Shown: piece by piece, positions 1-53,718 of the stretch
How the letters are laid out: each line of letters begins with the position of its first letter
How positions within the stretch are numbered: the stretch's first letter is position 1
Virus record (IMG/VR): IMGVR_UViG_3300030380_002559
Location: 1-53,718 of that record
Length of the DNA stretch: 53,718 nt
Origin: a virus
Strand: one strand, 5' to 3'
The notes under the pieces: generated by a model
What the model was told of the DNA's origin: nothing
The model's database searches: none
The model's input: only the letters and a program-made list of their open reading frames with translations
Made by a program: the position numbers and the translations under genes

Positions 1-1583
1 GTCCCACTATCATCACGCCCTTGAAAAACTGCAATAGTGTGCCAGCCGACGGCAAGGTTTGATGTTATGACATTTCGATCCACGACGCGAATCACGCCAT
101 CCCTGTCGGGCAGCTTTATGAACCTGTTTGCCGTAGGCGTAAGTGGGTTGAGATAAGTGGAGTAACTGCCGTTGTACTGATACCAAGCAATTTGTTGTTC
201 TGAGTTAAGCAGAAAATAATATGGATCAAATATAAAGGTGGTTGCGCTTGCTCCAGCTTCTAGCTGGGCAAATTGTATCCTGCCGTCTTCAGTGCCGTCA
301 CTTACGTCCATTGATATTAACTGAATTGTGTTGTAAGTAACCTGTTGACCAGCATCGTTGTGGCCTTGAAAATATAAATTTGTAGTTGTGTCGTAATCTA
401 CAACATTACTCGTGTTATAGTCTTGGAAGTAAAGCGATGGTTTATTATCTGTATCGTCACCGCGAATAATCAGGTCGTTGACATCTATCCGGCCATAGGT
501 GCCGTCAGAGAAAATCTCCATGTCATCGCCAGCACCAAACTTTAGCTTGGCGTTGTCGGCAAGTTCAAAGGCGTTATCGCTTTTGTCCCACAAGACGTTG
601 TAGCTTGCGCCAGTGAAGGTAACGTCGCCATCGTGTGTCGCACCGTCATCTGTAACTGTACCAGTTACATCAATGCCACCGCTGGTTGTTTCCAGTTTCT
701 TGGCGTTGTCGTAGTAAAGTTCGACTGCGCCGTCTTCGGTAGCCTTCAGCATAGTTTCTGAATTTGCCGCGTTTAACAACGTGATGAGGTTGCCAATTAT
801 GCGTAACCCGCCTGTACCTGCGTCTTGGATGTAACTTATACTTCCGTTGTGAAAAATCTTAAGGTCCGCGCCAGCACCAAAAGTAGCCGACGCATTATCA
901 GCAAACTCTAGTGCGTCGTCACTAGCATCCCACACAACATTGTAGTTTGCGCCTGTCAGGGTAAGGTCATCTGTAAAGGTAGTGCCTGTGCTGGTCGTCT
1001 CTATACGGTCAGAGCCTGCATACATGACCTTGAAATGGCCATCATCCCCGCCAAACTCGGCTATGACTGTGGTGTTTTCTGAGCGTTCAATCCTCAAATC
1101 ATTTGGGGAGGTGCGATAAATTAGATCAACGCCATTTGTGGTGCTTGAATAGTCAGTGCCGTCTCGGTAGCGGATGAAGTTGGGTCCACCGCCGCCTATG
1201 TCAAGAACCGGGTCACTGCCATTGCTCGTAATTTTTATTCGATGTGAATTATCAAACTCAATGTCCCCATCCGCATTTAGGAACACCGCCTTCTCTGCTG
1301 GCTGCGTACAAAAAATGGTGCGTGTGCCGGAACTCCAGCTTACGGCATTGTCAGAGTTACTGGACTGAAGGATTGTTGTACGAGCTAACGTCGTGCCGGA
1401 CGCCGTATAAGTGCCGATACCGACCTCAAAGTCAGTGCCGTCCGTACAGGCGTAATATGTCGTGTTGCCGTTACCTATCTCAGAGAACGCCTCAAAACCA
1501 GAAACGGCACCGGCCAAAGTGTATGTGCCAGTGCCGGTGGTGCTAGTCGTCTCCTTGACGCGGTCCTTCAGAACCAGTGCCAT
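1..1583 (-). CDS. Tail fibre protein, C-terminus cut by window edge
   Basis: The frame opens at an ATG at 1583 (MALVLKDRVKET) and runs to the left edge without a stop, about 527 codons. The N-terminus matches the start of many marine phage tail fibres. Two units follow that contain FGAGxDxxIF, a VELYYDNAKKLETTS segment and NxxWDxSDxAxELADNA, a pattern typical of trimeric beta-rich fibre shafts. The visible end, GWHTIAVFQGRDDSG, looks like the start of a C-terminal head domain, so the receptor-binding tip is missing. It starts one base before the stop of the 1585-2058 gene and is probably co-translated with it. Role: host attachment (inferred). The fragment at 53537-53718 may be the other end of this gene. 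Confidence 0.85.
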   Translation of the reverse strand, partial: MALVLKDRVKETTSTTGTGTYTLAGAVSGFEAFSEIGNGNTTYYACTDGTDFEVGIGTYTASGTTLARTTILQSSNSDNAVSWSSGTRTIFCTQPAEKAVFLNADGDIEFDNSHRIKITSNGSDPVLDIGGGGPNFIRYRDGTDYSSTTNGVDLIYRTSPNDLRIERSENTTVIAEFGGDDGHFKVMYAGSDRIETTSTGTTFTDDLTLTGANYNVVWDASDDALEFADNASATFGAGADLKIFHNGSISYIQDAGTGGLRIIGNLITLLNAANSETMLKATEDGAVELYYDNAKKLETTSGGIDVTGTVTDDGATHDGDVTFTGASYNVLWDKSDNAFELADNAKLKFGAGDDMEIFSDGTYGRIDVNDLIIRGDDTDNKPSLYFQDYNTSNVVDYDTTTNLYFQGHNDAGQQVTYNTIQLISMDVSDGTEDGRIQFAQLEAGASATTFIFDPYYFLLNSEQQIAWYQYNGSYSTYLNPLTPTANRFIKLPDRDGVIRVVDRNVITSNLAVGWHTIAVFQGRDDSG

Positions 1584-1584
1584 T

Positions 1585-2058
1585 TTACTTCAACTCAATA
1601 GTCAGGTTTGTTGCGTTGATGCGGAAGATGTCCCCGGTGGCGATTGCCTTGCTTGCGTCCAGCGCACCTATGAACAGGACGTTACCACCAGACCCCAGCG
1701 TGTCTAGACTATCTGTCTGATGAGTTGCTATGAACACATGAGTAATTGTGTTGTTTGTTCCACCGGACGCTGCGAAATCTATGTTGCTGGTGTTCTTACA
1801 GGTCTGCGTATTGGCGGTGTCTGTGGTTAGGGTCCAAGCAGAAGCTGCAACTTGTACCCTTGCATAATTGGTGAAGGTAGCTTCCGTTATAGCCGGAGTT
1901 CCAGATTCACCCGTTGAATCATCAAAATTGGATACCGCTGTTGCTAGCCCAACAAAAATGTTGTCACCCGGTGAGCTAAAAGATGCGGCGTTGTTTTTGA
2001 AAATAAAGCTTAAAAGCCTGTTTTCCAAAAAACTGGTTGCTGCGTTTGCTGTAGCCAT
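1585..2058 (-). CDS. Virion structural protein, probably baseplate or fibre-associated
   Basis: 157 residues beginning MATANAATSFLENRLLSF, acidic to neutral and rich in Thr, Ser, Asn and Ala, with no signal peptide or membrane segment. The segment F(V/I)GLATAVS, followed by a domain ending GDIFRINATNLTIELK, is a pattern I know from small marine phage structural proteins that precede tail fibres. The stop sits one base from the fibre ATG at 1583, so the two are likely translationally coupled. The exact role in the particle is not known. Confidence 0.75.
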   Translation of the reverse strand: MATANAATSFLENRLLSFIFKNNAASFSSPGDNIFVGLATAVSNFDDSTGESGTPAITEATFTNYARVQVAASAWTLTTDTANTQTCKNTSNIDFAASGGTNNTITHVFIATHQTDSLDTLGSGGNVLFIGALDASKAIATGDIFRINATNLTIELK

Positions 2059-2070
2059 CGTTTCTTCTCC

Positions 2071-2718
2071 TTATGTCCGAGGCCGATCCGGCAGACCTCT
2101 ACGATAAGCGTCTGCATTTTCTCTCGCTTCCGCGAGATCCTTCAATCTACTAAGAGCTTCGGTGAACTGCTTTTCGTACAACTGAAGCATATCAGGCTCA
2201 CCCTTCATGAAAACATACGCTTCATACAAAGATCCGTAAAGCAAAGCATTAGGGGCGTTTGTACTCAGCCAAGTCGTGCCACTGTCAGCACCTGCGGTAA
2301 GAGAGGCTGGACGATAAAAATAATGAAACTCACAAACATAGTTACTGTCAGGGGTGGGAGCCAAAATCAGATTATCAACATCAAACCTAGCGTAGTATTT
2401 AGGCGTACCTGTAGTGGCTGAATTAGGATTATATTCCTGTATGAAGTTGACATCCTTTTGCAACAGGAACTCTTTGGAACCACTGTTCGTTAGAGACAAT
2501 GAAAAGGAAGCTAAAAAATCCGTTGGTAAGGACAGAAACGGATCAGTCTGTGTCATTGCACTTGTGGCGTTTTTACGAAAATACTCAAGATCAACCAGAT
2601 AAAAGACGCGATCTTCCGCAGAGCGAATGAAGTCATCAAGGTTTGACACAAAGGCCGTCTCTGTGTTTTCCGTATACTCTTGTATGGCGGTCTTTAATTG
2701 TGCGTAGGTGTAAGCCAT
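2071..2718 (-). CDS. Head-tail adaptor or tail-tube-associated protein
   Basis: 215 residues. The N-terminal helical stretch (YAQLKTAIQEYTEN, then LDDFIRSAEDRVF) followed by LPTDFLA is typical of a family of podovirus connector or adaptor proteins that stand between portal and tail. The C-terminal third is helical and charged (LKDLAEARENADAYRRG). There is no membrane segment. It lies in the head-tail joining group together with the genes at 2728-4658. The adaptor role is inferred from sequence style and position. Confidence 0.7.
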   Translation of the reverse strand: MAYTYAQLKTAIQEYTENTETAFVSNLDDFIRSAEDRVFYLVDLEYFRKNATSAMTQTDPFLSLPTDFLASFSLSLTNSGSKEFLLQKDVNFIQEYNPNSATTGTPKYYARFDVDNLILAPTPDSNYVCEFHYFYRPASLTAGADSGTTWLSTNAPNALLYGSLYEAYVFMKGEPDMLQLYEKQFTEALSRLKDLAEARENADAYRRGLPDRPRT

Positions 2719-2727
2719 TTTATTTTC

Positions 2728-3381
2728 CTACACTATCGTGATGTTTCCAACCATCGAAGAATGGTTGGTGCATTGATACACAAGCGACGTGTCGCTTGGT
2801 TCGTGCGGAACGATGAACTGCGTCAGGCCAGTGGTAGAGTTGTAATTTTCTGTAACACCAGTTGTGAAAGCAGAGCCACCATTGGATGTTCTGATTTGCA
2901 GCGGGTGGCTACTCACGTTGGCAGTGTTGTCAATCAGGTAAGTATGACCCTTATAGAAAGTGAAGTTTGGATTGTCGCCTGAAGTAGCACCCGGACCAGT
3001 GAAAGTGTATGCCGAGCTTCCGTTAGTGCCAGCAGTGTACTTTGTTACCGGACCTGTGGTTTCATCATTCAACCTTATCCAAGCGCCGCCATGAGCGAAA
3101 TAGAGACCACCTGTAGCGTGAACGTGAGCCACAGCCCCATGATAAGTTGATGCACTAGGCAAATCACTTAGGTTGGCATAGTAAAATACGATCTTGTTAG
3201 CACCAGAGCTAACATCGAGAAGTCCGTTGGCGTCTATGATATCAGTCAATACGCTGGAACTGTTTCCTAGCGCAGCGTAAATCTCGTTAAAATTATCGTT
3301 TATCTTGTCAGCGCCAGCACGAAGAGTGTCTCCGGTGCCGTCATTAGCGCTCGACCCTATTCCTACTGCCTGCTTTGCCAT
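2728..3381 (-). CDS. Virion structural protein with C-terminal cupredoxin-like domain
   Basis: 217 residues. Residues 5-38 carry the NDGTGDTLRAGADKINDNF motif found at the start of several marine myovirus and podovirus structural proteins. Residues about 112-217 look like a small beta-barrel of the cupredoxin type: a Tyr- and Phe-rich strand with YLIDN, then H159 in SSHPLQI, and a C-terminal C204-x2-H207-x2-M210 motif. These are the four ligands of a type 1 copper site in the right order. Similar domains occur in marine phage structural proteins. Whether this one binds metal is not shown. It lies between the adaptor genes, so it is probably a virion decoration or tail component. Confidence 0.75.
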   Translation of the reverse strand: MAKQAVGIGSSANDGTGDTLRAGADKINDNFNEIYAALGNSSSVLTDIIDANGLLDVSSGANKIVFYYANLSDLPSASTYHGAVAHVHATGGLYFAHGGAWIRLNDETTGPVTKYTAGTNGSSAYTFTGPGATSGDNPNFTFYKGHTYLIDNTANVSSHPLQIRTSNGGSAFTTGVTENYNSTTGLTQFIVPHEPSDTSLVYQCTNHSSMVGNITIV

Positions 3382-4002
3382 TTAACCCTCGTCAAAAGTT
3401 TTGGTGCTTGAATCCAGCGTAATGCTGGATGAATCAAATGTCGTGGTACTAGTGACCACACTGGCTGAAACAGTTAGCGTGAATACCGCGCTTATTGTTG
3501 CTGCGACTCCTGCGAGTTCCGACCCAACAGTTGCATTTTTACCTCCCCCGCGTTGACCACCCGTGGTTGCTGTGCCGGACGAGGCCGTAAACGTATAAGT
3601 ATCAGCGTCTGTAACTGTGATCGAATAGCCTGAACTTTTTTCAAGAGTACTGCTGCTAAACCCATCAAAACCTGTTACCTTTCTAAAACGAACTTTATCT
3701 CCAGAGACTCTTCCATGGCCAACCTCTTTTAATGTAATTACCGCGCTTCCTGAAGAGCCAGATGTAAAGGGGTCTTGTGTTAGTATTCGCTCTGAACCCG
3801 GTTCCGTCCTATCAGAACGAGCGTCTTTCAAGGCTATGTCGTCGGATAAATCTCTAGTCGGTTCTAACTGCGGGTGTTTAGCTTCAAACTCACTTATATG
3901 AACGATTGCGCCATTCCACTCGCGCACCCGTTCAGAATACGGAAAGGCAAAACCGCTTCGATCAGAAATAAACTTAGCGTGTTTTCCAGACGCAAACCCC
4001 AT
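3382..4002 (-). CDS. Marine podovirus head-tail structural protein
   Basis: 206 residues. The N-terminus GFASGKHAKFISDRSGFAF, followed by REWNGAIVHISEFEAKHPQ, is a conserved block that I recognise from HMO-2011-like and other marine phages. The C-terminal half is Thr- and Ser-rich with beta-strand repeats (TVTDADTYTFTASSGTA), typical of surface-exposed virion domains. Its stop lies against the start of the gene at 3381. The function is not established; a structural role is inferred from composition and context. Confidence 0.75.
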   Translation of the reverse strand: MGFASGKHAKFISDRSGFAFPYSERVREWNGAIVHISEFEAKHPQLEPTRDLSDDIALKDARSDRTEPGSERILTQDPFTSGSSGSAVITLKEVGHGRVSGDKVRFRKVTGFDGFSSSTLEKSSGYSITVTDADTYTFTASSGTATTGGQRGGGKNATVGSELAGVAATISAVFTLTVSASVVTSTTTFDSSSITLDSSTKTFDEG

Positions 4003-4658
4003 CAGCTAATAATCCTCGGAACTAAACGAAGACTCGCTCTGTCTCGATCTTCTGACGCAGCTCGCGCAAATTCTTCATCGTACACGCCTTTTAGAAGTGC
4101 GACTCGGTCAGGGGCTATTTTCATGCTAAGATAGTAGGCCAACCCTGCGACTAAACAAGGGAAAAACCTAAACGGAAGATCAAAATCGTTCGTGTATATA
4201 TCAGCATCGTCTATGCGAACTAAGCGATAATAAATAATTTTATCAGTAGAGTTTTCTGGTGCTTGCCATAAGTTTACAACAGGATTTACCTGTCTATCTA
4301 CAAAAAACTGGGAAGGCTTACCTTTATCTGATTTAGTGGGAATGTTTAAATACTCACCACGACCGATGCGAGTCATAGTTGTGTCGGTACTACCTCTACG
4401 AAGAACCATTTCTAAGATATCAATCGTATCCGCGCCAAGCGTATAGCTAGAGGTTCCTTCAGTCAAAGTAGTAGTGACCTGTTCAATAGTAAACAGGTTG
4501 ACGCCTCGATTCGCCCACTCAGCTAACATGAGGTTTAAGGAACGTCGCGCAGTGCGGAGACTATATCCAGTACGAACCTCTACACCACAACGCTCGTATG
4601 CTTCTTCTATTGCGTCGGAAACATCAATATTAAAATTCCGAGAGCCAGAAACAGCCAT
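4002..4658 (-). CDS. Head-tail connector or tail tubular-type protein
   Basis: 218 residues from the ATG at 4658. I prefer this start over the GTG one codon upstream because the ATG shares its A with the TGA of the upstream gene, which points to coupled translation. The N-terminal helices (DVSDAIEEAYERCG, then ARRSLNLMLAEWANRGVNL) with LFTIEQVT and a later LPFRFFPCLVAGLAYYLSMKIAP match a family of podovirus adaptor proteins. The C-terminus is helical and charged. Probably part of the connector below the portal. Confidence 0.75.
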   Translation of the reverse strand: MAVSGSRNFNIDVSDAIEEAYERCGVEVRTGYSLRTARRSLNLMLAEWANRGVNLFTIEQVTTTLTEGTSSYTLGADTIDILEMVLRRGSTDTTMTRIGRGEYLNIPTKSDKGKPSQFFVDRQVNPVVNLWQAPENSTDKIIYYRLVRIDDADIYTNDFDLPFRFFPCLVAGLAYYLSMKIAPDRVALLKGVYDEEFARAASEDRDRASLRLVPRIIS

Positions 4659-5338
4659 CACTCATCTTTCGCATACAAATTATCGAAAATTTGATTCACG
4701 TCCATAGTATAGTCTAAATCAGATTTTGAATAGTGAATATGCTGTGATGGACGAAAATCTGGAGGTCCATTACCCGTTTCAAACCACGCAGGATGCGTAA
4801 CTCGAACTCGATTATTTGGTAGAGCTACAATATTTCCTGTCCATTTTCCTGCGTCTAAAAGCTCTAAAACATGGCTTTGTTTATGTTGAGCAGGGTCGTC
4901 AGCTATTTCGCTTTCTGTGTAATCCACTGTGAAATAGTATTTCGCGGGATAGAACTCACCATCAATTTTTGCTAACCACGGACAAGGATGCGCACGATCT
5001 AAACGATAAACACTATGCGTATGCGACATACAGTCCCAAGGTTGAGCAAAATGAACAGGCATCGGTTCTGGCCACTTTTCTAGTGGCGTATCACCGACTA
5101 AGGCAGTTATAGGCATTCTCGCCCACATGGCACCACCATGAACGTTCTGTTCGTCTGACTCTTCGTCCACCTCAAATCCTGTAAACAACATTTGAAAACT
5201 CAAACAACGACTCGGCATAGTCGTCACCGCAATCGCCATGGCGTGTAAAAACTCGCCGTGATATTTCATATGGTTATGCGTGTACTCCCGCCGCACCCAA
5301 CATTTAAAGTGCGTGATATTACTCTGAAGATATGGCAA
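4658..5338 (-). CDS. Conserved marine phage structural protein, function unknown
   Basis: 226 residues, His- and Trp-rich. It begins YLQSNITHFKCWVRREYT; later blocks are NVHGGAMWARMPI, FAQPWDCMSHTHS, YYFTVDYTESEIADDPAQHK and NNRVRVTHPAWF. I recognise this arrangement from many marine phages but know no assigned function. The conserved start requires a TTG at 5338, preceded by CCGGAAAA as a possible ribosome site; no ATG exists near it. It precedes the connector gene, with which it overlaps by one base. The number of His and Cys residues could suit metal binding, but no standard motif is present. Confidence 0.75.
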   Translation of the reverse strand: MPYLQSNITHFKCWVRREYTHNHMKYHGEFLHAMAIAVTTMPSRCLSFQMLFTGFEVDEESDEQNVHGGAMWARMPITALVGDTPLEKWPEPMPVHFAQPWDCMSHTHSVYRLDRAHPCPWLAKIDGEFYPAKYYFTVDYTESEIADDPAQHKQSHVLELLDAGKWTGNIVALPNNRVRVTHPAWFETGNGPPDFRPSQHIHYSKSDLDYTMDVNQIFDNLYAKDE

Positions 5339-5339
5339 T

Positions 5340-5636
5340 TTATTTTCCGGCTTTTACTCTTTTAATCGCAGAATTAAGACCACCTGCAGAACCGCCTTTC
5401 GCCCTACGACGAACGCCACCAGCTGCTCCACCCTTGGCCATACCTTTAGGACGACCACCGCCCATCATTCGTGCGACCATTTTTTCGTCGGCAGGACCAC
5501 CCATTGCCATTGCCGAAACATCAACAATTTTACCGGGGTTAAGTTCTTCAGCCATTACGCCGCCAGCTGCGCCGCCTTTAGCGCGTCTTTTAACGCCGCC
5601 AGCTACGCCGCCTTTAGCCATTCCTTTTTTCTTCAT
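5340..5636 (-). CDS. Gly-Lys-rich KGGAAGG repeat protein
   Basis: 98 residues made largely of KGG(A/V/S)AGG units separated by short Arg/Lys runs, in two blocks (residues 8-27 and 66-85) around a less repetitive middle. Very basic, with no predicted globular core. Its ATG overlaps the TGA of the upstream gene (ATGA). Comparable Gly-Lys-rich small proteins occur beside capsid genes in marine podoviruses. A DNA-binding or packaged role is inference only. Confidence 0.7.
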   Translation of the reverse strand: MKKKGMAKGGVAGGVKRRAKGGAAGGVMAEELNPGKIVDVSAMAMGGPADEKMVARMMGGGRPKGMAKGGAAGGVRRRAKGGSAGGLNSAIKRVKAGK

Positions 5637-5920
5637 GATTTTTTCCTTTTTCTTCTCAAAGCCTTTACATTACGAGGCTTGCCTTTTGTGGGTTGGCCTA
5701 ATTTTACTTTCTGACGTATCCTACTTCTTTTTTCGGAAGCCGACAACTCTCCTGTTGTTTTAGGAGTTTTAGAGGAAATACGCTTAGAAGGACGGCAATA
5801 AGGAGTTCCGCGCTTTTCACCCTTCTTTCTGCCACATTTCTTGCCAGTGCGTACATCTTTCCAATCTTCTTTAAACCACCTTTTTAAAGCAAGACCCGCT
5901 TTTGTTTTCCGAACAGCCAT
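5633..5920 (-). CDS. Small basic DUF5872-like protein
   Basis: 95 residues, strongly basic. The block KAGLALKRWFKEDWKDVRTGKKCGR, then GTPYCRPSKRISSKTPKT, resembles the DUF5872 family of viral and phage mini-proteins, with the two Cys in CGR and YCRPSKR. The C-terminus is a Lys/Arg tail. It overlaps the next gene by ATGA. Function is unknown; nucleic-acid binding would fit the charge. Confidence 0.75.
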   Translation of the reverse strand: MAVRKTKAGLALKRWFKEDWKDVRTGKKCGRKKGEKRGTPYCRPSKRISSKTPKTTGELSASEKRSRIRQKVKLGQPTKGKPRNVKALRRKRKKS

Positions 5921-5927
5921 AAGAACC

Positions 5928-6218
5928 TCAAGCGTATTTTGTTACTTTTCTTCTGTCCGGCATGACTTTTCCGCATCCTCGTGCAACATTTTTTTGAGAG
6001 CTAGCTCTTTTTCTACTATTCGCTGCACGTTCCAGTGCTTTGCCATAGCCACCTCCAGCCGCTCTCGCGACTTTAGAAGACGATTTTTTACGTTTTTTAG
6101 AGTTTCCGTAGTTAGCTGCTCCGACTTTTCGGCATTTAGCAATCGCTCCAGACGCATACGCTGATGGGAAGACCTTATAGCGAGCTTTAACTTTTCGGTA
6201 ACAAGCATCTTTAGGCAC
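5928..6218 (-). CDS. Small basic conserved phage protein (KVFPSAYASGA motif)
   Basis: 96 residues. The N-terminus DACYRKVKARYKVFPSAYAS, followed by GAIAKCRKVG, and the C-terminus ARGCGKVMPDRRKVTK are conserved in many marine phages, with a poly-basic linker between. Four Cys (one in each of DACY, KCRK and RGCG, plus spacing variants) could hold a metal, but this is not established. A second long frame (5942-6208) exists on the same strand; the conserved motifs lie in this one. Function unknown. Confidence 0.8.
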   Translation of the reverse strand: MPKDACYRKVKARYKVFPSAYASGAIAKCRKVGAANYGNSKKRKKSSSKVARAAGGGYGKALERAANSRKRASSQKNVARGCGKVMPDRRKVTKYA

Positions 6219-6360
6219 GTCGCGAGCTCCTCTTCTTTTTCCCGTAATTTTTAAATTTTTTATTTTTTACTAAAGTTCCTAAAGACCGCGCTTGCTTTGC
6301 ATGAAGTTTAGATGCTTTTTTTAAACCTTTTATGACCTTTTTAACTTTTTTTACGTGCAT
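6211..6360 (-). CDS. Lys-rich mini-protein
   Basis: 49 residues from the ATG at 6360, chosen because GGGAGAAG stands just upstream; the longer frame to 6402 lacks such a site. The sequence is a Lys-rich amphipathic helix (KVKKVIKGLKKASKLHAKQA) with a basic tail. It overlaps the neighbours on both sides. No family is recognised. It fits the series of basic proteins between capsid and connector genes. Confidence 0.6.
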   Translation of the reverse strand: MHVKKVKKVIKGLKKASKLHAKQARSLGTLVKNKKFKNYGKKKRSSRRA

Positions 6361-6505
6361 TTTTTCTTCTCCCGGCACAATGTGCTCGCTCACTAAACCC
6401 ACGTGGCCGTTTACAATCTACAGATTTTTTTCGTTTTGCGCTCCATTTACGTTTTTGTGGCGGCTTAGAAACCTGTTGCCGCATTTGTGAGCGACCAATT
6501 ACCAT
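6341..6505 (-). CDS. Basic mini-protein with C-KRPRGFSERAH-C motif
   Basis: 54 residues from the ATG at 6505, which shares its A with the TGA of the upstream small membrane gene. The core DCKRPRGFSERAHCAGR is a short motif that I recognise from marine phage mini-proteins: two Cys flanking a GFS(E/Q)xAH segment, perhaps a small metal knuckle. The rest is Lys/Arg-rich. It overlaps the next gene by about 20 bases. Function unknown. Confidence 0.65.
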   Translation of the reverse strand: MVIGRSQMRQQVSKPPQKRKWSAKRKKSVDCKRPRGFSERAHCAGRRKNARKKS

Positions 6506-6663
6506 CAGATAAGTTGCTCCAACCCCGCAGCTAATACGACCAAAATCATTAACCCCCACATTCGATTATCAAGGGACTTTAATTTATCTTGTATATCAGC
6601 ATACCGACTGCTGCAGTCTGCTTCGTGCTTTTCTAACAGTTTTAGAACTTCTTCGGCCTTCAT
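6505..6663 (-). CDS. Small single-pass membrane protein
   Basis: 52 residues: a charged N-terminal helix (KAEEVLKLLEKHEADCSSR), a short linker (DIQDKLKSLDNRM), then one hydrophobic segment, WGLMILVVLAAGL. The layout resembles XhlA-like small phage proteins (a helix followed by one C-terminal membrane segment), but similarity is weak. ATG and upstream TAA overlap (TAATG), and its TGA overlaps the next ATG, so it is bracketed by coupled genes, which supports it being real. It could anchor or accompany lysis or head assembly; unproven. Confidence 0.7.
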   Translation of the reverse strand: MKAEEVLKLLEKHEADCSSRYADIQDKLKSLDNRMWGLMILVVLAAGLEQLI

Positions 6664-6947
6664 TAACACTTCCACCTTCTACGAGCTTGGCGCAGCCGTG
6701 AATTAGGATTCTTTGCTGCTTTAGGAAACTTTTTCATCTGACCAGCAGAGCGAGCGCAAAATGACTTACGACGATTAGCTGCTTTGCTGCCCTTCTTCAC
6801 TTTTCCTGTTACAGCTGTTTTTAATTTCGAACCGGGGTTCGCTCGCCTATAAGCAGCAACCCCAGCCCTAGTCATCCCCGCCCCAGACTTCGTGGAGCGG
6901 AAATTCTTTTTGTTTCTTGGCGGCATTTTCGCTTTTTTACGCGCCAT
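6663..6947 (-). CDS. DUF6321-like small basic protein
   Basis: 94 residues. The blocks STKSGAGMTRAGVAAYRRAN, PGSKLKTAVTGKVKKGSKAA, RRKSFCARSAGQM and NPNSRLRQARRRWKC are a conserved arrangement in marine phages and giant viruses that I associate with DUF6321. Basic throughout, with two Cys. Its stop overlaps the next start (TAATG). Function is not known; a nucleic-acid-binding virion component is possible. Confidence 0.8.
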   Translation of the reverse strand: MARKKAKMPPRNKKNFRSTKSGAGMTRAGVAAYRRANPGSKLKTAVTGKVKKGSKAANRRKSFCARSAGQMKKFPKAAKNPNSRLRQARRRWKC

Positions 6948-6950
6948 ATT

Positions 6951-7226
6951 CTATCCAAAGAACGCTGTAACTGAATCTACGTTCGTAAGAGTAACATGGC
7001 AACCGTCTTCGAAAATTATTCCATTATCTGGAATATTAATTTGAGTATCGTCTCCTGCTACAAAAGTCATTGTTAGTAGCGTTGTGCCAGACCCCCCGCC
7101 AGTTCTAAACACAGCAGCAGGACTACCGCTACTAGCGCTTCGTATGACGAAAGATTTAAGACGAGTCCTACCGCCAATCAGCAAACCTGTACTGGTCGCT
7201 GTTTTAGCAAAAATGGAGCCTGCCAT
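6951..7226 (-). CDS. Small virion protein (beta-rich)
   Basis: 91 residues beginning MAGSIFAKTATSTGLLIGG, with alternating beta-strand pattern, a Ser/Gly-rich middle (FRTGGGSGTTLL) and the end CHVTLTNVDSVTAFFG. This is a common small structural protein type next to capsid genes in marine phages. No membrane segment. It could decorate the head; the function is inferred from position only. Confidence 0.65.
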   Translation of the reverse strand: MAGSIFAKTATSTGLLIGGRTRLKSFVIRSASSGSPAAVFRTGGGSGTTLLTMTFVAGDDTQINIPDNGIIFEDGCHVTLTNVDSVTAFFG

Positions 7227-7238
7227 CGCAACCTCCTA

Positions 7239-7709
7239 TTAGCTGTCAGCGAACGGTGTTGCCGCGCTGCCCGATCCTACAAGAACGCCCTGCACAAGAT
7301 ATACATTGTCTTCGATTGCAGTGACCTCAACGTAAGAACCCTTGTCGCCGCCAGTGGTGGAGCCATTCATCGAAATGACATCGTTGGTTGCGCCCGGTAC
7401 AAAAGTTGAGGAGGCGTTACTGCCGCCCATAACTTCCAGAGAGCCAACAAACTTGTCTGTGCCGTCTGTTTTGATGTCACAGTCTGTAGAGTCTGTGCCT
7501 ACAAAAAACGTATAACGAGCGCCAAGCGTGTCCGTTGTGATTGTGGGAAGGGTGATCGCACCGTCTGCATCATTTACCTTAATGATACGCCCGACATGAT
7601 CGTCATAGGTAAGAGTGGTTTCTGCGGTGATATTTACCATCGCATTAGCGCCCTGCGCGGTAAACCCGCGCTGAGAACGTACTGGACCTGAAAAGGTTGT
7701 TTTTGCCAT
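7239..7709 (-). CDS. Head decoration-type structural protein
   Basis: 156 residues from the ATG at 7709, supported by AGGAGT eight bases upstream; the frame extends to 7730 without a ribosome site. The start AKTTFSGPVRSQRGF is typical of phage structural proteins near capsid genes. The core is beta-rich with a TLTYDDHVGRIIKVNDADG block that looks like part of a fibre or decoration fold. The gene follows the terminator behind the capsid gene. Confidence 0.7.
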   Translation of the reverse strand: MAKTTFSGPVRSQRGFTAQGANAMVNITAETTLTYDDHVGRIIKVNDADGAITLPTITTDTLGARYTFFVGTDSTDCDIKTDGTDKFVGSLEVMGGSNASSTFVPGATNDVISMNGSTTGGDKGSYVEVTAIEDNVYLVQGVLVGSGSAATPFADS

Positions 7710-7770
7710 TTTATACTCCTGTCGCGGCAAGTGTCAGCCAAAGCTGTCAGGGACGTAGTTACTATAAACG

Positions 7771-7800
7771 AAAAAAGGGCGACTGAAAAGCCGCCCTTTG
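7771..7800 (-). terminator. Intrinsic terminator after the capsid gene
   Basis: On the minus strand AAAGGGCG pairs with CGCCCTTT across a loop of about ten bases, and a run of T follows directly. It lies 19 bases beyond the stop of the capsid gene and before the 7709 gene. It probably attenuates transcription so that capsid message exceeds downstream message. Confidence 0.8.
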
Positions 7801-7818
7801 ATCAAATGTTTCGAAGCT

Positions 7819-8727
7819 TTACGCTCCCGGTGAACCGAATACACAACGTGGATCAGAGAACCCGAAGCTATAGCGCTCACGAGCCTTGAACCGCATGTTT
7901 CCGGTATCAAAGTCACCTTCCATCTGGGTACGGATGGGAGCACGTTCAAAATGCTTAAATCCGTTAGGTGCGTCTGTCTTAATGAAAAACGCATCTGTAT
8001 CCGTAAGGAAGTGGTTAATAACATAACCCTCAGGCAACATACCTCTACTACGAAGCGCATTTACATCATTATCAGCAGTACCTGTACGCAGTGTAGAAGC
8101 TAACAACCTTTCTGCAACAAATTGAAGTGCAGGAGGTACAATCAACTTCATGCCGCGAAGAGCAATTTTCAACCCACGCTCATCAATAAACGCGGAGATG
8201 TCAATTAGCGACTGTTCAAGTGACGTTTCATTTAGGTCAGACGCAGTAGAAAGCTCGTTTCGCAACGTACCACCGCCAGAAAGTGGGTGGTCAGTTGCAC
8301 AAAGCTCTTTGCCGTCGCCCCCAGTAAAACTGGAGGAAAAAGCATTGTTAAGGACATTAGCAGCCTTAACTTGCTTTGTGTGAGCCATCGAACGAGCCAG
8401 TGCGCGAGTATAACGAGACGCCAAACGGTCGTACAAGTTATCTTCAATGGCTTCTTCAGTAATTGAGAAAGCCAAAGCAATGGTCTCGTGGGTGTAGCGA
8501 GAGGTGAATGATTCTTGAGCTGAATCAAAGTTTACCGCTCCACCTTCATTTTTTGTTGGTGCTGAACCAAAACCGGTCAACATCACTTCTTCTTCAAACG
8601 CTCGATCCGAAGATTCTGTGTCGAAGATTTCAGCATGTTCGTTTTCGTAACGACCATACTCCATGCCAAAGAGGGCATTGAGACCGGGCTCAAGCTCTTT
8701 AGCTAGTTGTGCGCGTGAAATAGGCAT
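7819..8727 (-). CDS. Major capsid protein, Mu gpT-like
   Basis: 302 residues beginning MPISRAQLAKELEPGLNALF. Blocks HETIALAFSITEEAIEDN, ALARSMAHTKQVKAANVLNN and CATDHPLSGGG match the Mu-like major head subunit (gpT) family, which has about this length. The family takes part in icosahedral shell assembly (HK97 fold, known of the class). No N-terminal scaffold domain is present; a separate scaffold gene lies upstream at 9805-10674. A terminator immediately follows, as expected for a highly expressed gene. Confidence 0.85.
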   Translation of the reverse strand: MPISRAQLAKELEPGLNALFGMEYGRYENEHAEIFDTESSDRAFEEEVMLTGFGSAPTKNEGGAVNFDSAQESFTSRYTHETIALAFSITEEAIEDNLYDRLASRYTRALARSMAHTKQVKAANVLNNAFSSSFTGGDGKELCATDHPLSGGGTLRNELSTASDLNETSLEQSLIDISAFIDERGLKIALRGMKLIVPPALQFVAERLLASTLRTGTADNDVNALRSRGMLPEGYVINHFLTDTDAFFIKTDAPNGFKHFERAPIRTQMEGDFDTGNMRFKARERYSFGFSDPRCVFGSPGA

Positions 8728-8742
8728 TATCTAGCTCCCCTA

Positions 8743-9309
8743 TTACGTGCCAGCAGTCTGCGTATACGCATGCTCGTTAATCAAAACGTATGCATTCGTA
8801 TTTGCAGAACCGGTGTCACTGTTGTCAGGATCTTTAGAGATGCCAATAATACGCAACTGAGCAGTAGAAGCACCAGTAGTGGACGAAATCTCAGTAGAAG
8901 AAAGTCCAGTTACTGTTGACCCACTGGTCGTTGAAGTAGTGTCAGCATTTTCTCCAACTGCAGTAGCCGCGAGAGTACCATCGCACTGTACTTCAAATAC
9001 AATACGAGGATCGTCGTAGACTTGTGCGACGATATCGCTAGCTGCGATACTACCGGGATAAAAGTTGGAAAAGGTAGGCTTTTTCGTAGTTGGGTCGGTA
9101 TAGAAACAACCATTGAACACACCGACAATATCAGCCGAAGATCCGGCTGCAATGTCGATATCACCATCAGCATGCATAATTACCAAGGAACCTTGGAAAA
9201 TAGCGTTAGAAGCGCCTGACGGAATAGTGTACTCGTTCGCAGTGAAGTTCGCAGTACCACCCAAAGTACGGACTGGTCTTAGACCAAAAGCAAAATCGTT
9301 ATTTGCCAT
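8743..9309 (-). CDS. Head structural or decoration protein
   Basis: 188 residues. The start MANNDFAFGLRPVRTLGG, followed by NEYTIPSG and IFQGSLVIM, is the pattern of a family found beside capsid proteins in marine podoviruses. Residues about 70-110 hold DIVGVFNGCFYTDPTTKKP, and the C-terminus is beta-rich. It lies between scaffold and capsid genes. A capsid-stabilising role is inferred. Confidence 0.75.
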   Translation of the reverse strand: MANNDFAFGLRPVRTLGGTANFTANEYTIPSGASNAIFQGSLVIMHADGDIDIAAGSSADIVGVFNGCFYTDPTTKKPTFSNFYPGSIAASDIVAQVYDDPRIVFEVQCDGTLAATAVGENADTTSTTSGSTVTGLSSTEISSTTGASTAQLRIIGISKDPDNSDTGSANTNAYVLINEHAYTQTAGT

Positions 9310-9342
9310 TTTGTCCTCCTAGAAGGGCTAAAGTTAAGCGGC

Positions 9343-9804
9343 CTAATCAGTGTTAGGACCACCAAAGGTTACACGAGACTGCCTATCTTTTGTTATAGGC
9401 ATGGAAGGATGTTGTTCCTTCATAAGATCATTGTCCACCGCCGTCATTTGATCGGCTGTTTGCCGTTCAAAATATTCTGTGCGACTTTCAGCAATCTCTT
9501 CAGGAACCTTTGTTAACATCAACCCACCTACACCGATGACTCCTGCGTGCCGACCATCATCAATGGTTGGCGCGTCGAAATCTGGGTAATCCTCTGCACG
9601 AACAGGCTCATACCCCTCGCGGATTCTACCAGATACATTTTTGCGGTCTTCTTCACCACGAATTTCTGTTCGAACCCATCTGAATTTATAGCCTTCAGGC
9701 GGCTGCGGTGCTTCTAAAGATGAAGCTGGTTTCCAAGGTTTCCTGCGCTCATTTTTAGAGCGAGTTTCGGAAGCGCGAGGAGTTCTTTTGTTTATTTCAG
9801 ACAT
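9343..9804 (-). CDS. Conserved hypothetical phage protein near scaffold
   Basis: 153 residues, hydrophilic, with a basic N-terminus (RTPRASETRSKNERRKPWKP), then PPEGYKFRWVRTEIRGEEDR and a middle GVIGVGGLMLTKVPEEIAE. A similar WVR, GG-L-L-x-VP(E) layout occurs in small phage proteins beside scaffold genes. Its ATG directly follows the stop of the scaffold gene. Function unknown. Confidence 0.7.
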   Translation of the reverse strand: MSEINKRTPRASETRSKNERRKPWKPASSLEAPQPPEGYKFRWVRTEIRGEEDRKNVSGRIREGYEPVRAEDYPDFDAPTIDDGRHAGVIGVGGLMLTKVPEEIAESRTEYFERQTADQMTAVDNDLMKEQHPSMPITKDRQSRVTFGGPNTD

Positions 9805-10674
9805 TTAAGCCTCCTTCACGTGTTTCGCATATTCCTCAAGTGGAACACCGAGTTTTTTAGCGATAGCCACTTGACTTTGAGTCAAACGAACTGTCTTGCG
9901 CCCGGTTTTTACATTTCTGTTAGCAGGAGCAACAGTCTGGGCGGGTTTCCGTTGTCCTGATCTTTGTTCCTCAAATTTATGAGGAAATTCTTTTCGTATG
10001 CGAGAATCTATCTCAGCATAATAATCTTCTGAAGCAGGATCAAATCCCTCTTCTTCGATCAGTCTACGATGAATAGAGAATGCTGTAAAGGTCATCCCTT
10101 CATCTTTTCCGAACCATTCGTTATCCGATGCCCATTTTTGAGCCCTTGGATCGGCAGGTGTTTGTTGCTGAGCAGGGGGCTGGACCTCTTCCGGAGGCGA
10201 AGCGGACTCTTGTTCTTGTTTTAAACGTACTCCGTTTTGTGAAATTCGATCGTTTTCAACAGCCAAACGAGAAACAAGTTCCTGCGCATCCGCGAGAGCT
10301 TCAGAATCGCCTTCTTCGTAAGCCAGCTTAACAGCACGTTTAGCCTCAGCTAATTCGCTTTTTATACGACCCTCAGATTCAGTTACGAACGCTGCTGCAC
10401 TTTCAGTGTAGTTTTTATTAAGTTGTTCATTTTCATCTTTGAGTTTTTTAGCGAAGTCTAAAGCAGCCTGTTCACGACGCTCAGCTTCTCGCATCTTGTA
10501 CGTTAGGCGATCAATACGCTTTTTTACACCCTCCGAATATTGCTCATGCTCCTCATCCGAAGCCGCTTGTTCGGGAGCTTCTTGTTGCTCCCCTTCCGCG
10601 ACCTCTTCTTCAATTTCAATTTCTAGGTTTTCGGCCTCTTCCGCGACCTCTTCCCGTTCTTTTACATCAGACAT
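9805..10674 (-). CDS. Capsid scaffolding protein
   Basis: 289 residues. The first 55 are extremely acidic (Glu runs), residues about 60-160 form a long coiled coil (KMREAERREQAALDFAKKLK), the middle is Pro/Gln-rich, and the C-terminus is basic and helical (VRLTQSQVAIAKKLGVPLEE), the part expected to bind capsid protein. Composition, length and position between GroES and capsid genes all fit a podovirus scaffold. No protease motif is seen. Confidence 0.8.
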   Translation of the reverse strand: MSDVKEREEVAEEAENLEIEIEEEVAEGEQQEAPEQAASDEEHEQYSEGVKKRIDRLTYKMREAERREQAALDFAKKLKDENEQLNKNYTESAAAFVTESEGRIKSELAEAKRAVKLAYEEGDSEALADAQELVSRLAVENDRISQNGVRLKQEQESASPPEEVQPPAQQQTPADPRAQKWASDNEWFGKDEGMTFTAFSIHRRLIEEEGFDPASEDYYAEIDSRIRKEFPHKFEEQRSGQRKPAQTVAPANRNVKTGRKTVRLTQSQVAIAKKLGVPLEEYAKHVKEA

Positions 10675-10683
10675 AAATGCCTC

Positions 10684-11175
10684 CTAAACTGCAATAATAT
10701 CGCGGGGATCTTCAATAACCGCGAGGATTTCATCATCGTTTAACAACCGAGGCTCTGCGCCATCGATTTTAAAACGAGAACCAGCGTAACGACCAAACAT
10801 TACCCAGTCGCCTTCTTTGCACCAAGCACCGTCGGGGAATTTACCCTCGTCCTTATACGCGTCTGGCCCTAAACTAACAACGTAACCAACATTCGTTGCT
10901 AATTGATTGCGCTCACGCGTTTCATCGGAAAGGATAACACCGCCTTTAGTAGATTGAGGCAGAGTATATGGAAGAATAAGGATACGCCAGCCAGTTGGCT
11001 TTGGAAGACGTTCTAATGCAGAACGTGAATCATCCGCTTGCTCATCTGATAAAGCAAAAGTAGCAGGATTTAACAAATCTTTTTTCTTTTGCGATTCTGC
11101 TTTGTTGTTTTCAACAATTTTAGCAGCTCGGCGTTCCTCTATTACACGGTCAGGAACGTATAACCTTTTAGTCAT
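10684..11175 (-). CDS. Phage GroES-like co-chaperonin
   Basis: 163 residues with an N-terminal extension of about 58 residues, then a GroES fold: PTGWRILILPYTLP (first strand), STKGGVILSDETRERNQLA (roof and mobile-loop region), VGYVVSLGPDAYKD, CKEGDWVMFGRYAGSRF and LLNDDEILAVIEDP. This is the order of the co-chaperonin barrel. Phage versions such as T4 gp31 pair with host GroEL to fold a capsid protein; the gene lies next to scaffold and capsid. It overlaps the upstream gene by eight bases. Confidence 0.85.
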   Translation of the reverse strand: MTKRLYVPDRVIEERRAAKIVENNKAESQKKKDLLNPATFALSDEQADDSRSALERLPKPTGWRILILPYTLPQSTKGGVILSDETRERNQLATNVGYVVSLGPDAYKDEGKFPDGAWCKEGDWVMFGRYAGSRFKIDGAEPRLLNDDEILAVIEDPRDIIAV

Positions 11176-11359
11176 CGTCGGCAGTCTCCATACGCTTTCG
11201 CGTTTCTTTAAGAAGTTGTTCTATTTCACCGAGAGCAGAAACCCGGCCCATATAGTGCTGGTAGTCCTCTATAGAAGACACCCCATTCGACATTAGCGTT
11301 TCACTAATTTCTGCCTGTCGTTTTTCAATTTTTTCTAGCAAATAGCTAATAAGGTCCAC
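11168..11359 (-). CDS. Small helical phage protein
   Basis: 63 residues, all helical: EKIEKRQAEISETLMSNG, then SIEDYQHYMGRVSALGEIEQ. Small proteins with a DYxxxxGxxxAL motif and this charge pattern often stand between portal and capsid genes in marine phages. It overlaps both neighbours by a few bases, so translation is likely coupled. Function unknown. Confidence 0.7.
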   Translation of the reverse strand: MDLISYLLEKIEKRQAEISETLMSNGVSSIEDYQHYMGRVSALGEIEQLLKETRKRMETADDD

Positions 11360-11742
11360 TAAAAAAGCCCCGAAAACTTTGTCCCGCCGATCGCTTTACG
11401 ACCGCCTCTTGAACGGCCCGCAGCAAGAACTTCATCTCCGTCACCGCTACCACCGTAATTTCCGTCTCTTGCTTGCTTTACACCAGCACCTGCAAGTTTA
11501 TCAGCATAAGTGATTTTATCTTTCGGTTCCGCTAACGCAGCAAATTTCTTTTGTTTGTCTGTCATCTCAGAACCGCCACCTGAACGTCTTTTAACGCCGT
11601 TCTTTTTACCCGGTCTCGGAGTAACACCAACGTCTTTTTGACCCAAAGCTTGAGCTAGATCGAATTTTAAAACCTCTAACTGATCAGGATCTAATTCAGT
11701 CTCAATCATCGCCATTAAATCTTTTACACGTGTATTAGCCAT
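11359..11742 (-). CDS. Hypothetical protein following the portal gene
   Basis: 127 residues. A helical acidic N-terminus (DLMAMIETELDPDQLEVLKF) is followed by a basic Gly-rich linker (GKKNGVKRRSGGG) and a low-complexity C-terminus ending GGTKFSGLF. No fold is recognised. It lies two bases after the portal stop and overlaps the next gene by one. A role in head assembly is suggested only by position. Confidence 0.65.
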   Translation of the reverse strand: MANTRVKDLMAMIETELDPDQLEVLKFDLAQALGQKDVGVTPRPGKKNGVKRRSGGGSEMTDKQKKFAALAEPKDKITYADKLAGAGVKQARDGNYGGSGDGDEVLAAGRSRGGRKAIGGTKFSGLF

Positions 11743-11744
11743 AA

Positions 11745-14105
11745 TTACCTCTTTGTCGCTAAAGTGACGTTTGCGCGGAGTGCAGCAATATCTTCATCCG
11801 AAGAAATTTCAGCCTTTTTAAGTTCGCCATCTTGTTGAAGTTTAGCGGCCTCAAGCTGATTACGCGCTTGATCTGCCATCGCTTTACGTTGAACTTCCTG
11901 TTGTTGAATTTGCAGTTCTTGCTGTTTCAACTGTACGATTGGGTCAAATTGACCTGTTCCTGCAATCTGCTGGGCCATTTGGGATACCTGTGCTGTTGCT
12001 TGGGCGGTAGCTTGGGCGAGCATCGCTTCCTGTTCAGGAGGCAAAATTTGCCCCTCCGCTGGAAGCGGAAATCCAATAATTTGCTCAACCTGTTGACGAT
12101 ATTTTAAACCTAAATGCTCTTGCATATGTGCCATAAGGACTTGAGTAGCGACCGTATTCTTTTGAATATTCGGATCTTGCAAAAATGCACTATGCGTTGC
12201 AATATGCGCATCGTGGTTCTGCGACTCAAACGCTTTTAGCGGTTTACCCGTTAAAGCATCCACGTTTTCAGAAACAGGGTCTTTCGGTGCAGCCTCGTCT
12301 TTTGGTGGCAAGATCTTATCGACATTTTGTATATTTAACGCCATATACATACGGCGATAAGCCTCGTGCAAATCATGAAGCTGAGGGGCGGACTGGGCTA
12401 ATTGTAGCTGAGTTTGCGCTAAAGTAACGCGCTGACTCATACTAAACATCGCGGGGTCACTTACCGGTACGACATCAATACGATCATCGAAATCGTCAGC
12501 TTTTGCGCTTGCGCCTACATCACCGGGTATCTGGTAGGGGTATTCAGGCGGTAAATAAGTCTTGATTACGTTAGCAAGAATACGCAATTCTTGACGCTGA
12601 GCGTAATGTAGGCGCTTATGGATTGCGCTAAGAACCTTCGTTCCTTGTTCTAAGAGCGCAACAGTAGTACCCACGGGATTAGCTTGGCTCCCTTCGCCTA
12701 CGTTAATATCCGTGACGGACGCAAAACGCCGACCGCTATCAACAAGAACGCCCAACATTTGGAGGAGTGTGCCAGACGGTTCCTTATACGGTAGCGGCAT
12801 AATCGCCTCACGAATCGACGAACCGGGTGCATCAACGTCACGGAATTCTCCCGGCTGAAGCGGTAGATCTTCATCGCGAACTCGTAAGCCACGTGCTTTA
12901 AAACCAGCCGGTAAATTAGCTAAAGTGCCAGCATCAATTAACTGACGCAAGATTGAGGTGGCTGACTTTGTTAAGCCACCAATCATATGGATCAGACCAA
13001 AACCGTAAAACCCAAGACCGGGAAGAAACTTATAGTGGGTAAAATACCGAATTTTAGACTTTTCTGTGTCCTTTTGATCGTAGTTTCTTCGTATCGCTAA
13101 AATTTCAGAAGTTTGTTCGTGGATTGTAACGATATACGGAACAGCTATACCCGTTTCTTCGCCATCTTCGTCTTTTTCCTCGAAACCGGGTAGATCAAGG
13201 TCAACATGCATTTCTAAAATGGTTATATAACCGTTAGATTGAGCATTAGGGCGAAATCCTGTTAAATCTTGAACTTTATCTTTTGCATCAGCTAAATCAG
13301 TAAATTCATCCCCAAATACTTCAGTATCACGGTAAAAGCCAGAAACTTGTAATTTACGGACGTCGTTTTCATTCATATTGATAACGTGCGTAAAACGCGG
13401 AGTCGTTTCTAAACTTGATTCAGTATACGAAACAACTAAATCGTCCGGCATAACAAACTTACTGACCGGACGGTTCAAAGATTGATCAAAATACGTTTTC
13501 TTAAAAGTAGAGCCAGCGAGGGGTAAATAGAACAACATTTGATCCAGCTCCGGATCAAACTCCTCCATAACGTCCAAAACCATAAAATTCATATAGTTTC
13601 GGACGCGTTCCGCTTGTTCTAAGATTTCTGGCGTTTCGTCGCCGAGGATGCGCGTTTGCGTCGGACCACCGGGCGGGAGGAGTTCTTTGTACGCCCCCGC
13701 TTGGAACTGGGTCGCGCTTTCGGCGATGAGCGGGTGGTAGACGCCGGTTGCGCCACGGAACGGTTCTTCCCTGTCATCGGTTTTAATTCCGAGGAGGTCG
13801 AGGCCGTCGGTGTATTGGTTAAGCCAGTCCTGACGCGATTCCAGATCGTCTTTATACGACGAAAGTAATTCTGTAGCCAACTCATCAAGCTCTCCTTCAT
13901 CCATTTCTTCAGCTAAATTTGAATAAAAGTCACCTTGGTCATCCTCATCGTCTTCAACATACCCGACAATAGCACTACCATCATCAAGCATAACCGTATC
14001 ATCAGAAGCAAAAAGCGGCATCTGCTCTTCCACAGTTGTCTCTACCTCAATCTCCGCTTCTTGCGGAGTCGCCAACAACTGAGAAATTGACTTTTCAACC
14101 GACAT
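11745..14105 (-). CDS. Portal protein
   Basis: 786 residues, the length expected for a P22-like podovirus portal. An acidic N-terminus precedes GVYHPLIAESATQFQAGAY, then LLPPGGPTQTRI, ERVRNYMNFMV, DQMLFYLPLAGSTFKKTY and VVSYTESSLETTPR, which form the portal core. Later come GFYGFGLIHMIGGLTKSA and VGTTVALLEQGTKVLSAIHK. The last 100 residues are Gln- and Ala-rich helix, like a barrel extension. It forms the dodecameric ring for DNA passage (family knowledge). Directly downstream of TerL. Confidence 0.92.
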   Translation of the reverse strand: MSVEKSISQLLATPQEAEIEVETTVEEQMPLFASDDTVMLDDGSAIVGYVEDDEDDQGDFYSNLAEEMDEGELDELATELLSSYKDDLESRQDWLNQYTDGLDLLGIKTDDREEPFRGATGVYHPLIAESATQFQAGAYKELLPPGGPTQTRILGDETPEILEQAERVRNYMNFMVLDVMEEFDPELDQMLFYLPLAGSTFKKTYFDQSLNRPVSKFVMPDDLVVSYTESSLETTPRFTHVINMNENDVRKLQVSGFYRDTEVFGDEFTDLADAKDKVQDLTGFRPNAQSNGYITILEMHVDLDLPGFEEKDEDGEETGIAVPYIVTIHEQTSEILAIRRNYDQKDTEKSKIRYFTHYKFLPGLGFYGFGLIHMIGGLTKSATSILRQLIDAGTLANLPAGFKARGLRVRDEDLPLQPGEFRDVDAPGSSIREAIMPLPYKEPSGTLLQMLGVLVDSGRRFASVTDINVGEGSQANPVGTTVALLEQGTKVLSAIHKRLHYAQRQELRILANVIKTYLPPEYPYQIPGDVGASAKADDFDDRIDVVPVSDPAMFSMSQRVTLAQTQLQLAQSAPQLHDLHEAYRRMYMALNIQNVDKILPPKDEAAPKDPVSENVDALTGKPLKAFESQNHDAHIATHSAFLQDPNIQKNTVATQVLMAHMQEHLGLKYRQQVEQIIGFPLPAEGQILPPEQEAMLAQATAQATAQVSQMAQQIAGTGQFDPIVQLKQQELQIQQQEVQRKAMADQARNQLEAAKLQQDGELKKAEISSDEDIAALRANVTLATKR

Positions 14106-14116
14106 TTTTTACTCCG

Positions 14117-15595
14117 TCAATAGTATACAAAACTTTTGAGTTTGTACTCAAGCTCGTCGTCCTCATAATCTGACGGCTGGCGGATAAACCCACCTTGCCG
14201 AAAGCGTAATAGGGCTTGTGTCGTGGAATCGACCAAGTCGTCATGTTCTCCGTTAGGGAATTCGCACAATTCTTCGACAAGTTCTTCCGCGAACCTTGTT
14301 TCTGGAACCCAGACCAACCCGGACTCAAAAATGGGTGAAACAGCGTTAGTGCGAGCAATCTTATCATTCCCTCTATTAGGCGAATAATTTTGTACGGGTA
14401 TACCCATAGCCCGTAATTCTTGCGTCAACGGTAAACCTGACGCTTTTGACTCGATAATAACTGAATCAGGATCCCAGTGTATATAACTTTCGTAAGCGAC
14501 CTGTTTTAGTTCCGGAAAATCATAACGATCTTTGATCGAATCAAGTAAAATTATGTTATATTGGTCGGTTTCTTCGTTACGGAAGACGCCCCAAGTCGTA
14601 ATCGCGCTAAAATCAGCGGTTTGTGACTTCAAAAACGCCGTATCGTAGCTTTGGATAATATATTCAGGCGTTGGCGGGGCTACTTTATCCCAAATTTTGA
14701 TCCATTCGCGTTGAATTATCGCGCCTTCGCCGCCTGTAGGCTCTTGCATCCACTGCGCAGCCCATTTTTGGTGCGGCAGCGAGGCTCGAATACCCTCTAA
14801 TTCTTCAATTTTCCAAAATTCTGGCCAACAAGGCGCACCAGACGGCATAATTGCAGGAAATTCAATAACTTCCCATTGGTCAGCCTTCGGATCTAAAGCC
14901 TGTGCCTTCATTAATTGGCCTGTAAGATCCTTTTTTGACCACCTTGTCATGACCAAAACGATAGTTCCACCCGGTTGTAGACGCTGTCGGGGACCAGATG
15001 TATACCATTCGTAGGCCATATCCATGGCCGTTTCGCTCATCGCGTCTTGTTCCGAGTGCGGGTCGTCAATAATAAGAACATCAGCACCACGACCAGTGAT
15101 CGCACCTCCGACACCAGACGCAAAATACTCCCCGCCCTTCGATGTTTCCCATCGTCCTGCAGCCTTGGAATCCGCTCGCAATGAAACATCTTGAAAAACT
15201 TTCTTATAATCGTCCGTATCTACGAGGTCACGAATTTTTCTACCAAAACGCACGGCTAGTTCGCCAGTATGCGTTGCCTGAATTATCTTTAAATCAGGTT
15301 TAAGGCCCAAGAGCCAAGATGGAAGGAAATACGACGACATTTCTGACTTCGAATGTCGTGGCCCCATATTAATAATTACGCGCTTTAATTCACCACGCGC
15401 AATACGATTAAACGTCTGGGACATTTTACGATGGTGCGCACCCTCAATAAACGAAGGCCACATCGTTTTGACATAAGTTAAGAAGTCCTCGCGCGATTGT
15501 TTACGGACTTCACGTTGTTTTAGCTCTTCGGCGATAACAAACGCAAGTTCAGCTTTTTCGCGAGGTAAGTGAGAAAAGTCGGCGTTATCGAGCAT
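14117..15595 (-). CDS. terL: Terminase large subunit
   Basis: 492 residues. ATPase: Walker A GPRHSKSE at 78-85 and Walker B VLIIDD at 173-178, with TRWS downstream as coupling motif. Nuclease: D318 in IIQSYDTAF, then VIIESKASG, and HDDLVDS near the C-terminus, the acidic triad of the RNase H-like domain. It packages DNA into the prohead through the portal. The start is ATG at 15595. TerS lies about 3 kb upstream rather than adjacent, with genes of unlike composition between. Confidence 0.95.
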   Translation of the reverse strand: MLDNADFSHLPREKAELAFVIAEELKQREVRKQSREDFLTYVKTMWPSFIEGAHHRKMSQTFNRIARGELKRVIINMGPRHSKSEMSSYFLPSWLLGLKPDLKIIQATHTGELAVRFGRKIRDLVDTDDYKKVFQDVSLRADSKAAGRWETSKGGEYFASGVGGAITGRGADVLIIDDPHSEQDAMSETAMDMAYEWYTSGPRQRLQPGGTIVLVMTRWSKKDLTGQLMKAQALDPKADQWEVIEFPAIMPSGAPCWPEFWKIEELEGIRASLPHQKWAAQWMQEPTGGEGAIIQREWIKIWDKVAPPTPEYIIQSYDTAFLKSQTADFSAITTWGVFRNEETDQYNIILLDSIKDRYDFPELKQVAYESYIHWDPDSVIIESKASGLPLTQELRAMGIPVQNYSPNRGNDKIARTNAVSPIFESGLVWVPETRFAEELVEELCEFPNGEHDDLVDSTTQALLRFRQGGFIRQPSDYEDDELEYKLKSFVYY

Positions 15596-15601
15596 AGCTC
15601 A

Positions 15602-16492
15602 TTATACCGTTACGTTAAAATTCTGACGCGGATCCATATTTTGGGAAAATAATTTACCGATACCTAAATCTTGTAATGGCGTCTTATAATTAAATTGAAT
15701 ACTCTTATCTTGGCCAAACGGGTCAATTTTAATTTTATACCCCCCTTCGCCTAGATTACCCCCAATAGAAGGGCCACCATCCCGAGCTAACTTACCTGCC
15801 CTCATTAACATATCTTGAAGCGCCGGAGGTAAATATTGACTAGAACCTAGGGCATCTAAACCAACCGTTTGATACATACCCGGTATATCTTGGACAGGCG
15901 CAGATTGGACAGGCGTATTATCAATCGGTGCACCTGTAATCCCACCGTTTATTTTTGGTTGGTTAGAAATCTCGTTGGCTTTTTCATTAGCCTTTTGTAA
16001 TAAACTTTGAGCCGGTGCCTCATCTGGCTGAAATACTCTAGGACGATTTCCACCACCTAAAAGTTGCCCAACTATACCACCGCCCTTTAAATATGAACCT
16101 ATTGCACCTAACGCACCCGCAGGTTCAGGCTGCGGAGCTAATTGCACTGTTCCACCGGGAACAACTGAACCAATTTTTAAAGCTGGGGCGTAGCCGGGAA
16201 CGGGATCACCTTTTCCGCCTTTTCTGTATCCTTCTCCAGAAACTAACCCAAGATACTGATCATACGCCAGCCTATTAATATTATCTATAGCTGTTTGCGT
16301 AAGACCCTCGTTGCCAAAACGACCACCCTCTCGGCCAAGTAACCGGTTCTTTCCGGGCTCATAAAACATGCCCGAATAACCGTAGGGATCCGTGTCCGTG
16401 CGACCAGTTTCCTGCATAAAATTTTGCAGACCTGTGTCATATTCGATTAAACGATCTCTTTCAACCGAGGCTTCAGCATAAGGATCTCTCAT
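15602..16492 (-). CDS. Hypothetical protein upstream of TerL
   Basis: 296 residues, Gly-, Pro- and Gln-rich, with no membrane segment. The N-terminus DPYAEASVERDRLIEYDTGL and LAYDQYLGLVSGEGYRKGG are the most structured parts; the middle is low complexity (ALGAIGSYLKGGGIVGQLL, a short glycine-rich stretch). It precedes TerL by six bases and is the first gene of the late structural operon as read from the intergenic region at 16.5 kb. No family is recognised; it may be a virion or packaging accessory protein. Confidence 0.65.
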   Translation of the reverse strand: MRDPYAEASVERDRLIEYDTGLQNFMQETGRTDTDPYGYSGMFYEPGKNRLLGREGGRFGNEGLTQTAIDNINRLAYDQYLGLVSGEGYRKGGKGDPVPGYAPALKIGSVVPGGTVQLAPQPEPAGALGAIGSYLKGGGIVGQLLGGGNRPRVFQPDEAPAQSLLQKANEKANEISNQPKINGGITGAPIDNTPVQSAPVQDIPGMYQTVGLDALGSSQYLPPALQDMLMRAGKLARDGGPSIGGNLGEGGYKIKIDPFGQDKSIQFNYKTPLQDLGIGKLFSQNMDPRQNFNVTV

Positions 16493-16751
16493 TTTATCAA
16501 CCCTAGATCATGAATCTTGAACCAAGATACACTAAACAAAATCAAAATAAAATGGGGGTTGGAGAAGGTTCCTTGGACCTTCATACTATTTTATGAGGTA
16601 GGGGTAGAAGGTTCCTTATCCAAAAATTCATGCTGCATTATTCGAGCGACCTCAGCCTAAAGACTTTCTTGTGTGTGCGGCGCGATTTTAGGGGATGGGG
16701 GTCGCGGCAAGCCCCAGCCAGATCAGCGTCCAGCTGGGACTCAAAGCAGTG
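16493..16751. other. Intergenic region upstream of the late operon, with a direct repeat
   Basis: No supported gene. It holds a 12-bp direct repeat AGAAGGTTCCTT at 16563-16574 and 16606-16617 (43 bases apart) around an AT-rich segment, plus a small inverted repeat ATCTTG/CAAGAT near 16512. As the only non-coding stretch ahead of the TerL-portal-capsid genes, it is the likely site of a late promoter and a regulator binding site; no clear -35/-10 pair could be fixed. Confidence 0.4.
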
Positions 16752-16985
16752 TCAGGCGGACATGTCACCGACGGACCAGATCAGGCCGATCAGAGACCAT
16801 GGCGTGCCAACGACGGCAAGCGCCAGCAGCATGATGCCGACGATGTTGTCGAACAGATCAGCGCCACCGAACAAAAGATGGAAGCCTGCAGCACCCAGAC
16901 CAAGAAAGCAGGGAAGCACGACACCGAATGCCTGAGCTTTTCTTTTTGCGATGGTGCGAGCGTGTGCGATAAATACTGGTTTCAT
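16752..16985 (-). CDS. Small two-pass membrane protein
   Basis: 77 residues with two hydrophobic segments, about residues 19-41 (FGVVLPCFLGLGAAGFHLLF) and 48-71 (IVGIMLLALAVVGTPWSLIG), joined by a short acidic loop (GGADLFDN). The N-terminus is basic. A GGAAGG site stands seven to ten bases before the ATG. Base composition is richer in G and C than the flanking phage genes, as for the next two genes, which hints at a different origin. Holin-like in shape, but nothing else supports lysis. Confidence 0.6.
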   Translation of the reverse strand: MKPVFIAHARTIAKRKAQAFGVVLPCFLGLGAAGFHLLFGGADLFDNIVGIMLLALAVVGTPWSLIGLIWSVGDMSA

Positions 16986-17008
16986 TTTCTCATTCCTTCC
17001 GAGTAGGT

Positions 17009-17028
17009 GGCGGGGCCGAAGCCCCGCC
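17009..17028 (-). terminator. Strong hairpin with UUCG tetraloop
   Basis: On the minus strand GGCGGGGC pairs perfectly with GCCCCGCC across a UUCG loop. It lies directly after the 17036 gene and before the ribosome site of the membrane gene at 16985. No T run follows, so it may stabilise the 3' end or lower read-through rather than act as a classical terminator. Confidence 0.6.
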
Positions 17029-17035
17029 GGTTACA

Positions 17036-17389
17036 TTAGCCAACGATCAACATATCTGCTTCGATCAAACGCTTGCGGTAAAAAGTCAGGATCCGCTCGG
17101 GCGACTGGACAGTCGACAGCGAGCTGTCATCTGCGGCCATCGCGTCCAGCAGCTGGCGCTGGGTGGCGGAACCACCAAGCTTCTGCAGCTCGAACAAGAT
17201 CGCCTGTGCTTGCGCGGGCATCGGCTTAACCGCAAGCAGCTCGCCCGCATTTTCCGCCAGCCGCAACTTTACGTTATTGCTTCCTTTCGGCGACGGGGCA
17301 GGGATACCACAACGTGCGATCGACTTTGGATCGGCAGTCGGAGTAACAGTGGCACCGTTCGAGGACGGCTTAGAGAGCTTCTTAGTCAT
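17036..17389 (-). CDS. Winged-helix-like small protein (paralogue A)
   Basis: 117 residues from the ATG at 17389, chosen for GAAAGGAAA upstream; the longer frame to 17443 runs through a leader hairpin. The N-terminus is basic and flexible, then CGIPAPSPKGSNNVKL, and a C-terminal helical domain: AILFELQKLGGSATQRQLLD, then TVQSPERILTFYRKRLIE. The same domain occurs in the genes at 17736 and 29705. The pattern (helix, GGxATxxQL, RIxxFYRKxL, short strand) resembles winged-helix DNA-binding domains. Probably a small regulator; inference. Confidence 0.75.
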   Translation of the reverse strand: MTKKLSKPSSNGATVTPTADPKSIARCGIPAPSPKGSNNVKLRLAENAGELLAVKPMPAQAQAILFELQKLGGSATQRQLLDAMAADDSSLSTVQSPERILTFYRKRLIEADMLIVG

Positions 17390-17410
17390 AGCGATTTCCT
17401 TTCGCTTCTG

Positions 17411-17432
17411 GGAAGGACAACTGCGTCCTTCC
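17411..17432 (-). promoter_or_regulatory. Leader hairpin ahead of paralogue A
   Basis: GGAAGGAC and GTCCTTCC pair perfectly (8 bp) across a six-base loop, about ten bases upstream of the ribosome site of the 17389 start. It could mask or set off the ribosome site, or be part of an operator. Its position in the leader, not after a gene, argues against a terminator. Confidence 0.45.
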
Positions 17433-17455
17433 AACAAATTCATTCTTGCACATGC

Positions 17456-17490
17456 TCATAAGATAGTAAAGCTTTTATTTACTATTGTAT
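17456..17490 (-). promoter_or_regulatory. Candidate promoter for paralogue A
   Basis: The minus strand reads TTCATACAATAGTAAATA, then AAAGCTTTACTATCTTATG. TACTAT(C)TTAT has the same TTACTAT core as the other early promoters in this window. It stands between terminator 17500-17524 and the leader hairpin, 70-100 bases before the start codon. Confidence 0.4.
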
Positions 17491-17499
17491 GAACTTTTT

Positions 17500-17524
17500 T
17501 AAAACATGCGAGCAGCTCGCATGT
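17500..17524 (-). terminator. Intrinsic terminator, second behind paralogue B
   Basis: On the minus strand ACATGCGAG pairs perfectly with CTCGCATGT across a three-base loop, followed by TTTTAAAAAA. It isolates paralogue A from transcription of paralogue B. Beside it, GTTAACC and GGTTAAC (17523-17543) form another inverted repeat. Confidence 0.65.
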
Positions 17525-17703
17525 TAACCCAAATCAGGTTAACGCCACAAACAGCGTCAATCAGTCAAACAAACAAAGAACTCAGTCAGTCATTCAAGAC
17601 TCAATGACTGATGTTCAGTCAGCGCGAGGCAACTCAAAGATGATGAAGAGGGGGATGATGAAGGCACCGTCAGTCAGTCACTCAGGGGCCAAGGACAATG
17701 AAA
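17525..17703. repeat. Intergenic region with GTCA/TGACTGAC repeats
   Basis: This stretch holds clustered copies of CAGTCAGTCA and close variants (17556-17570, 17581-17594, 17605-17622, 17670-17682). The same word recurs at 18266-18290. No gene is supported; one plus-strand frame here is repeat-driven. The repeats could be regulator binding sites or simple slippage products. Confidence 0.5.
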
Positions 17704-17727
17704 GGGCGGTCAGCGAACCGACCGCCC
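17704..17727 (-). terminator. Intrinsic terminator behind paralogue B
   Basis: GGGCGGTC pairs perfectly with GACCGCCC across an eight-base loop, followed on the minus strand by TTTCATT. It starts nine bases beyond the stop of the 17736 gene. Confidence 0.7.
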
Positions 17728-17735
17728 AATCAATA

Positions 17736-18146
17736 TCAAGCGTAGGTGATAAACCCATCTTCCATCAGCATCTTGCGATAGAAGGTATAAATGCGCTTCG
17801 GTGTCTGCACGGTCGAAAGACCTTGCTCTAGCATCGCATCAACAAGCTGCTCTTGCGAAGCCTCGCCACCTAGCGCCTCGAGCGTATCGAGAATGACGCC
17901 AGCCTGATTAGGAAGGCGACGGTTTTCAATCACCTTGGTAAGAAGCTTGACCTTACGACCGTTGAACCCTTTCGGAGCAGGGGCAGGAATGCCAGAGTTA
18001 CCGGCAGGATCGACAACCTTTAATGCTGCCTTCGCGGCACCGCGTACACCCATGCTGGGGGCAAGCAGAGAAATCGGATCAGACTTCTTGGTGGTGGTCT
18101 TCTTGGCCTTTGTGGAAGTGGCCTTCTTCTTAGCTGCTGCAGTCAT
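17736..18146 (-). CDS. Winged-helix-like small protein (paralogue B)
   Basis: 136 residues with a strongly basic Ala/Lys/Thr-rich N-terminus (about 22 residues, histone-like), then NSGIPAPAPKGFNGRKVKLL and the C-terminal domain VILDTLEALGGEASQEQLVD, then TVQTPKRIYTFYRKMLMEDG. It shares both the GIPAP(A/S)PKG linker and the C-terminal domain with paralogue A (17036) and the domain alone with 29705. AAGGAG precedes the ATG by eight bases. It has its own promoter and terminators, so it is a single-gene unit, probably made early and in quantity. DNA binding is inferred. Confidence 0.78.
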   Translation of the reverse strand: MTAAAKKKATSTKAKKTTTKKSDPISLLAPSMGVRGAAKAALKVVDPAGNSGIPAPAPKGFNGRKVKLLTKVIENRRLPNQAGVILDTLEALGGEASQEQLVDAMLEQGLSTVQTPKRIYTFYRKMLMEDGFITYA

Positions 18147-18187
18147 AGCTTTCTCCTTTTATGACTGTTGTGGTCAGGCACCTCGCC

Positions 18188-18240
18188 TTAACCTTGCAAT
18201 TACTATAGTATAGTAAGAGCGCGAATAAAAGCTCAAAATA
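18188..18240 (-). promoter_or_regulatory. Promoter with palindromic -10 region
   Basis: On the minus strand TTGAGC is followed after 18 bases by TATACT; the -10 lies in the palindrome TTACTATAGTATAGTAA at 18200-18216. The stretch TTTTATTCGCGC between them is nearly the same as in the promoter at 20.8 kb. It precedes paralogue B by about 50 bases. Confidence 0.55.
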
Positions 18241-18298
18241 GATCAAACTTATCAGGAAAAGAAAGGACTGCAGTCAATCAGTCAGTCGGTCAGACAGC

Positions 18299-18703
18299 CT
18301 ACGCGCTCAGTGAATCAGTCATACAAAGCAGCCGCAAAACCATGGGCCAATCAACTGGGGCATGCAGACGATGGGCCACTGATGATGAAACCCCACCCTC
18401 AATCAATTGAAGGGCATCAACTCCACGATGCAGCGTCAAAGCATTGTGTTTTGAATGAGCCACCATGATCCATGAACGACCTCCGGTTGTTGCACGACGC
18501 ATGTGCCAAGAACATTGAAAAGGAGTCAGTGAGACATTGTCAGTTGTAGTACACTTGAGTTCAATCCAAAACTCACACCCACCCCAACAACCATTGACGT
18601 CAGGTACTCCTTGCTGCAGCGCTCCCGTCTCGATCCTCTGCCAATGGACCTTGGGTAAGTTGGTTTTCAGTGCTTGGTATAATTTCTTCTCGGTACGATA
18701 CAT
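18299..18703 (-). CDS. PD-(D/E)XK nuclease, Holliday-junction-resolvase or VRR-NUC type
   Basis: 134 residues. RTEKKLYQALK, then RIETGALQQGVPDVNGCWGG, then FWIELKCTT give the E...(G)xPD...ExK core of a PD-(D/E)XK nuclease: conserved E in RIE, D in PDVN, E and K in ELK. The C-terminus is less conserved. Such phage enzymes cut branched DNA before packaging (family knowledge). The first 104 bases overlap the end of TerS in another frame; the conserved N-terminal motif supports the early start. Confidence 0.8.
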   Translation of the reverse strand: MYRTEKKLYQALKTNLPKVHWQRIETGALQQGVPDVNGCWGGCEFWIELKCTTTDNVSLTPFQCSWHMRRATTGGRSWIMVAHSKHNALTLHRGVDALQLIEGGVSSSVAHRLHAPVDWPMVLRLLCMTDSLSA

Positions 18704-19229
18704 CGTTCACCACTTGCATGTTGTCACCGTCAAGCAATTCCTGTAACTTTGATCTTAGTTCTTCGTCCGACATCGATTCGACTTTGTTGACGGTTACTTC
18801 CTTCTTCTCGATATACAGACCCGCCGCCTTGCCCCTTGAGATCTCGGCACTGATTGCTGAAGATATTTGGCCGGAATCCACGGCTTCATCCCGCAAACGG
18901 GAAAGTTCAGTAAGATGTGACTGCATCGAAACATTTTGACGTTCAGCCTCTTTACGCATCAAATCTATGATATGATTACGGATGAGAGGATTCCTGCGAA
19001 GCAAGGCAGAACCTTGAGCTTTTGCGCCAAATTTGTGTTTTGTGAACCCTGACCGTCGAGCGGCCTCCGCACCAGACAGTCCTTGAACATAAAGCGTACA
19101 AAACTTTTTATGACGCGGAGAGAGCGGACGATGTTTCTTACCATCGGGTGCAACCCAATAGTTGCCGCACTCTGATGGAGCTACGGGCGTGTACTCAAGG
19201 GATTCCAAGGTAGTCACTTCATTAGCCAA
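18600..19229 (-). CDS. terS: Terminase small subunit
   Basis: 209 residues. PLSPRHKKFCTLYVQGLSG, then AEAARRSGFT and ALLRRNPLIRNHIIDLM form the helix-turn-helix head of the terminase small subunit family; then comes a coiled-coil oligomerisation part (HLTELSRLRDEAVDSG, AEISRGKAAGLY). The start is a TTG at 19229 with GGAGG seven bases before; the protein sequence MANEVTTLE begins there. It recognises phage DNA for TerL. It lies 3 kb from terL and overlaps the nuclease gene by 104 bases at its 3' end. Confidence 0.88.
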   Translation of the reverse strand: MANEVTTLESLEYTPVAPSECGNYWVAPDGKKHRPLSPRHKKFCTLYVQGLSGAEAARRSGFTKHKFGAKAQGSALLRRNPLIRNHIIDLMRKEAERQNVSMQSHLTELSRLRDEAVDSGQISSAISAEISRGKAAGLYIEKKEVTVNKVESMSDEELRSKLQELLDGDNMQVVNDVSYREEIIPSTENQLTQGPLAEDRDGSAAARST

Positions 19230-19490
19230 GACGTTGCCTCCAACTACTTAACAAAGTAAGGATAGCAACAAATCTTACCGTCCGCAATGTCAATTTCCAG
19301 TGAGTTTTAGAATATAATTAGAAAGATTGTTCCGCGACGGCTTATCGTTCGAGACTGTTATCATAACCATAAACACTGTTATCATAACCAAGAACCAAGG
19401 TAAAAGAGACACTTACAAAGAAATTATGACATTATGAGATTATGATGGAGGTTTTAAGGAGTCACTCACTCAAACCTACGGGGAGAGCAA
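19230..19490. other. Intergenic region between early module and TerS
   Basis: No gene is supported. It holds tandem GTTATCATAAC palindromes (19354-19390), a perfect TTGACA on the minus strand near 19295, the 14-mer CGCGACGGCTTATC at 19333-19346 that recurs inverted at 34847-34860, and ATGACATTATGAGAT at 19426-19440 that recurs directly at 34831-34845. Likely the control region of the TerS unit and possibly a site of wider use. Confidence 0.5.
19354..19390. promoter_or_regulatory. Tandem palindromic operator-like sites
   Basis: The 16-mer ACTGTTATCATAACCA occurs twice, at 19354-19369 and 19375-19390, exactly 21 bases apart (two helical turns). Each contains the perfect palindrome GTTATCATAAC. 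This is the geometry of a dimeric repressor or activator bound on one face of DNA. The site lies about 125 bases ahead of the TerS start. Confidence 0.6.
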
Positions 19491-19508
19491 TGGGGGCCGA
19501 AGCCCCCA
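19491..19508 (-). terminator. Hairpin with UUCG tetraloop at the end of the early operon
   Basis: On the minus strand TGGGGGC pairs with GCCCCCA across UUCG, nine bases after the stop of the 19517 gene. Only a short T stretch follows. It probably ends the early transcript. Confidence 0.65.
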
Positions 19509-19516
19509 AGCAAAGA

Positions 19517-19753
19517 TTAGTTAGTTTCGTGAATCATGCGGCCACAATGTTCCCACTCGTTAAAGTCAATAAAGAACGCATAGGTGTTCATGTCATCTTT
19601 TAGATCGACGGCAACAGGGATAGAATTATCAGGCCAAACATAAAGGTCAACGAGCTGTTTGATATACCGTCCAGCTTCGTCAAGCGAGAGCCAAATACCA
19701 CCCATGAACTTACGCTCATGGGTGTTAGTATTTTCAGCAAAGAGCGCGTACAT
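19517..19753 (-). CDS. Small hypothetical protein coupled to the DUF932 gene
   Basis: 78 residues, acidic, beginning MYALFAENTNTHERKFMGG, with WLSLDEAGRYIKQLVDLYVW. No family is recognised. Its ATG overlaps the stop of the DUF932 gene, so both are made together. The pattern (a short strand, helix, strand) suggests a small alpha/beta fold. Confidence 0.65.
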   Translation of the reverse strand: MYALFAENTNTHERKFMGGIWLSLDEAGRYIKQLVDLYVWPDNSIPVAVDLKDDMNTYAFFIDFNEWEHCGRMIHETN

Positions 19754-20751
19754 TATACGGCCTCTGCATACTCGATAGCTTTCTCGAGAGCTTTGCCCTT
19801 ACGGGCGGCACCGGCACCAAACCAAGCTGAATGCATGGCGTTACCTGTCTCTTGACCACGACGCTGGTGGTCCTCGACAAAGGTCACACCATTTAGTGCG
19901 CCCCACCAAGTACCCTTGGCTGCTTTGAGTGTGGCACCGGGCGACTGGTCGATCGCTGTCATGACCATATCGGCTGTACGCGTAAACTTCTCACGCATGA
20001 TCAGCTCGGGGTCTTTGGCCTTTTCGACGAACAGATCTTTCTGGTACAACTCGGCAACGAAGTTAGCGACCGACTCACCAGTGAACTGCTTCGAAGCAAG
20101 GAACTCTGCCTGCTCCTTGAACTCCTCGCGCCGCGCCTTAGAAAGACCAAGAGCCTCTTCTGCAGCTTGACGGACATCATCATCGAAAGCGCGGATATGC
20201 GGCATACGAAACGCTGCACCGCCATCGCGTAGGGCGACGGTCAATGTATTGTTACACACAACACGGATCGGTGTGAACTTGATCGTCATCGCCTTACCAC
20301 AAAGATGCGGCTGGTTAATCAAGAGGTAACCCTTGACCTCGTCACCACCCGGCAACTGGAAATCGGAAGAAATCTTAGCAAGACCCCAAATCTCAGAACC
20401 GCTTTTCAACGAACCAGCGGTCTCCATAGTCATGTGACCGGCTTCCGTGAACTTCTTAAAGAAGTCGAAGATCTCTTCGTTTTGGATAGGGACGTAATCA
20501 TCGCCACAATGCGAAAGGATACTGCTATCGTTATCGCGCGTAATAAAGTGGTGTCCATCGACAGGCATAACGCCAACACCCTCATGCCACTCGCTCTCGG
20601 TGAGCGTATAAGCAGGACGCTTAGATACGGTCCAATCGAGATCAGCGGCTTGCATCATCTCTTTAGGTGTCAGGTCAGCTTCAACCGGAACACCGAGACC
20701 ATGCCAAGGAACTGCCCCTGCATACGCCATTGTTTCAACTAAATGTGCCAT
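19753..20751 (-). CDS. DUF932 family phage/plasmid protein
   Basis: 332 residues. The start MAHLVETMAYAGAVPWHGLG, followed by ADLTPKEMMQAADLDWTVS, is the signature of DUF932 (TIGR03299). Later blocks are HCGDDYVPIQNEEIFDFF, GYLLINQPHLCGKAMTIKFT, RVVCNNTLTVAL and LKAAKGTWWGALNGVTFVEDH. The length is usual for the family. Its function is not established; it is frequent in phages and conjugative plasmids. It has its own promoter (20.8 kb) and is followed by one small gene. Confidence 0.85.
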   Translation of the reverse strand: MAHLVETMAYAGAVPWHGLGVPVEADLTPKEMMQAADLDWTVSKRPAYTLTESEWHEGVGVMPVDGHHFITRDNDSSILSHCGDDYVPIQNEEIFDFFKKFTEAGHMTMETAGSLKSGSEIWGLAKISSDFQLPGGDEVKGYLLINQPHLCGKAMTIKFTPIRVVCNNTLTVALRDGGAAFRMPHIRAFDDDVRQAAEEALGLSKARREEFKEQAEFLASKQFTGESVANFVAELYQKDLFVEKAKDPELIMREKFTRTADMVMTAIDQSPGATLKAAKGTWWGALNGVTFVEDHQRRGQETGNAMHSAWFGAGAARKGKALEKAIEYAEAV

Positions 20752-20752
20752 G

Positions 20753-21004
20753 TCACTTTCTCCTTTGATTGCATAGCTTACTTCTTACTTTATTACTATA
20801 GTATGCAATACGCGGGAATAAAACGTCAAAGCGTTGCCTTTTACGCGCAAAATTATCAGTGATTGTCAAGTTACAAGCGAGACAGTGAACCACACCATTT
20901 TTCTTTGGCTCACGGAATGCAACCAAACAACGGGGGCATTGGTCAGCATCCAATGCCCCCTGAATAGTTCCGGGTTCACCAAAAGTAGGGAGCTTAGAAG
21001 CCAT
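20753..21004 (-). CDS. Zinc-ribbon protein
   Basis: 83 residues with CPRC (residues 23-26) and CLAC (residues 42-45), spaced as in a zinc ribbon, followed by a basic C-terminus (ARKRQRFDVLFPR). Probably a nucleic-acid or protein-binding zinc domain. It overlaps the preceding membrane gene by 11 bases. Confidence 0.65.
   Translation of the reverse strand: MASKLPTFGEPGTIQGALDADQCPRCLVAFREPKKNGVVHCLACNLTITDNFARKRQRFDVLFPRIAYYSNKVRSKLCNQRRK
20785..20845 (-). promoter_or_regulatory. Promoter of the DUF932 gene
   Basis: On the minus strand TTGACG is followed by 18 bases (TTTTATTCCCGCGTATTG) and CATACT; the -10 region forms TTGCATACTATAGTAA. Spacer and -10 closely match the promoter at 18.2 kb. 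The region lies inside the last codons of the zinc-ribbon gene and 40 bases before the DUF932 start. Confidence 0.6.
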
Positions 21005-21179
21005 TGGTGATGATGAGGGCTACTAATAGATAGACAACAACTAGCACCAAAAGAACAATGAGCCAAGAACTGTGACGCGTGGCTTTTTCAGGAACGAAAG
21101 GTGCGCGACTACCATTCGTCGTATGGTTCATATGAAGATACATTAACGATCGCATCAACGGCTTACTTTGCTGTTCCAT
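20994..21179 (-). CDS. Small single-pass membrane protein
   Basis: 61 residues from the ATG at 21179, chosen for AGGAGAT eight bases before. A hydrophilic N-terminal part is followed by WLIVLLVLVVVYLLVALIIT, one clear membrane segment, and the short end NGF. The longer frame to 21341 is out of step with the real zinc-motif gene at 21163-21363. Function unknown. Confidence 0.7.
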   Translation of the reverse strand: MEQQSKPLMRSLMYLHMNHTTNGSRAPFVPEKATRHSSWLIVLLVLVVVYLLVALIITNGF

Positions 21180-21363
21180 TTTCGATCTCCTGAACTTGTT
21201 TACCCATTTCGACGATCCGTGCACGCAGGACACGAGTTTGGTTACAGTCCGTACAACAGCGGCCATCGTTGATCGGCCACGCATTATGACCTTGTGTCCA
21301 ATAGACCTCACCGTTAGGAAGTTTGTGTTCATCAATTTCACCGTGACATATTGAGCATTTCAT
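21163..21363 (-). CDS. Small CxxC zinc-binding protein
   Basis: 66 residues: CSIC at 3-6 and CCTDC at about 36-40 around GEVYWTQGHNAWPINDGR. This is a known mini-family of phage zinc proteins in which GHNAxPINDGRCC is conserved. The C-terminus is one helix. Function unknown; likely a small early regulator or adaptor. Confidence 0.72.
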   Translation of the reverse strand: MKCSICHGEIDEHKLPNGEVYWTQGHNAWPINDGRCCTDCNQTRVLRARIVEMGKQVQEIENGTAK

Positions 21364-21535
21364 CTTTCAAGGACTCCTCTCGTTTTTTCAAGTTACAATG
21401 GACCGCCCTGTTGAAAGTGTAGGGCAAGGTTTCGCTTCTCGCAAACATCGCATCGACGAACTGGTCAATCTCGATATAAGTCAAGCGACTGACGACCTCG
21501 GCGAGATCGTCCATGAATGGGTCTTTATCAGTCAT
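21338..21535 (-). CDS. Small acidic hypothetical protein
   Basis: 65 residues from the ATG at 21535 (MTDKDPFMDDLAEVVSRL), for which GGAGAGG stands upstream; the longer frame to 21568 has no such site. All helical, charged, no membrane segment. It overlaps both neighbours by several bases. No family recognised. Confidence 0.6.
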   Translation of the reverse strand: MTDKDPFMDDLAEVVSRLTYIEIDQFVDAMFARSETLPYTFNRAVHCNLKKREESLKDEMLNMSR

Positions 21536-21818
21536 CCGCCTCTCCAAAGAAGATCGCGTTATGAACACCGACCGGTTTATTACGATCGAGCTTCAACTTA
21601 CCGTCGACCCAATCATAAAAGCCATGGATCTGTGGCATTTTGTATTTACGCCCTTTTAAGACAACGACTTGATCAATAACTTTTGGATCGCAGATAAAAC
21701 CATCGTTAAATGATTTTACGAGGTATGCTTCAAGAGCCTTGATCGAAGGACATATCGGTGTTAGCCAATGACCATTAGTACCGTTAAAACCAGTCGAATG
21801 AATCTGAGCTGAATACAT
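21528..21818 (-). CDS. Hypothetical early protein
   Basis: 96 residues with an alpha/beta pattern: STGFNGTNGHWLTP, then SIKALEAYLVKSFNDGFIC, VIDQVVVLKGRKYKM and FYDWVDGKLKLDRNKPV. No family recognised. It follows a palindromic promoter (21.84 kb) and begins a chain of small overlapping genes down to 20994. Confidence 0.65.
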   Translation of the reverse strand: MYSAQIHSTGFNGTNGHWLTPICPSIKALEAYLVKSFNDGFICDPKVIDQVVVLKGRKYKMPQIHGFYDWVDGKLKLDRNKPVGVHNAIFFGEADD

Positions 21819-21834
21819 TTTTTTCTCCTTTACA

Positions 21835-21885
21835 GTCTTACTATATTAGTATGCTGGAGAACAAAGGCGAATAATATCTCAAAAT
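21835..21885 (-). promoter_or_regulatory. Promoter with palindromic -10 region
   Basis: The minus strand contains TTGAGATATTATTCGC, then CAGCATACTAATATAGTAAG; the latter has the TACTA...TAGTA palindrome (21838-21854) shared with the other early promoters. The spacing to TTGAGA is too long for a standard -35, so only the -10 part is well supported. It serves the gene starting at 21818. Confidence 0.5.
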
Positions 21886-21898
21886 AATGGAAGGTGTT

Positions 21899-22002
21899 CC
21901 GTGGCTTTGGTGGAGCATGTATTAAGGCAGACCCACCTTTGCTTAGTTCTATCCTCCTCTCAAGCAAGCCCGATGGGGGTAAGGATAGGCCAAGAGCCAC
22001 GG
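21899..22002 (-). ncRNA. Candidate structured RNA, three-way junction
   Basis: The ends pair: CCGTGGCT at 21899-21906 with AGCCACGG at 21995-22002 (8 bp, extended by TTGG/CCAA). Inside, CTATCCT (21949-21955) pairs perfectly with AGGATAG (21982-21988), and GGTGG (21909-21913) with CCACC (21933-21937). Closing stem plus two internal arms make a three-way junction. No gene covers it. The strand is assigned from the direction of the flanking genes; it could be the other one. No known RNA class was recognised. It lies between a 45-codon ORF and the promoter at 21.84 kb. Confidence 0.5.
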
Positions 22003-22011
22003 CCTTGTATT

Positions 22012-22149
22012 TCACTTTGTCTTAACCGGATGACGTTGGTGTTCCACACGGCTCTTACGAGTACCGTCTACCTCGCTCTTTTTACGAAGGATCGCTTTCG
22101 CGATTTCGCCGTGGTTGTTCGAGGTAGTCACAAGCTCCACCATTACCAT
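22012..22149 (-). CDS. Small basic 45-residue ORF
   Basis: It begins MVMVELVTTSNNHGEIAKA and ends HQRHPVKTK, with one amphipathic basic helix (EIAKAILRKKSEVD). The ATG at 22149 has GGGGTG ten bases before; a second in-frame ATG lies at 22143. Its codon pattern looks like its neighbours. It is alone between the 22259 gene and the RNA candidate. Possibly a small regulator; not a known family. Confidence 0.45.
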   Translation of the reverse strand: MVMVELVTTSNNHGEIAKAILRKKSEVDGTRKSRVEHQRHPVKTK

Positions 22150-22258
22150 CTTTTACTAACACCCCAACGCGTCAGTGGTCTTAACTCAGCTGGGACGAGG
22201 TCGAACCTTTGGCACCCCGCCCACGGAAAGGAATTTTGTCTGCCCCCCCTAACCTGAA

Positions 22259-22486
22259 TTAAACATCTTGTTGTTCCAGAACAACTGAACCATCGCCATA
22301 GTCTTTGCGACCTAATTCAAGGTTCCAGCCAACATTATATTCAGAAATCTCCTGCGGAGACAAATCTTCTGATTTGATCGTGTACCCCCGCCCATCGATA
22401 TAGTCGACACGATGGGGGTTATAGGGCCGACCGCGATAACGGTCAGCCCCTCCACGGTCATATGGTGAACCGTGGGCTTTATTCAT
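22259..22486 (-). CDS. Conserved small phage protein (HGSPYDRGGAD motif)
   Basis: 75 residues. NKAHGSPYDRGGADRYRGR, then PHRVDYIDG and LSPQEISEYNVGWNLELG, form a mini-family common in marine phages: a His/Gly/Tyr-rich N-terminus and an LTxEEIxxYxxG segment. Its first codons overlap the end of the 22483 gene. Function unknown. Confidence 0.75.
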   Translation of the reverse strand: MNKAHGSPYDRGGADRYRGRPYNPHRVDYIDGRGYTIKSEDLSPQEISEYNVGWNLELGRKDYGDGSVVLEQQDV

Positions 22487-23034
22487 GACGCGGCCCTCAT
22501 AAAGTCGCGCTGGTACTGATCAAGGATTACCTGAGTAAGCCTAACCGGAATCGTATCATCGAGATCTTTCGAAACGTACCTACCGAAATCAGTAAGGGAC
22601 CACTCAAGATCGCGAGACCCGGCAGAGATCGGACGCGAATTAATCAGTCCGATATCACGGGGACGACTAAGCACCGACGATAACGAATTATCGTGCATAT
22701 ACCCAATGGCCGAAGCCAGCTGAGAAGTCCGCAAGAACCCAAGCGACCGATTACGGTACAGACAAATCAAGACCTGCCAAGTACGATACATCGAACGCTG
22801 ATCATTAGAAACCCGATCATGAAGAAACGGAACTACCGTACCATCCTGATGAGCAACCGGAACAGGAAGCGTCTCCAGCTCAGCGAATTCTTCCCAAACG
22901 TCGGGATAATTCTGAGCAAGAAGAAAAGCAATCTGCTTCGAAGGGGTACGAAACTCTTTCTCTGCGATCGCCTTTAAGACGCGGTAAGTCGGAATTTCGA
23001 CAGCCACCGACTTATGGCTTTCAATGTTTGTCAT
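22483..23034 (-). CDS. Probable transcription regulator (winged-helix-like)
   Basis: 183 residues. The N-terminus VAVEIPTYRVLKAIAEKEFR, followed by TPSKQIAFLLAQN, resembles a ribbon-helix-helix or antitoxin-like segment. Residues about 85-165 (TWQVLICLYRNRSLGFLRTS, QLASAIGYMHDNSLSSVLS, RDLEWSLTDFGRYV) have a MarR-like winged-helix layout. Preceded by a palindromic promoter at 23.09 kb. Likely controls early genes; inferred. Confidence 0.6.
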   Translation of the reverse strand: MTNIESHKSVAVEIPTYRVLKAIAEKEFRTPSKQIAFLLAQNYPDVWEEFAELETLPVPVAHQDGTVVPFLHDRVSNDQRSMYRTWQVLICLYRNRSLGFLRTSQLASAIGYMHDNSLSSVLSRPRDIGLINSRPISAGSRDLEWSLTDFGRYVSKDLDDTIPVRLTQVILDQYQRDFMRAAS

Positions 23035-23079
23035 TTAGCTTTCTCCCTCTATATGACAACGATGAAGTTAATGAACGCT

Positions 23080-23120
23080 TCATTAACTATTATTATAGTA
23101 AACTAACAAACTAAAGAAGT
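23080..23120 (-). promoter_or_regulatory. Palindromic promoter of the regulator gene
   Basis: On the minus strand GTTTACTATAATAATAGTT contains a perfect TATAAT; it belongs to the TTACTAT...ATAGT family. It sits between the terminator at 23150-23176 and the gene starting at 23034. No convincing -35 was found. Confidence 0.5.
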
Positions 23121-23149
23121 TTAGTACCAAAATAAACTATTTTATGATA

Positions 23150-23176
23150 AAAAGAGGCGGCCCGAGAGCCGCCTTA
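23150..23176 (-). terminator. Intrinsic terminator after the 23198 gene
   Basis: AGGCGGC pairs with GCCGCCT across a six-base loop, followed on the minus strand by CTTTTT. It separates the genes above from the regulator unit below. Confidence 0.8.
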
Positions 23177-23197
23177 GTTTAGGGAGGAAAGCAAGGA

Positions 23198-23602
23198 TCA
23201 TCTTGCCTTCTCAAGGCTGACAGATACTGGATCAAAAAGATAGCCCTCTGTCAACAAATACCACGCCTCGCGCGACCCAGTGATATGCCAATATTTCAGG
23301 TTCTCAATTTCTTTTACTCGACTATTACGGTCGTGGATAACGACCCGCTGACCATCGTCCCAGATGAACCCCCAAGCACAGCGGAGATCCCAAGTGCTGT
23401 TTGGTTTCCACGTCCCACCGGCTGAGATACCTAAACCGTTAGGGAAATGGTCGGGGTGAATATCGGGGTGACCTAGGTACGACTCTAGGTCAGAAAACGA
23501 TGCCTCGCCGAATCCAATCAGCGGGTATTTAACGAATGTCTCAATGATAAGCTCCTGAGACATTGGCTTCGGGTCTAGCAGCATTTGTTTTAGTTTACCC
23601 AT
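23198..23602 (-). CDS. Hypothetical early protein
   Basis: 134 residues. The central part is rich in aromatic residues (GGTWKPNSTWDLRCAWGFIW, then DDGQRVVIHDRNSRV), with helical N-terminus and a C-terminal YLLTEGYLFDP. No family is recognised. It overlaps the next gene upstream by eight bases. Function unknown. Confidence 0.65.
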   Translation of the reverse strand: MGKLKQMLLDPKPMSQELIIETFVKYPLIGFGEASFSDLESYLGHPDIHPDHFPNGLGISAGGTWKPNSTWDLRCAWGFIWDDGQRVVIHDRNSRVKEIENLKYWHITGSREAWYLLTEGYLFDPVSVSLEKAR

Positions 23603-23780
23603 TACTGCTCTCCTCTACGACCTCATGTGCCTCCACACACTCTGCAGTGGAAATTTCGCCACCGGTAAGGTTCGCCCACTCTTTACAAGCATTTGCTTCT
23701 GCTTCTTCTAACGACTTACCTCTTACGATAACTCTGCGTTCTACTGTGCCCATGACGAGCACGGAGTAACTTTTCCCCAT
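23595..23780 (-). CDS. Small hypothetical protein
   Basis: 61 residues from the ATG at 23780, for which AAGGAG stands nine bases before; the frame to 23888 overlaps the preceding gene and lacks a site. A strand-strand-helix layout: SYSVLVMGTVERRVIVRG, then SLEEAEANACKEWANLTGG. No family recognised. Confidence 0.65.
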   Translation of the reverse strand: MGKSYSVLVMGTVERRVIVRGKSLEEAEANACKEWANLTGGEISTAECVEAHEVVEESSNG

Positions 23781-23847
23781 TACTTTCTCCTTTTGATCTG
23801 GGTCCATCCATTGACGCCGAGATATCCGGATCTCGGCGTCCTCATCG

Positions 23848-24147
23848 TCATGCGGCTGCATAGTCGTGGCCATAGTGATCATTAGCAAGACGTGCTTTTA
23901 GCATTTTGTTTTCCGCTTCTAGGCGCATTATCTTTGCCATAGTTAGGTACATTTTAGCGATCTTACGAGTATCTGCCGCCATCCGAAGATTAAAAGCATG
24001 TTTACGCCAAGTGTCCGTTTGTGCAGAGGGAAACATACGAACTAATCGAGCCTGATAAAGTAACTCGTGGTGCCGCTCAACCATCCGACCATAATCGACC
24101 ATATGGCGACCGTAGTCGTCTAACATAGAATTAGATGTGCTATCCAT
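23848..24147 (-). CDS. Hypothetical helical protein
   Basis: 99 residues from the ATG at 24147, with AAGGAGGAAGG directly before it. All helical: YGRHMVDYGRMVERHHELLY, then LRMAADTRKIAKMYLTMAK and MRLEAENKMLKARLA, a probable coiled coil. No family recognised. It follows the 24158 gene by ten bases. Confidence 0.65.
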   Translation of the reverse strand: MDSTSNSMLDDYGRHMVDYGRMVERHHELLYQARLVRMFPSAQTDTWRKHAFNLRMAADTRKIAKMYLTMAKIMRLEAENKMLKARLANDHYGHDYAAA

Positions 24148-24157
24148 TCCTTCCTCC

Positions 24158-24379
24158 TTAGTGTCTGTTAGGGACATCTTCGACTAGACCGTGGGCGATA
24201 AGATACTCGCGGTAAAAGTCAAGACCCTCTGCGTTATCGTCGAAGACTGGCTCGAAGCCACTACCGATAATCGCTGACGCTAGTAAGTCAGCCTCGGTAC
24301 GCTCCTCCTCTCGCAAAGCTCGCCATATACAAATAGCTAGCGACTGCGAGATCCGAATGGGTTTACTGATATCTGACAA
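24158..24379 (-). CDS. Small acidic hypothetical protein
   Basis: 73 residues beginning MSDISKPIRISQSLAICIWR, then ALREEERTEADLLASAIIG and LDFYREYLIAHGLVED. Two helices, no membrane segment. It is the first gene behind the palindromic promoter at 24.4 kb. No family recognised. Confidence 0.65.
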   Translation of the reverse strand: MSDISKPIRISQSLAICIWRALREEERTEADLLASAIIGSGFEPVFDDNAEGLDFYREYLIAHGLVEDVPNRH

Positions 24380-24397
24380 GTCATGCCTCCCTAATAA

Positions 24398-24445
24398 GGT
24401 TTACTATAATAATATAGTATAGGGGGCAGGGTTTAGTCAAAAAAG
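24398..24445 (-). promoter_or_regulatory. Palindromic promoter
   Basis: On the minus strand TTGACT is followed by 18 bases and TATATT within CTATACTATATTATTATAG, an extended palindrome (24401-24420). Located between the 24462 gene and the 24379 start. Confidence 0.6.
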
Positions 24446-24461
24446 CGCAAAAACGTGAAAC

Positions 24462-24734
24462 TTATGAGTCGCGCTCTATTTGATTAGCACTGATAACGTG
24501 GATATCGCCTAACGAATACCCAATAGCGCTTCCTCGCCGACGCTCTCGTTCTATAGCAAAACCTATAGCTTGATCTTCAGTCGTAGCGTTGATTTTACGG
24601 ACACGTGTATACTCAGTGATAAGGATAACTTCATACAAAGCAGAGTTATATTTTTCGTGGTCCTTTAACTTATGTTTTTTGGAACGTGTAGTTTGATTCT
24701 GCGCCCCTCGTCCACCCCCTTGTACTTTCGGCAT
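24462..24734 (-). CDS. Small protein overlapping the end of the polymerase gene
   Basis: 90 residues. The basic N-terminus PKVQGGGRGAQNQTTRSKKH is followed by an alpha/beta part (YEVILITEYTRVRKINATT, then AIGFAIERERRRGS). GGAGAAAG precedes the ATG. It overlaps the C-terminus of the polymerase by 65 bases in a different frame, which is long for this genome. Function unknown. Confidence 0.6.
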   Translation of the reverse strand: MPKVQGGGRGAQNQTTRSKKHKLKDHEKYNSALYEVILITEYTRVRKINATTEDQAIGFAIERERRRGSAIGYSLGDIHVISANQIERDS

Positions 24735-26676
24735 GGCTGATCACTTTCTCCATTTCTTTTGCGTCGCCCCAATTAGGTCCAAGGTCAACGTCTACTTTGA
24801 TTGGAACTGCTAACTCGACGCAGCTTTCCATAATCTCTTTGATCTTTTCAATCTGCTCTGGCGACTCAATCGAAAAATCTAATTCGTCGTGAACTTGGAT
24901 ATGCGGGACGATACCTTCATTGTAGAGTATCTGCATGGCCTTCTTCGTCATATCAGCCGCGCTTCCCTGAATGAGTCTATTCATTGCTTTATGGGTAAAT
25001 GCTCTCTTGATTGCGTTACCGTGTTCGGCATACGCTGTCTTGTGGTCCATAATTTTTCGTGTGCCAAATTGAGCTGGCTCCCACTTATCGAACCGGCACC
25101 GCCGCCCTAACAACGTGCGGATGCTTCCTTGTTTTGAAGCCCTCTGGACTGCTCGCTCCGATAACGCTTTTACAAACGGTACGCGGTCATGGTATTGCGC
25201 GAACAATTCTTTGCCTTCTTCTAATGTAAGTCCCAGACTATCGGAGAGCTTAGTAACACCCATTGAATAGAACAAACCAAGGTTGATGTTCTTAGCTTGT
25301 TTACGCGGTATCCCCGCCATATCGGCCACGATCTGGTGGAAGTCGGCATCGTCCTGTTGAAAGGCGTCTACGGCGTCTTGAGCGCCGCGTAGCTCCATCA
25401 AATGGGCGTAGTGTACCACGATCCGTGGCTCTTGTTGCGAATAGTCGAACGCGCCCCACTGACACCCTTCTTCTGGGATGAAGAGCGATCGAATCTTCGT
25501 ACCAATCTCAGGGTCACGTGCAGGTACTTGTTGTAAGTTCGGGTTTGAATAACTGAACCGACCTGTTACGGTACCGCCGTCGTCTGAGCGCAAGGGATGA
25601 AGTTCAGCATGAATACGACCATTAACTTGGTTTGACATTATCATCCCATCGATGAATGTCGTCCTAGCTTTATTCATCTTTCGCGCTTCAACAATTAGCT
25701 TGGGCATCTCGTGTTGATGGCCTTCTAACCAGCCTTGTTGAAATGATGGTGCGCCAAGTTCTGTACGCGGATAGTCTAAACTCAAGCCATCAAAGGCTTC
25801 CTGAATAGACTTATTTGCCCAAACCTCGATGTTCTTACCGCAAAGTTTCTTGATCTTTTGGAGAGCTGCCTCTTCTCTCGCACGAAACCATTTAGAAAGT
25901 TCATCTGCTTTATCTAAATCTACCCGTACACCACGCCACCGCATCTCGATAAGCAAGGGTGTTATCGAAGATTCAAGGTCGAAGATCGACCATAAATCTT
26001 GTCGGGTCATCTCACCCTTTTGCCATTCCCAAAGTTTAAGAGTTAATGCTGCGTCTTGCTCGGCGTATGGTCCTACATACATGGGAGGTAATTGATGTAA
26101 CCCCCCTTTAGCATCAACATTCCATGCTTCGGCGGCGTCACGTAAAAGGCTTTCGTCTTTCTTTTCTTGAAGATAGCTTTTACCAAGCGCGTTAAGAGCA
26201 TAGCTAAACCTATTTTCATCTATTAAAGGGGCAGACACCATTGTGTCAATGAGCCGGTTTTCTCGCAGAGTGATACCCTCCCTGCGCATCCACCCAATAT
26301 CGTAAGAAGCGTTGTGGCAAATAATATCTGCGCCACCGTCGATTTGAGCCTGTAACCAATTTTTGACGAGCTTCTCATTTAAGTTACCTCCTGCTTCATG
26401 CTTAACGGGTAGATAACCTGACCAAGATTCAGTAGCTACGGCGTAACCTACAACATGACCTTCGCCCCTTGCCCAACCCGCACCCTTCTCTTTAAGAGAA
26501 GGATCTCGCGTTTCAAGGTCGATACATATCTCCTTCGCTGCGGTTAGGTCAGGAAGATGTTCAGGTGGGGTCCAATCGCTATCAGGAGAGAACAAAGGCT
26601 GTTGAAGCGGGTTCTTTGGCATAGCTGGCTTCTTATCAGGTAGTGTCTGATAAGAGCTTACTATGTTATTAGTCAC
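24670..26676 (-). CDS. polA: Family A DNA polymerase with 3'-5' exonuclease
   Basis: 668 residues. Exonuclease: DLE at 53-55 (D53, E55), N122-x3-D126 in CHNASYDIGW, and Y204-x3-D208 in YAEQDAA. Polymerase: motif A D411 in FDYSQQEPR, motif B RKQAKNINLGLFYSMG at 458-473, motif C HDE at 596-598. Leu466 stands where E. coli Pol I has Phe762. The insertion between motif B and QGSAAD resembles HMO-2011-type enzymes; I see no DnaJ-type CxxCxGxG, which is reported in HMO-2011. It follows the hypermodification genes by coupled translation. Confidence 0.95.
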   Translation of the reverse strand: MTNNIVSSYQTLPDKKPAMPKNPLQQPLFSPDSDWTPPEHLPDLTAAKEICIDLETRDPSLKEKGAGWARGEGHVVGYAVATESWSGYLPVKHEAGGNLNEKLVKNWLQAQIDGGADIICHNASYDIGWMRREGITLRENRLIDTMVSAPLIDENRFSYALNALGKSYLQEKKDESLLRDAAEAWNVDAKGGLHQLPPMYVGPYAEQDAALTLKLWEWQKGEMTRQDLWSIFDLESSITPLLIEMRWRGVRVDLDKADELSKWFRAREEAALQKIKKLCGKNIEVWANKSIQEAFDGLSLDYPRTELGAPSFQQGWLEGHQHEMPKLIVEARKMNKARTTFIDGMIMSNQVNGRIHAELHPLRSDDGGTVTGRFSYSNPNLQQVPARDPEIGTKIRSLFIPEEGCQWGAFDYSQQEPRIVVHYAHLMELRGAQDAVDAFQQDDADFHQIVADMAGIPRKQAKNINLGLFYSMGVTKLSDSLGLTLEEGKELFAQYHDRVPFVKALSERAVQRASKQGSIRTLLGRRCRFDKWEPAQFGTRKIMDHKTAYAEHGNAIKRAFTHKAMNRLIQGSAADMTKKAMQILYNEGIVPHIQVHDELDFSIESPEQIEKIKEIMESCVELAVPIKVDVDLGPNWGDAKEMEKVISHAESTRGWTRGAESNYTFQKT

Positions 26677-26989
26677 CTTGACTAGTCCTGTTCCGCATCT
26701 CGGCCTCTACAAGAAAGAGATACCGACGTAAGTCACTGATATCGTCGACAAGACCCTCGGGCCGACGATCCTCATCCATAGCAGAAAAAATATCGTAATG
26801 ATGACCTAATACCTGTTTTTCAATACGATCCCATTTACGCGCCAACATCATGAAGGCACCTACACCGCCGCGCTGTTTCCAACTATCTCCGTACGACTCT
26901 TCTGCGCGTGTAAGCCCCGCGCAATCTTCATCAGCGATATTTTCTACGGTCTGTAGAATTTTACTTTTTTCTTTCGAGCCACTCGACAC
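26669..26989 (-). CDS. Nmad1-like (DUF1599-type) small protein
   Basis: 106 residues. EESYGDSWKQRGGVGAFMML, then ARKWDRIEKQV, and EGLVDDISDLRRYLFLVEAE follow the layout of DUF1599, called nucleotide modification associated domain 1: a YGxSW motif, RKxxRI, and a helix with acidic pairs. The family is tied by context to modified bases; its activity is not known. It overlaps the TS-like gene by 29 bases and the polymerase by eight, so it sits inside the coupled chain. Confidence 0.6.
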   Translation of the reverse strand: MSSGSKEKSKILQTVENIADEDCAGLTRAEESYGDSWKQRGGVGAFMMLARKWDRIEKQVLGHHYDIFSAMDEDRRPEGLVDDISDLRRYLFLVEAEMRNRTSQGD

Positions 26990-27953
26990 AGGCTTTCCTC
27001 CAATCCGGTGATTCTATTTCACGGGCCTTATCTACAGCCTCGTTAATCATTTTTTCTTTCCAGAGCCACCAAGCCTCGACCATAGGTATTGCAGTCTTCG
27101 GAAAGATTTGGTTTTGGTATCCCACATGGGATTCTCCGTTGTGGAGCCAGTCGAAGAAGAGACAGACCTCGAGATCGAACTCTTCCCATTTATCGACGAG
27201 CGGGACCGGATAGATTTCATACGCTTCATAAGGGTCTGGATGAATCCCTTGAGGAAGTTTTTCATCGAGCGGCCTCCATACGTCTAAATATACATGCGGA
27301 TTACTACTGACTTGATAATAACGCCCAAGACCCATCCCCATGCAACTAGCTAAATATTCATGAACCATACTGAAGTGAACAGCATTCGCACCGTACATAC
27401 CCCAGATCAAATCATTCGATCTGTTCGTTACGGTCATATCTAAATAATAACCAAGGCTGGCTGGTCGACCGCGTAAGAAAACTTGCGTATTACAAGGAAC
27501 GTCCTTGGATGGAGAACCAAGGTCTTGAGTACAGTCCCACATCTGAAGTACAGCACGGCGGTCTAATGGGTTCTTGCGAAGTAAATCAATAACGGTAGAT
27601 AGCTGGTCACGTCCAAACCATTCAGTCCAGCGGTAACCGTAAGCACCATTTACTAGAACACCGTCATCCGAAAAGTCAGCCATCTTCTTAGCAAACATTG
27701 TCAGAGTCTTTAGATCTTGCCGACCAGCGATCATCCACAGCCCTTCAATAAAATGAAAGAAAGGGTTACAATTACGTTCTGCACTAAATAGAACACGCTC
27801 ATCCGGTCGCTCATAAACAGTCGTGAGTGGTGTCGGGAACGACAACACCGGACCATTGCGCGAGTCCGTTTCTAACAACTGACTACTCTCCCGCAAGTTC
27901 ATAACTGCGATCTGGAAAACCTCATTGACGTTTACGCCTTGTATAACTTTCAT
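26961..27953 (-). CDS. Thymidylate synthase homologue, probably dUMP hydroxymethylase
   Basis: 330 residues. The TS fold is shown by R60 and N61 with FFHFIEGLWMIAG (N-terminal part), the catalytic C154 in DVPCNTQVF, R178-S-N-D in TVTNRSNDLIWGMYGAN, and HVYLDVW near 220. The sequence NDLIWGMYGANAVHFSM, with one residue more than the DxxxGxPFN of cellular TS, is the form found in phages that make 5-hydroxymethyl-dUMP. I therefore favour hydroxymethylation of dUMP with methylene-tetrahydrofolate, without reduction. Ordinary thymidylate synthesis remains possible. The ATG overlaps the stop of the upstream gene (ATGA). Confidence 0.85.
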   Translation of the reverse strand: MKVIQGVNVNEVFQIAVMNLRESSQLLETDSRNGPVLSFPTPLTTVYERPDERVLFSAERNCNPFFHFIEGLWMIAGRQDLKTLTMFAKKMADFSDDGVLVNGAYGYRWTEWFGRDQLSTVIDLLRKNPLDRRAVLQMWDCTQDLGSPSKDVPCNTQVFLRGRPASLGYYLDMTVTNRSNDLIWGMYGANAVHFSMVHEYLASCMGMGLGRYYQVSSNPHVYLDVWRPLDEKLPQGIHPDPYEAYEIYPVPLVDKWEEFDLEVCLFFDWLHNGESHVGYQNQIFPKTAIPMVEAWWLWKEKMINEAVDKAREIESPDWRKACVEWLERKK

Positions 27954-28777
27954 GGGTACTTTCCTCTTGGTGCGCCTTCTCCATTACGCACTCTTTCATA
28001 TTTATCAAACTCGCAAAGACTATGCTCGATATCGCGCATCTCTAATCGCGGTAGGAAATCTTTAGCTAAATATTCGGATGAGCATAGTAAAAGTTCGTGC
28101 ATCTCCTTCGTAAAATTATGCTTACGGCTCTTAAAGTTCAGAGGTCTACCGTATATGCGATTCAGACCGCGCATAGCACCGGGACCAGCATTAGCCCATG
28201 TATAGATGTCATCGGCCTCATCAAGAAAGTGTGTATGACGCAAGTCAGTAATTATTTCATATGACATGAAGGCTCCTAGGTACGGAAATTGCATAAACAA
28301 GTTCCATGAACCTCGGAGGTTGTTCGAGCGGATATCGTCGGCGAGTGTTTTGCGAAGGGGCCAAATGTTGTTAACGCACCAGATAACCCCATCGACCTTG
28401 TCCATTCCGTCGGGAGTTTTAATTATGTACCCACCGGTCACATATTTAGGTTGCTTCTTGATTTCTTCTCGGGCAATCTCTGGGTTCCAATCGACATGGA
28501 GATTATGGTCAAGAAGTGTTTGGCCTGTCTCTATTAGATTAAACCAACGAAAGATAACCGTGGCCATGAGAACATCGTCGTCCCCATTCAAGGGATCGCG
28601 CATCTTTTCCCTAAACCAAACGGTTGTCTTGTCGTTTTCTCTAAAGGGATTAGTAAAGCGATAGGTCTTTAAAATCTCGTCGTCAGTCCAATGGTTGCGG
28701 GAGAGGCCCATATCCTTCTTCAGAAAGATACGGTGCCTCTCCTCCATCCACCAAAAGAACCGTTCGATCGATTCCAT
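27950..28777 (-). CDS. 5-hmdU DNA kinase helical-domain (HMUDK_hel/aGPT-Pplase) protein
   Basis: 275 residues, all helical. WTDDEIL at 30-36, RFTNPFREND at 40-49, GGYIIKT at 115-121, LGAFMSYEIITDL at 167-179, ANAGPGAMRGLNR at 195-207 and CEFDKYERVR at 255-264 match, in order, the family named alpha-glutamyl/putrescinyl thymine pyrophosphorylase or 5-hmdU DNA kinase helical domain. It acts on 5-hydroxymethyluracil in DNA in known hypermodified phages. The HhH-glycosylase-like fold is known of the family. No P-loop is present in this protein. Coupled on both sides (TAATG and ATGA). Confidence 0.85.
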   Translation of the reverse strand: MESIERFFWWMEERHRIFLKKDMGLSRNHWTDDEILKTYRFTNPFRENDKTTVWFREKMRDPLNGDDDVLMATVIFRWFNLIETGQTLLDHNLHVDWNPEIAREEIKKQPKYVTGGYIIKTPDGMDKVDGVIWCVNNIWPLRKTLADDIRSNNLRGSWNLFMQFPYLGAFMSYEIITDLRHTHFLDEADDIYTWANAGPGAMRGLNRIYGRPLNFKSRKHNFTKEMHELLLCSSEYLAKDFLPRLEMRDIEHSLCEFDKYERVRNGEGAPRGKYP

Positions 28778-29616
28778 TACTTTTTCCTCAAGATCCAGTT
28801 GACATTGTTAGCTGTCTCCGGATACGCCGTGGCAAGAATCACACGTTGCCAGTGCTTATCGAACCGCCCTTGAATATCGTCTATCACGTGCTGTGGCCAG
28901 CGTAGATTAGCACGATGGTTACGCTTGAAGTTATTCATTTGCGTAAACGTGCCGTAGTGCCGTTCGATGGTATAGTATTTTTCGAGGAGTTCTTTGAGTT
29001 CTTCGTACCCCCATTCGTAGATGTGGTCTTTTGGGAGGATGTCGTTTGACCCATCATGGTTCGGCGTCGAGACATATGCAATGCCATTCGGACGGAGTTT
29101 ACGACACGATGCTTCGATCCAAGGTTCAATGAACTCCCTCCCCATGTGTTCGATTACTTCCGTTGTCATGAAGACATCCACGGACTCGTCCTCAACAGGA
29201 GGTTCAGGGTCCACGGTTAGGTCTTGGAGAACGATCCGGCCTTTATTACCTGTCATGGTTTTGAACCATTGATGTTCAGTAACTGGATCGTTATCATCTA
29301 CCCACCAATCGTCGAGACAAGCGGGATCAATATCCATACCGGTATAACTATTAACAATCTCCTCTTTACGAGAGACGAACGCCTTGTAGAGATAACGAAG
29401 CGTCCAAACTTCTCCGCATCCGATTTCAAGGATGTCAACAGGTCGACCAAGCTCTTTAGCTTTGCCCATAATTAACTGACCCATTTTACAAAACCGGCTG
29501 ATATGGGCCAATTCATCTGGTCGCCAGTTTGCTAACGTACCCGCACTGGCAATATCCATGCGGGTGTTTTTAGAGTTGTTCGCGTTTACCGCGAGTTTTC
29601 TACGAATAGAAGCCAT
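28777..29616 (-). CDS. SAM-dependent methyltransferase, class I
   Basis: 279 residues from the ATG at 29616, chosen because GGAGAGG stands six bases before; the longer frame to 29766 runs 62 bases into the previous gene. Motif I DILEIGCGE at 61-69, the acidic strand end TGMDID at 92-97, TTEVIEHMG at 151-159 and STPNHDG near 180. No target-recognition domain or DNA-methylase catalytic motif (DPPY, PC) is seen, so a nucleobase-amino or cytosine DNA methylase of ordinary type is unlikely. Place in the hypermodification cluster suggests it methylates the thymine adduct or a precursor. Confidence 0.8.
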   Translation of the reverse strand: MASIRRKLAVNANNSKNTRMDIASAGTLANWRPDELAHISRFCKMGQLIMGKAKELGRPVDILEIGCGEVWTLRYLYKAFVSRKEEIVNSYTGMDIDPACLDDWWVDDNDPVTEHQWFKTMTGNKGRIVLQDLTVDPEPPVEDESVDVFMTTEVIEHMGREFIEPWIEASCRKLRPNGIAYVSTPNHDGSNDILPKDHIYEWGYEELKELLEKYYTIERHYGTFTQMNNFKRNHRANLRWPQHVIDDIQGRFDKHWQRVILATAYPETANNVNWILRKK

Positions 29617-29704
29617 AAACCTCTCCGTCAGGTTAAAGGATGGGGAAACGACAGGCCGAACTAAGGAGAAAGCCAAAAACCCGCCGTTCCCCCGCATCGA
29701 AAGA

Positions 29705-30127
29705 CTAGCTAGGAATCCGAATGTATTCCTTGTCGACCATCTCCCGATGATAGTGTTTGTAGACACGGTCTACAGGTTGTTTAGTTGGAAGCAGACCCTC
29801 CAACTTTTCCCAGAACATACCAATAGTGACGCCATCCTTACCAAACTCTTCGAGCTTTTCGAGGATAAGCATCATCTGACGCGGTCCTTTTTCTGGGTAT
29901 TTATTAAATACGATGGTCGTACCGACTTTCAGCCGACCAGTATTGGAGCGCCCTTGTGCGGCCTTTTTCTTAGCTTCGGTCACCATAACTGTTTCTTCAG
30001 ACATAATCTTCTTTCCTTTATGATACTCAGAAGGCCACCGATGGCGGGGCCAAGTTTTCTGTTCCCCAAAACCATGATCGGGAGAATATTTCCACGAATC
30101 GGGTCCGACTTGCATCCAACCACCCAT
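29705..30127 (-). CDS. Winged-helix-like small protein (paralogue C)
   Basis: 140 residues. GGAGG six bases before the ATG at 30127 supports the long form; an internal ATG at 30004 has AAAGGAAA and could give a shorter product. The Trp-rich N-terminus is followed by VTEAKKKAAQGRSNTGRLKV and a C-terminal domain MMLILEKLEEFGKDGVTIGM, then PVDRVYKHYHREMVDKEYIR, which is the same domain as in the genes at 17036 and 17736. Probably a regulator; it stands at the head of the hypermodification genes. Confidence 0.65.
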   Translation of the reverse strand: MGGWMQVGPDSWKYSPDHGFGEQKTWPRHRWPSEYHKGKKIMSEETVMVTEAKKKAAQGRSNTGRLKVGTTIVFNKYPEKGPRQMMLILEKLEEFGKDGVTIGMFWEKLEGLLPTKQPVDRVYKHYHREMVDKEYIRIPS

Positions 30128-30196
30128 GTAAACCTCCAGTCTTACTTTCTTTAAGACCTTAGACTAGACCGCCCTCTTAATAAAGTAGAAAACTAT

Positions 30197-31702
30197 CTAC
30201 ATAGAAAAATATTTATTGCTCATCGGTTGTACGATGTGAAGATTCTGTTTTGCTCGGGTAAGCCCCACATAAAAGACGCGAGTGTCGTCGTCTGGGTTCT
30301 TTTCAAAGCTTTTCCAAGTGCGGTGCGGAATATCTGTAAGCAGCAAAACATTATCTGCTTCGCCACCTTTTGCAGAATGTATGGTAGATAATTTTATTCG
30401 AGGTTTACTTGTGATCTTTTCGCCTCGGCGTAGTATTGAAAGCATATAACTACGTTCAGCGACAGAGAGCGCATCGAACATATCGTGCCAAATTAATGGT
30501 TCCGAAAGACCTGCCTTTTCCACGACCTCCGCGAGGGTGAAAGTTTCCGTTGGTGCGCAAGTATCAAAGACCTTCTTTTTCGAGCTCTTGATATACGCGA
30601 TCGCTGACGTTGCGTCCTCTGAATACGCAGAATGTCCACGGCGTAAACGCTCCCAAGCCTTGACTGAAGCAATCTTCTTTTCAGAAACAGAAGGATTGCC
30701 CTTCCTTTCAAAGTATACACCAAGGTTACGGCAGTGCGCGTCAAGTTCATTTAACAAATAATTAGACCGAGATAAGATTAACCACTCACCTGATGTAAGG
30801 TCCACATGCTCGAAACTTGCTTCGCTGACAACTTGTCCTTCCTCCTCCCGAGGATTCCAAGTTTTATTTGTTCGTGTCTTAACACGGCGTATCACTTTGT
30901 CGGCGATCCGGTGAACACTACGCGGGATGCGATAACTTTGATCCAACACTCGAGCGTTCCCCTCGCTCAAAGCAACAAGATGATCCACGTCTGCCCCTGC
31001 CCATCTAAAAATGGCTTGATCGTCGTCTCCGGCAATATAGACACGCTCCGAATTATTTGCCAAAAGCTCTACTAACCGCCACTGTAAAGGACTAAGGTCT
31101 TGCGCCTCGTCCACAAACATAACGTCTAGTTTAGGGGCCAACTGTTTTTGAACACAAAGATCAAGCATATCAGTAAAATCGTGTAAGCCTCTTGCTTGTT
31201 TAAATTGATACAGCCCTTTTTGGAACCGCTCTAACGCGAACCAGTCAATATCTTCGTCATAATGCTGGTGCCATTGCTCCCGTAACGGTACGCACCGGAG
31301 CCGCGACAAACCCTCGATAAAACTGAGCCGGTCGTCCTTCGATAGCATGGAAATCGAACCTTCTTCCATGTCCGAGCGACCAGATAATCGCAACCCCATA
31401 ATGTCGTTAAACTCGCGTAAGGAGTTACCGTTCAAAACAGAACTACGCGATAGACCTAACATTCGATGACAAAGGGAGTGTAACGTACGAAAATTCGGTA
31501 ACTCTTTCGAGCTTAACCCGAAGCGCTCCATCGTTCGGTCGCGCCCTTCCTCTGAAGCCTTCTTAGTAAAAGCAAAATACCCAATACGATCAGGCGGTGT
31601 GCCGTTTTGCATTTCTAATTCGATGAGGTTCAAGATCGTGGTAGTTTTGCCTGTACCGGGGGGACCAAGGATAATCGACCATGTGCTTGAGTCGCTGGCC
31701 AT
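30197..31702 (-). CDS. UvrD-like superfamily 1 helicase
   Basis: 501 residues. Motif I GPPGTGKT at 13-20, motif II DEAQD at 198-202, motif III GDDDQAIF at 225-232, motif IV QSYRIPRSV, motif V STIHSAKGGEADNVLLL and motif VI FYVGLTRAK near 485. The order and form are those of UvrD/PcrA/Dda-type 3'-5' or 5'-3' helicases. No nuclease domain is attached. The stop of the primase overlaps this ATG. Together with the primase and PolA it likely drives replication. Confidence 0.9.
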   Translation of the reverse strand: MASDSSTWSIILGPPGTGKTTTILNLIELEMQNGTPPDRIGYFAFTKKASEEGRDRTMERFGLSSKELPNFRTLHSLCHRMLGLSRSSVLNGNSLREFNDIMGLRLSGRSDMEEGSISMLSKDDRLSFIEGLSRLRCVPLREQWHQHYDEDIDWFALERFQKGLYQFKQARGLHDFTDMLDLCVQKQLAPKLDVMFVDEAQDLSPLQWRLVELLANNSERVYIAGDDDQAIFRWAGADVDHLVALSEGNARVLDQSYRIPRSVHRIADKVIRRVKTRTNKTWNPREEEGQVVSEASFEHVDLTSGEWLILSRSNYLLNELDAHCRNLGVYFERKGNPSVSEKKIASVKAWERLRRGHSAYSEDATSAIAYIKSSKKKVFDTCAPTETFTLAEVVEKAGLSEPLIWHDMFDALSVAERSYMLSILRRGEKITSKPRIKLSTIHSAKGGEADNVLLLTDIPHRTWKSFEKNPDDDTRVFYVGLTRAKQNLHIVQPMSNKYFSM

Positions 31703-33234
31703 TAGAACGGTTCTTCCTTCATTTCAGGCGTATCGAACGAACTATCCTGACCGGTATATTCTGGTATAAACCAGACGGTAATTCCTTTGCCTTTTACATG
31801 GAAGAAGTGATGACCTCCGCCAAGCTCACGAATACGCGCCGCTATATTATTACGGCCATAGTCCCGGAACTGTTGTCGACTGAAGTAATCAAGAAGGTCT
31901 TTTAGCCTGAAGTATGTTTTGCCCTCTTCTGTCCAAGGCTTACCTAAAAGCAGTTCGTCACGGCTTTGAGCTTGCGCTCGTTCGGTACAAAACGACTCCA
32001 GTAGCTCCATAAACTGACCTTCAACGGATACGTCTTTTGGCACTTCAATAATCGAAACAGCGTCGAGTAGCGACTGCATCGTATTACGCCAAGTATTTTG
32101 CCGTTGGGTCGGCGGCATAAAATTAAGAGCGTCCATACACCGACGTTGAAACTTGGTTTGATTTTGAAGCTCTTCTGTTGTTAATTCTAGCCGGTGGCCT
32201 TCTACGTCAAGAAACCAGATCGGAGGTTGAGAGTCCTGCTTTTGTAGATTACCAAACTGCGGTAAGCCGCCTGACGACCCTACACCGTAGTCACAAGTTC
32301 GACAAATCGCCGCGTTACAATATGCTGCGATGGGCTGATCATTACACTTATAGAGGTAGTCTTTATTATTCAAAGCACGAATAACAGTCAGCACTTCTTG
32401 AGCGCCTAATGGCGGCTTCATAAACTTAAAGTTAAATTCTTCGACTTTGCGTTCCCAAGTATCTTGAAACTTCTTACGAGCGAACACCCCAAGATCGAAT
32501 AAACCGTTGTTGCGCGTACCTTCAGGGAACCCCATTGTGCAAAGTGACCGTAAGCACGGCGGCGCGCCTTGTAAATCAGGGTCATCGTCGGCGTTATGGA
32601 TAGCTTGAGGTGATAAGTTTTCAAGTTCCCGGCGTGTGACACGCTTCGACTTAGCGTGCTCAATAAACTCTTCTAAATCGAGGATACCTTCGCCATCGTC
32701 ATTATGGCAGTAACGTGTTGAGGACGTACCGCCAAAATAGGGCATATTTAAAATATTGCCTCTATCGCCCTTTTCTAAAAGTAACTTTATTTGTTTTGGA
32801 AAAATCTCAGCGGTGCCGTAACCAAGAGCAGACGCGATTTCTTTTAATTTACCCTGCATTATCGACGCGGGTACAGACTCCGATACAAAACAATAAACAT
32901 GTGCGCCGCCCGATTTAGAACGCGCAACAACAAATGGAAGTTCGTTTCTTTTAACCAACCGCTCAACTAAATCGTCGTGTTTAAGAGGGTAGGTATCAAT
33001 GTCGATAGCCCCCCAAACACAACTGTTATCTTCCCTAATAGGTACGATCCCAAGGGACTCTTGACCGGTTAAATGATTTTCCCATAATTCAAGTAAACGA
33101 TCGTCATCTAAATCTTCTGAAACGACACGATATTGACCTTTCTGTTTACCGGGACCGTTATCCTCATTAGGACGATAAGAGCCATACGCCAATCGTAAGC
33201 CCGAAAATAATTCTGCAAAATCTTTTGCCGCCAT
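31702..33234 (-). CDS. Archaeo-eukaryotic-type primase
   Basis: 510 residues. The AEP catalytic motifs are D78 and D80 in WGAIDIDTYP and H112 in SKSGGAHVY; EIFPKQ follows at about 143. This arrangement matches the AEP domain found in TOTE-type conflict systems and phage primases. A Cys-rich middle has C227, C232, C297, C306, C311 and C314 (PPCLRSLC, then CNDQPIAAYC and CRTC), probably metal binding. No Walker A is present, so helicase action comes from the next gene. The unwinding partner in the genome is the UvrD-like protein. Overlaps it by one base. Confidence 0.82.
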   Translation of the reverse strand: MAAKDFAELFSGLRLAYGSYRPNEDNGPGKQKGQYRVVSEDLDDDRLLELWENHLTGQESLGIVPIREDNSCVWGAIDIDTYPLKHDDLVERLVKRNELPFVVARSKSGGAHVYCFVSESVPASIMQGKLKEIASALGYGTAEIFPKQIKLLLEKGDRGNILNMPYFGGTSSTRYCHNDDGEGILDLEEFIEHAKSKRVTRRELENLSPQAIHNADDDPDLQGAPPCLRSLCTMGFPEGTRNNGLFDLGVFARKKFQDTWERKVEEFNFKFMKPPLGAQEVLTVIRALNNKDYLYKCNDQPIAAYCNAAICRTCDYGVGSSGGLPQFGNLQKQDSQPPIWFLDVEGHRLELTTEELQNQTKFQRRCMDALNFMPPTQRQNTWRNTMQSLLDAVSIIEVPKDVSVEGQFMELLESFCTERAQAQSRDELLLGKPWTEEGKTYFRLKDLLDYFSRQQFRDYGRNNIAARIRELGGGHHFFHVKGKGITVWFIPEYTGQDSSFDTPEMKEEPF

Positions 33235-33255
33235 ACTTAACCCTCTCTAACGGTA

Positions 33256-33294
33256 TAAATTAAGGGGACAGTGAAACACCGCCCCCTTAAAGTT
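33256..33294 (-). terminator. Intrinsic terminator after the SSB gene
   Basis: TTAAGGGG and CCCCTTAA pair perfectly (8 bp) across a fifteen-base loop; on the minus strand TTAATTTATA follows. It lies just beyond the SSB stop at 33300. Strong SSB expression with partial read-through into the primase would fit. Confidence 0.7.
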
Positions 33295-33299
33295 TGACC

Positions 33300-34094
33300 T
33301 TAGAAAGGAACTTCGTCGTTGATTTTGTCAGAAGATGCTCCTCCGGCCTCTGGATCTTTAGCCTGTACCTCACCCGACTTAATCATCTTTAGGAAATTAG
33401 CGCCCTCAAGAATCATGTCGCGGTTTGAGGCTTGGCCTTCAAGACCAATCGACCAACCGTACCAAGAACCACGGTCGTTCTGCTCAGCTACCGTCTTCAA
33501 ACGATATTTGAACAAGAACATAGGAGCTTCGACCATTGCTCCAGCGGAGTTTTTGACGCGCCGCTGTTTCATTTGGCTAACCCACTTACGAGCCTTTGAA
33601 AGCTGGGTGGACGTCATCGCGATAACCGCTTGCGTCCACTCACTTTCATCTCCATTACAGATCATGACGTAGAATTGTGCAGTCTCGGCAATGTAGTTAC
33701 CGTTGCTCAATACGAACTGACCGCGCTCATTCTTCGTAGTCTGCGTTAAGATATCTCGACTATCATGAGTGTTAATAAGGCCACCCCCGCTTTCACGCGG
33801 TGCCCACTCGAGATACTTCTTATTGTAGTAGCAAGGAACTACAATAAGACCCTCATCCCCATCCGTCGCCTCACCGGTGACAGTATTGAAGATATTACCC
33901 TGCTCAGCACCTTTGACATATTTACCGTCATTCTTGTTGAGCTGTGGGCTGAGAGCTTGTAACAGCTGAAGGAACGGAATGGCAAAGTCATCAGAGGACG
34001 TATCCTCCAAGCCTGTGCCAAGCGACAATAGATCGTCGTCTATTACTGCGACTGCACCGCCGCCGTTCTTTACTGCAACTTCGTTTTTCGCCAT
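33300..34094 (-). CDS. Single-stranded DNA-binding protein, acidic-tail type
   Basis: 264 residues. The very C-terminus DKINDEVPF is the acidic-plus-Pro-Phe tail that SSBs use to bind partner proteins (compare DDDIPF). The centre (FAIPFLQLLQALSPQLNKND, LIVVPCYYNKKYLEWAPR, ETAQFYVMICNGDE, YGWSIGLEGQ) is a beta-rich domain seen in phage replication clusters, not the classical OB-fold SSB of E. coli. Next to a coiled-coil protein and the primase. Binds ssDNA in replication; inferred. Confidence 0.78.
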   Translation of the reverse strand: MAKNEVAVKNGGGAVAVIDDDLLSLGTGLEDTSSDDFAIPFLQLLQALSPQLNKNDGKYVKGAEQGNIFNTVTGEATDGDEGLIVVPCYYNKKYLEWAPRESGGGLINTHDSRDILTQTTKNERGQFVLSNGNYIAETAQFYVMICNGDESEWTQAVIAMTSTQLSKARKWVSQMKQRRVKNSAGAMVEAPMFLFKYRLKTVAEQNDRGSWYGWSIGLEGQASNRDMILEGANFLKMIKSGEVQAKDPEAGGASSDKINDEVPF

Positions 34095-34104
34095 AACTTA
34101 CCTC

Positions 34105-34689
34105 CTATTTAGCGATCTTCGATTTAAAGCCGGTGTACAGACCAAGCAAGTCGACAGGTAAATCTGTCCCTTTTTCAATCTGTTCTTTAGCAAAAGCCTT
34201 CAGGGTTGAGTGGTGAACCGCTTCTTTGGTTTCGATCTTAATACCACGAGCTTGCAGTACGTCGACCGCAACCTTCCAGTTATCATCACTTTTACCAAAT
34301 TTTGCTGTTACTTCCCTTTTGATGATGTCACCAAAACCATTGTCGACGAGCCACATATAGGCTTCTTCGGCTTTAGCTTTCGTGATATGGGCAGTAACAA
34401 ACGGTTCGGCTTTCACCCTAGAGCCATCTGCCAAACGTATCTCAGATACGCCAGCTTCGGCCAAAGCATCAGGAAGGTCGTGTTCTTGAACGACACGTAG
34501 TTGTTCCTTCTTCGCTTTCAGCTGATCCTCGAGTTCGGCTACACCGCGCTCAAGGTCGAGTTGTTTATTTGCCAACTCAGCAATGCGACGGACTTCACCG
34601 TCGGTTGCCTCGACTGCTAGGGTGTTTATCGCCTCGCCCCCGAGGATATCGTCAAGGTTATCGTTAACCAAAGTTTTCTCCTTTTTCAA
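34105..34689 (-). CDS. Coiled-coil replication-cluster protein
   Basis: 194 residues. Residues about 28-72 form a coiled coil (VRRIAELANKQLDLERGVAE, then LEDQLKAKKEQLRVVQE); then follow VSEIRLADGSRVKAEPF and VDNGFGDIIKREVTAKFG. Similar proteins stand next to the SSB in many podoviruses; no enzymatic motif. AAGGAG before the ATG. It is the first gene of the long minus-strand replication operon and follows the regulatory region at 34.7-34.9 kb. Confidence 0.65.
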   Translation of the reverse strand: MKKEKTLVNDNLDDILGGEAINTLAVEATDGEVRRIAELANKQLDLERGVAELEDQLKAKKEQLRVVQEHDLPDALAEAGVSEIRLADGSRVKAEPFVTAHITKAKAEEAYMWLVDNGFGDIIKREVTAKFGKSDDNWKVAVDVLQARGIKIETKEAVHHSTLKAFAKEQIEKGTDLPVDLLGLYTGFKSKIAK

Positions 34690-34963
34690 GGTTAGAAGCT
34701 AATTACCGTATAGTCTGTCCTATAGGTTTTAAAGGACGTTTTACTGTTTAAGTCCGTCATAATCTCATAATCTCATAAAAAGGTATCTAAGTAGCTGTTG
34801 CTACTGAGTAACTTTCTTATGACAATAGCGATGACATTATGAGATAGATAAGCCGTCGCGAGAGAGTTCTGAGGTCACAGCAAATACTTATGTACTACAA
34901 CAACATTAGCTTTACTCGGGAGGTATACTATATTATAAATCCCGAAACAGGTAGGTGCTTTTT
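34690..34963. other. Divergent control region with repeats
   Basis: Region between the minus-strand replication operon and the plus-strand SNF2 unit. It holds TCATAATC repeated at an 8-bp period (34758-34779), a GTCCTATAGG...AGGAC inverted repeat near 34713, the direct 15-mer ATGACATTATGAGAT (34831-34845) and the inverted 14-mer (34847-34860) shared with 19.3-19.44 kb, and the plus-strand promoter at 34911-34939. No gene is supported. Confidence 0.6.
34911..34945 (+). promoter_or_regulatory. Plus-strand promoter with flanking inverted repeat
   Basis: TTTACT at 34911 is followed by 17 bases and TATAAA at 34934. TCGGGA (34916-34921) and TCCCGA (34940-34945) form an inverted repeat around the -10 region, a likely operator. 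TATACTATATTATA here belongs to the same AT-rich family as the minus-strand promoters. A short leader of about 20 bases precedes the SNF2 start. Confidence 0.55.
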
Positions 34964-36412
34964 ATGACATTCACGTTTAAAACTAAACCGTATGATCATC
35001 AGCTACAAGCGCTCGAGGCTTCTTACCAAAGCGAATCCTTCGCGTTACTTATGGACATGGGAACTGGAAAGTCCAAGGTTCTTGTAGATACCCTCGCGTA
35101 CCTAGATAGTCAGGATTTAATTAATTCAGCTATCATTCTTGCTCCGAAGGGCGTTTACAAAAACTGGGTCGGTAAGGAACTTCCAGTCCACATGCCCGAT
35201 ATGGTAAAACACAAAGTTGCATATTGGGCTTCCCCTTTAACGAAAGCGCATAAAGAAGCCATTCGAGAAATATGGAGGCCAGACGACAACCTTCACATCC
35301 TCGTTATGAATATCGAAGCGCTATCTACTGGGAAAGCTGAAGAAGTCGCTACAAAGTTTATTTCTTCGCATGGTGGTTCGACATTAATCGCTATCGACGA
35401 GTCGACGGTAATTAAGAACCATAAAGCGCGTAGAACAAAAGCGGCTATTCGTATTGCTAAACGCTGTAAGTACAAAAGGATTCTTACAGGGTCGCCGATT
35501 ACTAAAACACCGCTAGATTTATTTGCGCAGTTTCAATTCTTAGGTGAACAGCTATTAGGTTTTAAATCCTACTACGCTTTTTGCGCTCGTTATGCAGATA
35601 TGATAAAACGCAGTGCGTCTGGTGGGTCGCACCAATATAACCAGATCCTTGGGTTCCGTAACCTCGACGAGCTTACTGAATCTATCAAGCCGTATTCGTT
35701 TCGAGTTACAAAGGAAGAGTGTCTTGATCTACCGGAAAAGACATATACAATGCGCTCAATCGAGCTAACGCCCGAACAAAAGAAAATGTACAACCAAATG
35801 AAGAAGACCGCTGTGGCGTTACTGGACGACATGGATATGGTAACTGCGAACGCCGTTATCACGCAGCTTCTTAGGCTACATCAAATTAGTTGCGGCTTTG
35901 TAAATACGGACGATGGGAATATTGTCCGGTTCAATAACAACCGTATGCCAGAGCTGTTAGCTATCTTAGAAGAAGTAAACGGCAAAGCGATTATTTGGGC
36001 TAATTACCGACACGATATTATGGCTATCGAAATGGAGTTAGCAAGAGCTTATGGTTCAAGCTCCGTAGCTACTTATTTTGGGGACACAGACGGTGAGGCG
36101 CGTCAAGATATTGTTGATCGATTTCAAACTGACGAAGATCTAAGGTTCTTCGTTGGACAGCCGAGAACAGGTGGATATGGGTTAACTTTAACTGCCGCAT
36201 CAACAGTAATTTATTATAGTAACAGCTACGATCTTGAAGTAAGGTTGCAATCAGAAGACCGTGCGCATAGAATAGGTCAAACGAACGCGGTTACTTACAT
36301 CGACATAATCGCGCAAGGTACGGTCGACGAAAAGATAGTCGGTGCTCTACGCAAGAAAATAAATATCGCGACACAAGTGCTAGAGGAAGATTGGAAAAAA
36401 TGGCTGATCTAA
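34964..36412 (+). CDS. SNF2-family superfamily 2 helicase/ATPase
   Basis: 482 residues from the ATG at 34964 (GGTAGGTG seven bases before; a GTG at 34955 is also in frame). Motif I MGTGKSK at 32-38, motif II DEST at 145-148 (in place of DEAH), motif III TGSPIT at 175-180, motif VI QSEDRAHRIGQ at about 429-439. This is the SNF2 arrangement. Marine podoviruses often carry one; it may remodel protein-DNA complexes in replication or packaging. One of two plus-strand genes in the window. Confidence 0.9.
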   Translation: MTFTFKTKPYDHQLQALEASYQSESFALLMDMGTGKSKVLVDTLAYLDSQDLINSAIILAPKGVYKNWVGKELPVHMPDMVKHKVAYWASPLTKAHKEAIREIWRPDDNLHILVMNIEALSTGKAEEVATKFISSHGGSTLIAIDESTVIKNHKARRTKAAIRIAKRCKYKRILTGSPITKTPLDLFAQFQFLGEQLLGFKSYYAFCARYADMIKRSASGGSHQYNQILGFRNLDELTESIKPYSFRVTKEECLDLPEKTYTMRSIELTPEQKKMYNQMKKTAVALLDDMDMVTANAVITQLLRLHQISCGFVNTDDGNIVRFNNNRMPELLAILEEVNGKAIIWANYRHDIMAIEMELARAYGSSSVATYFGDTDGEARQDIVDRFQTDEDLRFFVGQPRTGGYGLTLTAASTVIYYSNSYDLEVRLQSEDRAHRIGQTNAVTYIDIIAQGTVDEKIVGALRKKINIATQVLEEDWKKWLI

Positions 36413-36624
36413 TTGACGAGTTCAAACAACTTAGAAAAGAGTCTGGACTTTCTCAAAAAGATGTCTCTAAAGATACAGGCGTGAGCCTAATAACTGTGTA
36501 CACATGGGAAGCTAAACAGCGGCAACCCACCTTGTCGAACTTCAATAAGGTTCTAAACAAGATGGGTTATGAGGTTGCTATCCAACCGCTCGCATCCGCT
36601 GAACCAACCGCTCAGCACGGTTAG
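36400..36624 (+). CDS. XRE-family helix-turn-helix protein
   Basis: 74 residues from the ATG at 36400, with GAGGAAG upstream, overlapping the SNF2 end by 13 bases. Residues 5-60 form a HTH_3 domain: LSQKDVSKDTGVSLITVYTW as helices 2-3, then PTLSNFNKVLNKMGYEV. It could autoregulate its unit at the palindromic promoter (34911-34945) or the tandem operators at 19.36 kb; both are conjecture. The 3' end overlaps the endolysin gene by 47 bases in convergent orientation. No lysogeny gene accompanies it. Confidence 0.8.
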   Translation: MADLIDEFKQLRKESGLSQKDVSKDTGVSLITVYTWEAKQRQPTLSNFNKVLNKMGYEVAIQPLASAEPTAQHG

Positions 36625-37021
36625 TCACCTGCTTATACCAGCGTGAGTCGATCATCTCGTCTGCGGCTTTTTGCCAATCACGAGCATCGACACCGGCTTT
36701 CATACCCTTAAACTTAGACAAGCGCGGGTGGCCAAGATTAAACATCATGTTGGCTACGATTAACTGAACTTCTTCGGGTAAGTCGCCAAAGTCTTGGTAA
36801 AGTTTTTCGCAGTCGTCAAGAACAACTTGTATATCTGTTTCGAACGCTTCTAGCACTCGTTCAGACGATACAGCCGCGCCTACTTCTAAACCATATTCTG
36901 GGTCGTCTTTCCTAATAAGATGACCAATACCAAAGGTCGGAAGATCAAGGTGATCTAAATAGACAGCGTATACGCAGCCTTCATCAGCCTCTAAATCTCT
37001 TTTTAGTTTATCTGTATCCAT
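36578..37021 (-). CDS. Endolysin, T4-type lysozyme (GH24)
   Basis: 147 residues, short and soluble with no signal peptide. The catalytic triad aligns with T4 lysozyme E11-D20-T26 as E14 (in DEGCVY), D23 (YLDHLDL) and T29 (PTFGIGH). The C-terminal ANMMFNLGHPRL and RWYKQVTNRAERL match family helices. It cuts the glycan strand of peptidoglycan at lysis and needs a holin for release; a holin candidate is next to it. Confidence 0.9.
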   Translation of the reverse strand: MDTDKLKRDLEADEGCVYAVYLDHLDLPTFGIGHLIRKDDPEYGLEVGAAVSSERVLEAFETDIQVVLDDCEKLYQDFGDLPEEVQLIVANMMFNLGHPRLSKFKGMKAGVDARDWQKAADEMIDSRWYKQVTNRAERLVQRMRAVG

Positions 37022-37399
37022 TTACTTCTTTATCCCTTTTATCCCGCGCAATCCAAATGATGCTGCTATTGAGGCGTACATAGCCCATTGAAACCAATCT
37101 GGTGTTGTTGATAATACTTCAAAACCTCTATCGACGTAGGGCTGAAGCGGCGGTATAAAACACATTGCGATAATCGCGATGAACAAAATTGTCCAAGCTT
37201 CATCTTTCCAGCTGTCTTTGCTGGCTTCAGCCATAATTTTTTCCCACCCAGCTTCATGGGTGGCCGCGACTTTCATAACTTCAGCTTCAGCTTCGGCCTT
37301 TGCGACTTTTACGCGGGACTGAGCAGCTTTTTCTTCAGCTTTACCTTTTAGCCAGCCTCCGGCTATTTCAGCTATCGCGGGTATTAGAGCTTGTATCAT
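37022..37399 (-). CDS. Holin-like membrane protein
   Basis: 125 residues: an N-terminal helix and a charged Ala/Lys/Glu coiled stretch (residues 15-60), then two hydrophobic segments, AWTILFIAIIAMCFIPPLQ at about 68-86 and WFQWAMYASIAASFGLRGI at about 102-120, with a basic end. It resembles 3TM-type holins of gene transfer agents and phages. Its stop lies next to the endolysin start. Confidence 0.75.
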   Translation of the reverse strand: MIQALIPAIAEIAGGWLKGKAEEKAAQSRVKVAKAEAEAEVMKVAATHEAGWEKIMAEASKDSWKDEAWTILFIAIIAMCFIPPLQPYVDRGFEVLSTTPDWFQWAMYASIAASFGLRGIKGIKK

Positions 37400-37629
37400 T
37401 AGTTGTAAACTCTGACTTGTTTCGGATCAACTGTCTTCGGTACGCAATACGCAGTAACCCTGTCTTTTGGGTTGATAAGGCTGATACTTCCGTAATTACC
37501 ATACCTTTTCGAAACTTGTGAGGCGTAGTAGTTACAATCAACAACCGAGTAGAAATACATATCTCCGCTCACTAGCGATCTAGTATTACCGGTTCCTAAA
37601 TAAACTAATAATAAAAAAGCATGAACCAT
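37399..37629 (-). CDS. Small secreted protein
   Basis: 76 residues. The first 15 residues (MVHAFLLLVYLGTG) look like a signal peptide or membrane anchor without a lipobox; the rest is polar with two Cys (DCNYY and AYCVP), suiting an oxidised periplasmic protein. It lies in the lysis cassette, so an outer-membrane or spanin-like role is possible, but no spanin motif is seen. Confidence 0.6.
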   Translation of the reverse strand: MVHAFLLLVYLGTGNTRSLVSGDMYFYSVVDCNYYASQVSKRYGNYGSISLINPKDRVTAYCVPKTVDPKQVRVYN

Positions 37630-37632
37630 TAA

Positions 37633-37830
37633 TCATTTCTTTTCAGACCCTAGCCACACTGCGAACGCGCCTGTCATTGCCCCGCTGACTACGCTTACCA
37701 TCGCACTTTGCTGAGTAGTAATGTCTTCAAGTGACATCCCCCATTCGATCACACGAATATACATAATCGTCATAACAAACATCATAAAACGCGGCAGGAG
37801 CTTCCACTGCAGTACCTGTTCAGCGCTCAT
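37633..37830 (-). CDS. Small membrane protein, second holin candidate
   Basis: 65 residues with two hydrophobic segments, LPRFMMFVMTIMYIRVIEWG and SAMVSVVSGAMTGAFAVWLG, around SLEDITTQQ. This is a small membrane protein family that I recognise from pelagic phages beside lysis genes. Charged ends (SEKK) fit a type II holin or antiholin. Confidence 0.65.
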   Translation of the reverse strand: MSAEQVLQWKLLPRFMMFVMTIMYIRVIEWGMSLEDITTQQSAMVSVVSGAMTGAFAVWLGSEKK

Positions 37831-38273
37831 TTTATTGTTCCTTTCGCTATCAGTATTAAATACACTAAAGCACCGATTGCACCAGAAAGTAATAACCCTA
37901 CAAGACCTAAACCTATTTGTTCTCGTAACGCAGCTCTTTTTCTAGCAGCTGTTTTTCTAGCAGCTGCACGACCGTCTTTTGCTTGTTCGCAATATTTTTG
38001 ATAATCCTTCCACATACCGGGTCTACCAGCATAAATCATTATTTCTTTTAACTGCTGTTCCTGTTCTTTAATTTTTTCAAGAGCCATAAATTCTTCAAGA
38101 TCGGCACCACCTACGCCTCTTGCGCGTTTCTTGTTTGCTTCGCGCTCAATTTCTTCTTTTGCTCCAAGAAATTGACCTAACGCCTTTCCTGCAGAATGAA
38201 TTTCTTTTCCATTCTGGATTGTTGTTTTGATAACTTGGAATGCTGCATTTGCTGCTGCGAGTTCTGCGAGCAT
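37827..38273 (-). CDS. Coiled-coil protein with C-terminal membrane anchor
   Basis: 148 residues: helical N-terminus, basic and acidic coiled coil (EEIEREANKKRARG, KIKEQEQQLKEIMIYAGR), and one C-terminal membrane segment (IGLGLVGLLLSGAIGALVYL). Its ends overlap both neighbours. The same layout occurs just before internal virion proteins in marine podoviruses. It may be a virion or lysis accessory protein. Confidence 0.65.
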   Translation of the reverse strand: MLAELAAANAAFQVIKTTIQNGKEIHSAGKALGQFLGAKEEIEREANKKRARGVGGADLEEFMALEKIKEQEQQLKEIMIYAGRPGMWKDYQKYCEQAKDGRAAARKTAARKRAALREQIGLGLVGLLLSGAIGALVYLILIAKGTIK

Positions 38274-41221
38274 TACCTATTTCCTGCCTCTATTTCATCT
38301 AATAGCGCACGAGCCGGTGAGGGCCGATATACAGGTAAATCTTCGTTTGTCGGATCGTCGTATCGACCAAGTAAAATACGACCCATAGTCTTTTCAAACT
38401 CTTTTTGTAACAGCGGCTTTTTCGAAGCTCTAGCTGCTTCGGCCATAATACGTGGGTCAGCAAGAGACAAGGTCAAAGCATCTTCTTTCGCTTGCCCACG
38501 TACTCGGTTAAATGCAGTTAAGAAACGACCGGGGCGAGTAAACATTCCGACATAGCCACGAATAATCCCCGTCAGAAGATTACTTTCTGTTCTTGCGCCG
38601 CGCCTTGGTACTTCTTTAAGAGCAGCCTCGGTCGCGTCAAGGACCGTTCTTAAATTTTGTACATAATCCGCGCCGAATAGCGTTTTCATTTTGGCTTCGT
38701 TGGCGTCTATATAAATACGCATTTCAGCGGGATCTAAAACTTGACGACCATTTACTGTTTTCACGCGCTTTGCAGCCGGGTCAAACATATCCTTATATAC
38801 AAACGCTTTGAACGTATCCATCAGTTCAGGGCTTTGACGAAGCGTACTATAAACTTCATCAAATCTGGTAAACCGATCATTTCGCCATGTGTTTTCAAAA
38901 ATAAGCTCAGGCTCGATTTCTTTTCCGCCGCCTAAATTAAGCTGAGTTCTAATTTTATCTGAAGCTACTTTTTTACCGGCTTGAATATTGTCAACTTGTT
39001 TTGCAAAAGCAGAAGCGTCTCCAAGTAGACTACGTTCAGCAGTAGTAAGGTACGCATCCATCGCCGCACCGTACTCTCTAACGAAACGGTTATGCTTTGC
39101 AACGTCAATGCGGACAATTTCGTTTGTTTTAGGATCGCGAGTAACAACTGTATCTGACCATTTTTTACGGATCGTAGCTCCTACGTCATTAAATAGGTCT
39201 CGGTTTGCAGGTGTGTTTAAAGTGTCTGCAATATCTAAAACAGCCGTCGCACCACGTGAATCTTTTTGGAATAATAAGTTCCACGCAGCTTCAGGGTTTT
39301 TAGCTGTCCGAAGTTTTGCTACAGCAGATTTTTGTACATTACGAAACTGATTCGAAAACTTAGCAAACGAATCATCAAGGACTTTTAATTCTTCTGCTAA
39401 CCCTTCAGGTGCGCCTTTTCGTGAAATAACTCGGTTACGAGCTGTTTCAAGCGCATCCACCATACCGGAAATTGTTTCTGGGCTAGGTGCGGCTTCACCG
39501 CGTTGAGCGGCTAAGTATGCTTTGCGCTCTAATCTACGAAGATCTCGAATATTTTCATTTAAGGTGCGGAGTGACATAGGCTTGATTTTAACCGCTGCAC
39601 CCGAAGAACTTTCGACAAAAGAATCTAAAACTTTATTAACAACCGCTGCATCGCCCGGATCAGCGAAGGGCCGACTGGGTAAAGTCGCCTTTAAGTCTTG
39701 AGCGAAACGAACAGCTTCGGTAGGGCGGATGGCACCCTTACCGGGGATAACACTATCAATAGATATTCCTGTAGCTTCTGACCAGCGTTGGAATAAACCT
39801 TCATATTCTTTACCAATTCTTAATGAAGCAGTTTCAAACGCTTCTCCGATCGCATCTTGCGCCGCACCACCTAAAGCAGGCTCTCCACGAAGCGACGGGG
39901 GTAAATTAAGAGCGTCGTCAATAGCTGATTCAACATTTACAAGCTGCTGGGATACGACTGCTTCGAGATCTGCTGTTCTAGTAGCAGCTGTTTCTGCAGC
40001 AATATTTTGAATATCAGAACCCAAAGCTGCGCGGTCAGCTTCATTAAGCCTAGCGCTTGTTCCGCGCACACCGGGGGGCATAGCTGGTTCTATCGCAGCT
40101 TCTGCACGGATAGCTTCATCTGCCGCAGCTGTTCTTTGAAGGCTCGGGGTAAGTAGCGCGTCCGCCGTTTCACGTGATGGTGATTTTACAACCGAAGCTT
40201 CACGTTCAGCAAGTTCTGTGGCTGCCGCTTGCATAGCCGCTGTATCACCCGCACCGGTTGCTTTTGCTGCTCCGGCTTCTAAAATTTGAGCAGATGAGGG
40301 AAGTACATCAATTTCTGCCGCTTTTTGACCAGCGGGGCTTTCCATAAAATTGTTATATGCTTTGAGGAAAGTATCCTCATTAATGTCTACAGCAAACTTA
40401 GGACTTGCTGCGCCCATTGCTCGAAGGACAGGCTGTATGGCTTTAAATGCCACGGTGCCGCCAATACCGAAGGCCGCACTAAAACCGGCTTCTTTTAAAG
40501 CTTGGGAAATAATAGCGTCTTCGGGTAAATCAGGAGGTAAAAACCCTTTGCTTTTAGCATAAGTTAGACGACCAAGAGATGCAGCGAAAGCAGCAGTAGA
40601 AGCCGCAAGAATCGGGGTTAAAGGTACTTGACCCACACCAGGAATCATTGCAGAGCCGACGCCAGCGGTAACTTCAGCCGCGATCGGTATTAACATGTCT
40701 GCCGAAATATCAGCGACATCACCTAAAACATCCTGCGGTCCAAAAGGATCAACGACGTTATACTTACCATCAAAACGAGGATCTTTAAATTCAAGCCGAC
40801 CACTAACATCACCAACCCGCAGACCGAAATCATAATCGCCGGTTACTAAACCTTCTTTTTCAAAATACCTCTGAAGATTGTATTCGACGTTTTTCTTTTG
40901 TAACTCTGGGTTAAATAAAGTTGTCGTACTAAGATCAAAACGTAATCCCGTGGGAATGCCTTCATTTAAAATCCCAGCTTCTTTTGCGAGTATGCCCGGC
41001 GTTTTATACCCGCCAGTTATTAATTCATTAAAATCAGGAACTTCTTTTGGTTGTAAATTAGCATCCGGACGATCCGTACCCATTGAAAACGGTGTTGACA
41101 TACCTTGTGATACGACATCAGAAAATGACGGTGCAGCCTGAGGCACAGCTGCTGTTGCAGCCGCTTGTTGACTAGATGCTAATAGACGCTGGTCAATGAT
41201 GTCATCTAAAATACTGCTCAT
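38273..41221 (-). CDS. Large internal virion or ejection protein
   Basis: 982 residues, Ala-rich and mainly helical. Residues about 180-225 hold a hydrophobic glycine-rich stretch (VTAGVGSAMIPGVGQVPLTP, then ILAASTAAFAASLG) that could insert in a membrane; later parts have AELAEREASVVKSPSR and long coiled segments (VYSTLRQSPELMDTFKAFVY). Size, composition and place in a row of four such genes fit an ejection protein of T7 gp16 type by analogy. No transglycosylase motif is seen. Confidence 0.6.
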   Translation of the reverse strand: MSSILDDIIDQRLLASSQQAAATAAVPQAAPSFSDVVSQGMSTPFSMGTDRPDANLQPKEVPDFNELITGGYKTPGILAKEAGILNEGIPTGLRFDLSTTTLFNPELQKKNVEYNLQRYFEKEGLVTGDYDFGLRVGDVSGRLEFKDPRFDGKYNVVDPFGPQDVLGDVADISADMLIPIAAEVTAGVGSAMIPGVGQVPLTPILAASTAAFAASLGRLTYAKSKGFLPPDLPEDAIISQALKEAGFSAAFGIGGTVAFKAIQPVLRAMGAASPKFAVDINEDTFLKAYNNFMESPAGQKAAEIDVLPSSAQILEAGAAKATGAGDTAAMQAAATELAEREASVVKSPSRETADALLTPSLQRTAAADEAIRAEAAIEPAMPPGVRGTSARLNEADRAALGSDIQNIAAETAATRTADLEAVVSQQLVNVESAIDDALNLPPSLRGEPALGGAAQDAIGEAFETASLRIGKEYEGLFQRWSEATGISIDSVIPGKGAIRPTEAVRFAQDLKATLPSRPFADPGDAAVVNKVLDSFVESSSGAAVKIKPMSLRTLNENIRDLRRLERKAYLAAQRGEAAPSPETISGMVDALETARNRVISRKGAPEGLAEELKVLDDSFAKFSNQFRNVQKSAVAKLRTAKNPEAAWNLLFQKDSRGATAVLDIADTLNTPANRDLFNDVGATIRKKWSDTVVTRDPKTNEIVRIDVAKHNRFVREYGAAMDAYLTTAERSLLGDASAFAKQVDNIQAGKKVASDKIRTQLNLGGGKEIEPELIFENTWRNDRFTRFDEVYSTLRQSPELMDTFKAFVYKDMFDPAAKRVKTVNGRQVLDPAEMRIYIDANEAKMKTLFGADYVQNLRTVLDATEAALKEVPRRGARTESNLLTGIIRGYVGMFTRPGRFLTAFNRVRGQAKEDALTLSLADPRIMAEAARASKKPLLQKEFEKTMGRILLGRYDDPTNEDLPVYRPSPARALLDEIEAGNR

Positions 41222-43761
41222 TATCGCCCCGCTTTATACTCTCTGTATGCTTCTAAATCTGCATCAGAAAATTTCTCTACAGCGCTTGCTAACCCAGCTC
41301 GGTCGTTTTCAAAAAGTTTTTCTAACACCCCGAGCGTGTTAAACAACTCAAGCTGCGCAGGTGTAAATTTACTATCTACGTTTCCAGTATCTACGTTTCC
41401 AGCGCCATCACCACGATATTTATCTAAAGATTGCATACGGATAAGTTGTCCGTTTGCTCCAGTCGGATCATAAATAATACGGTCAGATAGCCCAGACCGA
41501 ATACCTTCGTTATCCCTCAAAAACCGGTTTACATCAAAAGTCGTTCGGTCAGTAAGATCATCACCTGTTAAACCCTCAACCTCTTTGAGATATTTAAGAT
41601 TACCGGGTGCCTGATGGACTTTATTATACCGAATAGCATAATCGTTAGTTGCTGTCGTTAACGCTTGATTAATACCGGCAATTAAGGTCTCGCCGCTGGC
41701 AAACCACTTTCCTTCAGAAATATCGCCGCCACCAAAAGTAACAAGCGCAGCCGCAACATCTTTATCAGTTAATTTACCGGTTTCACGGCTACCCGCGAGA
41801 GCATAAGCAAAACTCATTAACTGACTCTGTATTGTCACATTACCGTCAGCAAGTTCTGATAACCGTGTAAAAACTTTACCAACAGTAGTATTACCAACCT
41901 TTTCGGTACTACCTTTCATAACGTCGGTAATAGTGCCGTTTAAATAACTTGCTTGGTTATCCGACGCTCTATTGCCAAAATTTCCAGTAATCGCCGTAAT
42001 TTGACCCGAAACGCCTCTAATACCAAGACCAAATTTAGAAACAACGCCAGTAACATCAGAAGGCGCTTCGCCTTTTGAAAGTGAAACCATAATACCGTCG
42101 GCAAGACCAAAAGCGGAACCAAGTGCGTTACCTTGGTTAGATAAATTGTTTGCTTTTTGTACAGCATCAGATGCGGCGAAAGCACCCGCTGCATCGGGTC
42201 CAGCGGCAACCATTTGACCATCAGCGAACACATACTGCTGAGCGGGTTTGCGTTCTGTCAAAAGTGAAATTCGGTTATTAACAGAAGTCAGTTGCGAATT
42301 TAATTCAGCATATTCTTTATCCTCTGAGGACATACCCTGCATTGCCGCCAGCAAGTCAGTTCTTGCAGCAAATTGACGTTGTAGTTCGTCAGAAGGCTGG
42401 TCACCGATCGACGGTTTAACACCAAGAATATTTACTAATCCTCGATTATCTTCCCCTACTTTCGATTTATCGGTAAAACCTTCGACGGTATAGATTTTGC
42501 CTTCTTTAAATTCTAACCCACCAAACTGGCTGGGGAAGGCGTTTTTGTAAAAATCGAATTCTTCTTTCGTTGAAATAACAAAATTCGACTCTACGATATT
42601 AGAGGCGTCAGCAACATCTTCCAGCTTTAAACCGTTCGCTTTTAGTAAAGCAAACATCGTGGCCGGAATATTATCTGCAGATACACCAGAAAATGCATTA
42701 GGATGACGCGCAATAATCGGTAGCGCTTTTTCTTTTTGATCTTTTGTTAAAATATTTAACGAATTCGAGATTGCAGTTGCTCGCCCACGAGCCTCTGTAC
42801 CGTCGATTTTTTCTTGGTTTTGATAAAACGTCGCTAAATCCATAACGAGTTTCGATTGGGCTTTACGTTCTTCACCAAGTTGTTTAGCTAATTGAACACC
42901 CAGCGTTTTTCTTTGTTTTTCGTCTTCACGAAATACACCAAACGCTAACTTATTTAACATGTCGCTTCGAGCGCTCTTTTCTTTCCGACGCTGTTTAGCT
43001 ACAGCAAACCCGCGTTCACCTGCAACACCTACGTCCTTTAAGAAAGAGCTAAGCTCAGAGTCGCCCGGTTGTTTTTTACCTTCACCACGGAGTAAGCTAA
43101 GACCGACAGAAACGGCTACATCCGCCCAAACTGGTGTTTCTTTACTCTGGTCAATTTTAAAGAATTTGTTAACTTCTTCACGCGCTTTTTCAGGTGTCGT
43201 TTTTTCTTTTAGTAACTGTTCAAACAACTCTGAAGATTGCGTACTATTTTGAATTTTAACTAAAGCGCCAAGGAGTTTAGCTAACTCTGGATTATTCTCG
43301 TAAGTTTTTTTCGCAGGTTCGGTGACATCATCAGAGTTATCTGTGGCCATCGACTCAATATCGCTTGCGTCCCCATCTTCAATTAATCGAAGAACGTCAC
43401 CCCCGACTACGTCTGAAGCTAGCGTTTTTGCTTGTTGATCGTCTTTTGGGGTCGTTTCAAATAACGTATCAGGTAAACCCATCGACTGAGCAAAACTTTG
43501 CTTAACCGACATAGGTGAATCGGCAAGTAAATCGCCGCCTAACGCTTCAGTCATAAATTGTTGTTGAGAAAGTGCTTCTAATCCTTGCGGTCCAGATGGG
43601 CGACTAATTTGCGCTCGCGGTACGTTCATACCCCGACCGTCTTGATAAACAGAAACAACGCCTTCCCTGTTTACACCGGGTCGAACAAACCCTGCTCTAG
43701 CAGGAGCCGTTGAACGATTCATTAATGCAGCGGGAGTCAAGAGCCTTGGATCAAGAGCCAT
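41221..43761 (-). CDS. Large internal virion protein
   Basis: 846 residues, Ala- and Lys-rich. The N-terminus MALDPRLLTPAALMNR, then RPGVNREGVVSVYQDGRGM, recurs in marine podovirus virion proteins. The middle is a long helical region (KAREEVNKFFKIDQ, KQRRKEKSARSDMLNKLAFG), the C-terminus is globular with VEGLTGDDLTDRTTFDVNRF and ends FSDADLEAYREYKAGR. Probably injected with the DNA. No enzyme motif recognised. Confidence 0.6.
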   Translation of the reverse strand: MALDPRLLTPAALMNRSTAPARAGFVRPGVNREGVVSVYQDGRGMNVPRAQISRPSGPQGLEALSQQQFMTEALGGDLLADSPMSVKQSFAQSMGLPDTLFETTPKDDQQAKTLASDVVGGDVLRLIEDGDASDIESMATDNSDDVTEPAKKTYENNPELAKLLGALVKIQNSTQSSELFEQLLKEKTTPEKAREEVNKFFKIDQSKETPVWADVAVSVGLSLLRGEGKKQPGDSELSSFLKDVGVAGERGFAVAKQRRKEKSARSDMLNKLAFGVFREDEKQRKTLGVQLAKQLGEERKAQSKLVMDLATFYQNQEKIDGTEARGRATAISNSLNILTKDQKEKALPIIARHPNAFSGVSADNIPATMFALLKANGLKLEDVADASNIVESNFVISTKEEFDFYKNAFPSQFGGLEFKEGKIYTVEGFTDKSKVGEDNRGLVNILGVKPSIGDQPSDELQRQFAARTDLLAAMQGMSSEDKEYAELNSQLTSVNNRISLLTERKPAQQYVFADGQMVAAGPDAAGAFAASDAVQKANNLSNQGNALGSAFGLADGIMVSLSKGEAPSDVTGVVSKFGLGIRGVSGQITAITGNFGNRASDNQASYLNGTITDVMKGSTEKVGNTTVGKVFTRLSELADGNVTIQSQLMSFAYALAGSRETGKLTDKDVAAALVTFGGGDISEGKWFASGETLIAGINQALTTATNDYAIRYNKVHQAPGNLKYLKEVEGLTGDDLTDRTTFDVNRFLRDNEGIRSGLSDRIIYDPTGANGQLIRMQSLDKYRGDGAGNVDTGNVDSKFTPAQLELFNTLGVLEKLFENDRAGLASAVEKFSDADLEAYREYKAGR

Positions 43762-43771
43762 TATCTAACTC

Positions 43772-44653
43772 CTACGCAACTGTTGTAGATGTGACGTTGC
43801 TGCCACTAGCAAACGGTTTATATCCTAATTGACCAGCTAACCCAAGACCAGTAGCTGCTACACCACCAATTTGAGATAATAGACTTTGGTTAGGCAAAGA
43901 CGATATTCCGACTGTAGACGAAGTAGTAGGAACTCCGCGCAATAGGTCACTAAAGAATCCAAACCGACGATAAGGTTCGTCTTGTTGCGCCATAAAGTTA
44001 GCTCTCTGGGTATCAAGAACTGCTTGCGCTTGTTGTTGTTCAAGAGAACCAATACCCAATAGATTTGCGATATCTTGTTGCCCCATTTGTTGGGTCTGAC
44101 CAGCAAGTCCAGCTAATTGGCCTCCCATACTACCTAACCCAGCGGCTCTAGCGCCAACAAGGTTTTGTGCATCCATAAACCCTGCTCTTCGAAGATTTGC
44201 TGACGTATCTCCAAAACTTCTCAAACCCGCACCTGCAATTTCCCCCGAGGCAAGACCTTGACGAGCGCCTCCAAAAGCCCCAGACCCTGTTGCGCTAGCT
44301 CCTAATTGGTTTTGTTGCATACGCGTTTGTTCAGCAATATCTCGACCAACATTTGCTATAACATCGCTGGTATAAGGGTTCATAAAATCCTTATAAGCGT
44401 TAGGGTCCGATAACATTGCCGACCCTGAATCGATTAAACCTTGGCTTTTATCGAGAAGGGGTTGATACGCTCCTATACCTTGATCAACAAGCGTCCCTGC
44501 TCGTTTTTGACGATCTGTAAGATCAGCAACTTCTTGTGGAGGAATAACATCTTCTTCTTGAACCCGCTGATATGCGGATTCAAGAAGTTTCCGAATATAG
44601 TCTTCCATAAATGGGGCAAGACGTTGAACTTGTTCTACAGTTTGTGTCGCCAT
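43772..44653 (-). CDS. Internal virion protein, Ala/Gln/Gly-rich
   Basis: 293 residues. Helical N-terminus (VQRLAPFMEDYIRKLLESAY), then NPYTSDVIANVGRDIAEQ, a glycine-rich stretch (GSGAFGGARQGLASGEIAGA) and a Gln-rich helix (LLGIGSLEQQQAQAVLDTQ). This layout, with MNPYTxxVIxxxxxDI and GAFGGxRQ, is highly conserved in marine podovirus virion proteins. Role in DNA ejection is inferred. Confidence 0.72.
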   Translation of the reverse strand: MATQTVEQVQRLAPFMEDYIRKLLESAYQRVQEEDVIPPQEVADLTDRQKRAGTLVDQGIGAYQPLLDKSQGLIDSGSAMLSDPNAYKDFMNPYTSDVIANVGRDIAEQTRMQQNQLGASATGSGAFGGARQGLASGEIAGAGLRSFGDTSANLRRAGFMDAQNLVGARAAGLGSMGGQLAGLAGQTQQMGQQDIANLLGIGSLEQQQAQAVLDTQRANFMAQQDEPYRRFGFFSDLLRGVPTTSSTVGISSLPNQSLLSQIGGVAATGLGLAGQLGYKPFASGSNVTSTTVA

Positions 44654-44662
44654 ACTATACCC

Positions 44663-45715
44663 CTACGCCATCGCTTTTGCGTTTTTATCTGCTCTTTTTT
44701 CAAACGCTTTCATGATACCCATCATAACTTTCGCGCCCTCATCGGGATTGTTATTACCCGACGGGTCTGCCCCGGCAACAGATTTACCAGTTTGTATAAA
44801 TTCAGTATTCGACGCTAAAATCGGAATTTTATCGTCTCGTGGGCCGCCCGGTCCTTGAAGATAACCGCCGTAAGCTGCACGGGCAAACATAGGACGAATG
44901 GTAGCAGGGTCTACAATTATTTCGTCATAAGTAGGCACACGAGCGTTACGTTCTAAACCAAACAATGAATCTTGCGGCGGTGGAACAAGTTGATCAGGCA
45001 AAGACGGGTTTTCTCCTCTAGCTAAAGCCGCATAATATTTATCTACTACAGAGCGAGTGTCCGGCTCCTCAACTTCTTCTGGTTTTAGAGCAGAAGTTAT
45101 TAAACCTCCCGCTGCAGGAGCAAGTGCAAGGGCTGCCGCTGTACCAAGGCCCATGTTTCCAAGACTCGCGGGTAGCGCACTAGCAATACCTTCTGGTAGA
45201 ACACTTCCTAAAGTTGACCCGGCAGCAGACGGTCCCGCAGCACCCAAAGCTGTCGCGCCGACAGCCTTGTCGCCCATAGGTCCAAGAAACTTAGATCCTG
45301 CAAAACTTAACCCTGCGTTAATAAGCGCCTGTTCTGGCGAAGCGCCTCCAGCTAGAGAACCTAGGCCGCCACCGATAGCGGCTCCAAAAGGACCACCTAT
45401 GGCACCACCGACAACAGAACCAATAATAGGTGCCGCCTTTTTTAAGAGCTTTCCAATATTTTTAAAGAAAAATTCTGGCTGACCCGTTTCTGGATTTATA
45501 GAATTTAATTTATTACCAACAACATACCGATTGGGGTCGTCTATCCCCATAGCTCTCATTTGGTTGAAAAGACTTGATTTTAAATTAGGATTTGCTTCTA
45601 ATACTTCAGCGGGTATGACCGTCTCGCCTTCTGCGGCATGGACTATATAATTGTCTTCGTACCGGCCTAAAGACGCTAAACCCTGTGCAACTTGTTGGTA
45701 TGGAGCTGTCATCAT
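44663..45715 (-). CDS. Virion protein with glycine zipper segment
   Basis: 350 residues. HAAEGETVIPAEVLEANPNL, then LFNQMRAMGI and YVVGNKLNSINPETGQPEFF are conserved in marine podoviruses. Residues about 90-130 form a glycine zipper (PIIGSVVGGAIGGPFGAAIG, then GGLGSLAGG) able to cross a membrane. The end GGYLQGPGGPRDDKIPILAS is conserved too. Such features suit a protein that builds a channel during ejection. MM at the start leaves the exact initiation codon open. Confidence 0.72.
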   Translation of the reverse strand: MMTAPYQQVAQGLASLGRYEDNYIVHAAEGETVIPAEVLEANPNLKSSLFNQMRAMGIDDPNRYVVGNKLNSINPETGQPEFFFKNIGKLLKKAAPIIGSVVGGAIGGPFGAAIGGGLGSLAGGASPEQALINAGLSFAGSKFLGPMGDKAVGATALGAAGPSAAGSTLGSVLPEGIASALPASLGNMGLGTAAALALAPAAGGLITSALKPEEVEEPDTRSVVDKYYAALARGENPSLPDQLVPPPQDSLFGLERNARVPTYDEIIVDPATIRPMFARAAYGGYLQGPGGPRDDKIPILASNTEFIQTGKSVAGADPSGNNNPDEGAKVMMGIMKAFEKRADKNAKAMA

Positions 45716-45762
45716 AGATACCTCAACGCAAAGATACTCTTTCTGTTAGTTTTTCGCAAACT

Positions 45763-46011
45763 TTATTCTTTTATCTTGATTGTACCATTATCGTTAAATA
45801 ATGCTCCAACTTCTAAATCTGTCGAACTTGTTGGTAACTCTGTTAAAGTAATTTTAGTTCCACGCAATATACCGGGATTATCAGTTTGCGAAATAAAAAA
45901 TTCTAAAGTCCGAATTAAATCTGCCATATACATCTGATTATACTCACGAGGCGCTTCCGGCAACCTCGGTGAAGGTGAGCCCGTATCTTTAGTGCTTCTT
46001 TGTTGGGTCAT
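45763..46011 (-). CDS. Small tail-associated conserved protein
   Basis: 82 residues. RLPEAPREYNQMYMADLIRT, then TKITLTELPTSSTDLEVGA, then LFNDNGTIKIKE. The pattern LPTSxxxLxxGALxNDxGxxKI is a conserved mini-domain in phage tail and structural proteins. Its ATG overlaps the stop of the tail gene next to it. Exact role unknown. Confidence 0.75.
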   Translation of the reverse strand: MTQQRSTKDTGSPSPRLPEAPREYNQMYMADLIRTLEFFISQTDNPGILRGTKITLTELPTSSTDLEVGALFNDNGTIKIKE

Positions 46012-48206
46012 TAACGTCTACCATCTGCTCTTTGATCAATGCGAGGACTACCTAGTTTCCACTTAGTGCCAAGCGCAGTAGATTCTACTTTTAATGCAAA
46101 AGAGCGTCCTCGGGACCGGAGATGAAGTTGGTTTGTAAAAGTCTCGACGGGAGAACTAGCCGTTCGTTCTGTCGTACCTGAGGCTGTGTTATTAAAATCT
46201 TCTCCTGGAAAATTTCTAGCTTTTATAGTGAACGTTGCTTGAGGTGAACTAAGGTTTGTAGAACCTGAAAAAGTTAGATCAGGAATAACGCGGCGTATGT
46301 AAATAAACGAGTCACCGTCGCTAAGGTCCATAGAAGCGGATTCTATGAAAGAATTCATAGCCGAACCATCGTCATCATAACCTATTTCATGGTTGTAGAT
46401 ATACGAAGACCCAGCTGCAACAGGAAGGTTTCTCACACCGCGATCTAACCAAGCTGTTCTTGTTAACGAACCAAAATACCAAACTTTTTCACCATAGTTA
46501 TAAACAACATAACGGTCATTATCAGAGGAAGAAGCGGATGGGTAAAACCAAATTACTTCAGAAAATTCTGAATTCACACCCGCAATAACCTTATCCGCTT
46601 GTTCAGAATTAAAGTCTAAAAATACTTTATCTTTTACGGTACAGGGCAGTGTTTGTGTCTGTCCAGCGTAAATGTAAAAAGTATCTATCCCCATCCAAAA
46701 TACAAAGTCTTCTGTAGCGACAGCTGCATGAGGACTCATAATTGTAATATTAGAAGCTAGTTGTTGTAATCCAAAAGTAAAAGGTGGACCGATAAACCGT
46801 AATGAACTAAGAGCTGTATCCGTCCAAACCAAAATTTCACGTTTAGTTTCGACAGCTTGCATAAAGGTCGATCCCGAACCTAACCTCAAATCTCCAGCTG
46901 TATTTGTAGTCGTAGGGTACCAAAGAATGGGGCTTTCTTGCTGCGAAAATCTTATTAATAACGGGTCTTGAACTCCGTCACCTTGAGTAGCAGAAGAATT
47001 ACTATTTATAGCATCGCACCCAAAAGCGATAACGTGTCGATCTTGATCAGAAACTAATATTTGTTTTGCTATTGTTGGCACACTGCGAGAAGCGCCTCCC
47101 CCATGGGAGCTTAATTCTACAGCGTGGGAACCTAATGTGGTTGTTTTATCCCAATAAAAAACCCCGCCATCTCTCGCATTTATTAACAGATCTTCACCAA
47201 AGTTGTCATGTGACCACAGACGAATCTGTGTGGTAGTTGTCAGACCGCCGGATGCCGCAATGCCCCAACCAAAGTAATCGTTAGCCGCGCTGGCATTGCC
47301 TGTAATCAAAGTAACGGTTGCACCGTTTGCGTGAGTAGTTGCATCCGTAGCTGCATTTCCTCCGCCGTGACCTGCTGTGTTTACATTACTGTCCGCTCCT
47401 GTGCCCGCATGAGCGCGGATAACTGTTAGATCATTAGTCGCCACATTGGTGACTTTCATAATCTCGCTATCGACAAGAATAAAATCGCCAGCAACAATTC
47501 CGTGGCCGCCACTTACTGTTAAAGTTGTGTCGGAATTTGAAAAAGTTCCACCCTCGTTGATGGCGGCCTCTGAAGCTCCCGCTGCCACACCACCATACAA
47601 GCCTGCGCCCCAACCGGTGCCGCCAACCGTCGCGTCTAGGCCGACGTTGATTTGATACTCGGCAGTAACACTTGAACTACCACCACTAGCCACCGTAGAT
47701 GTAGCAGCATTAGATACCGTAATCTCATAATTATTCGCGTCGATTACGCGAGTGATGCTGTGTTCCGCGTTTAGTGTGTCGGCTGCAACGCCGCCCACTG
47801 CGGTTGCGTTAGCAAACGTAACGAAGTCGTTTTCAACAGCGCCATGTCCGGTGTCTTTAACACCTACAGTTGTTGAGTTGTTAGTAGTGGAAAAAGGGTT
47901 AGCGTCGATGGTAGCAGCAGCTGCGCGAATCGGCGTGATGTCATTAAAACCACCACCTTCTTCGATGTAGTATTTCAAATGTGTCCCAACACCTAAATAG
48001 TTAGACCCATCAAGGGCAATCCAGTTATGAAGCGCACGGGCAGAGCCTAGATAAGTGGTGGATGTATATTTTTCCCAACCACCCATCTTTTCTGGGTAGC
48101 CCATCCTAAACCTAATTTTATCGCAATCACGCCAGCCGCCTTCGTTAGAGTACGAGGTGACTTCTTGGTTGATACCGGGTTTAAATTGAAGTTTTGTTAA
48201 GGGCAT
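46011..48206 (-). CDS. Tail tube or stabilisation protein, large podovirus tail protein
   Basis: 731 residues from the ATG at 48206 (MPLTKLQFKPGINQEVTSYS), preceded by GGTGGGTT; the frame to 48245 runs through the stop of the preceding gene. GGWRDCDKIRFRMGYPEKMG and GWEKY are the classic opening of the marine podovirus tail protein related to P22 gp10 or T7 gp12. Many beta-rich domains follow, one with a duplicated Thr/Ala/Gly-rich insert at about 110-300. Binds below the portal and builds the tail nozzle (by analogy). Confidence 0.82.
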   Translation of the reverse strand: MPLTKLQFKPGINQEVTSYSNEGGWRDCDKIRFRMGYPEKMGGWEKYTSTTYLGSARALHNWIALDGSNYLGVGTHLKYYIEEGGGFNDITPIRAAAATIDANPFSTTNNSTTVGVKDTGHGAVENDFVTFANATAVGGVAADTLNAEHSITRVIDANNYEITVSNAATSTVASGGSSSVTAEYQINVGLDATVGGTGWGAGLYGGVAAGASEAAINEGGTFSNSDTTLTVSGGHGIVAGDFILVDSEIMKVTNVATNDLTVIRAHAGTGADSNVNTAGHGGGNAATDATTHANGATVTLITGNASAANDYFGWGIAASGGLTTTTQIRLWSHDNFGEDLLINARDGGVFYWDKTTTLGSHAVELSSHGGGASRSVPTIAKQILVSDQDRHVIAFGCDAINSNSSATQGDGVQDPLLIRFSQQESPILWYPTTTNTAGDLRLGSGSTFMQAVETKREILVWTDTALSSLRFIGPPFTFGLQQLASNITIMSPHAAVATEDFVFWMGIDTFYIYAGQTQTLPCTVKDKVFLDFNSEQADKVIAGVNSEFSEVIWFYPSASSSDNDRYVVYNYGEKVWYFGSLTRTAWLDRGVRNLPVAAGSSYIYNHEIGYDDDGSAMNSFIESASMDLSDGDSFIYIRRVIPDLTFSGSTNLSSPQATFTIKARNFPGEDFNNTASGTTERTASSPVETFTNQLHLRSRGRSFALKVESTALGTKWKLGSPRIDQRADGRR

Positions 48207-48210
48207 TATG

Positions 48211-49587
48211 TTAACCCACCGGTGTAGTAACTGTGTTGAATACATCCATATTAACAGGATTACCTGAACTTATAGTAGCTGGTATGCCAACATTGCAATC
48301 ACCACTACCCGTGTCGAAGTGAACCTGCCAGTCCTCATTATTGGTGGACCCACCTGTTTGCACTGTTGAAGTGACACCTGCTGCGATAGTTCTTGCTCCC
48401 CCTGTTGAATTAGATCCTAGTGTAAGGCTAGAAGAGCCGTTGTTCTTAAACGTAATACTCCTAGACGGCGTAGTATAATTAATTGTAACAGCATTGCTTT
48501 GGTCGCCGCCAGACGCCGTAAATACGTCACCAGAGTTAATTGTTCCGGTGTATGTTACGGATGCTGCTCGACTAGCGCCATCATTGTAAGTCGCGACTAC
48601 AGTGCCGTTTCTTTTAAGCACTACCGTAGGAGGATCATCGTTATTTGGGTCTGTGACAGTACCAATAACACTAACGAAAGAAATACCAGATGAGGATGGT
48701 GCGGTAGCAGAAGCTGTCGTTTGACCCCCGACCGAAGCAGTTTCTGTCCCCGCGTCAGCCTGACTTGTAACAGTTACTGCTATATCGCCAGCCGTTCCGC
48801 TGCCGCTGCCTGTCACATTATCGTAAGCGATTGTCCATTGGTTAGAAGTGCTGTTGTCTTTAACTAGACGGCTGTCTCCCGCAGCGTATACCTGAGAATT
48901 TGACCCAATTCTCGTGGAGTTAGATGTTAAAGTATATGTATCACCAGTGCTGTTGTTGTTTGTGAAGGTAATATCATATTCACTGCTGGCGGCTACCCGC
49001 GACGAAGACAGGGTTACAAAAGCACTATAATTCCCAGCGGTAGTTGTCATCGTAATGGTATTGCCAGCGCTAAAACTGCCCTGATATGAAAGGATGCTGG
49101 GGTGGTGACCATTTTGCCACGCCGGACCCTTAAAGTAAAAGAACGAGCCACCATAACTAGTTGAACTGCCACCGTTGACGCTTAATTGAAATCCGTTAAC
49201 AACCTGAATATTCGGCTCATCGCCGCTAAAATCAGTGTATCCGGCACCGCCCAAGGAAATTACACTGTCACCCGCAGCTACAGTGTAAGTGAGAGAAACC
49301 CCTTGATATGCGGTGGAGGTGGCATCTGATTCGCGAGTGGTAAAGCTACCGGGACTGCCGGTGTAAACCGTATAAGCTGTCTGAGCTATAGCAAAATCAT
49401 TTTTTGTGCCGGTTCCGGTAGTCGTGGTCGCAGTAGACGCCCCTGCAAAAGTAGAAGCTACTAAACTGCCACCACGAGTAAATTCAGAAAGAGACACAGG
49501 GTTACTGTCGCCATAAAAATCGCGTAAAGTTGAAAATGAAATTTCGCTACCCGCTCCGCCGCCTAAAAGGGGTGGGTTATTGCTCAT
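48211..49587 (-). CDS. Tail structural protein, Ser/Thr/Gly-rich
   Basis: 458 residues. NPPLLGGGAGSEISFSTLRD, then FYGDSNPVSLSEFTRGGSLV opens it; the NPVSLSEFxRGGSLV block is common to marine phage tail proteins that close the tail or carry fibres. The rest is beta-rich, low in charge and rich in Ser, Thr, Gly and Asn, with repeated ITFTNN and FKNNGSSSLTL segments. No enzymatic motif. Confidence 0.7.
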   Translation of the reverse strand: MSNNPPLLGGGAGSEISFSTLRDFYGDSNPVSLSEFTRGGSLVASTFAGASTATTTTGTGTKNDFAIAQTAYTVYTGSPGSFTTRESDATSTAYQGVSLTYTVAAGDSVISLGGAGYTDFSGDEPNIQVVNGFQLSVNGGSSTSYGGSFFYFKGPAWQNGHHPSILSYQGSFSAGNTITMTTTAGNYSAFVTLSSSRVAASSEYDITFTNNNSTGDTYTLTSNSTRIGSNSQVYAAGDSRLVKDNSTSNQWTIAYDNVTGSGSGTAGDIAVTVTSQADAGTETASVGGQTTASATAPSSSGISFVSVIGTVTDPNNDDPPTVVLKRNGTVVATYNDGASRAASVTYTGTINSGDVFTASGGDQSNAVTINYTTPSRSITFKNNGSSSLTLGSNSTGGARTIAAGVTSTVQTGGSTNNEDWQVHFDTGSGDCNVGIPATISSGNPVNMDVFNTVTTPVG

Positions 49588-50433
49588 TTACGCCACCGTA
49601 CCAAACGCTGTTATATCATCTTTAGCAATTACCACCCCGGTATCTTGTATGGCTAAAACCGCAGTGCCGTTGTATTTAAAAATCAAGTGATCATTAGAAT
49701 CTACTTCGATTGTCCAGTTGTTCGTAGTACCGTTAACTTGCAGATCAGAGGCAAGCTCTAACTTACCCGTCCCTTTTGCGGCCAGCTTTAGGTTGACGTT
49801 GGAATCACCCCCAGTAGCCGATATTTGCGGAGCGTTGCCTGTCGCGGCATTAGTAACGTCAATCTGATTTACGGCAGATGATGTGGTTTGGAAAATGATC
49901 TGCTCATTTCCATTCTCATCGCCAATGAAATGTGCATCGTCGAAAAGGACATTATTACTATTCGTGTCTAAATTACCGCCAAGCTGCGGAGCCGAATCAT
50001 TTACCAGAGCGCCAGTTAGACTTTTGAACTTCCCCGATCCTTCGCCGCCGTCACCTGTTACAGCTTGTGTAGAGCCTGCTGCAATCTCAACGCCAGTTGA
50101 GGCCGAGTAAGTCACGCCTTTGTAAATAACATGACACGCTGCGTCAGTTTCGTTTCTAATGGTATAAAACTTTTCTTGATCAGTTGGCGTTACACGCAAC
50201 TCAAAAGTTGAACCGGGGGTGCCGGTTAATATAATGACGGTATTTGCGCCATCGCTTGTTGCTCCGTCGGCAGTTTCCAAATCTCGACTGCCAGTAATAG
50301 CAAGGGATACCTGCCCGTGCAGAGCTTGATCGATAATATCAAAGTTGGTATTGGTGGTCGTACCCCAAGTACCCGCCTGTTCACCGGAACCGGGTTTTTC
50401 TATGCCGGTGTTTGTTGTATATGTAGAAGCCAT
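49588..50433 (-). CDS. Tail fibre or appendage protein
   Basis: 281 residues. TTNTGIEKPGSGEQAGTWGT, then TTNTNFDIIDQALHG opens the gene; GxEKPGxGEQxGxWGxTTNxNF is a well-known start of marine phage tail fibres. The middle has IGDENGNEQIIFQTTSS and the end NDHLIFKYNGTAVLAIQDTG, fibre-type beta units. Probably the first part of an attachment device, following the Ser/Thr-rich tail protein. Confidence 0.8.
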   Translation of the reverse strand: MASTYTTNTGIEKPGSGEQAGTWGTTTNTNFDIIDQALHGQVSLAITGSRDLETADGATSDGANTVIILTGTPGSTFELRVTPTDQEKFYTIRNETDAACHVIYKGVTYSASTGVEIAAGSTQAVTGDGGEGSGKFKSLTGALVNDSAPQLGGNLDTNSNNVLFDDAHFIGDENGNEQIIFQTTSSAVNQIDVTNAATGNAPQISATGGDSNVNLKLAAKGTGKLELASDLQVNGTTNNWTIEVDSNDHLIFKYNGTAVLAIQDTGVVIAKDDITAFGTVA

Positions 50434-51516
50434 TTAGTTTACCACTTCTGTCCAAGTTTCTGCGTCAGTGCTCGCATCCACATCTGCCCAAGTGTCGCCA
50501 CTATGCGTAATGCTTGTCCAAGACTCAGTTGTACCCGATGCACTGACATCTGTCCAAGTATCACCAGTATGCGTGATATTTGACCACGTTTCTACATCCT
50601 GACCTGCATCAACAGGAACAAACTTTAGTTCCCCTAATGCAGATTGTACCACTAAGAATACAATATCTAAAGTCCCTGCAATAATTAACCCGCCAAGAGC
50701 GCTTTGTGTGAAACCAAACTCTTGTTCAGACAAGGCAACCTGTATACGAGTGCCGATGCCAGTTTGCTCAAATAAGGCTGACAGTTCAGCGGCCTCGCTG
50801 CGAATACGAGCGCCTGCCGCTGCCTGCGTTGCGTTGAAAACTTGTGTAGATATTCCGGATCTGATTGCAACCGGCACTGCTGTCTGCGTGAAGATTGAGG
50901 ACACCGTAGAGATGCCAACAAGAACACCGACGCCAACAGATAGCGCAGATGACGTGCCTTCCATCGAAGATGTAGCTGGTTGAATGCGCGTGGGTACACT
51001 GGTCTGTTCAAACAACGCAGACAAAGAAGCTGAATCAACAAAAATTCCAACCGCATTTGTGGTTTGATCAAACGTCGAAGACAAGTTCGCTACCGACGAC
51101 CCCAGTAGAAGAGCATCCGTCGTCTTTACAAAATTAGCGGATTGACTAGAAATCCCAGAGAGGACGTTTATAGCATTTGCCGTTTGTGTGAAGTTTGCGC
51201 TCTGGGAAGTTGTTGCAGAAAGCAAACGCACTGCCGCAGATGTTTTAGTGAAATTTGCTTGCTGTGTGGAAGTGCCCACAAATATGCCTGCACCGGCGGC
51301 GGACTCTGTGAACGCGGAGCTTACAGTGGTATTTCCAACCAGAATGCCAACGCCAACATTAATGGCACTGGAGGTGCCGACCATCTGTGCAGATGCCGAC
51401 CCCAATACAATGCTGTCGCTAGTTTGTATAAAATTAGAAGAAAGCGTTGAGGCTCCGCCAGCAACCGCCCCCGCGTGTGCAAAAGATTCTTCCGCAAACG
51501 CGTTAACGGCAAACAT
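50434..51516 (-). CDS. Tail repeat protein with about thirteen 20-23 residue units
   Basis: 360 residues beginning MFAVNAFAEESFAHAGAVAG. Residues about 25-300 repeat a unit of 20-23 residues on the pattern (A/N)xxIxxGxSxxSANFxQTx, for instance NAINVLSGISSQSANFVKTT, NAVGIFVDSASLSALFEQTS and VPVAIRSGISTQVFNATQ. It is probably a beta-solenoid or a rigid shaft. The last 60 residues repeat a Trp unit (SITHTGDTWTDVSAS) two to three times. Stop and next start overlap. Host-binding shaft, inferred. Confidence 0.75.
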   Translation of the reverse strand: MFAVNAFAEESFAHAGAVAGGASTLSSNFIQTSDSIVLGSASAQMVGTSSAINVGVGILVGNTTVSSAFTESAAGAGIFVGTSTQQANFTKTSAAVRLLSATTSQSANFTQTANAINVLSGISSQSANFVKTTDALLLGSSVANLSSTFDQTTNAVGIFVDSASLSALFEQTSVPTRIQPATSSMEGTSSALSVGVGVLVGISTVSSIFTQTAVPVAIRSGISTQVFNATQAAAGARIRSEAAELSALFEQTGIGTRIQVALSEQEFGFTQSALGGLIIAGTLDIVFLVVQSALGELKFVPVDAGQDVETWSNITHTGDTWTDVSASGTTESWTSITHSGDTWADVDASTDAETWTEVVN

Positions 51517-51704
51517 CAGTCAGCGTCCTGAATTGTCAACTCACCGGCTGCGATCTGTCGTTGTATTTCTGCGCTTTCTTTATTGTCAGCATCATTAATA
51601 GGCACATACATCTCCACACCGTCAATGGTAGCTTTGATGCTGGAGTTAGTGCCATCAATAGGATGTGCAACATATTGTGCGCTTGTAATGTTCATCTCAC
51701 TCAT
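51516..51704 (-). CDS. Small tail-associated protein
   Basis: 62 residues. NITSAQYVAHPIDGTNSSIK, then ATIDGVEMYVPINDADN and IQRQIAAGELTIQDAD. This pattern (IDGVxMxVPxDxxNxxxxxI) is a small conserved module between tail fibre genes in marine phages. Overlaps the next gene by one base. Function not known; chaperone or connector possible. Confidence 0.7.
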   Translation of the reverse strand: MSEMNITSAQYVAHPIDGTNSSIKATIDGVEMYVPINDADNKESAEIQRQIAAGELTIQDAD

Positions 51705-51706
51705 GT

Positions 51707-52762
51707 CTATAACTCCGCAGTAATATCAAGCACCCCGGAATGTAAATAATAAATGGTGCCCGCAGAAGCACTGGTTTGGCTGCTCATTATGTAAAAGTTA
51801 TTTACGTTTTGATCGCCAAATTCAGGTGTTCCGCTGTAATATTGTCCACTTGTAAAAGATGTACTTATTGAAACAGATGGGGCGGCTCTCATAGTTACAG
51901 GCATGTTGTATTGAGTAAGGGGCCGCCCAGCATCTGAATTCCACCTTACAACAGGGTAAAAACTAAAAGCGCCAGTCCGAAAAAAATATCGTTTGCACTT
52001 CTGCAACTCATCTCCAAACGACCGATGCTCAAACGGCGTGGCCTGTTCGCCAAGTTCCCACTGCACTCCTGTTATTTCCCAAGTAGCATTTGTAGTGGTA
52101 GCCACTGCATTTGTGCCATGTCCATAGGCCAGCTTGCCCGTCTCATACCCACCCCAGCTAGTGTTGTTTACTGATGTAAAGTTGGAGCCAGCCGCCAAAA
52201 ACCAATCAATCATAATTGCATTGGTGTTGTCATCTACGATTGCCGCGAGAGTGTTCCCAGCAAAGGTGATTGTTTTGCGTTCCCAAGTATCAGCAGAGTT
52301 GATTGTGTAGGTTGACCCAATGATGTCATTACCGTCAGTCTGGTAGATCGCCACTGCAAAAGTGCCGGTTACCGACGACTTCACATAGAAACTAAGTGTT
52401 GTCGAAAGTGCGTTTGATGTGCCGTATTTTAGCTGTTGAAAATCTTGGCCTTCATAACGATTGATGATGTAGTAACTTTCATCGGCGGCTATTGCGCTTT
52501 CAGCGGTGGTAGTTTGGACCTTCAAAGAATTAGCAAAACCGGCTAGGTCGGTAACAGAATTTTGCGTCATAGTTACGCGCAACTCATCCTCATTGCCGAA
52601 AATTAAACTGTACCTGTCAACTGTGTAATAACCAGAGTCATGAAGGCCAGTGCTCGACGTACCCCGCTGCGCCACCTTCATCGCACCGTTGATAATCAGG
52701 TTCCTGTTCGACAACGCCGTCTGCGAACCAATCAGTGCGGCGAGTTCTGCGGCCTTACTCAT
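51707..52762 (-). CDS. Tail spike or fibre protein with carbohydrate-binding-type domain
   Basis: 351 residues. It opens SKAAELAALIGSQTALSNRN, then LIINGAMKVAQRGTSSTG. NRNLIINGxxxVxQRG followed by YYTVDRY is a widespread start of tail fibre or spike domains. The middle has TTLSFYVKSSVTGTFAVAIY and a WEITGVQWELGEQATPFEHR block, a jelly-roll type carbohydrate-binding layout. Probably the receptor-binding part. Confidence 0.8.
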   Translation of the reverse strand: MSKAAELAALIGSQTALSNRNLIINGAMKVAQRGTSSTGLHDSGYYTVDRYSLIFGNEDELRVTMTQNSVTDLAGFANSLKVQTTTAESAIAADESYYIINRYEGQDFQQLKYGTSNALSTTLSFYVKSSVTGTFAVAIYQTDGNDIIGSTYTINSADTWERKTITFAGNTLAAIVDDNTNAIMIDWFLAAGSNFTSVNNTSWGGYETGKLAYGHGTNAVATTTNATWEITGVQWELGEQATPFEHRSFGDELQKCKRYFFRTGAFSFYPVVRWNSDAGRPLTQYNMPVTMRAAPSVSISTSFTSGQYYSGTPEFGDQNVNNFYIMSSQTSASAGTIYYLHSGVLDITAEL

Positions 52763-53163
52763 GCGAGGTCTCCGTTTAAGGATGAGTATATAAATTCAAC
52801 GTCCGCGATTGTACTGGTGGTGTAATATATCTGCTGATGAAAAGAAGATGTTGTATTAGAAGTATTATAACTGTTTGCATTAAAACCTGTGGAATGCCAA
52901 CAACCGGACGGAGTGCCAGAACCACCCGCGCTTCCTGTAACAGCGTAATTCGCATCTGCGGTTGCGGATGTTAAGTTGGTTTGATATGCGCCAACCCCTT
53001 CATCTGCAATAGATGCAACATTAAACGACCCTCTTGTTGCAATAGTTCCAGTGCCATTGAAATTTATCCAAGCCTTTGCGGTGCCGTTGGACACCACAGA
53101 TGTAGCCACACTGTTGTTCCCGCTGGCATCTTTTAGAGTATTTACTCGCAGTTCACTAGCCAT
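52759..53163 (-). CDS. Tail fibre tip-like protein (copy 1)
   Basis: 134 residues from the ATG at 53163 (GGGGGATC ahead; MASELRVNTLKDASG). AKAWINFNGTGTIATRGSFN, then VASIADEGVGAYQTNL is a repeated phage domain with AKAWxxFNGTGT. The neighbour at 53163-53540 has the same domain, so the two are tandem relatives. Overlaps both neighbours. Probably an exchangeable adhesin tip. Confidence 0.75.
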   Translation of the reverse strand: MASELRVNTLKDASGNNSVATSVVSNGTAKAWINFNGTGTIATRGSFNVASIADEGVGAYQTNLTSATADANYAVTGSAGGSGTPSGCWHSTGFNANSYNTSNTTSSFHQQIYYTTSTIADVEFIYSSLNGDLA

Positions 53164-53540
53164 TATGTGAGATCCCCCATTGTGTGGAAACATAATTCAG
53201 GAAAATCATCTGCTGACACACCGTCACGAAATCCACGAATATTCTGACCGCCAGTGGATTTTGCGCGAAGTCCACAACTACGGTTGCCGCCAGCATTATC
53301 ACGTTCACCAGCGGCTCCTGTGCTTGCAAAACCTGCGTTATTCATGCTGTTAGTAAACGTCAAATTATACAAACCCGTGCCAGCATCCGTTAAGCCACTG
53401 ATGTTGAAGCTATCTGAAATGGCAACTGTACCTGTTCCATTAAACTCAACCCACGCCTTTGCTGCTTGTTGTTTTGTCAGTTCAACCGGTCCCGTACCCG
53501 CCTTGTCAGCAATCGTGTTTACATTCAATACGCTGGTCAT
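53163..53540 (-). CDS. Tail fibre tip-like protein (copy 2)
   Basis: 125 residues from the ATG at 53540 (GGAG eight bases ahead; MTSVLNVNTIADKAG). AKAWVEFNGTGTVAISDSFN, then ISGLTDAGTGLYNLTF aligns with the neighbour at 52759. The second half (CGLRAKSTGGQNIRGFRD) differs. The pair suggests a duplication followed by divergence of the outer part, as for host-range genes. Confidence 0.75.
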   Translation of the reverse strand: MTSVLNVNTIADKAGTGPVELTKQQAAKAWVEFNGTGTVAISDSFNISGLTDAGTGLYNLTFTNSMNNAGFASTGAAGERDNAGGNRSCGLRAKSTGGQNIRGFRDGVSADDFPELCFHTMGDLT

Positions 53541-53718
53541 ACGATGCTCCAATATCCGTTAACAATGACGGTAGCACTCTGCGTAATCGGCCCTGCCGAC
53601 ACACCGTTTTCGTCGCTGTCAATCGTAATGTCTGCGTTTATGGTCTGACCATTCAGACGGATGATGGAGTTGTTGCCCTTGAAGGGATAGCGCGTGTCGG
53701 ACTCGGACTTGGTGTAGC
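53537..53718 (-). CDS. Tail fibre C-terminal fragment, N-terminus outside the window
   Basis: 60 residues ending in a TGA at 53537-53539 that overlaps the next ATG. YTKSESDTRYPFKGNNSIIR, then LNGQTINADITIDSDENG and VSAGPITQSATVIVNGYW. DITIDSDENGVSAGPIT is the usual end of marine phage tail fibres. The frame is open to the right edge. It may be the missing end of the gene cut at position 1, but the frames do not join directly. Confidence 0.75.
   Translation of the reverse strand, partial: YTKSESDTRYPFKGNNSIIRLNGQTINADITIDSDENGVSAGPITQSATVIVNGYWSIV

Follow-up and report, generated by a model that had tools for sequence, protein, structure and literature searches.

A covarying structured RNA encoded between two genes in a group of marine phages

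A structured RNA of ∼360 nt is encoded between two genes of a marine phage, on the minus strand, which also carries the genes of this region. The window analysed is the whole of a 53,718-nucleotide viral record (IMG/VR IMGVR_UViG_3300030380_002559), and the inferred RNA gene occupies positions 21890-22249 (ends approximate), from a 5′ G run through the block after helix E, at the same place as in relatives. It is flanked by the stop codon of a small gene (22259-22486) on one side and, on the other, by the promoter-like block that belongs to the gene at 21528-21818. The other members measure roughly 210-420 nt. Their layout is that of a conserved core with a variable periphery, as in large structural RNAs. 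The core is made up of a 5′ strand, hairpin A, a middle domain that differs in length between members, a joining segment that hardly varies and, at the 3′ side, a three-way junction of helices E, F and G. We regard the RNA structure itself as almost certain. The strand was assigned because gene-sense sequences give better folds than the opposite strand in all alignments, and because one G-U pair of hairpin A is kept in 21 of 21 sequences. G-U cells outnumber A-C cells 38:1 in the hand-placed strands, a ratio that is partly a product of strand choice and was not relied upon.

The hairpins originally spotted in the window are the 3′ third of this longer RNA, forming the three-way junction at 21899-22002 (minus strand, as are all RNA features below). 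Helix E (CCGTGGCT at 22002-21995 with AGCCACGG at 21906-21899) closes hairpin F (21942-21994; CTATCC/GGATAG, 21988-21983 with 21954-21949) and hairpin G (21909-21937; GGTGG/CCACC, 21937-21933 with 21913-21909), whose loop CCUUAA (21922-21927) is invariant in the alignments. The arms quoted in the first-pass annotation are all present in the sequence, and its central proposal of a structured phage RNA with a three-way junction stands; its boundaries, its TTGG/CCAA stem and its neighbouring 22012 ORF do not. The element runs on past 22002 to about 22249, and TTGG/CCAA is not a conserved pair, TTGG sitting instead in outer helix F (CTTGG/CTAAG).

The argument that such nested stems are rarely met by chance fails for one sequence, as 8-bp arm pairs enclosing two separate perfect hairpins occur nine times in the window against a mean of 2.6 in dinucleotide shuffles. 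RNAfold, proposed as a check, was run on both strands and gave −39.6 kcal/mol (z −2.7) for the minus strand and −39.8 (z −2.3) for the plus strand; fold energies of the relatives are mostly modest (z about 0 to −3.9). Because such single-sequence statistics are weak evidence, the proof of structure is comparative.

A polymerase search returned 56 viral loci. The gap at 21830-22258 is conserved as DNA in four of them (L002 and L003, 73% over 476 bases; L004 and L005, 76% over the 3′ part), and L010 and L009 have a diverged form of the RNA in the corresponding position. Three relatives with a polymerase 89% identical (L006, L008 and L027) lack the RNA and carry different sequence there. In an alignment of six sequences made with MAFFT and not fitted to structure, 93% of cells pair and 15 of 27 pairs show changes on both sides, a result reached by none of 500 shuffles; register-slid controls were 34-42% paired. 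Helix E, for example, reads CCGUGGCU/AGCCACGG in the window, CCGUAGCU/AGCUACGG in L004, CCACGGCU/AGCCGUGG in L010 and CUAUGUGU/ACGCAUAG in L009.

A covariance model built from these six sequences (R1) finds four contigs not used in building it, namely L087, L088 and L089 (E 2.8e-19; helix E CCACAGCU/AGCUGUGG) and L090 (5.1e-21). For the wider family, a motif-only pattern with the unpaired motifs ACAAGGC, AAAG, CCTTAA and RAA fixed (the final C of ACAAGGC being base 1 of helix E) gave 31 matching stretches in viral contigs. Sixteen of the new pattern loci match R1 (E 1e-15 to 4e-18), and the other nine have no R1 match. The phages carrying those 16 loci have homologues of the same neighbour genes and, where it is on the contig, a polymerase 54-57% identical to that of the window. 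The six-sequence model thereby recovers 20 further contigs in all (E 1e-15 to 5e-21, values that are rough). Membership stands at 27 contigs, all from one group of marine phages, with the RNA at the same genomic place in each and DNA polymerase identity down to 54%.

An alignment of 18 distinct sequences was fitted to the structure and hence leans towards pairing; in it 92.9% of cells are paired and both-sides changes occur at 20 of 27 pairs (93 cells), a level attained by 0 of 500 shuffles, with a covariation score of 0.569 versus 0.221 for shuffled alignments and 33-36% pairing in register-slid versions. The stem pairs, whose absence from relatives would have counted against the RNA, are thus conserved and strongly covarying, and they are kept by compensatory change, as expected of a structured noncoding RNA. 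This covariation, far above the shuffled and slid controls, and the out-of-sample recovery of 20 contigs together support a structured RNA.

Beyond this group, neither R1 nor a model designated R2 produced a convincing match in the other polymerase relatives, in the Pelagibacter phages HTVC023P and HTVC027P, or in 023Pt_psg01 and DSL-LC04; a 16.9-bit match in HTVC027P was taken as chance. No additional members emerged from earlier pattern scans over contigs of viruses and genomes or from a blastn search of GenBank phages, and none of the pattern matches in bacterial genomes had a model match. Among the records compared, there was no gene whose presence tracks the RNA.

At the 5′ end of the RNA, the strand GGGGG (22245-22249) likely forms a long-range pseudoknot with CCCCC in the loop of hairpin F (21975-21979). 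The pairing reads GAGGG/CCCUC in most members, GGGGG/CCCCC in the window and AAGGG/CCCUU in the L118 group, the general form being 5′ RRGGG with loop CCCYY and the fit being poorer in L002 and L117. We consider the pseudoknot likely rather than proven, since the variants reflect few evolutionary events and the A's of the L118 group are part of the upstream stop codon. An alternative in which the 5′ G run forms a hairpin with CUCCUUUC was partly supported at first; it is disfavoured by the L118-group A, which breaks that pairing and fits the pseudoknot.

The near-invariant, unpaired CCUUUCC (22225-22231) is followed by hairpin A (22193-22222; GGGCGGGG/CCUCGUCC, with GUUYRWC in the loop), which shows G-C to C-G and A-U changes. 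Hairpin B (22155-22176) is peripheral and absent from some members. The middle domain (22029-22150) consists of helices C and C′ around helix D (22120-22127/22068-22075), which is missing in L009, and a GUAA-loop hairpin (22052-22061); it is as small as a 5-bp mini-hairpin in L117 and extends well beyond 100 nt in L088, the window and L002. Changes on both sides occur at 7 of 7 pairs of hairpin B in five sequences, and C and C′ covary in eight of eight sequences compared, counts that lean towards pairing because the strands of B, C and C′, like those of the pseudoknot, were placed by hand; re-dealing the 3′ strands among sequences never attained the observed number of pairs. The joining segment AAAUACAAGG (22003-22012), with ACAAGG invariant in two alignments, leads into the three-way junction. 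The invariant unpaired segments are CCUUU, ACAAGG, AAAG, CCUUAA and GGAAYAC. Within the RNA of L009 (8867-8877 of that contig) there is also CACCTCCTTTC, which we take to resemble the 16S rRNA 3′ tail of Alphaproteobacteria; in most other members CCTTT is the only part of it present, and the anti-Shine-Dalgarno-like CACCUCCUUUC of L009 is common to part of the family only.

In none of the records scanned did an Rfam family reach its gathering score over the RNA, and a search of the window with all families at E ≤ 10 gave no credible match, in line with the earlier remark that the element resembles no known class. ARAGORN and Rfam reported no tRNA or tmRNA over it. A preQ1-II match at 21816-21883 (22.2 bits against a gathering score of 47, E 0.33) is below threshold, overlaps both the promoter-like block and the ribosome-binding site, and was taken as chance. 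Short look-alike blocks seen by eye, together with a pseudoknotted core, are reminiscent of bacterial RNase P RNA. However, this identity was rejected: RF00010 matched none of five records (the window and four relatives) at E ≤ 10, while 11 of 14 control genomes gave a match, and the P4 helix with its two conserved segments was not found by eye in the alignments.

GOLLD is a structured phage RNA without known function that has marine examples and often lies near tRNA genes; its 3′ part is conserved and its 5′ part less so, its length is often above 800 nt, and it assembles into a 14-mer cage (PMC12286853). ROOL is likewise phage-encoded, without known function and often near tRNA genes, and is pseudoknotted (PMC12286853). 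The RNA described here shares with GOLLD its marine phage setting, a tRNA neighbour and a conserved 3′ part with a variable 5′ part, and with ROOL its phage origin and, probably, a pseudoknot. However, at ∼210-420 nt it is smaller than ROOL and below the usual length of GOLLD, is matched by neither family's covariance model in Rfam, and has so far been found in only one marine phage group. We class it as a new family of the GOLLD/ROOL general kind, a member of neither and unrelated to them in sequence. Other structured marine phage RNAs revealed by comparative analysis include manA and wcaG, probable regulators of particular genes, and PhotoRC-II, which is tied to psbA (PMC2864571); here, in contrast, the neighbouring genes vary, and no Rfam match was obtained. 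Such an RNA is unmentioned in the literature searched, a partial coverage that includes the main pelagiphage genome paper (PMC9599517).

The genes around the RNA bear on its role. The ORF at 22012-22149 was tried as a coding gene and rejected, its reading frame not being conserved; the relatives carry indels of lengths not divisible by three and have no corresponding frame. The next gene's promoter-like block, TTATTTTGAG...ATACTAATATAGTAAG (21836-21888, minus strand), follows the RNA directly and is not counted within it, as similar blocks occur without the RNA in L006 and L008 and, in the window, at 23135-23102 (TTATTTTG...TTTACTATAATAATA). The earlier idea of a cis element of the 21818 gene is unlikely, since the downstream gene differs among L009, L088, L090, L122 and L128 and the promoter-like block separates it from the RNA in the members examined. 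Upstream, a tRNA-Leu(UAA) gene intervenes between the neighbouring gene and the RNA in L004 alone among the relatives (14503-14591 of that contig), and another small gene lies between the 22259 homologue and the RNA in the L117/L130/L120 group. Because the RNA keeps its place between the early genes and the next promoter in all members while both neighbours change, an independent RNA gene is favoured over a cis element of a single gene, an arrangement that would still be compatible with a cis role in transcription.

Several features of the surrounding DNA deserve mention in their own right. The near-palindromic, promoter-like motif TTTACTATAATAATA/ACTAATATAGTAAG recurs at 23102, 21850 and 20802 (minus strand) and at 24418 (minus) or 24400 (plus), in three cases with T(T/A)ATTTTG 30-60 bases ahead; it is possibly a phage-specific promoter or operator. 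All members keep the small protein of 22259-22486 (minus strand), which bears the motifs HGSPYDRGSADRYYGR...PH and GW...KDWG and had no match in a Pfam search; we presume a resemblance to ribosome modulation factor. At 26961-28777 (minus strand) a thymidylate synthase-like protein stands beside one with a 5-hmdU DNA kinase helical domain (HMUDK_hel, E 8e-41), a pair that suggests hypermodified thymine in the phage DNA.

Our preferred reading, held with slightly less than even confidence when trans action is included, is that of a processed, independent phage noncoding RNA. It would be transcribed as the tail of the operon starting near 23102, released from the operon transcript by processing, and act in trans during infection as a stable RNA, with the invariant unpaired segments most likely serving to bind a macromolecule of the host or the phage; a ribosomal target is only a guess. 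A regulatory phage RNA, as the first-pass annotation proposed, is possible. Against a trans role, no promoter of its own was recognised and an intrinsic terminator sought after the RNA was not found, it is missing from the close relatives L006, L008 and L027, and its constant place also fits a cis role or vertical inheritance. A bolder version, which we advance tentatively and with appreciably lower confidence, is that these phage RNAs form a novel class, compact and pseudoknotted, which would be catalytic or act in trans on a core host machine (ribosome or RNA polymerase) and would predate the divergence of these marine phages.

It is also conceivable, though rather unlikely, that the RNA is a cis-acting transcript element at the end of the early operon and ahead of more genes in the same orientation, serving antitermination on the polymerase or transcript processing or stability. 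Antitermination has an example in the put RNA of phage HK022. The fixed place between two transcription blocks, with a promoter-like block and no terminator found after the RNA, would suit such an element; the fold, however, is larger than known put elements, and the intervening tRNA or small gene and the varying downstream genes argue against it. A role in replication, for instance as an origin transcript, or in packaging, as a counterpart of phi29 pRNA, is improbable. The RNA does lie between the replication and terminase genes, ∼2.7 kb before a probable terminase small subunit gene, and phi29 pRNA also contains a three-way junction, but Rfam, which includes the pRNA family, gave no match, and close relatives with near-identical terminase lack the RNA. 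A self-cleaving or otherwise catalytic RNA seems equally improbable: a compact, pseudoknotted core that carries invariant unpaired segments and is surrounded by a variable periphery would fit one, yet it matches no catalogued ribozyme, the RNase P model was negative with working controls, and no cleavage site was recognised. A chance arrangement of hairpins, which the near-chance frequency of the pattern in one sequence and the modest z-scores of the relatives might have suggested, is scarcely credible, being refuted by the 18-sequence covariation and the out-of-sample recovery.

Few large structured phage RNAs without known function, such as GOLLD and ROOL, have been described to our knowledge, and the present one adds a family of its own, whose secondary structure is well supported. 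At 214 nt in the L117 group its core is small, and close relatives naturally differ in having or lacking the RNA, which makes its function testable. Moreover, it illustrates that an intergenic gap apparently holding a small ORF can contain a conserved RNA gene.

Follow-up and report, generated by a model that had tools for sequence, protein, structure and literature searches.

A predicted kinase-free thymidine-hypermodification cassette with a HEN1-like methyltransferase in an HTVC023P-like phage

The gene cluster upstream of polA

The window, as we call the whole stretch of DNA that was analysed, comprises 53,718 nucleotides of a virus infecting aquatic bacteria (IMGVR_UViG_3300030380_002559:1-53718). 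In order of transcription, its minus strand encodes an AEP-type primase, a UvrD-type helicase, a 140-aa ORF, a methyltransferase (MT), an HMUDK_hel protein (HEL), a thymidylate synthase homologue (TS), a small conserved protein (sm) and DNA polymerase I (polA). The features from the 140-aa ORF onward are:

29705..30127, minus strand: conserved ORF of 140 aa upstream of MT (ORF call, neighbourhoods of relatives)
28777..29616, minus strand: MT, class I SAM-dependent methyltransferase, 279 aa (PF13489 6e-9, PF08241 4e-7)
27950..28777, minus strand: HEL, HMUDK_hel protein, 275 aa, no fused kinase (PF18723 8e-41)
26961..27953, minus strand: TS homologue, predicted 5-hydroxymethyl-dUMP synthase, 330 aa (PF00303 2e-17, phrog_5131 6e-102)
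26669..26989, minus strand: sm, small conserved protein, 106 aa (alignment of homologues)
24670..26676, minus strand: polA, DNA polymerase I (family A), 668 aa, GTG start (PF00476 2e-65, PF01612)

The overlapping run of ORFs from MT to polA is present base for base as a preliminary description of this DNA gave it: the MT stop and HEL start have one base in common (TAATG at 28777), HEL and TS overlap by ATGA (27950-27953), TS and sm by 29 bases (26961-26989), and sm and polA by 8 bases. The MT start at 29616 agrees with all homologues in the family alignment. The 140-aa ORF is kept in close relatives of the window, is absent from more distant ones and probably lies outside the core cassette.

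MT-HEL-TS-sm-polA is a real gene cluster and not a product of chance, because its order recurs in dozens of IMG/VR contigs and selection on both MT and HEL is strongly purifying (dN/dS about 0.03-0.09, and near 0.03-0.05 for MT alone). A profile search of IMG/VR with MT gave 252 relatives, the best 80 of which were used, with MT identities to the window from 95% down to about 50%; 79 of these had enough downstream sequence. Among these best 80 of 252, HEL follows MT in all 79 untruncated loci, directly in 74 and with one small ORF between in five, and TS and sm come after HEL wherever the contig reaches, usually with polA too. It should be noted that the 79 loci are not independent events, since the phages are related and an AU test does not reject a single clade of MT/HEL (p 0.69), in which case the two clades would be one lineage; the loci thus speak for long conservation and not for many joinings. 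By the same result, the idea that MT joined HEL more than once is not supported.

The small protein sm is a constant member of the cassette, with 30 invariant columns in the alignment of its homologues and the motif YGDSWKxRGGxGAFMMLARKWDR...DDIxDLRRYL. It had been described as Nmad1-like, a label that we have dropped, as neither Nmad1 (DUF1599) nor any other Pfam family matched any of 18 homologues at E up to 1, PHROG gave weak matches only and the PDB held no relative. The polymerase, for its part, would be expected to incorporate 5-hmdUTP.

Phage affinity

Among the best matches listed, the closest polA and terminase proteins belong to 023Pt_psg01, the Pelagibacter phages HTVC023P and HTVC027P, and phage DSL-LC04; judged by these two genes, the phage is HTVC023P/DSL-LC04-like. 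It had been characterized as an HMO-2011-like marine podovirus. That kinship falls away, HMO-2011 not being among the best matches listed for polA and terminase, and the marine part is carried solely by the four relatives just named. In the three of these that were examined, helicase and polA are adjacent or have two small ORFs between them, with no cassette there. The cassette thus occupies a site between helicase and polA that stands empty in three relatives and is taken by other modification enzymes in further contigs of this type.

A TS together with aG/PT-PPlase1, an older name of HEL, has been reported near polA in uncultivated HTVC023P-type pelagiphages of clades V, VIII and IX (PMC9599517). 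The window belongs to the same lineage by polA and terminase and has the same pair near polA, which is therefore already published for such phages. However, the text of that paper that was examined assumes the mechanism of phage M6, mentions neither a methyltransferase nor the absence of a kinase and contains no word beginning with "methyl"; to that extent the methyltransferase branch is absent from it. In the collection of papers searched, none described methoxymethyl pyrimidines in phage DNA.

A predicted dUMP hydroxymethylase

At the position three residues ahead of the catalytic Cys, Asp (or Glu) marks hydroxymethylases and Leu thymidylate synthases; in a structural study of T4 dCMP hydroxymethylase this Asp was required for hydroxylation (PMC6400193). 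Residue comparison of the window TS with SPO1 gp29, T4 gp42 and E. coli ThyA places the catalytic Cys at C154, the hydroxymethylase Asp at D151 (D151-V-P-C154), a uracil-type Asn at N190 and the active-site Glu at E70. The Asp is absent from E. coli ThyA. Asn190 stands at the position of ThyA N177, as it does in SPO1 gp29 and M6, and AXL3 has Asp there. We take Asn177 of E. coli ThyA to be the thymidylate-synthase Asn equivalent to Asp179 of the T4 enzyme. This Asp179 has been named as the cytosine determinant of T4 dCMP hydroxymethylase, with Asn in thymidylate synthase (PMC6400193).

The set of Asp151, Cys154 and Asn190 is also found in M6, PaMx11, ViI and SPO1 gp29, which is annotated as a dUMP hydroxymethylase, and in the TS of 78 of the 78 alignable MT-HEL loci. 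The window TS is 44-45% identical to the M6-type enzymes. In the active site, SPO1 gp29 and the window TS agree in E, D(-3), C and N, but the SPO1 annotation shows neither MT nor HEL around gp29, the part examined. A Ser/Thr feature two residues before the conserved active-site Tyr has been described for dCMP enzymes, as Ser94-x-Tyr96 in T4; the window TS has G-A-Y. This is not a dUMP-type marker, because SPO1 gp29 also lacks the Ser/Thr, with A-P-Y at that position.

Because it combines Asp151, Cys154 and Asn190 as in the SPO1 dUMP hydroxymethylase, the TS homologue should make 5-hydroxymethyl-dUMP from dUMP and not dTMP, a prediction that is well supported by these residues and agrees with what had been proposed. 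The cluster very probably produces 5-hydroxymethyl-uracil instead of thymine; thymine, the base suspected from the outset, is the most likely one to be modified.

HEL and the missing kinase

The assignment of the 275-residue protein to HMUDK_hel is borne out by profile search, in which it matched PF18723 with 140.7 bits against a curated cut-off of 25 and covered profile positions 4-277 of 281. It is 42-44% identical to the PaMx11 and Epa5 proteins. The AlphaFold2 model is confident (pLDDT 95) and nearly all helical, and the nearest folds in Foldseek are 8-oxoguanine DNA glycosylases and the PaMx11 gp46 5-phosphomethyl-dU glycinyltransferase (8z2m), at probabilities of 0.66-0.98 but with weak E-values, above 0.1. 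The model thus points to a DNA-glycosylase-like (HhH) fold.

In M6, ViI and phi W-14, thymidine hypermodification passes through 5-hmdU phosphorylated in DNA, and the PaMx11/M6 pathway uses a 5-hmdU DNA kinase (PMC6449724). In these two Pseudomonas phages (Mesyanzhinovviridae) the cluster holds a TS homologue, a 5-hmdU DNA kinase (PF18748), HMUDK_hel (PF18723) and ADDT (PF18724). Their HEL directly follows a P-loop protein, of which the PaMx11 one matches PF18748 weakly, with ADDT and further tailoring enzymes upstream of it. The window resembles them in a TS homologue and HEL that are 37-45% identical to theirs and in the HEL-TS order upstream of a related polA. However, it has no kinase, no ADDT and no radical SAM, PLP, FAD or acetyl tailoring genes; the added sm is present, and MT occupies the place where the M6/PaMx11 kinase stands.

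A kinase hidden elsewhere in the genome was considered and rejected, as a profile of ten 5-hmdU DNA kinases, which matched two positive-control records at 1e-87, found none in 13 whole MT-bearing records (the window and 12 further ones). The sole P-loop motif in the window is that of the helicase, and no kinase lies near MT-HEL at any of the 80 loci (best 80 of 252 MT relatives). No window ORF matches the ADDT proteins M6 gp51 or PaMx11 gp46, and none near the tabulated MT loci is labelled ADDT. With MT in the kinase's slot and both kinase and amino-acid transferase absent, the suggestion that a module with its own methyltransferase is a new variant gains support.

The conserved core of HEL (for example Y173, E174, D178, D190, W194, GPG198-200, RG203-204, R207, R248, E251 and CEFDKY255-260) is identical in the alignment whether HEL is linked to a kinase, to MT or to something else. 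Where sister phages have no kinase nearby, the partners of HEL are TAGT glycosyltransferases, an FkbM methyltransferase with a GT-B glycosyltransferase, or a glycosyltransferase with radical-SAM enzymes, and at least 10 switches of partner type are needed on the HEL tree. This suggests that HEL may be a general 5-hmdU adaptor which presents the base to a changeable catalytic partner, since one hydroxyl would be the common target of kinases, glycosyltransferases and MT.

A HEN1-like methyltransferase

MT matches only the generic Pfam models Methyltransf_11/12/23/25/31 and none of the classical DNA methyltransferase models (m5C, m4C/m6A). At the profile level, its best relatives of solved structure in the PDB are HENMT1 and bacterial Hen1, followed by UbiG-type O-methyltransferases; four of the five best are HEN1-type 2'-O-methyltransferases (profile-level likeness, E 2.5e-8). 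Two of the entries are named "type 12" and are presumably bacterial Hen1. HEN1 proteins methylate the 3' ends of RNA, and the metal ligands of the human enzyme are E132, E135, H136 and H181 (PMC10781085). Residues E153, E156, H157 and H198 of MT align with these ligands (E-x-x-E-H ... H) and are invariant in 29 MTs of both MT lineages in the family alignment.

MT shares this metal-binding tetrad with the HEN1 small-RNA 2'-O-methyltransferases but differs from them in its genetic context and in having no RNA-binding domains. Before the SAM domain it has W31-R-P-D34 at the place of F-x-P-P, a motif which we take to be a HEN1 feature, and because this motif is missing we call MT HEN1-like and not a HEN1 member. 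The AlphaFold model is only fair (pLDDT 80), and the fold search returned generic class I methyltransferases with no hint of a substrate. The tetrad and its relatives lead us to infer that MT is a metal-dependent HEN1-like O-methyltransferase. As a speculation by analogy, the hydroxymethyl oxygen could chelate the metal together with the C4 carbonyl, as a natural counterpart of the 2',3'-diol of RNA. MT could also methylate another atom of the base, which we count against the main model set out below.

Remote homologues in a cytosine setting

Among 50,697 phage records, remote MT homologues (E below 1e-3) occur in five records only, from four phages: Stenotrophomonas phage AXL3, Pseudoxanthomonas phage PW916, ctUtU524 and ct3Et533. 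Each of the four has a run of MT, an NTP pyrophosphohydrolase, a TS homologue and a dCMP deaminase, to which some add an annotated kinase, and 22 further remote MT loci in IMG/VR show the same run save for contig ends and a few unlabelled ORFs; a query with the ct3Et533 MT gave no additional loci. At the position that decides the base, 23 of 23 of these TS homologues carry Asp, and they should therefore be dCMP hydroxymethylases. HEL is found in none of the 13 remote-MT records searched whole, and wherever the contig reaches far enough the remote MT adjoins a pyrimidine hydroxymethylase.

The AXL3 cluster runs MT, NTP-PPase, kinase, "thymidylate synthase", dCMP deaminase. Its MT is homologous to that of the window over the full length (30% identity) and likewise adjoins a pyrimidine hydroxymethylase, but the latter is of the cytosine type (Asp) and HEL is missing. 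AXL3 DNA resisted 35 of 37 enzymes, the two cutters having A/T-only sites, a finding left unexplained (PMC7504290). This pattern fits a modified C, in agreement with a cytosine-type hydroxymethylase. The 5-hydroxymethyl group is the most economical candidate for the MT substrate, because it is common to the uracil and cytosine settings. The MT of the cytosine-type phages works without HEL, so that HEL need not be the partner of MT, and this too is counted against the main model.

Proposed pathway and alternatives

We propose, with moderate confidence, that MT O-methylates 5-hmdU to 5-methoxymethyl-dU in a kinase-free cassette, with HEL presenting the base. The four genes would then form a minimal kinase-free thymidine-hypermodification cassette. 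The TS homologue would convert dUMP to 5-hydroxymethyl-dUMP, the well-supported step; after phosphorylation to the triphosphate, polA would place 5-hmdU for some or all thymine; HEL would find and flip 5-hmdU in the DNA and present its hydroxymethyl group; and MT would methylate the hydroxyl to give 5-(methoxymethyl)-2'-deoxyuridine, hiding the DNA from host nucleases.

MT might instead act on nucleotides, methylating 5-hmdUMP or 5-hmdUTP before incorporation and leaving HEL a separate job on DNA. The company that MT keeps in AXL3-type phages, where it adjoins nucleotide-pool enzymes (NTP pyrophosphohydrolase, kinase, dCMP deaminase) and HEL is missing, favours this reading, but we think it unlikely, as the closest solved sequence relatives, the HEN1 proteins, act on nucleic acid, and MT of the window lineage is always coupled to HEL with its predicted DNA-glycosylase-like fold.

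The remaining explanations appear less probable again. An ordinary M6-type pathway, in which HEL works with a kinase, either the host's or an unrecognised one of the phage, an amino acid is attached by a host enzyme, and MT trims or methylates the final group, would suit the 37-45% identity of HEL and TS to proteins of PaMx11 and M6, whose route uses a 5-hmdU DNA kinase (PMC6449724), and a kinase of another fold is possible. However, the empty kinase searches of the 13 MT-bearing records and 80 loci, the lack of an ADDT homologue near the tabulated MT loci and the position of MT in the kinase's place make it improbable. Least probable of all, if by little, is that MT is merely encoded beside thymine-modification genes and methylates RNA ends or a host protein. 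HEN1 proteins do methylate RNA 3' ends (PMC10781085) and class I methyltransferases have diverse substrates, but MT is linked to HEL-TS in 79 of 79 loci (best 80 of 252), in its second lineage the remote homologues examined are linked with cytosine-type hydroxymethylases, and no RNA-repair partner genes were seen nearby.

Implications

Beyond 5-methoxymethyl-dU in the window phage, one O-methyltransferase family may cap 5-hydroxymethyl pyrimidines in phage DNA more generally, with 5-methoxymethyl-dU as the product in HEL-bearing aquatic podoviruses and 5-methoxymethyl-dC in the HEL-less AXL3-type phages, and HEL may be a general adaptor for exchangeable phosphoryl-, glycosyl- and methyl-transferases; we offer this wider picture tentatively, as somewhat short of an even chance. 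If the proposed pathway is true, three enzymes would provide a kinase-free route to an O-methyl group, simpler than the routes of M6, ViI and phi W-14, and O-methyl capping would be a new way of disguising viral DNA. It would also suggest what the unexplained HMUDK_hel domain does, and the restriction resistance of AXL3 would be put down to this enzyme family, with hydroxymethylcytosine as its substrate. Phage "thymidylate synthases" encoded beside these methyltransferases should not make dTMP, which corrects their present annotation.

Tailoring enzymes and other genes

Cassettes pairing HEL (HMUDK_hel protein, PF18723) with TS (a thymidylate-synthase homologue, read as a 5-hmdUMP synthase) carry further tailoring enzymes in several of the viral loci compared.

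L035:10822-13102, HEL, then FkbM-type methyltransferase, small protein sm and GT-B glycosyltransferase, ahead of TS
L068:11626-12417, TET-associated glycosyltransferase (TAGT, PF20691)
L032:6428-9472, three-gene insert between HEL and TS
L069:4651-5235, 2OG-Fe(II) oxygenase (PF13532), immediately upstream of HEL

The L035 arrangement recurs in eight more loci (L037-L043, L045), and 5-hmdU in all of these looks to be decorated with a sugar plus a methyl group. TAGT also lies within the cassettes of L048, L052, L054, L057, L062, L065, L069 and L080, and the L069 oxygenase occupies the methyltransferase (MT) or kinase slot. In the insert, likewise found in L034 and L036, a fused cytidylyltransferase-cupin (mannose-6-P isomerase-like) protein is accompanied by one that resembles glycosyltransferases and by a radical-SAM enzyme of the SPASM type.

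Several kinds of HEL-TS cassette, including kinase-bearing ones (e.g., L055), encode sm, which is strongly conserved. Window genes identified here were all on the minus strand except the SNF2/DEAD-type helicase.

26669-26989, minus, sm (YGDSWKxRGGxGAFMMLARKWDR, DDIxDLRRYL)
34955-36412, plus, SNF2/DEAD-type helicase (phrog_62)
10684-11175, minus, GroES-like co-chaperonin (phrog_3188), amid structural genes
4658-5338, minus, ferredoxin-family match (phrog_3704), amid structural genes

Predicted hydroxymethylases of AXL3-type loci

Remote MT homologues lie beside a predicted pyrimidine hydroxymethylase in AXL3-type loci, and HEL is missing from the 13 such records scanned in full.

L123:7184-7993, Stenotrophomonas phage AXL3 gp28, hydroxymethylase-like TS homologue
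L147:3280-4098, Pseudoxanthomonas phage PW916, hydroxymethylase-like TS homologue
L123:4174-4773 and homologues, family without a Pfam match

Both TS homologues are annotated as thymidylate synthase or deoxyuridylate hydroxymethyltransferase, however, D-x-x-C and an Asp at the base position would make them dCMP hydroxymethylases. The Pfam-less family, upstream of MT and usually adjoining it in most of these loci, could play the role of HEL for hydroxymethylcytosine. A dCMP hydroxymethylase would explain why AXL3 withstands restriction enzymes whose sites contain G/C, a resistance so far unexplained.
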